From Gemmatimonadota bacterium (GTDB lineage: Bacteria > JAAXHH01), in NCBI GenBank assembly GCA_009838645.1, contig VXRC01000036.1, positions 1-32,710 on the forward strand: DNA of 32,710 nucleotides, in the 5' to 3' direction. Positions within the stretch are counted from its first letter, which is position 1. Each line of letters starts with the position of its first letter. This document shows, piece by piece, positions 1-32,710 of the stretch. The notes beneath the pieces are model-generated. The model saw only the letters and a program-made list of their open reading frames with translations. It searched no databases and was not told the origin of the DNA. Both the position numbers and the translations under genes were made by a program.

Positions 1-102
1 ACGCCTCCCCCCCCCCCGCCGCCCCCCGCGCCCCGCCGCCCGCCCCCGCCCCGCCCCGCGGGGCCCGGGGGGGGGGGGGGCGGGGGGGGCCGCCCCCCCC
101 CC
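1..102. other. G/C-only low-complexity tract, probable assembly artefact
   Basis: Apart from two bases near the start, this tract consists only of G and C, mostly in homopolymer runs of C followed by runs of G. The coding frame of the neighbouring ABC transporter reads well down to about base 103 and then becomes meaningless Gly/Pro/Arg codons. The window continues normally after this point. A contig-end artefact is the simplest explanation; a biological function is not supported. Confidence 0.75.
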
Positions 103-738
103 CGCGACCGGGTCCTCGAGTACGTCGATGATAAGCCGCATGATGTAAGGCGGAGCGAGTTCGGCCAGGGTGAACAGGAGCGACAGGAAGACCATCAGCG
201 CGAGTTTGGCCTTGAAGGGCACGGCGTATCGGGCGATCCGCCGCATCATCGCGAGCCGGTTGGTACATGCCGAACAGATCCCGTTCGGCTCGGGCAGGAG
301 TCGTCCGCACCGGTCGCACCGGGTCTTGTCCACCTCCCCCTGCATGTCGACCGGGTCATCCTTGATGAGCTGGTCGATACCCCGGGCGATCCGCGCGAAC
401 TTGGCGCGCTGGGACGGGGTGTAGCGGATGACCTCGACCTCTTCGTTCCCGATCACCACGTTGATCCGGCCCGAGCCGACCAGTTCTTCCACGGCGGCGC
501 TCTTGGCATCGGACAACTCGATGGACGCGTCCCCGTTTCCCATGCCTGCCCCGTTCGAATCGAACCGTAACACGCGCTGGTCCGTCACCAGGAGCCAGCG
601 TTCCTCGAAGCGCAGGTCTTCCGTCAGGTCGGTCGCCGCGGCGATGCGGACGGACTCTCCTTCGCGCAGCGCCTCCCGGCATCGGTCGGCCAGCGCGTCG
701 GGCATCCTCTCCTGGTAGGTGGTCGCGGTGTCGGTCAT
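1..738 (-). CDS. ABC half-exporter with PH-like and zinc-ribbon N-terminus (3' end missing)
   Basis: Partial gene, readable from its ATG at 738 to about base 103 (212 residues) and then lost in the G/C tract. It is a paralogue of the next gene. Residues about 20-125 form a beta-rich PH-like region with the core WLLVTDQRVLRF. A zinc ribbon follows (Cys141, Cys144, Cys155, Cys158), then the first transmembrane helix of an ABC exporter (about 173-195) ending in LAELAPPYIMRLIID. The matching stretch of the neighbour is AELLPPKITQLIID. The start overlaps the neighbour's stop (ATGA), indicating translational coupling. Two adjacent half-transporters of this kind usually form a heterodimer. The substrate cannot be told, and the remaining membrane helices and ATPase domain lie outside the window. 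Confidence 0.85.
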   Translation of the reverse strand, partial: MTDTATTYQERMPDALADRCREALREGESVRIAAATDLTEDLRFEERWLLVTDQRVLRFDSNGAGMGNGDASIELSDAKSAAVEELVGSGRINVVIGNEEVEVIRYTPSQRAKFARIARGIDQLIKDDPVDMQGEVDKTRCDRCGRLLPEPNGICSACTNRLAMMRRIARYAVPFKAKLALMVFLSLLFTLAELAPPYIMRLIIDVLEDPVAGGGAAPPAPPPPGPRGAGRGRAAGRGGRRGGGRR

Positions 739-2936
739 GCCACCTCCATGATCTCGGACGTGGCTTTCTGCAGCCGCACCAGGTGATGGAAATGGCCCCG
801 GTTCGCGATCAGTTCTTCGTGGGTGCCTTCCTCGACGACCCGGCCCTGCTCCAGCACCACCAGCCGGTCGGCGTCCCGCAGCGTGGACAGGCGATGGGCG
901 ATGGCGATCGTCGTGCGCCCCTTGATCAACCGCGCGATGGCTTCCTGGAGCTGTTTCTCCGTCTCGGCGTCCACCGAGGACGTCGCCTCGTCCAGGATCA
1001 GGATGCGGGGGTCGTGGAGGATCGCCCGGGCGATGGATACGCGCTGCTTCTCGCCGCCCGACAGCCCCGTGCCCTTATCCCCGAGAATCGTATCGTATCC
1101 ATCGGGCTTCGCGAGGATGAAGTTGTGGGCGTTGGCCGCCCGGGCCGCCGCCATGATGTCCTCGAAACTCGCGGCGGGCTTTCCGTAGGCGATGTTCTCC
1201 CGGATCGTCCCGTTGAAAAGGATCGGTTCCTGCAGGACGACGCCGATATGGCCCCGCAGGTCTTCGAGCCGGATGTCCCGCAGGTCCACGCCGTCCAGCG
1301 TGATCGAACCGTAGTTCACGTCGTAGAACCGGCAGATGAGGTTTATGGTCGTACTCTTCCCGGCGCCCGACTTGCCGACCAGCCCGATCATTTCGCCGGG
1401 CCGGATATGTAGATTGACGTCCCGCAGCACCGGCAGCGCGGCGTCGTACCCGAACGTCACGTCCTGGAACTTGATCTCGCCCCGCGTCTGCAGCATCTGC
1501 TTCGCGTTCTTGTCTTCGTAATTCTCCGGTTCCATGTCGATGAGCTCGAAGACTCGTTCGGCGGCGCTCATGGCCCGCGTCATCCAGCTGTTGACCCGGC
1601 CGAGCCACCGCAGCGGACCGTAGAACATCTGCAGGTAGAAGTAGAACAGTATCAACTCGCCCAGGGTGAGTTCCTGTCCGAGCACCTGCCCGCCTCCCAC
1701 CAGCCACACCACGACAAAGCCCAGGAAGTTCAGCAGGCCCATGGTGGAGAAGTAGTAGATCCACTGTTTCTCGGTCCAGTACTCCAGGGCGAACATGTCC
1801 CTCGCGTTGCGTCTGAACCGGCCGACCTCCCTGTTCTCCTGGGCGAAGGCCTTGACGATACGAATGCCCGAAAGGGATTCCTGAATGTGGGTGAAGAACC
1901 CTTCCCACTGGCGCCACATCCGGGTGTAGTAGGTCCGCAACCTCCGGTAGAGGACCCGGCCCCATATGACGATGAGCGGCACGGGGATGAGGATGTAGAG
2001 CGTAAGCACCCAGTTGGTGTAGAACAGCATGCCGATGATCCCGAGCGTTGTCATCCAGCGGAGGATGAGGAAGGGCAGGCCGTCCACCAGGAAGCTGCGC
2101 ACGTTCCGGGTGTCCCGCGTCACGCGCGAAAGCAGGCCGCCCGTCTTCTGCTTGTCGTGGAACCCCAGCGAAAGGTATTCGACGTGATGGTACACCTGGG
2201 CCCGGATATCCGCCACCACGCGGGCGCCCACCCAGGCCGTCAGCCAGCCGTTCGCCATCTCGCCCAGCCAGCGGAGTACGAGCAGGCCGGCCATGGCCGC
2301 GACGAACCAGAACAGCAACTCCTTGTCGCCGTTCTCGAAAGCGTCGTCGATGATGAGCTGCGTTATCTTGGGCGGGAGGAGTTCCGCCACGCTGAGCACG
2401 GCGAACAGCGCCACCATGGCGATGGCCCTGGTCCGGTGGGCGCCCAGGTAGGAGCAGATCCGCTTGAGCATGCCCCACTTGCTGACGCAGGCGGGACACA
2501 GCCCGTCCCGGGTGGGCAGACGCCTGCCGCAGGTGTCGCAGACCACCCGGGGGAATTCCGTCTTGACCTGAAACGGCTTTTCCTCGATGTGCTGCTCGAT
2601 GCCGCGCTGCGCCTCGTTGAAGACGTCTACGCGGCTCTGGGAATAGCGAATCAGCGGAATCGTGTCTTCTGCCGTGTAGACTTCCAGGCAGGAGCCGCCT
2701 ACCAGGGGTTCCACCGCCACCCTGGTCAGGTCCTCCAGCGGCACGGCGATGTCGTCGCCGGCGCCGTTGAGTTCCAGGGCCATGACGCGTCGGTCGGTTA
2801 CGATGAGCCAGGAGGGCTGGAACCGGCCTTTCGCGTCCAGGTCCGATTCCAGGGTGATGTGGATTTCTTCGTCGGTTTCCAGTACGGGGTAGAGCTTTTT
2901 CTGAATCTGATCCGGCAGGGGATCGGCCAGGCGCAT
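735..2936 (-). CDS. ABC exporter (fused permease-ATPase) with PH-like and zinc-ribbon N-terminus
   Basis: 733-residue half-transporter, longer than the usual 580-600 because of an N-terminal extension. Residues about 10-125 are PH-like (core WLIVTDRRVMALE), then a zinc ribbon with Cys133, Cys136, Cys147 and Cys150. Six transmembrane helices span about 170-440. The ATPase has Walker A GKSGAGKST (521-529), Q-loop Gln569, signature LSGGE (625-629), Walker B RILILDEA with catalytic Glu650, and an H-loop in IAHRLST. I chose the ATG at 2936 because AAAGGAAG lies 4 bases upstream; an in-frame ATG at 2999 has no ribosome-binding site. It overlaps the downstream partner by 4 bases. The B-type exporter fold is certain; a lipid, peptide or drug substrate is open. 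The extension may act as a cytosolic sensor or membrane-contact module (inference). Confidence 0.93.
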   Translation of the reverse strand: MRLADPLPDQIQKKLYPVLETDEEIHITLESDLDAKGRFQPSWLIVTDRRVMALELNGAGDDIAVPLEDLTRVAVEPLVGGSCLEVYTAEDTIPLIRYSQSRVDVFNEAQRGIEQHIEEKPFQVKTEFPRVVCDTCGRRLPTRDGLCPACVSKWGMLKRICSYLGAHRTRAIAMVALFAVLSVAELLPPKITQLIIDDAFENGDKELLFWFVAAMAGLLVLRWLGEMANGWLTAWVGARVVADIRAQVYHHVEYLSLGFHDKQKTGGLLSRVTRDTRNVRSFLVDGLPFLILRWMTTLGIIGMLFYTNWVLTLYILIPVPLIVIWGRVLYRRLRTYYTRMWRQWEGFFTHIQESLSGIRIVKAFAQENREVGRFRRNARDMFALEYWTEKQWIYYFSTMGLLNFLGFVVVWLVGGGQVLGQELTLGELILFYFYLQMFYGPLRWLGRVNSWMTRAMSAAERVFELIDMEPENYEDKNAKQMLQTRGEIKFQDVTFGYDAALPVLRDVNLHIRPGEMIGLVGKSGAGKSTTINLICRFYDVNYGSITLDGVDLRDIRLEDLRGHIGVVLQEPILFNGTIRENIAYGKPAASFEDIMAAARAANAHNFILAKPDGYDTILGDKGTGLSGGEKQRVSIARAILHDPRILILDEATSSVDAETEKQLQEAIARLIKGRTTIAIAHRLSTLRDADRLVVLEQGRVVEEGTHEELIANRGHFHHLVRLQKATSEIMEVA

Positions 2937-3204
2937 GTAACTTCCTTTGGGACCTTGCTGCGGGGCGTGCCGACTTGAGGAATGAACGGAACCGGTCATA
3001 TATCAATAAAGTGGATGCATCCGTAACGCTTCACTGCCTCGAATGCGATTTGAAGTCCTTGTACAGTGTGAGGAAATCGCGGCTCGCTCCAGTTCGCGAA
3101 GGTACACTTTATGAGCCCGAAAATCAAGGAAAAGCACCCTACCAAGCATGTTTATTTACTGTAATTACTTTTATTTACGTCCGCTGGATCATACATTGCC
3201 AGAG

Positions 3205-4263
3205 ATGACTCCACACCGTCTCGAAAGCCTGCTGTCCCGCTTCGCCGGCCTGTCCATCATGGTCGTCGGCGACTTCTTCCTGGACAAGTACCTGGTCCTC
3301 GATCCGGCACTGGACGAACCGTCCCTGGAGACGGGGCTGGCCGCGCGCCAGGTCGTGGCCAGACGCTGCATGCCCGGCGCCGCGGGCACGGTCATGGCCA
3401 ACCTGCATGCCCTGGGTGTCGGACACTTGCTCGCCGTTGGGGTCACGGGCGACGACGGGGAGGGTTACGAACTCAGGCAGGGACTGGCGGCAATGGGGGT
3501 CCGCCTCGACGGACTGTTCGAATCCCCGGACCGGTTCACGCCTACCTACATCAAGCCCATGAACCGGAAGCCGGGAAGAGAGAGGGAATCGAACCGCATC
3601 GACATACAGAACCGGACGCCCACGCCGCGGGTCCTGGAAGAGCGGCTGGTCGAATTTCTGGAAGACATGGCGCCCAGGGTGGACGGGGTGGCGGTCCTGG
3701 ACCAGGTGGGACGGCGCAACACCGGAGTGGTCACGGACCGGGTCCGGGAAGCGATCGGCAACCTGGGCAGGACCCTGCCGGACAAGGTCATCCTGGCGGA
3801 TTCGCGCGAACGCATCGGCGATTTCCGCCACGTCATCCGCAAGGGAAACCGGGACGAGGTCCGAGGGGCCGCGGGGAACGCAGACGAAGACCAGAAAGAA
3901 ACGGCCGATCTGGCGGCGGCGGAAAGGTGGGGAAGTGGCCTTTTTGATACCAGCACCGGCGGCGGGGAAGGAACGGCCCGGCCGGTTTATATCACCCTCG
4001 GCGCGGAGGGCCTGCTGCTGATTGACGACGAGGACAGCCGGCATGTGCCTGGCATACGCGTTCCGGGACTCGTGGACACCGTCGGGGCGGGAGACAGCGT
4101 CACGGCCGGGATCGTGGCCTCGCTGGCCGCCGGCGCGACGCCCATGGAGGCCGGCCTGGTCGGCAACCTCGCGGCTTCGGTCACAATCCGTCAACTGGGC
4201 GGCACGGGAACGGCCTCGCCCGCGCAGTTGATGGAAGCCATGAAGACCATGATGGAAGCCTGA
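3205..4263 (+). CDS. PfkB-family sugar kinase, RfaE/HldE-like
   Basis: 352 residues. The N-terminal strand VVGDFFLDKYL matches the VVGDxxLDxY opening of the heptose-7-phosphate kinase (RfaE/HldE kinase) branch of the ribokinase family. The C-terminal signature DTVGAGDSVTAG carries the anion hole and the catalytic Asp. PGAAGTVMANL corresponds to the PGGAGNVAxNL substrate loop. The family phosphorylates a sugar with ATP; in RfaE this feeds ADP-heptose synthesis for lipopolysaccharide. No nucleotidyltransferase domain is fused. The stretch after the KGNRDE motif is unusual, with a charged, poorly conserved insert. The ATG at 3205 has only a weak AGAG upstream, but it opens the conserved domain; an in-frame ATG at 3148 lies in an AT-rich stretch that is more likely promoter. 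It is divergent from the ABC genes. Heptose specificity is inference. Confidence 0.8.
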   Translation: MTPHRLESLLSRFAGLSIMVVGDFFLDKYLVLDPALDEPSLETGLAARQVVARRCMPGAAGTVMANLHALGVGHLLAVGVTGDDGEGYELRQGLAAMGVRLDGLFESPDRFTPTYIKPMNRKPGRERESNRIDIQNRTPTPRVLEERLVEFLEDMAPRVDGVAVLDQVGRRNTGVVTDRVREAIGNLGRTLPDKVILADSRERIGDFRHVIRKGNRDEVRGAAGNADEDQKETADLAAAERWGSGLFDTSTGGGEGTARPVYITLGAEGLLLIDDEDSRHVPGIRVPGLVDTVGAGDSVTAGIVASLAAGATPMEAGLVGNLAASVTIRQLGGTGTASPAQLMEAMKTMMEA

Positions 4264-4267
4264 ATGC

Positions 4268-4312
4268 GACGGGCTGAAGGGGCCGCCAGTGGCTTCGGCG
4301 GTGCGCCCCGTC
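4268..4312. terminator. possible bidirectional hairpin between convergent genes
   Basis: Just after the kinase stop, GACGGG (4268-4273) pairs with CCCGTC (4307-4312), and an inner CCGCC pairs with GGCGG. The site lies between the convergent kinase and outer-membrane protein genes, where a shared terminator is expected. There is no clear T-run on either side, so this is tentative. Confidence 0.3.
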
Positions 4313-4353
4313 AGGTGGAGCGGACCGGCGGGAGGTTCGGCTGGGAAAAGCGT

Positions 4354-4989
4354 CTAACCCGGTTCCACCTTCCAGAAACTGAATACAATGGACAAGGCTA
4401 CGGGCATCCACTGGATGTTCCGGTCGTTGAACGCGCGAATGTACCGGACGTCCAGCGCCAGGCCGACCGTGGACGTCATCGGCACATGCACGCCGCCGCC
4501 GATGAGGATGCTGAATGAAGTCTCTGTACTGAACGCGGTCAGCTTCGTGCCGCGTACGGTACCGAAGAACCGGTCGATTGCCCTGGAGTAGCCGATGCCG
4601 CCCAACCCGTATACGGCCGCGGGGGAAGTGGAGGTTTTGTACATCAACCCGAAGTTGGCGCCTTCCAGGCTCACGTTGGCATCCACGTGCGGACCAAGTC
4701 GCTGCAGCGCATCGTCACTCAAGCGGTCCCGGTCGTGTTGGCCCCGTTTGACGGAAAAGAGGTTGTCATAGCCGTTGAACGCGAGATGAACGGACTCGGA
4801 AACGCGTACCGTCATCCCCAGGAGGAACAGGGATCCTCTGGTCTTTCCGTCCGCAAAACCGCCTGAAGGAATACTCCTTCCGCCACCCAGGCTGATCGAC
4901 ATGCGCTTTTCGGGGACCTGGGCGAATCCCTTGCCGGTTGCCGACAACGAGACTGCGGTAGCCAGAAGGATTAAGACGATCTTCTTCAT
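4354..4989 (-). CDS. outer-membrane beta-barrel protein
   Basis: 211 residues. MKKIVLILLATAVSLSATGKGFA is a textbook Sec signal peptide, with predicted cleavage after the Ala before QVPEK. The rest alternates short hydrophobic strands with Gly-rich turns (SISLGGGRSIPSGG, GLGGIGYSRA, ILIGGGVHVPM, GLALDVRYIRAF). It ends in a strand rich in aromatic residues (SIVFSFWKVEPG), typical of small OmpX/OmpW-like barrels of about eight strands. The start was placed at the signal-peptide Met, since the longer frame adds only charged residues and runs into the 3' end of the helicase gene. It lies 25 bases after lhr and is probably read from the same transcript. No specific function can be assigned. Confidence 0.8.
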   Translation of the reverse strand: MKKIVLILLATAVSLSATGKGFAQVPEKRMSISLGGGRSIPSGGFADGKTRGSLFLLGMTVRVSESVHLAFNGYDNLFSVKRGQHDRDRLSDDALQRLGPHVDANVSLEGANFGLMYKTSTSPAAVYGLGGIGYSRAIDRFFGTVRGTKLTAFSTETSFSILIGGGVHVPMTSTVGLALDVRYIRAFNDRNIQWMPVALSIVFSFWKVEPG

Positions 4990-5014
4990 GCATGTCGCCC
5001 GTGACCGGCACGTG

Positions 5015-8000
5015 CTATGCCTTTTGCGCGCCGGCCTTTTCACGGGTCCGGCGGCCGCTCAGATAGGCCTTCAGCTTCGGCGGGAAATCCCGTTTGACCA
5101 GTTCCTGCCGCAGCGCCCACTGATCTTCGGCCGCCACCGGGGACGTCTCCTTGATTTCGCCGCCTTCCATGATCAGGATCGGTTCACCGTCCCGGTAGAG
5201 GATCCGGTTGGTCGTAATGCCGGGAACGCGCCGCCCGGGCGTGATGATGCCGACCAGGTTCAGGGGGTCGGCGGCGCTGATGGCCACGAGCGTGCCCTGT
5301 TTCTCCTTGCGCCGGATGCTGCGCAGCAGGGTCACCGCTTCGCCCAGGGCGTACTGCTCGCCCCAGACGCCGTTCACGAACCGGCCGCCGCGGATCTCTC
5401 CCCGGGCTTCCATCCGCCGCAGCACACGCACCAGGTCCCGCCACGGCGGCGAGGTGTTCTCACGCTCCGTGAGGCGGCGGAACACCACGCCGTACCGGGC
5501 GAGCGCGACGCGGGCGTAGGCCTCGAGATCCTCTTCCGTGCGGTCTTCCACCGGCGTCCTGGCAGTCAGACCCCACCGTCCCGCCGTCGACAGGTCGAAG
5601 GGATTCCGGCGTTCCCGTCCCCGCCGGGACTCCCGGTGACGCGACGGCACCAGCAGAGCCCGGAGGCCCGCGAAACTGTCGGAGGTCGCCATCCCCGCCG
5701 ATACCAGCTCCGCCACGGCTTCCTCGGCGTGGGTCCGGAGGAGGCCCGACTGCGAGGTGATGTCGTCGAAAAACACCGCGCCATGCCGGGTCATCAGTTC
5801 CAGCACCGTCTTCGCGTAGGTGGAAAGCGGAAGGTCTTCTTCGCCGGCCGCGCCGCTCAGGGACATCCACAGCGAACGGTTCATGCGGTCCACGATGGCG
5901 ATGGGCGTAGACCGGATCGGACCGGCCGTCTTTCCGTGCTCACCGTTCGACCGGTGGGGACGAAGCCGTCCCCAGGCATACTTGCCGGAAAGGCACAGGT
6001 TGTCAAGCCAGGCGTAATCGTAGTCGGTGACGCGGGACGGCAGGATCTCGCTCTCCCAGGCCGCGGCCGGGGCTTCCACGCCTTCCAGCATGCGCAGCAC
6101 GGCCGTCACGGCGTCGGCCCCCTTGAGCCGGGTGTCGGGCGCCAGGTGATGCCAGGTGAAGAGGAACTGCATGAAGTCGGCGGGTGAAACGGGCTGGATC
6201 TCCCGGCGCAGTTTGGTGATCGTGAAGCGGTGGATCCGCGCCAGCAGACGGCGCTCGCACCATTCCAGCACGTCCGCGTCCGGCGAGAACTGTCCCCTGA
6301 AGACAAAACCTTCCTGCTCCAGGGCGATCAGCGCCTGATCGACCTTGCCGACGGGCAGGTCGATGGACCCGGCCAGTCCGGCCGCCGTAACCGGTCCCAA
6401 CGTCTCCAGCCTGCCCCGTATCAGTTCGACCAGCGCGAATTCTTCCAGCCCGTGCTTCTCCGTGGCAGATGCGTCAGCGACGGTTGCGTCAGTGGCGGTT
6501 GCGTCAGTGGCGGTTGCGCCGACCTCAGATGCATCATCGGCGGTCGGCTCAGCCGGCCTGGCCTGCCTGGCCGCGGCCTGAAAACCCTTCTCCAGGTTGC
6601 TTCTCACGTCGTCCGGGATGCCCTCCTCAGGTTCGAACCGCCCCCGCGGGTGCACCCCCTCGAAATGGATGCGGCGTTCCAGGGGCGTCCACAGGCGCTT
6701 TCCGCCCTCCGTCACGAGCGTGGCGGCCCGGCGGTCGCCTTCCAATACGGCGTAAAACTCCGTCCAGCTGCCGAACTGATCGCCCTTTCGCCCCTCTTCG
6801 TCCGTGACGTACCCCGCGAGCACCAGAGCGTCGTGGAGTTCGTCGGGACTGCGCACCTCGGGCCAGGCGTCGCCACGCACGGTGTCGATGGCCTCGGGGT
6901 CCAGGCGTCCCAGGTCGCCGGCGACCGCGGGGTCGAGCCAGCGTCGGTTCCGAACGGCGTTGGTCCGCCGCTCCTCGAGGGGCGCGTCGTCCAGGAAGGC
7001 ATAGGGCCGGGCGTTGAGGATCTCCTCGGCCATGGGCGAGGGCTCGCGGAGGTCCCGCGCGTGCACGTTCATGTCTCCTGACTTCATCGTTTTCAGGACC
7101 GACTCGAGCGTTTCGACGTCCATGGCCTCGTGCAGGCAGTCCTCGATCGTCTGGCTGACCAGGGGATGGTCCGGCACCTCCCGGTCGCCCGCGATGTTCT
7201 CCAGGCACGCGATCTGGTCGGGGAACACCTGGGCGATCAGGTCCTCGGCCACGGACCGCTGTATCTGTGGCGGCACCCGGTCCCCGCCCCTGCGCCGCAG
7301 CACGGCCAGGGCGGTCGACGCGTTCCAGCGCCAGCGCACCTCGAACATGGGCGCGTCGAGGAGGGCCTGGACCAGGACCTCCCGGACCGTCTTGGCGTTG
7401 AGGTAGCTGAAGACGTCGTCCAGGGGGAAGCTGTGGGTGGCGCCCAGGGAAAGGATGATGGAATCCTCGTTCGCCGCGGCCTGCAGCTCGAAGTTGAAGG
7501 TCCGGCAGAAACGCTTGCGCAGGGCAAGTCCCCAGGCCCGGTTGACCCGGCTGCCGAAGGAGCTGTGGAGCACCAGGTGCATGTCGCCGGCCTCGTCGAA
7601 GAACCGTTCCGCCACCAGGTCTTTCTGCGAGGGGATGACGCCGAGGGCCGCCTTGGCCGCGCCGAGGTATTCCGCGATCTGCGTCGCGGCCACGTGGGAG
7701 ACGCCCGCGGATTCCATCAGCCAGTCCTCGGCCTCCCGCTTCCATTCCGGGTCGAGCTTCCCTTTCTCCGTTCCCACGTCCATCCGGCTCGCGACCTCTT
7801 CCCTCAGCCGCGACAGCGAAGCGGAAAGCTCGACCGTCCTACCCGGCGCTTCGCCGAACCAGAAGGGCATGGTGGGGGGCAAGCCCTGGGCGTCCTCCAC
7901 GCGGATCTTGCCCTTCTCCACGCGCAGGATGCGCCACGAGTTGTTCCCCAGTTGCACGATGTCCCCGGCCGTGCTCTCGATGGCGAAGTCCTCGTTCAGC

Positions 8001-9544
8001 GTGCCGATGAAGGTCTCCGTGGGCTCCATGATCACGTCGTAGTCGAACTGGTCGGGAATCGTCCCGCCCGACATCAGCGCGTTGATCCGGGCCCCCTTGC
8101 GGCCCCTGACCGTACCATTCATCAGGTCCCGCTGGATGTAGGCGTGCTTGCGGCCCCGTCGCGGCGTATAGCCTTCGGCCAGCATGGACACGACGCCGTC
8201 GAATTCCTCCCGGGACAGACCGCGGTAGGGATAGGCCTTTCGCACCAGGTGGTACAGTTCGTCCTCGCTGAAATCGCAGTTGGCCACCTCCGCGATGATC
8301 TGCTGGGCCAGCACGTCGAGGGGCTGGTCGGGGATGATGATCCGGTCCAGCTCGCCCCGCCGCACCGAATCCATGATCGCGGCCGCCTCAACGAGCTCGT
8401 CGCGCGTCAGGGGGAACAGGCGGCCCTTCGGCGTGCCCGTGATCGTGTGTCCCGACCTGCCCACCCGCTGGATGAGCGTCGCGATCGCCTTGGGGGAGCC
8501 GATCTGGCAGACGAGGTCCACGGATCCGATATCGATCCCCAGTTCCAGGGAGGCCGTGGCTACGAGGGCCTTAAGCGCGCCGGCCTTGAGCCGTTGTTCG
8601 GCGTCGTGCCGGTGCTCCTTCGACATGCTGCCGTGGTGGGAGGTGACGTTTTCTGTACCCAGCCGTTCGCTCAGGTGGCGGGCCAGCCGCTCCGACATGC
8701 TCCGCGTGGTGACGAAGACCAGGGTCGTCCGGTGCCGCAGGATGAGCTCCTCGAGGCGTTCGTACACTTCCTCCCACACCTCGTTCGACATGACGGCGCC
8801 GAGGGGGGAACGGGGGACTTCGATCTTCAGCTCGAGTTTGCGCCGATGCCCGGTATTGAGGATCTTGCAGCCCTTGCCCTTCGCGTAGCCCGCGCCGGCG
8901 AGGAAGTGGGCGATCCGGTCGATGGGTTTCTGCGTGGCCGATATGCCGATGCGCGTGAGCCGACCGGTGGCAAGCCGTTCCAGCCGCTCCACCGACAGGG
9001 CAAGGTGCGACCCCCGCTTGTTGCCCACCAGCGCGTGGATCTCGTCGATGATGAGCGTGTGCACGTTCGGCAGGATCCGGCGCCCGCCCGCGCTCGTGAG
9101 CAGCAGGTACAGGCTTTCCGGCGTCGTCACCAGGATGTGGGGCGGATGCTTCGTCATGGCGGCTCGCTCGCTCGTGGGCGTGTCGCCCGTGCGGACCGCC
9201 ACGCGGATGGGCACGTCGGGCCGGCCGCGCTCCTTGAGGATCGCCTGGATGCCCTTCAGCGGGACCTGCAGGTTGGCGTGGATGTCGTTGCTGAGGGCCT
9301 TCAGGGGGGACACGTAGACGATCTGCGTGCCCTCGGGCAGCGTACCATACTGGCCCTGCCGCACCAGGTCGTCGATGGAGGACAGGAAGGCCGCCAGCGT
9401 CTTGCCGGAACCCGTGGGCGCCGCGATCAGCGTGTTTTGCCGCTGCTTGATGACCGGCCAGGCGCGCTTCTGGATGTCGGACGGCTCGTCGAACCGGTCC
9501 TCGAACCAGGCGGCCACGGCGGGATGGAAGAGGTCGTTGGCCAT
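5015..9544 (-). CDS. lhr: Lhr-family ATP-dependent superfamily 2 helicase
   Basis: 1509 residues, the size of full-length bacterial Lhr (about 1500). The helicase core has TGSGKT (44-49), the DEIH box (167-170), motif III SAT (202-204) and motif [10 protein letters not shown] (359-366). The Lhr-specific winged-helix/beta-barrel region and a long C-terminal extension follow. Lhr translocates 3' to 5' on single-stranded DNA and unwinds RNA-DNA hybrids; in mycobacteria it belongs to a DNA-damage regulon (family knowledge). At about 1000-1030 there is a low-complexity Ala/Thr/Asp linker encoded by tandem DNA repeats, separating core from C-terminal domain. The ATG at 9544 has a poor ribosome-binding site, but no better in-frame start is visible. 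It is probably co-transcribed with the upstream small membrane proteins. Confidence 0.95.
6471..6515. repeat. three 15-base in-frame tandem repeats in lhr
   Basis: Units of GCGTCAGTGGCGGTT, the first with two changes, sit head to tail and translate on the minus strand as an Ala-Thr-Asp repeat in the linker of the helicase. The 15-base period keeps the frame, so copy-number changes would only alter linker length. Confidence 0.9.
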
Positions 9545-9724
9545 GGATTTCTGATCTTGTGATTCATACTTCCGTCGGACCGTCGCGTTTCCGGTGAAAT
9601 GTCACGCATACGGCTCACGGTCCGGCGAAGGAAAGTGCTATACTTATGAAGGAAGTCGATTTCTTTGTTACAATCAAGTGTTGAGTGCGATCCCCGCACC
9701 GGATTTCTCGATCGCTGACAGTGG

Positions 9725-9889
9725 CTAGTAGGCTATGGCGTAGATCAGCAGTACGGTGCCCAGGATGAGCGCGATCAAGCCCCTGTTCCGGGTGGTGAGT
9801 CCGATTCGTTCCACCGTTCGGCCGCCGGCCCAAACAATCACGCCCGATACGAACAGGTATATCCCTGCGGCGATCAACAACACGCTCAT
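9725..9889 (-). CDS. tiny membrane protein, paralogue of the next upstream gene
   Basis: 54 residues with two hydrophobic stretches (about 3-20 and 38-53) around a conserved hairpin GGRTVERIGLTTRNRG. The upstream neighbour has GGNNMERIGLSTPRRG at the same place, so the two are homologous and tandem. The shared pattern is GGxxxERIGLxTxxRGxIA. The loop carries several Arg residues and is therefore probably cytoplasmic. The ribosome-binding site is weak; translation may depend on the neighbour 41 bases upstream. Function unknown. The conserved paralogy, same strand and reading-frame integrity argue that it is a real gene. Confidence 0.7.
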   Translation of the reverse strand: MSVLLIAAGIYLFVSGVIVWAGGRTVERIGLTTRNRGLIALILGTVLLIYAIAY

Positions 9890-9930
9890 GATGCTGGCCC
9901 GATGTTGAGACTATGGGGTACGGAGAAACG

Positions 9931-10125
9931 TCAGGTCAGCAAGGTAATCCCGATGGTGTTTATGACCACGCCCACGGCCATGGCGATCTTGCCGCGCCTG
10001 GGGGTGGATAGGCCGATACGTTCCATGTTATTGCCGCCGGCCATGGCGAGCAGGCCCGTGATGAAGAGAAACATGCCCACGAGCATCAATGGGAAAATAA
10101 AGACGGCGTCCAACACTTCGCTCAT
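9931..10125 (-). CDS. tiny membrane protein with ERIGL loop
   Basis: 64 residues. A hydrophobic helix (about 6-27, VFIFPLMLVGMFLFITGLLAM) is followed by GGNNMERIGLSTPRRGKIA and a second helix (about 46-63). The start at 10125 is set by AAGGAG eight bases upstream; a longer reading from 10149 lacks such a site and would enter the oxygenase stop region. It lies 20 bases downstream of the dioxygenase gene and upstream of its paralogue and lhr, on the same strand, consistent with one operon. I do not recognise the family. The two-helix hairpin with a conserved basic loop could be an interaction or sensing module, but nothing in the sequence tells. Confidence 0.75.
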   Translation of the reverse strand: MSEVLDAVFIFPLMLVGMFLFITGLLAMAGGNNMERIGLSTPRRGKIAMAVGVVINTIGITLLT

Positions 10126-10145
10126 AACGGTGGCTCCTTGTTGAA

Positions 10146-10973
10146 TCACGCCTCATACAGCACCGGGCAATACGCGGGATCGTCCAGGTGCTGCACGTAG
10201 TAGTCGGTGCGGCCCTCCACCGGCCTGGTGTTCTCCGTCCGCAGGTGAAAGGCAAAGCTGCGGCGCGGCGCGTCCGATACGTTCGGCCCGCTGGCGTGGT
10301 AGGTGTGGCGGTCGTGGAAACTGACCGCGCCGGGAGGCAGGACCGCTTTGACCTCCTCCCAGCTTTCTCCCTCGGGTACGGGGATGTCCTTCTGCTGCGC
10401 TTCGTGGTCGTGGCCGAAGAAGTCGCCGCTGTCCAGCAGCCCCCACCGGTGCGAGCCCCGCAGGAAGCGCATGGGGCCGGACGCCCCCGTCACGTCGCTC
10501 ACGGCGACCCAGGCCGTGAACAGCTCGCCCTCCATGTACCGCCAGTACTGCTTGTCCTGGTGCCAGCCGACGTTGCCGGTCACCCCGCCGTCCGATCCGA
10601 CCGGCGGCTTGTATAGCATCTGCGACGCCCACAGCTGGACACGTTTCGCTCCCAGCAGGGCGGCCGCCCAGTGCCCGATGGCGGGATGCGAGGCCAGTTC
10701 GTAGATGGTCCGGTCCGACAGGTGCGCCTGGTCGATCTTGCGGATGCGCTTCGGGTCGTCGCCAGGGTTCCATGATCGGCGCGGAGGTTCCCCGGTCTCG
10801 TAGACGCCGTCCATGACCGCGTCCATACGGGCGGTCACGCGTTCGATCAGATCCGTCGGAATGATGGGCGGTGAAAAAAAGAAGCCGTCTCGCCGGTACC
10901 GTTCGCCGGCGTCCGGGGGCATGGCGACCTTCGGCTTCGGGGGCATGGCGACCTTCGGAATGGTACTTGTCAT
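10146..10973 (-). CDS. phytanoyl-CoA dioxygenase (PhyH) family oxygenase
   Basis: 275 residues, usual length for the family. Fe(II)/2-oxoglutarate ligands are visible: the His-x-Asp pair His138/Asp140 in GWHQDKQYW, the distal His226 in DRHTYHASGPN, and a basic residue for 2-oxoglutarate in RRSFAFH. The PMRFLRGSH stretch is also typical. These enzymes hydroxylate small molecules in the cytoplasm; the substrate cannot be inferred. The start at 10973 has GAGG five bases upstream; an in-frame ATG at 10988 abuts its own GGAGG and is less likely. A duplicated KVAMPP segment near the N-terminus reflects a DNA repeat. It follows the M20 hydrolase by 40 bases and is probably co-transcribed. Confidence 0.93.
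   Translation of the reverse strand: MTSTIPKVAMPPKPKVAMPPDAGERYRRDGFFFSPPIIPTDLIERVTARMDAVMDGVYETGEPPRRSWNPGDDPKRIRKIDQAHLSDRTIYELASHPAIGHWAAALLGAKRVQLWASQMLYKPPVGSDGGVTGNVGWHQDKQYWRYMEGELFTAWVAVSDVTGASGPMRFLRGSHRWGLLDSGDFFGHDHEAQQKDIPVPEGESWEEVKAVLPPGAVSFHDRHTYHASGPNVSDAPRRSFAFHLRTENTRPVEGRTDYYVQHLDDPAYCPVLYEA
10915..10958. repeat. 20-base direct repeat inside the PhyH gene
   Basis: GGGGGCATGGCGACCTTCGG occurs perfectly at 10915-10934 and 10939-10958, a 24-base period. It duplicates the PKVAMPP segment at the N-terminus of the oxygenase, ahead of the catalytic domain. It looks like a recent slippage duplication that keeps the frame. Confidence 0.95.
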
Positions 10974-11013
10974 CTGGTCCTCGCGCATCCTCCCTCGCTC
11001 GTCAGAAGATACA

Positions 11014-12420
11014 CTACGCCTCAGGCAGCGCGCTCTTGTACGTTTTGCCGTCCCGCGCCTCGTCGAATTCCTCGTTGGCGCGCTTGAGCAGTTCCGGGTC
11101 CCGCAACAGGTCCAGGCCCGTCAGCGCCAGGGCCTTGGCCGCGAAGAGCATGCCCCTGCTGCCGATGCTTGAACCGGAGGAGGCCACCATCTGCCAGCTG
11201 TGGGCCGGCGTGCCCAGGGGCCAGCAGCAGGTCGTGAGCTGCCCCGTGGGCGCGATCCAGCTCACATCGCCCACGTCCGTCGAACCTTCCACGTGCGGCG
11301 GGGTATCGGTATGGGGAAGCACCTGCGTCCAGAGGGGATTCTCGATGCTTTCGGCAATGGAATCCTTGACCGTCGATTTCTCCATCCGCTCGTAGGCCGA
11401 CCGGACCGCGTTCTCGGGAAAAGTCGCCTGGAGCTGCCGGGCGAAGCGCCGCTCCTCGGCGGTGAAGGCGAGATCGTTCACGGCCTGCATGTTCTTCAGC
11501 ATCAGGTCGGAGATCGTGCCGTTCGGCAGGACCTCGTAGGCGCCCCCGATGAACTCGATATCGTGGGTCGTGCCGCTCATCAGCGCGGCACCCTTCGCGA
11601 TGTCGAGCACCCGTTCGTACATCTCGTCCACCTCGGCGCGTTTCGGCGACCGGATGTAGTACCACACCTGGGCAAAGGCCGGCACCACGTTCGGCGCTTC
11701 CCCGCCGCTCGTTACCACGCTGTGGATGCGGGCCTCCGGGATCACGTGCTCCCGGAGGTAATTCATGCCCACGTCCATCAGCATCACGCCGTCGAGGGCG
11801 CTGCGTCCCTGGTGCGGCATGGCCGAGGCGTGGGCGGCCACGCCGTGGAAGTTCACCTTGAAGGAGTTGAGCGCGAGCGACGAACCGTTCCAGACCAGGT
11901 TCGTTGCGCCGGGATGCCAGGTGATGGCGGCGTCCAAGTCGTCGAAGACACCGTCGCACGCCATGAGCACCTTGCCCACCACCTGTTCTTCCGCGGGACA
12001 GCCGTAGTACCGGATCGTGCCGGCGATGCCGTCCCGTTCCATCGCGCGCTTCAGGGCCTTTACCGAACCCAGGCACGCCGTGCCGAAGAGGTTGTGCCCG
12101 CAGCCGTGTCCGGGGCCACCCGGTTCGATGGCCTCCCGCTCAGCGGAAACCGTCTGGGACAGGCCGAGCAGTGCATCGTACTCGCCCAGGAACCCGATGA
12201 TGGGATCTCCCGAACCCCAGGTGGCGACGAAGGCCGTTTCCATCCCCCCGGCGCCCCACTCGATGGTAAAGCCGTCCGCTTCCAGATCCTTTGCCTGCAG
12301 TTTCGACGCGTAGGTCTCCTGCATGGCGATCTGCGGATGGTCCCAGATGTCCATGGCCATCCGGGACAGGTCGTCGTCCTGGTCGTTGACGTAATCGATG
12401 ATCAGTTTTTCCGCGGTCAT
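11014..12420 (-). CDS. M20 family amidohydrolase, AbgB-like
   Basis: 468 residues, close to the usual length of p-aminobenzoyl-glutamate hydrolase subunit B. Metal-site motifs of the M20 clan are visible: FLGEYDAL (78-85), GHGCGHN (104-110), the catalytic Glu in CPAEEQ (144/145) and the WHPG segment. The metal-binding and dimerisation domains follow the family order. The family hydrolyses amide bonds of N-acyl or amino-acid conjugates in the cytoplasm; the exact substrate is open. The ATG at 12420 has GGAGAG seven bases upstream, while the longer reading frame to 12528 runs into the promoter. It is the first gene of the minus-strand group with PhyH, the small membrane proteins and lhr. Confidence 0.92.
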   Translation of the reverse strand: MTAEKLIIDYVNDQDDDLSRMAMDIWDHPQIAMQETYASKLQAKDLEADGFTIEWGAGGMETAFVATWGSGDPIIGFLGEYDALLGLSQTVSAEREAIEPGGPGHGCGHNLFGTACLGSVKALKRAMERDGIAGTIRYYGCPAEEQVVGKVLMACDGVFDDLDAAITWHPGATNLVWNGSSLALNSFKVNFHGVAAHASAMPHQGRSALDGVMLMDVGMNYLREHVIPEARIHSVVTSGGEAPNVVPAFAQVWYYIRSPKRAEVDEMYERVLDIAKGAALMSGTTHDIEFIGGAYEVLPNGTISDLMLKNMQAVNDLAFTAEERRFARQLQATFPENAVRSAYERMEKSTVKDSIAESIENPLWTQVLPHTDTPPHVEGSTDVGDVSWIAPTGQLTTCCWPLGTPAHSWQMVASSGSSIGSRGMLFAAKALALTGLDLLRDPELLKRANEEFDEARDGKTYKSALPEA

Positions 12421-12499
12421 GGTCGGGCTCTCCGGTCGGTGCGCGGGATATTCGTGGAAAATGAGGGATTTGGGATGTCGATGCGGTATACAAGGGTAT

Positions 12500-12528
12500 A
12501 TTATAACTGTCGTCAGGCCTACATGCAA
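12500..12528 (-). promoter_or_regulatory. sigma-70-like promoter of the M20-PhyH-lhr group
   Basis: Read on the minus strand, TTGCAT (12523-12528) is followed after exactly 17 bases by a perfect TATAAT (12505-12500). This would start transcription near 12493, leaving a leader of about 70 bases before the M20 start codon. The spacing and perfect -10 box make it one of the better promoters in the window. Confidence 0.65.
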
Positions 12529-12529
12529 C

Positions 12530-12562
12530 GTAGATGCGCTGTAGATACATTGTAGATACGAC
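12530..12562. repeat. three 11-base iterons GTAGATAC in the divergent intergenic region
   Basis: GTAGATGCGCT, GTAGATACATT and GTAGATACGAC follow each other head to tail with an 11-base period, about one helical turn. They sit directly upstream of the -35 box of the M20 promoter and end just before the start codon of the divergent GIY-YIG gene. Such helically phased repeats often bind a regulator; no binder is identifiable here. Confidence 0.6.
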
Positions 12563-12568
12563 TACACC

Positions 12569-13417
12569 ATGCGCCAGTTCGACCGGAAATTCGGCGAGCG
12601 CCTCATCGATGAATCGCCCATGACGCCGGCGGTCTACCTGTTCAAGGACGGGGAGGGCACCGTACTCTACGTCGGAAAGGCCGGGAACATAAGGCGGCGC
12701 CTCCAGCAGTACCGAAACGCTTCGCGCCGCAAGGTGCACCGCAAGATGCGGACGCTGGTCCGGGAGGCGAGCACCCTGGTGATCATGCCGCGGGAATCGG
12801 AACGCGAGGCCCTGCTGCTCGAGAACGAACTGATCCGCAAGCTGCGGCCGCCGTACAACGAGGACGGCACCTGGGACTTCCTGTACCCGGCCCTCGGCCT
12901 GGGCGGCACGGAGAAGCAGGTCCTGCTCTGCTTCACGACCCATGTGGATGCTTGGAAGGAACTGGACCTCAAGTGGTATGGCGTGTTCAAGTCGCGGCGG
13001 CGCGCCCTGGCCGCCTTCGACGCGCTGGTCTACGTACTGAAGCTGATCGGGCATATCGAACCGGTCCGGCATCTCCCGCCCCACGAACGGATCCGGGGTT
13101 CCCGACTGACCGGATTCCGCCAGGTGCCGACCGAGGTCGTTGCCTCCCTCGAACGCTTCCTGTCCGGCGCCGGCCCCGACGCCCTCGTGCCCCTGACCCA
13201 CGGCCTGCTGGAGAAACCCGTCGCCCGCCTCGGCGCGTCGGAAGTCCAGCGGAACATCCGTTTTCTGGCACACTTCCACGAACAGGATCTCGCTCCGCTG
13301 CGCGCGGCCATGCGTTCGGCGGGCCGTCCGGGTACGTACGTACCGCAGGACGAGCGGGACGCGCTGTTCCTTGCCACGGATGAGCGCATCGGAACCCGTC
13401 ACGACGTTGATCCCTGA
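12569..13417 (+). CDS. GIY-YIG endonuclease, UvrC N-terminal/Cho-like
   Basis: 282 residues. The GIY-YIG nuclease fold is seen at about 19-98: VYLF (22-25), YVGKAGNIRRRL (34-45) with the conserved Arg, and the metal-binding Glu85 in LLLENELIRKLRPPYN. This is the arrangement of the UvrC N-terminal nuclease, which makes the 3' incision in nucleotide-excision repair. UvrC's UvrBC and C-terminal RNase H/HhH domains are absent. The length is close to that of Cho, the stand-alone UvrC homologue. The C-terminal 180 residues have no motif I recognise. No ribosome-binding site precedes the ATG, which is the first in the frame. A repair role is inference from the family. Confidence 0.8.
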   Translation: MRQFDRKFGERLIDESPMTPAVYLFKDGEGTVLYVGKAGNIRRRLQQYRNASRRKVHRKMRTLVREASTLVIMPRESEREALLLENELIRKLRPPYNEDGTWDFLYPALGLGGTEKQVLLCFTTHVDAWKELDLKWYGVFKSRRRALAAFDALVYVLKLIGHIEPVRHLPPHERIRGSRLTGFRQVPTEVVASLERFLSGAGPDALVPLTHGLLEKPVARLGASEVQRNIRFLAHFHEQDLAPLRAAMRSAGRPGTYVPQDERDALFLATDERIGTRHDVDP

Positions 13418-13424
13418 CCAGACC

Positions 13425-13440
13425 CCGCGGTGTCCCGCGG
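13425..13440 (+). terminator. weak hairpin after the GIY-YIG gene
   Basis: CCGCGG, TGTC, CCGCGG can fold as a six-base stem with a four-base loop eight bases after the GIY-YIG stop. Only short T-runs follow (ATTTCGG), so termination efficiency is uncertain. Confidence 0.35.
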
Positions 13441-13492
13441 ATTTCGGAAACTACCCTACTTTTGCAAGGCTATATTTGATTTTCCTTATTTC

Positions 13493-13520
13493 TTGACATA
13501 AATATGTATTATTTTATATT
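13493..13520 (+). promoter_or_regulatory. sigma-70-like promoter of the toxin-antitoxin operon
   Basis: A perfect TTGACA (13493-13498) is followed after 16 bases by TATATT (13515-13520) in a strikingly AT-rich stretch between GC-rich genes. Transcription would begin about 35 bases before the antitoxin start codon. Confidence 0.75.
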
Positions 13521-13531
13521 GTAATGCATAT
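13502..13531. promoter_or_regulatory. inverted repeat over the -10 box, probable VapB operator
   Basis: ATATGTATTA (13502-13511) and TAATGCATAT (13522-13531) are inverted copies with one mismatch in ten and a 10-base centre. The repeat covers the -10 box of the VapBC promoter. AbrB-type antitoxins bind such sites with their toxin to repress their own operon (family knowledge), so autoregulation is the likely meaning. Confidence 0.6.
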
Positions 13532-13561
13532 GATAAAACACAATGCAGGAGGTGAATGATC

Positions 13562-13795
13562 ATGATCGAATCCAGTGTCACGAGCAGAGGGCAGACAACG
13601 CTCCCCAAGGTAGTTCGGGAATCGCTCGGGTTATCTGCCGGGGACAAAGTTCGCTACGTGATCTGCGACCAGGAAGTACGCATTCTGCCCGTGAGACCGA
13701 TCGGCAGGTTGTTTGGCATGCTCAAGTACCAGGGACCTGTCGTTACCATCGACGAGATGGAGCAGGCCGTTGCCCGTGGAGCCAGTGAAGAATGA
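13562..13795 (+). CDS. vapB: AbrB/SpoVT-type antitoxin (VapB)
   Basis: 77 residues. The N-terminal swapped-hairpin DNA-binding domain of the AbrB/MazE superfamily is clear: SSVTSRGQTTLPKVVRESLGLSAGDKV. The C-terminal tail (about 50-77) is the part expected to wrap the toxin. AGGAGG at 13547-13552 sits nine bases before the ATG at 13562 and only three before an in-frame ATG at 13556, so the former is preferred. The stop overlaps the toxin start (ATGA), the usual way to keep antitoxin in excess of toxin. Confidence 0.9.
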   Translation: MIESSVTSRGQTTLPKVVRESLGLSAGDKVRYVICDQEVRILPVRPIGRLFGMLKYQGPVVTIDEMEQAVARGASEE

Positions 13796-14199
13796 TCGCG
13801 TTGGACACCAACGTCCTTGTTCGGTTCCTGGTGCGCGACGACGAAGCACAGGCCGCGTCCGCCCGGAATTTAGTGTCATCGTTCACGGTCGATAAACCCG
13901 GTTTTGTCTGCCGGGAAGTCATCCTCGAACTCGTCTGGGTCCTGGAACGGGCTTACGGCTTTTCACGTGAGCAGATTGCCGATGTGATGGAGCACCTGGT
14001 TTCAACGGACGTTCTGGTAGTTGAAACTGGCGCCGATGTCGCGCGGACTGCGTTCAGTTACGGGACGGGCAGCCCGGGATTCTCGGACCTTATGATACTG
14101 GCTGCCGCCGAACGATCGAACGCCTTGCCTTTGCACACTTTCGATCGGAAGGCCGCACGGCAGGAAGGAGTTACCTTAGTATCATGTTCAAAAGCGTAA
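13792..14199 (+). CDS. vapC: PIN-domain toxin (VapC ribonuclease)
   Basis: 135 residues, normal VapC length. The four acidic residues of the PIN Mg-dependent RNase site are in place: Asp5 in ALDTNVLVR, Glu42 in CREVILE, Asp99 in GFSDLMI and Asp118 in HTFDRKA. All catalytic positions are intact, so the toxin is probably active. VapC toxins usually cleave tRNA or rRNA when their labile antitoxin is lost. The start overlaps the antitoxin stop by four bases. The last 16 bases overlap the start of the exonuclease gene in another frame. Confidence 0.92.
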   Translation: MIALDTNVLVRFLVRDDEAQAASARNLVSSFTVDKPGFVCREVILELVWVLERAYGFSREQIADVMEHLVSTDVLVVETGADVARTAFSYGTGSPGFSDLMILAAAERSNALPLHTFDRKAARQEGVTLVSCSKA

Positions 14200-15041
14200 A
14201 ACACGATGTATGGGCCTTCGACGCGGAATGGGTGCCCGACCCCGATGCGGGGCGCCTGCTGTACGATCTGCCGGCCGATCTGCCCGTCCGCGACGTCATC
14301 CGTGAGATGTGGCGCATGAACGGGGCCACCGAAGAAACGCCGCGGCCCTTTCTCAAGTACGCCATGTCCCGCCTGGTCTCCATCGCCATGGTGACCCGGA
14401 CCCAGGACCCCCAGGGAAACGTTACCCTCGATCTGCGCGTACAACCCCGGGACCCCAACAACCCCGACGACTGCGACGAAGCCACGATCCTGTCTCGGTT
14501 CCTGGAAAGCGTGGGCCGCCGCCTGCCCCAACTCGTCGGGTTCAATTCCACCGGATCGGACCTGCCGGTCATGATTCAGCGGGGGATCATCAAAGGCATC
14601 ACCGCGGCCGGGTTCTGCAAGCGGCCGGACAAGCCCTGGGAAGGTTACGATTACTTCTCGCGGGCCAGCGAGTGGAACGTGGACCTGATGTCGGCCGTTG
14701 GAGAGTGGGGCAAGGCGCGCCCGTCCCTGAAGGAGATGGCGGTGCTGTCCGGCATACCGGGCAAGATGGGCGGTTTCGACGGCGACAGCGTCGCCGAGGC
14801 CTGGCTCGACGGCGGCATCCGGCGCATCGCGCAGTACAACCAGCACGACGCCGTGACGACCTACCTCGTCTGGCTGCGCATCGCCCATTTCGCCGGGTTC
14901 TTCGGCGACGACCAGTACCGGGAAGAACAGGACCTGTTGCGGTCCATGCTCGAAGAAAAGGCGAAACTGCCGGAGAACGGGCACCTGGCCGAATACGTCC
15001 AGGAGTGGGACCGGCTGAAGGGGATGGTGGGGGAAGGGTGA
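14184..15041 (+). CDS. predicted 3'-5' exonuclease, PolB-exonuclease-like (DEDDy)
   Basis: 285 residues. It has the RNase H-fold exonuclease motifs of the DEDDy group: Asp13 and Glu15 in AFDAEW, Asp126 in VGFNSTGSDLPVM, and Tyr218/Asp222 in YNQHDAVTTYL. This matches the stand-alone family related to the proofreading domain of family-B DNA polymerases; no polymerase domain follows. It would remove nucleotides from 3' ends in DNA processing, though the physiological substrate is unknown. The ATG lies inside the 3' end of vapC; AAGGAG is 13 bases upstream, rather far, so coupling to vapC translation is likely. The overlap suggests one transcript with the toxin-antitoxin pair, a slightly odd partnership. 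Confidence 0.88.
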   Translation: MFKSVKHDVWAFDAEWVPDPDAGRLLYDLPADLPVRDVIREMWRMNGATEETPRPFLKYAMSRLVSIAMVTRTQDPQGNVTLDLRVQPRDPNNPDDCDEATILSRFLESVGRRLPQLVGFNSTGSDLPVMIQRGIIKGITAAGFCKRPDKPWEGYDYFSRASEWNVDLMSAVGEWGKARPSLKEMAVLSGIPGKMGGFDGDSVAEAWLDGGIRRIAQYNQHDAVTTYLVWLRIAHFAGFFGDDQYREEQDLLRSMLEEKAKLPENGHLAEYVQEWDRLKGMVGEG

Positions 15042-15120
15042 ACCACCTCCCAGGATGATCGTACCCACCGGGTATTTACAACGTGGCGGAACTTGATCAG
15101 CGCGTCGCGGTCTGACGACG

Positions 15121-15777
15121 TTACTGGTGCAGATAGTGGTGGTGGCTCCGACGGCTTTGTAAATCGATGTCCACGTATATCGTCGCGTCTGCCGACGAGT
15201 TCCCCGAGGAGGCCGTAACTCGCGCCGTGCCGGTCGACACCGCCGTCACCAGGCCGGTGGCGTCCACCGTGACGATTTCCGGGTGGTTGCTCGACCAAAC
15301 CACCGCCGCGCCCGGGATGATCCTGTTGTTCGAGTCGTAGACCACCGCCGTGAACTGGACCGTCTCGCCCGGATGCGTCAGCGTGATGGGGGATGGCAGG
15401 ATCTCGATGCTGTCCACCGTCTGCTCCACCGAGACCGTCGCGATTGCCCTGGCGTCACCCGACGTGACGAAGATTTGCGTCGTACCGTTCCCCACGGCCG
15501 TCACCACGCCCCGGTCGCTGACTCTGGCGACGTTATTGTCCGCGCTTCGCCAATGCACCGTGGCGTTGGTGAGCACCCCGCCGTCCTGGTCCAGAACCGT
15601 GGTGTCGATGCGTACATGGTCGCTGACGGCGGTGAACACGATCCGGTCCGGCGACAGCGTGATCGTGGTGGGGTCCTGCGCCGGCGGACCGGACGGATTC
15701 GTCAAGCAGGCCGACAGGCAGGCCATGGACAGGGCTGCGAAAACGGGCAGGAATCGAAACCCGGGAGCGTATCTCAT
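15121..15777 (-). CDS. lipoprotein with two bacterial Ig-like (BIG2) domains
   Basis: 218 residues. The N-terminus is a lipoprotein signal (hydrophobic FLPVFAALSMACLSA, then Cys in the LSAC lipobox). Two Ig-like repeats follow: about 36-117 and 120-202, each with the BIG2 hallmarks of a W-x-S core (HWRSADNNVARV; VWSSNHPEIVTV), G(V/L)VTAV and a G-x-(T/A)-x-(I/V) strand. BIG2 domains are extracellular spacers or adhesins. The tail after the second domain (SRRSHHHYLHQ) is unlike a natural domain end and could mark a truncation or frameshift of a longer surface protein. The ATG at 15777 was preferred to a TTG three bases before it. Confidence 0.85.
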   Translation of the reverse strand: MRYAPGFRFLPVFAALSMACLSACLTNPSGPPAQDPTTITLSPDRIVFTAVSDHVRIDTTVLDQDGGVLTNATVHWRSADNNVARVSDRGVVTAVGNGTTQIFVTSGDARAIATVSVEQTVDSIEILPSPITLTHPGETVQFTAVVYDSNNRIIPGAAVVWSSNHPEIVTVDATGLVTAVSTGTARVTASSGNSSADATIYVDIDLQSRRSHHHYLHQ

Positions 15778-15965
15778 CAAACTGTAGTCCCGATAGGATG
15801 GTTCAACATCGATGTGGCGCAGAGGTCGTTATTGATACCATGCGATCACGAACAATGCCGGTAAATTGACGACTCCTGTATACGTTTCGAGCAATAATGT
15901 CACAAGTTGAACCTTTTTCTTTCATAGTCAACATCAGTTATGACTTTCTGTTGCTTCATCAAACT

Positions 15966-16412
15966 TCATATGAACATCTCCAGGCACCACGTCTTGAAAC
16001 CGTGATTCCGGTAGAACATGAGCACGCGGTCCAGGTCCATGGTGGCCGAGTGTACGCGGAACCGCCGGATGCCGTTTTGCCCGGCAATCTCCTTCATGCG
16101 TTTAACTAACTTGCCGCCGACTCCGACGCTCCGGTAGGGTTTTCTGACGTACAAGTCGTGTATTTCCAGGTGTTGCTCCCCTTCTTCGAAAACACACAGG
16201 TCGCGGCTGACGTGTACCTCGCCGCTGCTGTACCCGATGATTTCGCCTGCCGCAACGGCCAAGAGCAAATAGGGACCGAGGGCTTCCCTTATTTCGTCCG
16301 GAGAACTGGGTCCGAAGCCGTATGTTACCCCTTCGGATTCCCAATCCAGGTCCAGCTGGTAAACGGCTTCCACGTCTTCGGGTTCGCATTCGCGTATGAC
16401 CAGGTTGTTCAT
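15966..16412 (-). CDS. GNAT family N-acetyltransferase
   Basis: 148 residues. The acetyl-CoA pyrophosphate loop RSVGVGGKL (94-102) lies after LEIHDLYVRKPYR, the classic motif A of the GNAT fold. Motif B is seen in the C-terminal MFYRNHGFK. Such enzymes transfer an acetyl group to amines of small molecules or proteins; the substrate is unknown. The ATG at 16412 has AAGGAGAG about ten bases upstream; the in-frame ATG at 16454 adds a charged stretch with no support. Confidence 0.88.
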   Translation of the reverse strand: MNNLVIRECEPEDVEAVYQLDLDWESEGVTYGFGPSSPDEIREALGPYLLLAVAAGEIIGYSSGEVHVSRDLCVFEEGEQHLEIHDLYVRKPYRSVGVGGKLVKRMKEIAGQNGIRRFRVHSATMDLDRVLMFYRNHGFKTWCLEMFI

Positions 16413-16542
16413 CTGTGCGTCTCTCCTTGAATCGCGTTGGCATCGCGTTTCCATGTTGAAGTAACCGATGTCGACCTATATTGAAGAATGGTAATGGTTT
16501 AACTGGAACGAAAGCGATTTTATTTTCAGGGGGCAGGTCAGG

Positions 16543-16869
16543 ATGAGCAATAACGCGTTGGCCGGCCGGATTCGTCCCATGCTATCTCAGCTTCCCGGAT
16601 ACTCCGAGAAGAACATGTTCGGCGGCGTGTGCTTCATGATCAACGGCAACATGTGCGTGGGGACCTGGAAGGGATCGCTCATCGTGCGGCTCGAGCGGGA
16701 GAATCACGAGGAGACGCTGGCCGAACCGCACACCAGACCCGCCGACATCGCGGGACGGACCATGAGGGGATGGGCCCTGGTGGAGCCGGCGGGCATTGCG
16801 AGCGAGGATGACCTGGCGACCTGGGTGGCCCGCGCCGCCGATTACGCGGCTTCCCTGCCGGCGAAGTGA
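16543..16869 (+). CDS. TfoX/Sxy N-terminal domain protein
   Basis: 108 residues, a single TfoX N-terminal domain. KNMFGGVCFMINGNMCVGTWKGSLIVRL corresponds to the family core (MFGGxxFxxxGxMxxG, then LxxRL), and RTMRGWALVEP to the second conserved segment. Full-length TfoX/Sxy regulates competence in gamma-proteobacteria, but short stand-alone homologues like this one are widespread and of unknown role. It is divergent from the GNAT gene. A purine-rich stretch ending in AGGTCAGG precedes the ATG. Confidence 0.85.
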   Translation: MSNNALAGRIRPMLSQLPGYSEKNMFGGVCFMINGNMCVGTWKGSLIVRLERENHEETLAEPHTRPADIAGRTMRGWALVEPAGIASEDDLATWVARAADYAASLPAK

Positions 16870-16941
16870 ATCGACCGAAGTGGATGTTGGCAGATTGGAA
16901 TTGCAGCTGATTGCAGGTATGGCGTCGGCTGATTGCAACTC

Positions 16942-20345
<3,404 letters not shown>

Positions 20346-20346
<1 letters not shown>

Positions 20347-21845
20347 CATTCCACCCGGCCCTGGACGTACCAGCGGCCGCTCCCGTGGTCGTAGTAGACC
20401 CAGAGGGTTTCGCCCCGCGCGGTGTCGACGAAACGGTAATCCCTCCGGACCTCCCGGACCCACCATCCGCCGCTGACCAGGTGTTCCGGGGGCGGGCCGG
20501 GCGGGCCGGGGCCCGAAGGCGCCTGCCAGTTCACGGGCTGGCCTTCCAGGAGCCGGGGACTGGCGTGGGCGCGGCGTACCAGGGCGCGTACGGCCACCGG
20601 CCGGGGGGTGGCCGCGGCGAGCTTGCCGAAGGGCTGCCACCCGAAACGGGCTTCCGGGAGATGCCCCGACGCCAGTTGCGCCGTGAGGACCGAACCGGGG
20701 CCGAACTCGGCCCGGACCCGCGCCAGGGCCCGCATGGCCGAGCCGGTGTCGCGGTCCGGATTCTCCTGCAGGAGGTTCAGCTTGTCGGCGGTGACGGGCA
20801 CGCCCTCCACCTCGAGGGCCAGCTCCACCGGGGGGAAGGGGAAGGAAATCGTTTCCAGGCGCAGGCCCACCAGCTCCAGCAGGACCCTGGCGTCCAGCGT
20901 CGGTTCGGCCGCCTGGACCCGGCAGCGGTGGCGCGTGCCGTTCTCCTGCCGGAACGCCAGCCGGAGGGCGGCGGCCGCCTGGTATCTCTCGCCCGCGGCC
21001 TTCAGCAGGGGCGCCAATAGCTGGGACACCCGGAACTGGAGGCCCCGGGCGTCCGATTCGTTCGCGTCCAGTTCCATCCGGGCGCGGAGCGGTTCGGAAA
21101 GGCCCCGCGGCTGAAGCGGCAGGGACCGGTCTCCCGCCGCGAAGCGGTAGAGGGCCCGGGCCTGCTCGCCGAGATGCCGGGCGATCCGCTCCCCGGGAAG
21201 GGCCAGGAAATCCCCCACGGTATACACGGCCAGCTTGTCCAGCCGTTCCCGCAGCTTCGGCTCGAGTTGCAGATCGAGCAGCCGCACCTTTCGGCTTTCG
21301 GCATCCTCGGCCTCCATGGTGGGGAGCACGACCACCGCGTCCCTCGCTTTGGCGACGGCATAGGTGCCGAAGCGGCTAAAACCGACCGCGATGCTCGCTG
21401 GCAGTTCCAGCCCGGAGAGGGCGGCGTGCATCTGCCCGGCCCAGTCCTCCAGCGACGCGTAGAGCCGGTCCAGTCCCCCCGCGTCCACCCAGAAGATCCC
21501 CGGCTCCTCCGCGCTCGGCTCCACCCGGGGGCTGAAACGGTCCAGCGCGCCGTGGACCTGCCTGACCGCCGCCCCCACCTCCTCCTCCGAAACCGTCCCG
21601 GCGCACAGGCCGCGGTCCAGGGAGAGGGCCGCGGCGTACTTCATGCCCGGACGGATCCCGCCCTTGACGGCCGCGGCGTTGAGCCACAGGATGGGGCTCA
21701 GGGGCTTATCCTCTTCCACCACCGCCACCGGCCGTTCCCGCCACTGCGGATGGCTCCTCAGCAGGAGCCGGAGCGGCAACGCCCGGATGTTAATGCAGGC
21801 CGTCCGGCCCGCGGCAGATTTCGGTGTGGCGCCAGCCCGGTCCAT
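20346..21845 (-). CDS. imuB: ImuB, catalytically degenerate Y-family polymerase
   Basis: 499 residues, usual ImuB length. The Y-family fold is recognisable: [14 protein letters not shown] at the N-terminus, [14 protein letters not shown] in the palm, [17 protein letters not shown], and the helix-hairpin-helix [19 protein letters not shown] (about 213-232). The first catalytic Asp expected near the N-terminus is replaced (INI where an active Y-polymerase has D-x-D). Family knowledge says ImuB is inactive and serves as the clamp-binding hub that recruits DnaE2 and ImuA. The C-terminal [16 protein letters not shown] ending is typical. It starts inside the imuA 3' end (56-base overlap); no other nearby Met fits. 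Confidence 0.93.
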
Positions 21846-22440
21846 GACATTTGTCCTTCAGGATTTCGACTTCGCATTGAAAACGGTCCACCGCCAGGCG
21901 GCGGCAGGAGGTCTGGCCCCTCAGGGTGACCATCGGCCCCAGCGAAGGCGCCTCGCGGGACTTGGCGGTCAGGCACAGGAGGGCGGCATGGTGGTCCCGC
22001 GCCTGCCGGGCCAGGCGCACCTGCAGGGGCACGGGGATCCTGGAATCGGCGTGCAGGTCCATCACCACCAGGCCGAAGCCGCCCGAACGCAGGACCCGAT
22101 CCGCCGCCCGCGCCGCGGCCCGGGCGTCCGGTACGCGGATGACCACCAGGGCGTCCAGGTCCACGCCGCTCTCCGCCGCGTCCGGCGCGAAGAAGGTGTC
22201 CGGCGTCGCCGTGATCCAGGCCGCCGGCTCACCCTCGAGCTGGGCGTCCAGCACCAGCCGGAAGGCGGCCGTCAGCAGGGCGGCCCCGGGGACGGACGAG
22301 AGCTCGCAGAGGCGCCCGGCCAAATGCGACCGCGACCAGCGCGGCCGCTCCTCCCGCTTTCCGGCGGGCATCCGCGTGAAATAGGGTTCGAGATCCTGCA
22401 GATCCCGGTCCTGCAGATCCCGATCCTGCAGGGACGACAT
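21790..22440 (-). CDS. imuA: ImuA, RecA-like mutasome protein with degenerate Walker A
   Basis: 216 residues. The ImuA pattern is clear: ELSSVPGAALLTAAFRL where RecA has its Walker A loop, then AAWITATPDTFFAPDAAESGVDLDALVVIRVP, and RSGGFGLVVMDLHA. The loop lacks the Gly-Lys-Thr/Ser of a working Walker A, as expected for a RecA-fold partner that does not act as a standard ATPase here (inference). ImuA helps ImuB and DnaE2 in translesion synthesis. AAGGA sits seven bases before the ATG. The first 18 residues carry an LQDRD repeat from 15-base DNA units. It follows lexA by 77 bases and overlaps imuB. Confidence 0.9.
   Translation of the reverse strand: MSSLQDRDLQDRDLQDLEPYFTRMPAGKREERPRWSRSHLAGRLCELSSVPGAALLTAAFRLVLDAQLEGEPAAWITATPDTFFAPDAAESGVDLDALVVIRVPDARAAARAADRVLRSGGFGLVVMDLHADSRIPVPLQVRLARQARDHHAALLCLTAKSREAPSLGPMVTLRGQTSCRRLAVDRFQCEVEILKDKCHGPGWRHTEICRGPDGLH
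22396..22432. repeat. 15-base tandem repeat at the start of imuA
   Basis: CTGCAGATCCCGGTC and CTGCAGATCCCGATC, plus a partial third CTGCAGG, form in-frame units that encode the LQDRD repeat at the N-terminus of ImuA. Each unit contains a PstI-like CTGCAG core. Confidence 0.9.
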
Positions 22441-22456
22441 GACGATTCCTTCTGCT

Positions 22457-22488
22457 GTGCGATGTGCGATGTGTGCGATGTGTGCGAT
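22457..22488. repeat. GTGCGAT tandem repeats between lexA and imuA
   Basis: Four copies of GTGCGAT with periods of 7, 9 and 9 bases fill most of the 77-base gap between the lexA stop and the imuA ribosome-binding site. It is a simple-sequence tract placed in the leader of imuA, so length changes could alter its translation or messenger stability; that is speculation. Confidence 0.85.
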
Positions 22489-22517
22489 GTGTTACTCGAC
22501 GCGCCGGGCTGGCCGTC

Positions 22518-23132
22518 CTATTCAACGGTCCGCCGTATCTCGATGACCTTGCCCAGCAGCGAAAAGGGCGCGCCGTCCTCCCGGGGGATGATCGGGTCGA
22601 AGGCCTCGTTCTCCGGATGCAGCTCGACGCGGCCGTCCCGCTCCCGGTACCGCTTGACCGTCGCCTCGTCGCCCACCAGGGCCACCACGATGTCCCCCGG
22701 ACTGGCCGTCGGCTGCCGGCGCACGATCACCATGTCCCCCGGCAGGATGCCGGCATGAAGCATGCTCTCCCCCTCCACGGTCAGGGCGAAAAGCTCATCG
22801 TCGTCGAAACGCGTCTGCACCATGATGTATTCCGGCGGATCCTCCATGGCCTCGGTCAGCTCGCCCGCCTGTACGCGCCCCAGCATGGCGATCAACTGGG
22901 TGGGACTGGCCTTGCCGAACTCCGGCAGCCGGTAACCCCGGGACCTGCCGTCCACCTTGGCGAGCTTTCCCTCGAACACCAACTTCTCCAGGTGCTGGCG
23001 GGCGGACTGGACCGCACGGAACCCGAATGCGCGCTGCACGTCCCGGGTCGTGGGCGGGGTCCCGCTCAAGATCCGCTCCCGCACGAAATCGTAGATCTTC
23101 TCCCTGGTCTTCCCAGGCGATGTGTAGGCCAT
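22518..23132 (-). CDS. lexA: LexA SOS repressor
   Basis: 204 residues. An N-terminal winged helix (about 5-70; PPTTRDVQRAFGF is the helix-turn-helix) is followed by the self-cleavage site Ala89-Gly90 in VQAGEL. The catalytic Ser123 is in VEGESMLHAGI and Lys160 in DEATVKRY, so the S24 peptidase dyad is intact. LexA represses damage genes until RecA filaments trigger its cleavage. GAGGAG lies six bases before the ATG. The gene heads a lexA-imuA-imuB-dnaE2 operon, a known SOS mutagenesis arrangement, and its own promoter carries a perfect palindrome in the spacer, indicating autoregulation. Confidence 0.96.
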   Translation of the reverse strand: MAYTSPGKTREKIYDFVRERILSGTPPTTRDVQRAFGFRAVQSARQHLEKLVFEGKLAKVDGRSRGYRLPEFGKASPTQLIAMLGRVQAGELTEAMEDPPEYIMVQTRFDDDELFALTVEGESMLHAGILPGDMVIVRRQPTASPGDIVVALVGDEATVKRYRERDGRVELHPENEAFDPIIPREDGAPFSLLGKVIEIRRTVE

Positions 23133-23220
23133 GATGGTCTCCTCGCGATCCGGGGATGAGGAAAACGGGGCGGCGCGTCAAAACGCACCGAATCGCGCCA
23201 AAATGAGCGCCTGAAAATCC

Positions 23221-23249
23221 ATAAAACAGACATTTGTCTGTTATGTCAA
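23221..23249 (-). promoter_or_regulatory. promoter of lexA-imuA-imuB-dnaE2
   Basis: On the minus strand TTGACA (plus 23244-23249) is followed after exactly 17 bases by TTTTAT (plus 23221-23226). Transcription would start near 23214, about 80 bases before the lexA start codon. The spacer is filled by a palindrome. Confidence 0.75.
23225..23242. promoter_or_regulatory. probable LexA box of this lineage
   Basis: AACAGACATTTGTCTGTT is a perfect inverted repeat with 8-base arms and a 2-base centre, lying between the -35 and -10 boxes of the lexA promoter. Position, symmetry and the downstream gene make it the LexA operator almost by definition. The sequence differs from the enterobacterial CTGT-N8-ACAG and the Gram-positive GAAC-N4-GTTC types as I know them. 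Confidence 0.75.
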
Positions 23250-23359
23250 GCAGTTTTTAGGAAATTGGAGGTTGGAACAGGTGAGCGCCATTCGTGGTGT
23301 AGTGGAGTGGGAAATTACAGAAGTGTGTCGGGAGCGGCTTATGGAATGGCAATCATGCG

Positions 23360-23575
23360 TTAATGGGCTATTTCAAGGTAAGTCGATTTCGCTGTGGGCT
23401 CGGGTATGGGATACCCTTCTTCTTTCATCCCGTCGAGATGAAACTCGATCGCTTCCTTCATGTTCGATTCTACTTCAGACCGTGTAGTACCAGTTGATAC
23501 GCAACCTGTAAGGTCAGGTGAATACGCCGAGAATCCGGTTCCGGTCTTTTCTATAACGATAAGGTAACGGCTCAT
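23360..23575 (-). CDS. HicB-like protein, second of a tandem pair
   Basis: 71 residues. The HicB fold is clear: GFSAYSPDLTGCVSTGTT followed by MKEAIEFHLDGMKEEGYPIPEP, the hallmark helix of HicB antitoxins (a partial RNase H fold). The usual C-terminal DNA-binding domain is missing, so it is a short HicB. The ATG overlaps the upstream gene's stop by four bases, and GGGGAAG lies six bases before it. A HicA toxin, expected next to HicB, is absent on both sides. Confidence 0.88.
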   Translation of the reverse strand: MSRYLIVIEKTGTGFSAYSPDLTGCVSTGTTRSEVESNMKEAIEFHLDGMKEEGYPIPEPTAKSTYLEIAH

Positions 23576-23763
23576 GATTCGCTTCCCCTGGCAGCCAGGG
23601 CCTCGCGCTTGTTGAATTCCAATGCTTCTGAAAGCGATTCGACGAGACTTTGCCGTAATTCCTGGTGGGTACGTTCCTGGCAATTGACACCAGGCACTTC
23701 CTCAATCCAGCCAATCCACCATTCGCCAGTGTGTTTCACTACTGCGGTGTATTCCAAGTTCAT
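23572..23763 (-). CDS. HicB-like small protein, first of a tandem pair
   Basis: 63 residues. EYTAVVKHTGEWWIGWIEEVPG followed by ELRQSLVESLSEALEFN fits the short beta-beta-beta-alpha core of HicB-like proteins, though it is more divergent than the next gene. It could be a degenerate second antitoxin or a partner subunit. The ATG at 23763 lacks a clear ribosome-binding site; a GTG nine bases upstream is an alternative. A 20-base palindrome sits 30 bases upstream. The gene is four-base overlapped with its partner, so the two are one operon. Confidence 0.75.
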   Translation of the reverse strand: MNLEYTAVVKHTGEWWIGWIEEVPGVNCQERTHQELRQSLVESLSEALEFNKREALAARGSES

Positions 23764-23794
23764 TTGTAACACTTAATATGAGTACATTCGTTGA

Positions 23795-23814
23795 CACAAT
23801 TAACGTTAATTGTG
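23795..23814. promoter_or_regulatory. 20-base perfect palindrome upstream of the HicB-like pair
   Basis: CACAATTAACGTTAATTGTG is fully self-complementary and lies about 30 bases before the start of the HicB-like operon, in an AT-rich stretch. It is placed where the -35 region is expected, so it is probably an operator. Which protein binds it is unknown; the short HicB has no visible DNA-binding tail. Confidence 0.7.
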
Positions 23815-23899
23815 CCAATAAAATGATTGAATTTACATTTCTCAGGCTCGATACATCCAGCTCCACCTGTCTACCGTACACCTACTCAACTGCCACACA

Positions 23900-24370
23900 C
23901 TAGCCAATGACCGTCTCCGCCTCGTGATCCACCGGGCAATTCACGGACCTGGCGATGAAGCACATGGCGTTGGCCCGTTCGTGCAGTCGCTCCGCGGTGG
24001 CCGCGTCGCTCTCCGCCGAAATCGTAACGCGGGGCCTGAGGGTCACGCGCGCGAACTGGCCCGAGCCGTCCTGATTCAGTTCCAGCACGCCTTCCGCGCG
24101 GTCTTCGTAGGCGGTCACCACGACCTTGCTCACCGTGCAGAGATGCAGATACCAGAGCATGTGGCAGGCCGAAAGAGAAGCCAGCAGCATGTCCTCCGGA
24201 TTATGGCGCGCGGCGTCGCCAAGATAGCCGGGATCCGCGGAGCCCTTGATCACCGGCTTGCCCTCGCAGGCGATGTCGTAATCCCGCGTATAGGCCTTGT
24301 ACGTGCTCGTGCCCTCGCCCTGGTTACCCGTCCATGTTACGCCGACCTCGTACGAATGTTGCCTGTTCAT
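23900..24370 (-). CDS. OsmC-like peroxide-detoxifying protein (YhfA-type)
   Basis: 156 residues. The OsmC/Ohr fold is indicated by HNPEDMLLASLSACHMLWYLHLC with Cys69, and by SVNCPVDHEAE with Cys145, the two active-site cysteines of the family. OsmC/Ohr proteins reduce organic or lipid hydroperoxides with these thiols. The HNPEDMLLASLSACHM form belongs to the YhfA-like subgroup, whose substrate is less certain. The start was set at the Met before NRQHSYEVGV, three bases after GGGGGT. Divergent from the methyltransferase gene. Confidence 0.9.
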   Translation of the reverse strand: MNRQHSYEVGVTWTGNQGEGTSTYKAYTRDYDIACEGKPVIKGSADPGYLGDAARHNPEDMLLASLSACHMLWYLHLCTVSKVVVTAYEDRAEGVLELNQDGSGQFARVTLRPRVTISAESDAATAERLHERANAMCFIARSVNCPVDHEAETVIG

Positions 24371-24500
24371 GATACCCCCGATCAGCTGCCGGATAAACCG
24401 GGCAGAACACTGAACGATGCGCCTGTACAATCTTAACTCATACCAACTAACATATCCCAATTAGGCGGCATGTTGATGATTTTGAAAGTATATTGATAAC

Positions 24501-25313
24501 ATGGAATCAAAAGACAGACAGGAAACCTGGACGCAGACCAACAGTCTCCTGCTTCTGGGTATCGTCGACCTGCTCGAAGAGAAAGGGTTGCTTGACAGGG
24601 ATGGTTTCCTTGAGCGTCTGGCCACGTTCAAGGACGAATCCATCGATATCGGACTCTTCCGGAACACGGAAGACGAACTGCGGGGAGACGCGGGTTATCA
24701 CTGCGGCGGGCAACAGGCCACGGTGCGCATGGCTGAGCGGATCGGCCTTTCATCGGGAGACCTGCTGCTGGACGCGGGGTGCGGCGCGGGCGGACCGGCC
24801 AGGCACCTGACGGAAGCATGGGGCTGTTCGGTGGTCGGACTGGACCGCGAATACGACCGGCTGCTCATAGCGACCGTCCGTACGCGATTGATGGGCCTGC
24901 TGGACAAGGTGCGTTTCAAGTACGGGGATGCGGCCGAAATGCCCTTCGAGGACCACAGCTTCGACGTGGTATGGAGCCAGGGGGCCTTGCCCTTCACCGG
25001 AGATGTGAAGAAGATCTTCCAGGAGTGTTACCGCGTGTTGCGTCCGGACGGCCGACTCGCGGTACAGACGTCTTTTTGCACCGCTCGACACACCGCCGAA
25101 GACGACCGGCGCCATCCCGATTTCCTGCCGATCGGACCGCGGAATTACCTGGAACCGACCCTGGACTGCCTGAAAGCCGTGGGTTTTGATCGGGTCGAAT
25201 CCGAATGGGTCAAGGAATCGGTCGCCTTCTACAGCGAAAGATACCCGAAAGCGGCCGCCTGGTTCCGCGATCGAAAGTACGGTTCGTATATGGTGACGGC
25301 GAAGAAGTCCTAA
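24501..25313 (+). CDS. class I SAM-dependent methyltransferase
   Basis: 270 residues. Motif I LLLDAGCGAGGPARHL (88-103) and the acidic end of strand 2, VVGLDREYDR, bind S-adenosylmethionine. DAAEMPFEDHSFDVVWSQGALPF and CYRVLRPDGRLAVQ are motifs II and III of the UbiE/MenG-like group. An N-terminal helical region (1-70) precedes the fold. The methyl acceptor is unknown. No ribosome-binding site is visible before the ATG and an AT-rich TATATT lies only ~15 bases upstream, so the transcript may be nearly leaderless. A 31-base segment of its 3' end is repeated after the next gene. Confidence 0.92.
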   Translation: MESKDRQETWTQTNSLLLLGIVDLLEEKGLLDRDGFLERLATFKDESIDIGLFRNTEDELRGDAGYHCGGQQATVRMAERIGLSSGDLLLDAGCGAGGPARHLTEAWGCSVVGLDREYDRLLIATVRTRLMGLLDKVRFKYGDAAEMPFEDHSFDVVWSQGALPFTGDVKKIFQECYRVLRPDGRLAVQTSFCTARHTAEDDRRHPDFLPIGPRNYLEPTLDCLKAVGFDRVESEWVKESVAFYSERYPKAAAWFRDRKYGSYMVTAKKS

Positions 25314-25346
25314 TCACCTTGATGCTGTAATTCAGTTCGGAAATCC

Positions 25347-26654
25347 ATGCCGATACTCCAGACGATCTCCAGACAACTGTTAAAGATCACTAATCTTGAA
25401 ATCTGGAAGCCGTTATTGAACCGCGACTTTAGAATGTTGTGGTTCAGTGAGACTTTGTCATTCCTCGGGGATCGCATTCATTTCATCGCCATCATCTGGT
25501 TGACTTATGAGGTTTTCGAATCAGGATTTGCGATGGCCACTGTCCTTGCTGTTTCCTCCATACCAAGATCGGTCTTCATGTTGGTAGGCGGGGCGATCAG
25601 CGATTGGTGGTCACCGAAGAAAATCGCACTGTACGCCAATTTAATACGGGCCGTTCTGCTGGTTATATTCATCTTTCTGATTAACACGGAAGTGGTTTCA
25701 CTCGGCATGCTTTATGTATTCGCCGTAATCTTCGGATTCATTGGTGCCTTGTCATATCCGGCGTTTATGTCTCTTATCCCTTTGACTACAAACGGAAAGA
25801 ACCTTGAGGCTGCCAATGGACTTATGCAGGGCTCTTCCCGGTTTTGTGGCATGGTGGGTCCGGCAATCGCAGGTCTGATCGTTGCAACATTCGGCGCATC
25901 AGTCGCCTTTAGTATTGACGCCGCAACCTTCGCCATCGGGGCGGCAGCCCTGTCCGTGATCCGAGTTAGGCGTCAAAAATCCGAATACACAAATCAGGAG
26001 GAAGTACGTACCGTCAGGGCAGTTTTTAGAGACATTCGCACAGGTATTCTGTTTGCATGGCGAGATCCTTTTTTGCGTGCAGTCTTGTTAGTGATTGTTG
26101 TGCTTAACTTCTCCATGAGCGGCCCCTTTATCATAGGACTAGCCACATTGTCTAACACCGTGTTTGACAGTGGCGCGTTGAATTTTGGAATCTTACTTGC
26201 GGCGTATAGTGGTTCCGGATTGGCAGGCATGTTCATCGCGGGATCTGTCAAAAGATTTAAAAGCCGCAGTATCATACTATTTGCCGTTCCTGCGATTGTC
26301 GGTTTGGGTATGATCTCGCTAGGTCTGAATCATCACGTGGTGTTTTTCCTGCTCGTCATTGCCATCATGGGTATGGTTATGGCCTATGGTAACGTAGTTG
26401 TCTTCGCATGGATTCAAAGGGTTGTTCCCTCTGACATCATCGGAAGGGTGATGAGTCTTATCATGGTTGCCTCGATTGGCTTGGAACCGGTTTCTTACGC
26501 GATTGCCGGCATGTTTGTTGATGAGTTCGTAGAGTTGGTTTTTGTAGTCTCCGGCGTAATGATCGCCTCTATTGCGGTTATTCTATTGGCCAATGGTACG
26601 ATTATGAGTCTTTACAAAGCAGAACAGGAAATGACTGTAGACCCTACAGATTAA
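25347..26654 (+). CDS. MFS transporter, EntS/MFS_3-like exporter
   Basis: 435 residues with about twelve hydrophobic helices in two halves separated by a charged loop (about 208-233). The first loop carries a degenerate MFS motif (GGAISDWWSPKKI), and helix 5 GSSRFCGMVGPAIAGLI is typical of the EntS-like exporters. The substrate is unknown; many relatives export siderophores or drugs. Base composition is clearly lower in GC than the neighbouring genes and third positions are often A or T, which suggests recent acquisition. It begins 33 bases after the methyltransferase stop and is bounded by a direct repeat of that gene's 3' end. Confidence 0.9.
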   Translation: MPILQTISRQLLKITNLEIWKPLLNRDFRMLWFSETLSFLGDRIHFIAIIWLTYEVFESGFAMATVLAVSSIPRSVFMLVGGAISDWWSPKKIALYANLIRAVLLVIFIFLINTEVVSLGMLYVFAVIFGFIGALSYPAFMSLIPLTTNGKNLEAANGLMQGSSRFCGMVGPAIAGLIVATFGASVAFSIDAATFAIGAAALSVIRVRRQKSEYTNQEEVRTVRAVFRDIRTGILFAWRDPFLRAVLLVIVVLNFSMSGPFIIGLATLSNTVFDSGALNFGILLAAYSGSGLAGMFIAGSVKRFKSRSIILFAVPAIVGLGMISLGLNHHVVFFLLVIAIMGMVMAYGNVVVFAWIQRVVPSDIIGRVMSLIMVASIGLEPVSYAIAGMFVDEFVELVFVVSGVMIASIAVILLANGTIMSLYKAEQEMTVDPTD

Positions 26655-26702
26655 ATCCACACTTGCACTGTGTATAGGATCTTGTAACAGGATACCAGTC
26701 CG

Positions 26703-26757
26703 AAGGAATCGATCGCCTTCTACAGCGAAAGATGTCCGACAAGGGCATGTATGAAGG
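26703..26757 (+). pseudogene. remnant of a methyltransferase 3' end
   Basis: Bases 26703-26733 match 25212-25242 inside the methyltransferase gene at 30 of 31 positions. Translated, the remnant reads KESIAFYSERCP, against KESVAFYSERYP in the intact gene, and then diverges. The rest of the gene is absent. The copy sits after the AT-richer transporter gene, so the transporter is framed by a long direct repeat. This could come from insertion between repeated segments or from loss of most of a tandem methyltransferase copy. Confidence 0.75.
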
Positions 26758-26766
26758 AGCAACAAC

Positions 26767-27441
26767 ATGACCACCTGGCATGAAGTCACCTTTGCAATCG
26801 AGTCTCAGGGAGCTAAAGAACTCATCATCGAAGACAATCGCGCATATGTCATCCTCGATCCTCTACGCTGGCGTATCCTCGAGATCCTGGAAGCGGGGAA
26901 GTCGGTTACGGAGATTTCAGAAGCCCTTGATGTAACGGATGCCCGGGTGCTGTACCACATTCAAAGGCTGGAAGAGACGGGCGTCGTACGCCTGGAGGGT
27001 GATGGGGCGGAAGATACCCGGAAATGGCGGTGTCTGCCCACGGCGGGAGTGATCCGCGTCCGGGCGGAGCATGAGGGTCGGAATGGAGATGATTCATTCG
27101 GACCGGGTGACGACCGGGACACGGGGGACGGCCAGGGTACGGAGGGCAGTCCCGCCACGGGGGACAGCCAGCCAGGGGAGGCCATCCCGGCAGACGTGGC
27201 CGGCCAGTTCAACCAGGCATTCCGCGAAGCGGCCGAAGGGATGTACGGACCTTCCTTCCAGGTGTCGATCAACCACAACCGCGCACGGCTGTCGGAAGTC
27301 CAGGCCGCCGAATTCAACCACCGGCTGCTGGCCCTCATCGAGGAGTACTTCCCGCCCGGCAAAGGAGACCGGTCGGGCGTCAAGTACGGATTTTACGGCG
27401 TGTTCACGCCCATTGATCTGCACCCGTTTGGGGATCCGTGA
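26767..27441 (+). CDS. winged-helix (ArsR-like) regulator with extra C-terminal domain
   Basis: 224 residues. A winged helix spans about 28-90: LDPLRWRILEIL, then SVTEISEALDVTDARVLYHIQRLEETGVV, which is a standard recognition helix arrangement of the ArsR group. A Gly/Asp-rich acidic linker (about 105-145) follows. A C-terminal domain (about 148-224) contains NQAFREAAEGMYG and HRLLALIEEYFPP, which I do not recognise and which may bind a ligand or a partner. AAGGAG lies seven bases before the ATG. Its target may be the neighbouring transporter or its own gene (inference). Confidence 0.8.
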   Translation: MTTWHEVTFAIESQGAKELIIEDNRAYVILDPLRWRILEILEAGKSVTEISEALDVTDARVLYHIQRLEETGVVRLEGDGAEDTRKWRCLPTAGVIRVRAEHEGRNGDDSFGPGDDRDTGDGQGTEGSPATGDSQPGEAIPADVAGQFNQAFREAAEGMYGPSFQVSINHNRARLSEVQAAEFNHRLLALIEEYFPPGKGDRSGVKYGFYGVFTPIDLHPFGDP

Positions 27442-27455
27442 ATTAAGGAGTTGAC

Positions 27456-27482
27456 ATGCAAGTGAGCACTTGCCTATTATGA
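27456..27482 (+). CDS. possible 8-codon leader peptide ahead of arsR
   Basis: AAGGAG, five bases, then an ATG opens the frame MQVSTCLL with a stop (TGA) that overlaps the ArsR start codon as ATGA. The ArsR gene itself lacks a nearby ribosome-binding site, so ribosomes may reach it by re-initiation. A 16-base palindrome lies inside this frame. It is too short to be certain. Confidence 0.45.
   Translation: MQVSTCLL
27458..27473. promoter_or_regulatory. palindrome inside the arsR leader
   Basis: GCAAGTG and CACTTGC are inverted copies with a two-base centre, placed just before the ArsR start codon. It could be the ArsR operator or a small hairpin controlling translation of the ArsR-VOC pair. 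Confidence 0.5.
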
Positions 27483-27799
27483 GTGATGTGGATGTTTACC
27501 GCGCAATCGCTGACCGAACCAGGCGGGTCATCCTGGATGAGCTCGTGGAACGGTCGGGGCAAACGCTCTTCGAACTCTGTGGGCGCCTGATTATGAAACA
27601 CGGCATCCACTCCTCGCGCCAGGCGATCTCACAACACCTGGACATTTTGGAGGCCGCCGGACTCATTCGCACGAAGTTCGAGGGAAGGTCGAAGCTTCAC
27701 TGGTTCGTAGGCGCCCCACTGAAGGCAATCGGGGAGAGGTGGCCCGTCTCAGCAGACGAGGACACTTCACAATCAATGAAGGAGGGCATCGAGAAATGA
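27479..27799 (+). CDS. ArsR-family transcriptional regulator
   Basis: 106 residues. The winged helix is standard: DVYRAIADRTRRVILDEL, then HSSRQAISQHLDILEAAGLIRTKFEGRSKLHWF, closest to the ArsR subgroup that regulates neighbouring VOC or SRPBCC-type genes. Metal-binding cysteines of the arsenic and cadmium sensors are not seen, so it probably senses something else. The start follows from the overlap with the leader frame; a TTG three codons upstream is weaker. Its stop overlaps the VOC start by four bases. Confidence 0.9.
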   Translation: MSDVDVYRAIADRTRRVILDELVERSGQTLFELCGRLIMKHGIHSSRQAISQHLDILEAAGLIRTKFEGRSKLHWFVGAPLKAIGERWPVSADEDTSQSMKEGIEK

Positions 27800-28191
27800 G
27801 AATCCACGCGACCAGCGTCATGGTAGACGACCAGCAGAAGGCGCTTCGCTTTTACACGGAAACGCTTGGCTTCCAGTTGAAGCATAACATTCCCCTTGGA
27901 GAATACGCCTGGATCACCATGGTATCCGAGGAAGATCCGGAGGGGACGGAATTGGTGCTCGAACCTGATGCCCATCCCGCGGCGCGTCCGTTCAAGAAGG
28001 CTCTTGTGGAGGACGGTATCCCCTATACCGCCTTCGCAGTCGACGAAGTTGAAGCCGAACACGAGCGTCTTCTGGCAAAAGGAGTGCGATTCGTGCAGCC
28101 GCCAACCGACCTCGGGACGGTCATTTGCGCGGTCTTCGACGATACATGCGGCAACTTGATCCAAATCGTAGAGGAGAAGCGAGAAGATTAA
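27796..28191 (+). CDS. VOC (glyoxalase/bleomycin-resistance) family protein
   Basis: 131 residues with two beta-alpha-beta-beta-beta modules. The opening IHATSVMVDDQQKALRFYTETLGFQLK and the second half YTAFAVDEVEAEHERLLAKGVRF with DDTCGNLIQIVE are typical. Members bind a metal for isomerase or dioxygenase chemistry, or sequester small molecules. The ATG overlaps the ArsR stop, and GGAGGG lies nine bases upstream. The coupled ArsR-VOC unit suggests induction by the compound it acts on (inference). Confidence 0.9.
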   Translation: MRIHATSVMVDDQQKALRFYTETLGFQLKHNIPLGEYAWITMVSEEDPEGTELVLEPDAHPAARPFKKALVEDGIPYTAFAVDEVEAEHERLLAKGVRFVQPPTDLGTVICAVFDDTCGNLIQIVEEKRED

Positions 28192-28194
28192 AGA

Positions 28195-28407
28195 TCACCG
28201 GGAACCGCTGACGACGGACCACAGGAAAACCGCCATGCCCGCGAGGACGAGCACGGCCCCCAAATACAGGAACAGGGTCATCGAGACCGGGTGGATCCAG
28301 AACAGGGTCGCCAGTTCCACGACGAGGCCCGCCGCGATCAGCCCGCCCGCCATGTGAAGACGTCCGACCCTTCCATTTCGCTCGACGAACTCCCGCGAAC
28401 CATTCAT
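28195..28407 (-). CDS. small two-helix membrane protein
   Basis: 70 residues. A charged N-terminus (about 1-17) precedes two hydrophobic helices (about 19-38 and 43-66). GAGGTGA sits a few bases before the ATG. It is the last gene of the minus-strand cytochrome group, 65 bases after the tetraheme gene, with a palindrome in between. It ends three bases from the convergent VOC gene. No family recognised; it may help anchor or assemble the cytochromes (inference from position only). Confidence 0.7.
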   Translation of the reverse strand: MNGSREFVERNGRVGRLHMAGGLIAAGLVVELATLFWIHPVSMTLFLYLGAVLVLAGMAVFLWSVVSGSR

Positions 28408-28420
28408 CTCGTCACCTCGA

Positions 28421-28438
28421 ATCCGCGCCGGCGCGGAT
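28421..28438. promoter_or_regulatory. 18-base perfect palindrome between cytochrome and small membrane gene
   Basis: ATCCGCGCCGGCGCGGAT is fully self-complementary. In RNA it could form a GC-rich hairpin just after the tetraheme stop, acting as an attenuator that lowers expression of the last gene, or it may protect the upstream message. No T-run follows. Confidence 0.6.
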
Positions 28439-28472
28439 CATCTCACTCTTCCGCGTCCGGCCGCGATGCCGC

Positions 28473-29099
28473 TCACTCTCCCGCCTCAGGTTGCCATCGT
28501 CCGAACCGGTCCAGCTTGTCCACCTCGTGCACCAGGTTGTGGCAGGTTACGCATGACCTTGTGCCGTCGAGGAGTTCGCCCAGATAGGGGCGGTGGTCCG
28601 GATGCTCCTCGTACGTCCGCGCGCCCGCATGGCATTCGAGACAAGCCGTGTTCTCGAATGGCTCGTACAGCGCGACCGGCTCCGACCACGTCCCCCAGAC
28701 GTTGTGCCAGACGTGCCGGACGCCCCGGATCTTGTCGTCAACGTCCCCGAACATCGTGTAGTCCGAATGGCACGCGTAGCAGGCGCGGTCCGCGGGGATC
28801 CGCCTGTTCTGGAAATGGGCGGCGGGCAGAAACCGCCCGTCGTCGATATACAGGCTCTCTTCGAAGGGTTTATTGACGTGGCAGGAAACGCAGAACTCGG
28901 TCGACTTGGCCTGCTCGTAATGCTGCACGGTGCCGCCGAGCAGCGCCACGCCGGGCAGCATGAAGAACGTGAAGAAGGCGAATAACATGCCGCCGGCCGA
29001 GGCGGTGAGGTCGGGCCGCCGCAGGATGACCGCGATCATGGCCAGCGTGACGGCCGCCAGGAAGATCAGGGTGATGGTGAATCCTGTCAGTCCGGCCAC
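28473..29099 (-). CDS. tetraheme cytochrome c, NapC/NrfH/HaoC-like quinol dehydrogenase
   Basis: 208 residues. Two hydrophobic stretches (about 5-26 and 35-57) are followed by four CxxCH heme sites at 70, 107, 153 and 183. NapC/NrfH-type proteins take electrons from membrane quinols and pass them to a periplasmic multiheme reductase. One anchoring helix is usual; the extra N-terminal hydrophobic segment is unusual. The start is a GTG with ACAGGAG nine bases upstream. It lies 26 bases after the octaheme gene, the same partnership as haoA-haoC of epsilon-proteobacteria. Confidence 0.87.
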   Translation of the reverse strand: MAGLTGFTITLIFLAAVTLAMIAVILRRPDLTASAGGMLFAFFTFFMLPGVALLGGTVQHYEQAKSTEFCVSCHVNKPFEESLYIDDGRFLPAAHFQNRRIPADRACYACHSDYTMFGDVDDKIRGVRHVWHNVWGTWSEPVALYEPFENTACLECHAGARTYEEHPDHRPYLGELLDGTRSCVTCHNLVHEVDKLDRFGRWQPEAGE

Positions 29100-29125
29100 T
29101 CGGTTCGACTCCTGTCCCCGGCCGC

Positions 29126-30532
29126 TTACTCCAACGTCGCGCGTCGGCCAGCGTCTTCACGAAGTTCCCGGTCGAGCGCCCTGATCTCGGCCAGGTCCTG
29201 CACCATTTCGCTCCAGCCGTACCACAGCGCGTAATCCGGGTTGTTGTGGAAGGTGCCCTGGAACGCCCGCATGCGGTGTTCCAGGTGCATCCTGAAGAGC
29301 CGCTGCTCGATCCTCGAAGGCGCGTCGTGGAAGGCCAGCAGGTCGGGATAGTCGTATGCATAGTGTTCCGGGCGGACCAGTATCCCGTCCCGGTACAGCG
29401 CTCCGACGATACGGACGGCCTCGGCCAGGAGCCGGTCGGTCTCGCGGATCATCTCGTCGCCCTTTTCGAGTTCCGCACGCACGAGATTGCCCGAATGGCA
29501 CTGCTCGCAAATCCCGGTCATGCGGTCGCGCTCCCGCTGCCAGTCCGCCTGGGTCAGCCGGGCCACGTCGGCCTGCCTGACCACTTCCAGGCGAGGGGTG
29601 GGGTTGCCCGCGGGGTCCAGCACGCCGAGCGCCTGGAGGATGGTGGTCCGGTCCTCCGCCCACCGCGGGTCTTCCGGCAGGGGCAGGCGGACGGCCAGGA
29701 ACCCCCACGCGGTCCGCACGCCATGATCACCTTGGGGCATGTGGCAGGTCTGGCAGGTGGGCGCCTGGGCATGTTCCGGCAGCGTGCCGTTCTGCTTGAG
29801 CAGGTGTCGCACGCCGTGCTTGGAGGATGAGTACATCTCCCACTGGGGATGGTCGAACCCCATGTGGCACGTCCTGCACGCCTGGGGCTCCCGGGCTTCC
29901 TTCACCGAGAAGAGATGGCGGGTATGGCAGACGTCGCAGGACGACAGGCCGAACAGCCCGTCCTGCGCCTTGATCGTCTTGATTTCCTCCTCGGTCTTGA
30001 GGCCGATACGGTGGCATCCGCCGCAACCCTTCATGCCCTCGGTCAGGGCCATGGGCAGGAAGTGGGTCGTCGGCATGGCGTTCATGCTGGTCCAGGCGAG
30101 GGAGTGCTTGCCCCCCGCGAACTGCTCCACCTGGATGGGATGGCACGTGGCGCACACGTCCGGCGTGGCGACGCCGGCCAGGGCCACGTCCTCCTCCGTG
30201 CGGTGGTCGCCGCCGTGACACATGACGCAGTCCACGCCGTTCGTGCTGTGGGTGCTGAGTTCCCAGTCCGTGACGATGCCGGGGGTGGCGTCCTGGTGGC
30301 AGGTCACGCAGTCGGACGTGGCTGCGGGTTGATCGGTGGAAGGGCCGCAGGCTGTGAGCGACAGAATGAAGAGCGACAATATGAAGAGCGGAAGAATGAT
30401 GCAAGACAAGGTGGTGCGAATGGCGGGGCGGAGAAGGATGACGCGGAATCCGGACTTAAAGAGGAAACTGGCCTTCGAGAGGAAGCATCTCCTGGAAGAC
30501 AGAAGCGTCAGGCCACCGGATTTCCCATCCAT
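29126..30532 (-). CDS. octaheme cytochrome c lipoprotein, hydroxylamine-oxidoreductase (HAO)-like
   Basis: 468 residues. A lipobox (LTAC, lipidated Cys62) is followed by eight CxxCH sites at 75, 102, 127, 170, 199, 219, 260 and 342. Heme spacing and flanks match the HAO family: heme 4 GCGGCH precedes CDVCHTRH, and heme 6 has CRTCHMGFDH then SSKHG. The C-terminal helices end in HNNPDYALWYGWSEM. In ammonia oxidisers HAO oxidises hydroxylamine; homologues paired with a NapC-like protein are thought to reduce nitrite or hydroxylamine. The downstream tetraheme partner favours the reductive direction. The heme-crosslinking Tyr of true HAO lies near the C-terminus; whether one of the Tyr here is equivalent needs an alignment. 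The ATG at 30532 has GAGG six bases upstream, giving an unusually long N-terminal segment before the signal. Confidence 0.9.
   Translation of the reverse strand: MDGKSGGLTLLSSRRCFLSKASFLFKSGFRVILLRPAIRTTLSCIILPLFILSLFILSLTACGPSTDQPAATSDCVTCHQDATPGIVTDWELSTHSTNGVDCVMCHGGDHRTEEDVALAGVATPDVCATCHPIQVEQFAGGKHSLAWTSMNAMPTTHFLPMALTEGMKGCGGCHRIGLKTEEEIKTIKAQDGLFGLSSCDVCHTRHLFSVKEAREPQACRTCHMGFDHPQWEMYSSSKHGVRHLLKQNGTLPEHAQAPTCQTCHMPQGDHGVRTAWGFLAVRLPLPEDPRWAEDRTTILQALGVLDPAGNPTPRLEVVRQADVARLTQADWQRERDRMTGICEQCHSGNLVRAELEKGDEMIRETDRLLAEAVRIVGALYRDGILVRPEHYAYDYPDLLAFHDAPSRIEQRLFRMHLEHRMRAFQGTFHNNPDYALWYGWSEMVQDLAEIRALDRELREDAGRRATLE
30356..30400. repeat. 15-base tandem repeat in the octaheme signal peptide
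   Basis: GAGCGACAGAATGAA, GAGCGACAATATGAA and GAGCGGAAGAATGAT stand head to tail. On the minus strand they encode the repeated FILSL of the signal-peptide hydrophobic core, so the core length could change by slippage without loss of frame. Confidence 0.85.
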
Positions 30533-30550
30533 CTTGTACCTCACGGAAGG

Positions 30551-30952
30551 TCATTGGCGGTTCTCGACGGCTTGCCGTCGCACCTCGTCATTCATCAGCA
30601 CATCCGCGACGATCGCCACGATGTAGAACTTTCCTTCGAGCAGGTGTTCGTTGCTGTAAATGGGTTCCAGTTTTATCCACCTTCGGAGGTTCAGGTTCCC
30701 CCGGACCGTGTTGAAAATCACGTCGTAGAACTTCTGCGTATCGTCAAACACCCAGTCCTTCGTAAAGATGATCCAGAAACCGATCTCTTCGGGTATGCCG
30801 TCCCAGTCGTTCGCGACCGCCCAGTTGATCTCGATTTCCGGATCGCTGTCGTATTTGATGGATTTCGATTCCGTGCCCTTGACGATGCGGATATGCAGAT
30901 CCATATCGTTGATCCGGCTGAGCACGCCGTTCACGTCCTCGATGATGGCCAT
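30551..30952 (-). CDS. hypothetical protein upstream of the octaheme gene
   Basis: 133 residues without signal peptide, cysteines or membrane helices, so cytoplasmic. It is rich in Asp, Glu, Ile and Trp and looks like a mixed alpha/beta domain (EIEINWAVANDW, FWIIFTKDWVFDD, KFYIVAIVADVL). GGGAG lies five bases before the ATG. It is 18 bases before the octaheme gene and 31 after the methyltransferase-like gene, all on one strand, so it belongs to the operon. I recognise no family. Confidence 0.75.
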   Translation of the reverse strand: MAIIEDVNGVLSRINDMDLHIRIVKGTESKSIKYDSDPEIEINWAVANDWDGIPEEIGFWIIFTKDWVFDDTQKFYDVIFNTVRGNLNLRRWIKLEPIYSNEHLLEGKFYIVAIVADVLMNDEVRRQAVENRQ

Positions 30953-30983
30953 TTACGCTCCCGGTAAGTTAGTTCCATCCAAT

Positions 30984-31487
30984 TCACTGCCCCTCCCACG
31001 GCCGTATCCTCGGTATCCAGCGCGGTACGTTCGCCTTGTACAGCCGGTAGGGTTCACCGAACCGGCGCTCCAGGCCCGGTTCCTCGCAGAGCGGGAAGTA
31101 GATCGCGCACACCGCGAAGAACACGCACATCCAGCCCGCCAGGTGCCATGAGCCGAAGAGCAGGGCTTCGGCGCCGAGGATGAGCAGCATGCCCGAATTC
31201 ATGGGATTGCGCACGTGGCAATAGGGGCCGAGGACGACCAGCTTCTCGGGCGGGGCCCACGGCGCCGGCGTGCCCTTCCCGATCCGGTCGAACAGCGACA
31301 TGGTCCACGCGGCCAGGACCAGGCCGTCCAACGCCATCGCGATCCCGACCCAGAAGCGGAACTGGTTGGGCTCCACCGGCGACAGCGCGCCCGGTGTATC
31401 GGCCAATACCCACAAGATCACGGCCGGGACATAGATCGTAGCCGCCGCCGGAAGGAGGACGATGGCCTTCGCCGAGGTCCATTTCAC
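30984..31487 (-). CDS. isoprenylcysteine carboxyl methyltransferase (ICMT/PEMT)-like membrane protein
   Basis: 167 residues with about four hydrophobic helices. The C-terminal SAM-binding signature of the family is clear: VLGPYCHVRNPMNSGMLL, then EEPGLERRFGEPYRLYKANVPRWIP. Bacterial members methylate lipids or small molecules at the membrane; the substrate here is unknown. The GTG at 31487 has AGGGAG about seven bases upstream; the longer frame to 31598 adds a His/Gly-rich stretch with no support. It is the first gene of the cytochrome operon. Confidence 0.85.
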   Translation of the reverse strand: MKWTSAKAIVLLPAAATIYVPAVILWVLADTPGALSPVEPNQFRFWVGIAMALDGLVLAAWTMSLFDRIGKGTPAPWAPPEKLVVLGPYCHVRNPMNSGMLLILGAEALLFGSWHLAGWMCVFFAVCAIYFPLCEEPGLERRFGEPYRLYKANVPRWIPRIRPWEGQ

Positions 31488-31674
31488 AGTTGGCGCTCCC
31501 TGGCTCGATCCATGGTGTCCGCCATGTTCATGACGCCCGTTTTGCACGCTCGCCCGGCCGGACGCACGATGGTGTTTGATCGACGGCCCGGCACCCATGA
31601 CAAAGGGGCTAAAAACGGCTCATGTCAAGCGATTGTGGCCGCGCGACCGGTCCGTCGTCCTGGCCTTCTGAAAT

Positions 31675-31700
31675 AAACGACTTGCAAACGTTTGTCGTTT
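31675..31700. promoter_or_regulatory. inverted repeat next to the peptidase promoter
   Basis: AAACGAC (31675-31681) and GTCGTTT (31694-31700) are perfect inverted arms 12 bases apart, with an inner palindrome CAAACGTTTG (31685-31694). The repeat ends at the -35 box of the promoter below, a usual place for a regulator site. Confidence 0.5.
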
Positions 31701-31729
31701 TTGACAATATACTTAACCCATTCTAAGTT
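31701..31729 (+). promoter_or_regulatory. promoter of the M48 peptidase
   Basis: TTGACA (31701-31706), 17 bases, TAAGTT (31724-31729). The -35 box is perfect, the -10 box weak. A start near 31736 would give a leader of about 34 bases before the GTG. Confidence 0.55.
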
Positions 31730-31769
31730 ATGTGAATTCGTTCCAATGTACATAGCCGGGAGGATACAC

Positions 31770-32710
31770 GTGCAAAAAGCCGGACAAAACTATCCGTTGG
31801 GAAACGAGCGGACACCTGAAGACGGCCCTGACCAGGCGGACCAGGCCGTTGACGATACGATCCGGTTGAACTGGCGCGAGAAGCTGGTCGAAGGCGGCCT
31901 GATAATGGTCATGGCCATGGTCGGCACGATGATCGGTTTGTTGGTCGTCCTGACTTCTCTGATTGCAATGCGCAGTACCCTGGAGGAGCTGGCGCCTGGA
32001 TTCACGGAGGCGGGATCGATCCCGTTCATCATCCTGGTCGTCGTGGCCGTGGCCATCGGCAATGCCTGTTCGTTCAGCTGCGCGCCCTACATCATACGTC
32101 TCCTATTTCGCGGCAACGAGCTGAAGGACGAGCGGATGGACCGCGCCGTGAAGCACTTGATATCCGTGACCGGGATGGACATCAGGGTCGAGAAGATCTA
32201 CGCCATAAAAGGCAAGACGGTCAACGCCGTCGTGGCCGGCCTGTTCCGCAAGGCACAGTGCATCTTCTTTACCGACAAACTCCTGGAGCGAATGAGCGAA
32301 GGAGAGATCATGGCGGCCCTGGCGCATGAACTGGCCCATGGGCGGCACCGGCACGCGCCCTGGATGTTCCTGGTCCTCTTGCTCTGGACCCTCGCCGTCC
32401 AGATACTCCTGAGTTTGATCGACTACTACGCCTACTTCGACTCGCTCGAAGAATCCTGGAAAATGTGGGTGTTTTCCGGAATAAACTTAGTGAATATCTA
32501 CCTGCTTATGTTCCTCGTCCTGTTCCCGCTTTCGAGGCGGAACGAATTTCAGGCGGACGGGACCGCAGCCCTGTGGGTGGGCATCGACCTGTACAAGCAG
32601 GCCCTTTACCGGCTGCATCAAATCAACGACCAGCTGAAACCGCCGCGAAAGTTCCTGGCGAAGCTGGGTACCCATCCGACGATGCAGGAGAGGCTGGAGC
32701 GGGTGGGGAG
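31770..32710 (+). CDS. M48-family membrane metallopeptidase (3' end missing)
   Basis: Partial gene, 313 residues to the window edge with the stop beyond it. The zinc motif HELAH (186-190) and the third ligand Glu259 in RRNEFQADG identify the M48 clan (HtpX/Ste24). HPTMQERLERV near the end is also typical. Hydrophobic helices lie at about 44-66, 85-105, 193-212 and 232-253. An acidic N-terminal tail of about 35 residues precedes the first helix. The start is a GTG with GGGAGG six bases upstream. HtpX-like enzymes degrade damaged membrane proteins, Ste24-like enzymes cleave peptides; which applies here is open. Confidence 0.88.
   Translation, partial: MQKAGQNYPLGNERTPEDGPDQADQAVDDTIRLNWREKLVEGGLIMVMAMVGTMIGLLVVLTSLIAMRSTLEELAPGFTEAGSIPFIILVVVAVAIGNACSFSCAPYIIRLLFRGNELKDERMDRAVKHLISVTGMDIRVEKIYAIKGKTVNAVVAGLFRKAQCIFFTDKLLERMSEGEIMAALAHELAHGRHRHAPWMFLVLLLWTLAVQILLSLIDYYAYFDSLEESWKMWVFSGINLVNIYLLMFLVLFPLSRRNEFQADGTAALWVGIDLYKQALYRLHQINDQLKPPRKFLAKLGTHPTMQERLERVG

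Follow-up and report, generated by a model that had tools for sequence, protein, structure and literature searches.

A palindrome in the promoter of a lexA-imuA-imuB-dnaE2 operon of Gemmatimonadota, the predicted operator of a second LexA

The lexA2-imuA-imuB-dnaE2 operon and its promoter

The window analysed in this work (a stretch of 32,710 nucleotides from a Gemmatimonadota bacterium, contig VXRC01000036.1) carries on its minus strand a gene for a LexA protein, LexA2, with imuA, imuB and dnaE2 lying downstream of it on the same strand (Table 1). Both domains of LexA2 scored over the Pfam cut-off (PF01726 LexA_DNA_bind, E=9.7e-8; PF00717 Peptidase_S24, E=1.7e-27), and the protein matched the E. 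coli LexA structures (3jso) at 1e-26. The cleavage site and the two dyad residues were invariant across 45 LexA2 sequences, and by its domains, cleavage site and dyad LexA2 would classify as a canonical S24 LexA repressor. The longest open reading frame of dnaE2 spans 16942-20640; the likely ATG, placed by the overlap of the reading frames, is at about 20349 and overlaps the imuB stop. The junction between lexA2 and imuA contains tandem repeats of TGTGCGATG (3.3 copies, 22456-22492), and the 15-mer AGATCCCGATCCTGC, which codes for DRDLQ in ImuA, is repeated 2.1 times at 22400-22431; the copy number of both repeats differs among sister genomes. Directly upstream of the lexA2 promoter there is an open reading frame for a HicB-like antitoxin (PF15919, 23360-23683, minus strand).

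Table 1. Features of the operon and of its promoter in the window
Feature	Position	Strand	Description
-35 element of lexA2 promoter	23244..23249	-	TTGACA, perfect
LexA2 operator (predicted)	23225..23242	-	AACAGACA-AA-TGTCTGTT; core CAGAC-N4-GTCTG at 23227-23240
-10 element of lexA2 promoter	23221..23226	-	TTTTAT, adjoins the operator; weak, 4/6 consensus, without A at position 2
lexA2 (P0001, 204 aa)	22518..23132	-	winged HTH, A89-G90 cleavage site, S123/K160 dyad
imuA	21790..22440	-	weak RecA-like Pfam match; homologues come after lexA2 in other cassettes
imuB (Y-family, IMS domain)	20346..21845	-	Pfam
dnaE2/imuC error-prone DNA polymerase	16942..20349	-	Pfam DNA_pol3_alpha, finger, PHP, HHH_6

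The plus strand reads ATAAAACAGACATTTGTCTGTTATGTCAA at 23221-23249. In the sense of lexA2, i.e. on the minus strand from 23249 to 23221, this is TTGACA-TAACAGACAAATGTCTG-TTTTAT with a 17-base spacer, in agreement with an earlier note on this DNA, which had described such a promoter upstream of lexA. The same note had spoken of a perfect 18-base palindrome in the spacer. The palindrome does fill the spacer, but it falls short of perfection: in AACAGACATTTGTCTGTT (23225-23242) eight complementary pairs flank a central TT, which is not self-complementary, and 16 of the 18 bases are symmetric. The promoter was absent from those listed by a sigma-70 scan of the window, because its -10 element is weak. 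The ATG of lexA2 follows about 92 bp past the promoter site and is preceded by a GGAGA ribosome site. When the window was scanned with the 16-mer palindrome pattern, allowing up to three mismatches, a single match was found, with no mismatch; 0.52 matches are expected at such laxness. A pattern search of the 3.8-Mb genome yielded no further palindrome site with fewer than two mismatches.

Conservation in the genus and a second LexA

The phylum was sampled with 16 genomes, 12 from the window's genus and 4 from other genera; nearly all genomes compared in this work are metagenome bins. Each of the 12 genus genomes contained exactly one exact copy of the 14-mer CAGACANNTGTCTG, always just upstream of lexA2. 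The core CAGAC-N4-GTCTG was identical in all of them, and the -10 element was TTTTAT in 11 and TTTTTT in one. The box and its -35/-10 frame were nearly invariant, the leader behind them differed in length and sequence, and the start of the box lay 104-195 bp ahead of the lexA2 ATG. This genus-wide conservation before lexA2 is stronger evidence for the site than its rarity. Sites with one mismatch to CAGACANNTGTCTG located away from lexA2 numbered 24 in the 12 genomes and 21 in the reversed-pattern control, i.e. there was no excess. With one exact site per genome in all 12, the LexA2 regulon would, as in P. putida, comprise its own operon alone; in the genome of the window it is, judging from these searches, effectively the lexA2-imuA-imuB-dnaE2 operon only. 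The leader between box and ATG contains imperfect GCGCCGGCCCRTTTC-like repeats, and its length is very variable in sister genomes (L013, L016 and L020 compared with 23133-23220 of the window).

The palindrome was also sought at recA of the 12 genus genomes, where it was absent and another box was present. This absence led to a second LexA protein, LexA1 (G000:C37:4768-5355), which is about 35-38% identical to LexA2. LexA1 was present in all 16 phylum genomes. LexA2 was present in all 12 genomes of the genus and was not found in the 4 from other genera, its occurrence within the phylum being confined to the genus; imuB was likewise present in 12/12 genus genomes, and had no good match in the other 4. 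The arrangement corresponds to that of P. putida in that a second lexA heads imuA-imuB-dnaE2 alongside a separate lexA1.

LexA1's own box, CTAACCnnATGTTnnGTA, is unlike the LexA2 palindrome. The lexA1 promoter contains TTGACGACTAACCGTATGTTGTGTATAAT, whose conservation extends to other families of the order; the lexA1 box was present wherever a lexA1 promoter of the phylum was readable. In all 12 genus genomes the recA promoter carried TTGACACTACACAAATGTTTGGCATATT, which is related to the lexA1 box. The consensus of the two, CTAnnCnnWTGTTnnGyA, lies inside TTGAC...TATAAT (L120, G000:C37 ~4655-4690; recA L188-L199) and is, on the evidence of lexA1 and recA, the likely housekeeping LexA box of the phylum; we found no description of it in the literature. 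The predicted LexA2 binding sequence CAGACANNTGTCTG differs from the lexA1/recA box, which is again the situation of P. putida. A genome-wide scan for LexA1 sites gave three-mismatch matches at numbers not above control, a dinB-like gene (L330) was without a LexA1 box, there was no recognisable SOS gene near a LexA1 box lookalike at G000:C24:35130, and the window held no good match to the LexA1 box.

The earlier note had considered that the palindrome may be the LexA box of the phylum, and had proposed to look for it near recA, uvrA and further repair genes, and upstream of lexA in relatives. This idea did not hold: since the lexA1 and recA promoters carry CTAnnCnnWTGTTnnGyA, the SOS box of the phylum would be this sequence and not the palindrome, the genomes of the other genera have no LexA2, and away from lexA2 the sites stayed at control level. 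Upstream of lexA in relatives, the palindrome stood before lexA2 throughout the genus, and the other box lay in lexA1 promoters.

LexA2 and its box in other phyla

Genomes outside the phylum were searched with a LexA2 profile, and relatives with E <1e-70 were found in G132, G064, G324, G234, G407, G441 and in roughly two dozen genomes belonging to G040's phylum, which was sampled with 80 genomes; some relatives with a long hinge insert match the profile in two pieces. In a tree made without the annotated Proteobacterial LexA2 proteins, the LexA2 proteins formed one clade (support 100/100) apart from every housekeeping LexA in the tree, and most members of the clade head lexA2-imuA-imuB-dnaE2 sets. 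On plasmids there was no close LexA2, all being below 60% identity. The LexA2 proteins of the genus form one clade, whose place among the phyla is poorly resolved in the tree, so both transfer and loss are in play; we consider gain of the cassette by transfer likelier than loss in the sister genera.

The same box was found upstream of LexA2 orthologues that are about 55-62% identical, in G040 and many genomes of its phylum, in G132 and in G324, and 10/10 core matches stand ahead of most LexA2 homologues in other phyla. As the exact box occurs in the window's own phylum, in those of G040 and G132, and in G324, which is outside the lists of these three, it is present in at least four phyla. The supposition of the earlier note that the box is specific to one lineage must be abandoned, as it follows a mutasome LexA clade through these phyla. 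In 35 of 45 LexA2 promoters the core is preceded by TTG at a distance of 8 or 9 bases (the other 10 were without such a core in the pattern used), thus the box, where present, fills the promoter spacer. Housekeeping LexA proteins differ widely across phyla, and the CAGACA box tracks LexA2, not LexA1.

In the 80 genomes of G040's phylum there were 23 exact sites as compared to 7 for the reversed pattern; 19 of the 23 lay before or inside mutasome gene sets (lexA2, imuA, imuB, dnaE2) and 4 elsewhere. The strongest single test of the operator reading is provided by broken-up cassettes. In G217 lexA2-imuA, imuB and dnaE2 lie apart, with dnaE2 1.6 Mb from lexA2; a box precedes each of the three, at distances of about 30, 100 and 150 bp from the matched reading frame, respectively. 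In G218 imuB, located 1.5 Mb from lexA2, also has its own box. The motif goes along with displaced target genes, which argues for an operator. G183 and G185 have a second CAGACANNTGTCTG in the interval from lexA2 to imuA (L282 8443, L283 3891), and G186 has a box before imuA (L284 1167), which suggests internal LexA2-controlled promoters. Four exact boxes, in G189, G193, G208 and G211 (L285, L286, L287, L288), have no mutasome gene in the stretches of surrounding DNA that were inspected; their number is at control level.

The DNA-contacting residues of E. coli LexA are S39, N41, A42, E44 and E45 (PMC3091678); in an alignment without gaps over the recognition helix their LexA2 equivalents are A40, Q42, S43, R45 and Q46. 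Helix and operator were compared for 34 LexA2 sequences, with the window's genus entered once. At least 9/10 of CAGAC-N4-GTCTG was present before the gene in 24 of the 28 cases with A40-V41, and in none of the 6 with another residue pair at 40-41 (Fisher p=1.6e-4, not corrected for phylogeny). The four exceptions with an AV helix were L212 (8/10), L219 (none), and L309 and L310 (changed palindromes). LexA2 proteins with an SV helix had other palindromes at the same place, namely GTGAAC/GTACAC in G064, CCATAC/GTATGG in G464 and CCACAC/GTATGG in G150; CAGTC/GACTG was found there with the AY helix of G407, and the hybrid CCAGAC/GTATGG with the AV helix of G234. These data are suggestive of an altered recognition helix going with an altered palindrome, the independent changes being few and the phylum tree poorly resolved.

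Proposed function and relation to known LexA systems

We think it very probable that the palindrome is the operator of the LexA2 encoded directly downstream, and that LexA2 represses itself and imuA-imuB-dnaE2 until DNA damage occurs. What the sequences offer for this is the site, its position in the promoter, its conservation, the fact that it goes exclusively with mutasome genes, and a second LexA with a different box. That a LexA operator lies in the promoter of this operon, as the earlier note had assumed, is strongly supported by the conservation and by the boxes of the dispersed cassettes. A LexA2 dimer would occupy the operator between -35 and -10 and would repress lexA2 and imuA-imuB-dnaE2 because it blocks RNA polymerase at the promoter; recA itself is apparently under LexA1. 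Upon DNA damage, RecA filaments would trigger self-cleavage of LexA2 at A89-G90 by S123/K160, the operator would become free and the error-prone mutasome would be made, until newly made LexA2 shut the mutasome operon off again. Binding, repression, cleavage and induction of the LexA2 system would proceed by analogy with the LexA family, and sensitivity of LexA2 to RecA may be presumed from the conserved catalytic residues.

It could be argued that the palindrome serves the phylum as its general SOS box, by which one LexA acts on recA, uvrA and other repair genes. The site is indeed of the LexA type, and SOS control is usual for lexA cassettes; but for recA this is refuted by the other box in its promoter, there is no genome-wide excess of sites, every genome of the phylum has a second LexA, with its own box wherever the promoter is readable, and the four genomes of other genera have neither LexA2 nor imuB. 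We regard this explanation as extremely unlikely. If the palindrome were bound by the housekeeping LexA1, alone or with LexA2, the cassette would be an ordinary member of the LexA1 regulon. Cross-talk is conceivable, since both boxes lie within a promoter spacer and both LexA proteins are in the cell, but the different box of LexA1, which has no good match in the window, and the association of the CAGACA box with LexA2 rather than LexA1 across phyla make this very improbable. An unrelated repressor or an RNA hairpin is conceivable for any palindrome. This one is upstream of the expected transcription start and is therefore not expected in the mRNA. It accompanies LexA2 and mutasome promoters also in genomes with dispersed genes, and it co-varies with the LexA2 recognition helix, leaving either possibility a negligible probability.

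Two LexA regulons with separate binding sequences are known from P. putida and Xanthomonas, and LexA2 of P. putida governs lexA2-imuA-imuB-imuC (PMC9578287, PMC3901139, PMC5261740; for the LexA2 regulon, Abella 2007 and Yang 2002, as cited in PMC9578287). LexA2 systems private to the cassette are already known from Pseudomonas putida, and the LexA2 described here is, by its sequence context, similar to those of P. putida and Xanthomonas in that a second LexA heads the mutasome operon, would repress its own unit, and has a box distinct from that of the main LexA. For its operator, P. putida LexA2 uses a sequence other than CAGAC-N4-GTCTG. Unlike in the P. putida/Xanthomonas system, the operator here is CAGAC-N4-GTCTG, the LexA2 clade spans uncultured phyla, and the box accompanies imuB and dnaE2 where these are dispersed. 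Regulation of imuABC cassettes by LexA is persistent, and in some cases the cassette is the sole LexA target (PMC3323433).

The Gram-positive (Cheo/DinR) LexA box, CGAAC-N4-GTTCG (PMC9578287), resembles the palindrome in its symmetry, AC-N4-GT core and placement in the promoter, but its half-site is GAAC instead of AGAC, and the LexA2 helix AVQSARQH is unlike the Gram-positive SSTVHGHL type. LexA of E. coli is homologous to LexA2 and shares with it the cleavage site and the catalytic dyad, but the contact residues differ and its SOS box is CTGT-N8-ACAG. Against these two boxes, the remark of the earlier note that the motif is unlike the classic ones proved correct. Bacteroidetes have diverged LexA paralogues with new palindromes (PMC8565304). 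They share with LexA2 the duplication of an SOS repressor with operator drift and the predicted palindromes before the regulator's own gene, but they make up a LexA-like family that is non-canonical and has a different DNA-binding domain, whereas here a canonical LexA is tied to imuABC.

A count made in 2021 arrived at seventeen LexA motifs (PMC8565304). CAGAC-N4-GTCTG was not among the LexA motifs quoted in the openly accessible papers compared here, the full lists being in subscription papers outside this comparison; the operator class, the multi-phylum range and the helix/operator co-variation appear to be new, i.e. undescribed in the searchable literature. Radical changes of LexA operators in the course of evolution are known, and duplication of lexA is the proposed route (PMC8565304). 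Here one genus shows both states together, with LexA1 as the housekeeping repressor predicted for recA and LexA2 as one predicted for the mutasome only. The multi-phylum LexA2 set, with its matched helix/operator variants, opens the specificity switch to direct testing. Control of the mutagenic polymerase would be separable from the remaining SOS functions in these little-studied phyla.

A wider reading, which we find equally easy to accept and to doubt, is that the cassette is a self-contained, horizontally mobile mutasome with its own repressor-operator pair, which is present in several phyla, is insulated from the SOS boxes of its hosts, and whose helix and operator have readably co-evolved. 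If this is true, the LexA2 clade would be a natural series of matched LexA specificity variants, in which A40-V41 would go with GAC half-sites, S40-V41 with TAC or AAC (G064, G150, G464), and A40-Y41 with GTC (G407).

Follow-up and report, generated by a model that had tools for sequence, protein, structure and literature searches.

Gene set and flanking reading frames

The window, by which we mean the whole stretch of DNA analysed (32,710 nucleotides), lies on contig C36; the assembly is 3.8 Mb in size and 97% complete. Three co-directional genes on its minus strand encode an octaheme cytochrome c, a tetraheme cytochrome c and a protein of 70 amino acids, with the following features.

29126..30544, minus strand: octaheme HAO-fold cytochrome c, predicted lipoprotein; 472 amino acids from the GTG start, eight CxxCH motifs
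30347..30358, minus strand: lipobox LTAC with Cys66 of the octaheme; a similar lipobox in 21 of the best 80 loci
30011..30025, minus strand: CGGCH, the motif of heme 4, which aligns with the catalytic heme of HAO
29939..30010, minus strand: spacer of 24 residues between the heme-4 and heme-5 motifs; 5-6 residues in NeHAO, KsHOX and 6h5l
29849..29854, minus strand: Asp231-His232 (GFDH) of the octaheme, aligned to GVDH of HAO
29213..29224, minus strand: Trp441-Tyr442-Gly443-Trp444 of the octaheme; Trp441-Tyr442 invariant
28473..29099, minus strand: two-TM tetraheme cytochrome c of the NapC/NirT superfamily, predicted quinol dehydrogenase; 208 amino acids, four CxxCH motifs
28195..28407, minus strand: protein of 70 amino acids, third gene of the unit; two hydrophobic stretches, judged by eye

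An octaheme gene with a lipobox and a co-directional tetraheme gene 26 bases further on had been proposed in the initial annotation, and both reading frames were confirmed on the minus strand. The gene for the 70-residue protein, which follows the tetraheme gene after 65 bases, was absent from that annotation and is the third co-directional gene of the set. Which start codon the octaheme uses is uncertain, since the leaders of its relatives differ in length, and the ATG at 30532 given in the initial annotation is an alternative to the GTG at 30544. Directly upstream of the octaheme lies a reading frame of 133 amino acids (window 30551-30952, minus strand), with relatives at the same place in the loci L033 and L034; it gave no match in Pfam, NCBIfam or PHROGs.

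Heme motifs, fold and active site of the octaheme

The CxxCH motifs of the octaheme are located at residues 79, 106, 131, 174, 203, 223, 264 and 346. In an alignment of 64 sequences, comprising the window and 63 of the best 80 octaheme loci (identity to the window octaheme of at least 63% among these 63), all eight motifs were found in 63 of the 64, the exception being L104, in which the fifth is missing. The eight heme sites noted earlier are thus borne out and not due to chance. The spacer between the heme-4 and heme-5 motifs is 24 residues long in 62 of the 64 sequences and 25 in one, with no value for L104. Cys66 of the lipobox lies 13 residues ahead of the first heme motif, and from this lipobox the lipid anchor claimed in the initial annotation is likewise predicted.

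The assignment to the HAO fold family also held, given the eight motifs, a PF13447 match (80.7 bits against a cut-off of 21.9) and the agreement with 6h5l, which was the best match both by sequence (E 1.7e-27; by profile E 3.8e-41) and by structure (VIA Z 19.6 over 340 residues, rmsd 4.9). The next structure matches were HAO, HOX, HDH and Ignicoccus OCC at VIA Z 16-17, with NeHAO at 17.1, and for NrfA and ONR the values were 8.1 and below. An NrfA- or ONR-like enzyme was ruled out, since the octaheme sequence contains no CxxCK. The AF2 model of the octaheme is modest (mean pLDDT 72.3), with pLDDT below 50 at model residues 97-119, 134-155 and 162-171, corresponding to hemes 4, 5 and 6 and the Asp-His pair. 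Because the model is weakest at hemes 4-6, the following statements on the pocket rest on sequence.

The heme-4 site resembles that of HAO in part: the Asp-His pair that follows heme motif six, and that by alignment belongs to the distal side of heme 4, is retained in all 64 sequences, whereas the crosslinking tyrosine appears to be replaced by Trp or Leu. The crosslinking tyrosine of N. europaea HAO, which we take to be Tyr467, is by count in the alignment the Y of WTYTEGW, and it aligns either to Trp441, when counted from the conserved upstream G..H, or to Leu440, when the profile is used. In neither register is this position occupied by Tyr in any of the 64 sequences. All of them carry the motif (A or S)-(L, F, W or M)-W-Y-G, whose second residue is the one at the profile position. 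One residue past the crosslink position lies Tyr442, which is invariant in the family and whose place is taken by His in most of the WHG clade (described below) and by Trp in HAOr. We think that Tyr442 is not the crosslinking tyrosine, albeit an alignment shift of one or two residues would make it read as such.

In the available part of PMC12758564 the key site is described as His in reductive and Tyr in oxidative enzymes, with a further change to Tyr within Desulfobacterota, and excerpts of the same paper and of PMC12485887 report that HAOr, which is without the crosslink, reduces nitrite to NO, though slowly. For the window octaheme, the residues at this site make a reductive rather than a nitrifying role likely. 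On the other hand, with an invariant Tyr next to the crosslink position an oxidative role is conceivable, in which the same three genes would work in the forward direction: the octaheme would oxidise hydroxylamine leaked by ammonia oxidisers, and the electrons would pass via the tetraheme to the quinone pool and on to a terminal oxidase. Tyr442 speaks for such hydroxylamine oxidation and the Trp or Leu found at the crosslink position in both registers speaks against it; on the evidence here and below we consider it unlikely.

Phylogeny and distribution of the octaheme and the tetraheme

Two octaheme trees were compared. The more careful one has 51 rows with bootstraps, 20 of them from the window family, and 14 of 45 other rows were dropped from it for length or redundancy. 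The quick one has 86 rows, made up of 41 of the 64 family sequences and the 45 others, and leaves out three repeats, reading frames with fewer than seven hemes and the second multiheme proteins of L066, L068, L088 and L097. Three distant octahemes from a plasmid search served as named references. In the 51-row tree the window family formed a clade of its own (20 rows, support 99/97), a second clade united HAO, HOX, HAOr and the R. pomeroyi protein (4 rows, 98/83), and a third, of 24 rows (100/100), is here called the WHG clade after the motif of most of its members. The same grouping emerged from the 86-row tree, where the clades comprise 41, 4 and 38 rows and the HAO/HOX/HAOr group has a weaker support of 88. 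L012 and L131 joined the window family and L118 the HAO side. L118, the best PF13447 match among 384 genomes, is a protein of 581 amino acids with nine motifs, a C-terminal hydrophobic stretch and a WYG motif, placed on a long branch near HAO.

Sequences like those of the window family were found at more than 300 bits in 29 of the 384 genomes, the sources of the outlying L012 and L131 included, and the nearest records bear the name Candidatus Latescibacterota. From its sequences the clade looks very conserved over many phyla and otherwise secreted; a literature search found no biochemistry for it. The position of the family on the HAO/HOX/HAOr side of the tree agrees with the oxidation of hydroxylamine. 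Relatives in Desulfobacteraceae and Syntrophaceae, families known mostly as anaerobes, count against it, as does the location of some relatives near genes of the NO- or oxygen-stress type.

In 21 of the best 80 loci (L033-L052 and L096) the first heme is preceded by a lipobox at a distance of 12-15 residues. Judged by record title, all of these are from Latescibacterota and Acidobacteriota groups except L034, a Gemmatimonadetes bin, and L043, Candidatus Versatilivorator. Downstream of the octaheme, 18 of these 21 loci have a full tetraheme gene; in L040 and L043 it is cut by the contig end, and in L034 the contig ends at most 12 bases past the octaheme. When the window tetraheme was used as tblastn query (E 1e-3), none was found in the other 59 of the best 80 loci, among which the downstream stretch is short in L069 (305 bases), L076 (388) and L110 (584) and L090 is without a full octaheme. 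By eye, the octahemes of loci without the tetraheme mostly start with an ordinary-looking signal peptide. Lipobox and tetraheme co-occur in one subclade, mostly of Latescibacterota and Acidobacteriota, and the gain of the lipobox is one change on the 51-row tree. The pairing of octaheme and tetraheme looks independently acquired.

Four more matches to the lipobox expression were rejected, with a tetraheme in none of these loci: the distance to the heme is 74 residues in L095 and 45 in L108, where the match falls in another multiheme reading frame; in L112 the match lies inside an ordinary-looking signal peptide; and in L076, where 10 residues separate it from the heme, it is uncertain. At L051 (6723-9264) the tetraheme region looks duplicated, with a fragment and a copy of the 70-residue gene beside the octaheme and the full set 1.6 kb further on.

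All 18 related loci that encode a full tetraheme also have the gene for the 70-residue protein, which was found in none of the octaheme loci without one (tblastn, E 1e-3 in both cases). It also stands behind the tetraheme relatives L199, L200 and L201, where an octaheme is absent from the stretch read. The protein had no PHROGs match and two Pfam matches, both under the cut-off.

The tetraheme passed PF03264 (44.5 bits against a cut-off of 24.1) and reached 27-34 bits with the NCBIfam models NapC, napC_nirT and NrfH, whose cut-offs are 134-349. With this match, four hemes and hydrophobic membrane segments it has the features of the NapC/NirT superfamily, and the NapC/NrfH-like partner of the initial annotation is upheld at the level of the superfamily, with a likely function, predicted from sequence, as quinol dehydrogenase. 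It does not belong to the NapC/NrfH/CycB type, which is defined by a single TM: it has two hydrophobic segments, and in a tree of 30 rows (11 relatives and 11 octaheme partners against seven haoC-like proteins and one NrfH) the two-TM tetrahemes form a clade apart from the haoC-like and NrfH rows, with support 99/99. Two hydrophobic segments are present in 10 of the 11 relatives and one in L204. Profile matches to the tetraheme occur in 21 of the 384 genomes; its structure model is poor (pLDDT 53).

In the WHG clade a NapC/NrfH-type tetraheme lies directly upstream of the octaheme in at least 8 of the 38 rows (L115, L117, L119, L120, L123, L124, L129 and L140), a lower bound, as the flanks of most of these loci extend no further than about 1 kb. 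At L115 (2251-7131, a Desulfosarcina ovata plasmid) the NapC/NirT gene and the WHG-clade octaheme have norR and a gene for a nitric-oxide reductase as neighbours, a hint that this clade is used in connection with NO.

The octaheme-tetraheme pair had been likened to haoA-haoC of epsilonproteobacteria. The general plan of that comparison stands, but in trees that hold no named epsilon sequence the octaheme falls into a separate clade, and its tetraheme is downstream and of the two-TM kind. That the window set is a member of the haoA-haoC module is, in our judgement, quite improbable. The lack of the crosslink Tyr in the octaheme and the NapC/NrfH-superfamily tetraheme beside it, parts of the kinds described for Nautilia in the available part of PMC3701875, would fit membership, and so would the Calditrichota relatives in the window family, since an excerpt of PMC5317091 calls the Caldithrix octaheme beside Nap eHao. 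However, the gene order is reversed, there are two TM helices instead of one, and both proteins belong to clades separate from the upstream-NapC kind. Short peptides read from the Nautilia primers (PMC3701875) and compared with the tree rows gave no clear pointer to epsilon HaoA.

The surroundings of the 11 tetraheme relatives were also read. The L208 tetraheme immediately follows a NapA-like gene (652 bits against a cut-off of 904), and in L206 a reading frame of 213 amino acids separates the tetraheme from NapA (1075 bits), with a NapB-like gene also there; by analogy, these NapA-type neighbours of two relatives support the predicted quinol oxidation by the tetraheme. L199-L203 have three CxxCH motifs each, and their fourth heme site looks like CxxxCH. 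A monoheme cytochrome adjoins the tetraheme in L198-L203 and L205, and L199, L202, L203 and L205 also encode a protein of about 400-500 amino acids with one CxxCH, which in the two cases scanned (L202 and L203) has no Pfam match. Tetraheme, monoheme and one-CxxCH protein are possibly an undescribed quinol-linked porin-cytochrome-like system.

These monoheme neighbours of the near relatives, together with the larger one-CxxCH protein of four loci, bear on another reading of the window set, in which the octaheme would carry out no N-oxide chemistry and would only pass on what it receives from the tetraheme, the electrons ending up on an acceptor in the outer membrane or outside the cell. The residue after the lipobox Cys, which is Gly and not Asp, is in line with such a conduit, as by the E. 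coli rule Gly rather than Asp at this place allows an outer-membrane location. A wire would, however, hardly need the HAO active-site Asp-His pair that is kept in 64 of 64 sequences, and we give a pure conduit little chance.

Genomic context, proposed role and known systems

The octaheme is the sole PF13447 protein of the genome, in which NrfA, NirK, Hcp and NirS were sought and not found. NorB belongs to PF00115, and because the only PF00115 protein of the genome matches CtaD (669.3 bits against a cut-off of 670.75), an NO reductase of this family is absent. A nitrate reductase was not found either: among the molybdopterin proteins, one exceeds the cut-off for formate dehydrogenase, a relative of PhsA/DMSO reductase stays below the cut-offs, and NuoG falls just short of its own. 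Nitrite would therefore have to come from outside. That the other N-oxide reductases sought were missing from the genome is a point for the octaheme as a reductase of such compounds. The CtaD-type oxidase makes an aerobic, oxidative role thinkable, against a reductive one, and its presence in a genome where the N-oxide reductases sought were not found is a further point for hydroxylamine oxidation. So is a survey of sponge Latescibacterota which, in the part available, counts hao as hydroxylamine oxidation and thus as nitrification (PMC12993501); if that hao is the window gene, its sequence would argue for the reverse, with N-oxides as electron acceptors.

Among 12 genomes of the genus, that of the window included, the octaheme is intact in 6, has an internal stop in 1 and was not found in 5, so that it is dispensable in the genus unless assembly gaps explain the absences. 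In L013 (G011:C275) the stop codon lies within the octaheme and the tetraheme is intact; in another genome of the genus, at G009:C33:21502-21576, what remains is a match of 25 residues to the beginning of the query.

From loci without the tetraheme, 104 of 176 listed neighbour proteins were scanned. Pfam matches included six hemerythrins, five NapH-type ferredoxins, four DUF438, four rubrerythrins and three Rrf2 proteins, and desulfoferrodoxin was also found near the L066 octaheme. In clusters of flanking proteins (within 8 kb), NapH-like proteins occurred in six loci and Rrf2, DUF438-hemerythrin, ResB and a second octaheme-like protein in five each; the largest cluster consisted of shadow reading frames opposite the octaheme, from which it is clear that the gene calling was crude. 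The neighbours hint at a link to stress, nitrosative or oxidative, and at quinol dehydrogenases of other kinds. With no Pfam family in more than 6 of the 104 proteins, these signals are weak for a reductive reading.

We propose that the three genes would form a membrane-bound respiratory or detoxification module. Quinol would be oxidised by the two-TM tetraheme protein, with the 70-residue membrane protein perhaps as a subunit, and the electrons would be transferred to the lipid-anchored octaheme, where heme 4, lacking the tyrosine crosslink of HAO, would reduce nitrite, NO or hydroxylamine from outside the cell. We hold this route from quinol to the N-compound to be probable, albeit with reservation; the structure of the genes, their conservation, the clades and the co-occurrence were observed, and the direction of the electrons, the substrate and the formation of a complex are what we infer. 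One lineage of a widespread, secreted-looking octaheme family would have gained a lipobox and would then have been joined to a pair of tetraheme and small protein that elsewhere stands without an octaheme. Relatives of this pair are also found with NapA and with porin-cytochrome-like genes, and the quinol dehydrogenase module has apparently been reused with different terminal enzymes.

More tentatively, the set may represent a second quinol-to-octaheme N-oxide module besides haoCA and NrfHA, independently assembled from a lipoprotein octaheme and a transferable pair of tetraheme and 70-residue protein, common to Latescibacterota and Acidobacteriota, and scavenging nitrite, NO or hydroxylamine from the ammonia oxidisers of a host; we would not yet call this wider picture probable. 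Several of the carriers in these two phyla are, judging from bin names, presumably sponge symbionts.

In the available parts of PMC5317091, PMC5276818 and PMC5220378 related octahemes are named HAO, HaoA homologues or eHao, and in the last of these a nine-heme HAO of a Parcubacterium adjoins a tetraheme of the NapC/NrfH family. For a lipoprotein octaheme with a two-TM tetraheme no description was found in a literature search that had subscription papers mostly outside its scope.

N. europaea HAO (4fas, 1fgj) and the R. pomeroyi HAO-like protein (L116) share the fold, the heme pattern and the Asp-His pair with the window octaheme. The latter differs in having no Tyr at the crosslink position, and whereas haoB adjoins the HAO-like gene of R. 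pomeroyi, no HaoB- or c554-type neighbour was present among the genes scanned in the window. The nitrite reductases NrfHA and ONR are likewise multiheme proteins, NrfA with a quinol-oxidising partner, but they are set apart by the CxxCK motif and by VIA Z of at most 8.1. The quinol dehydrogenases NapC, NirT and NrfH have in common with the window tetraheme a PF03264 match over the cut-off, as well as the NapA-type genes beside two of its relatives, but have one N-terminal hydrophobic segment instead of two.

Epsilonproteobacterial HaoA with CycB/NapC (haoA-haoC, reverse-HURM) shares the combination of an octaheme with a tetraheme of the NapC/NrfH superfamily, and for it a flow from quinol to nitrite is proposed in the available part of PMC3701875. 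The clade with upstream one-TM tetrahemes, compared here without a named epsilon sequence, has mostly WHG where the window family has WYG. The HAOr complex of K. stuttgartiensis (PDB 6h5l, kustc0457/kustc0458) has the HAO fold, eight hemes and the Asp-His pair in common with the window octaheme and, counted from the upstream anchor, also Trp at the crosslink position. The two are nevertheless distant from each other in the tree, with an end branch of 2.2, their heme-4/heme-5 spacers are 5 and 24 residues long, and it is the window octaheme that has a lipobox and a two-TM tetraheme as its neighbour.
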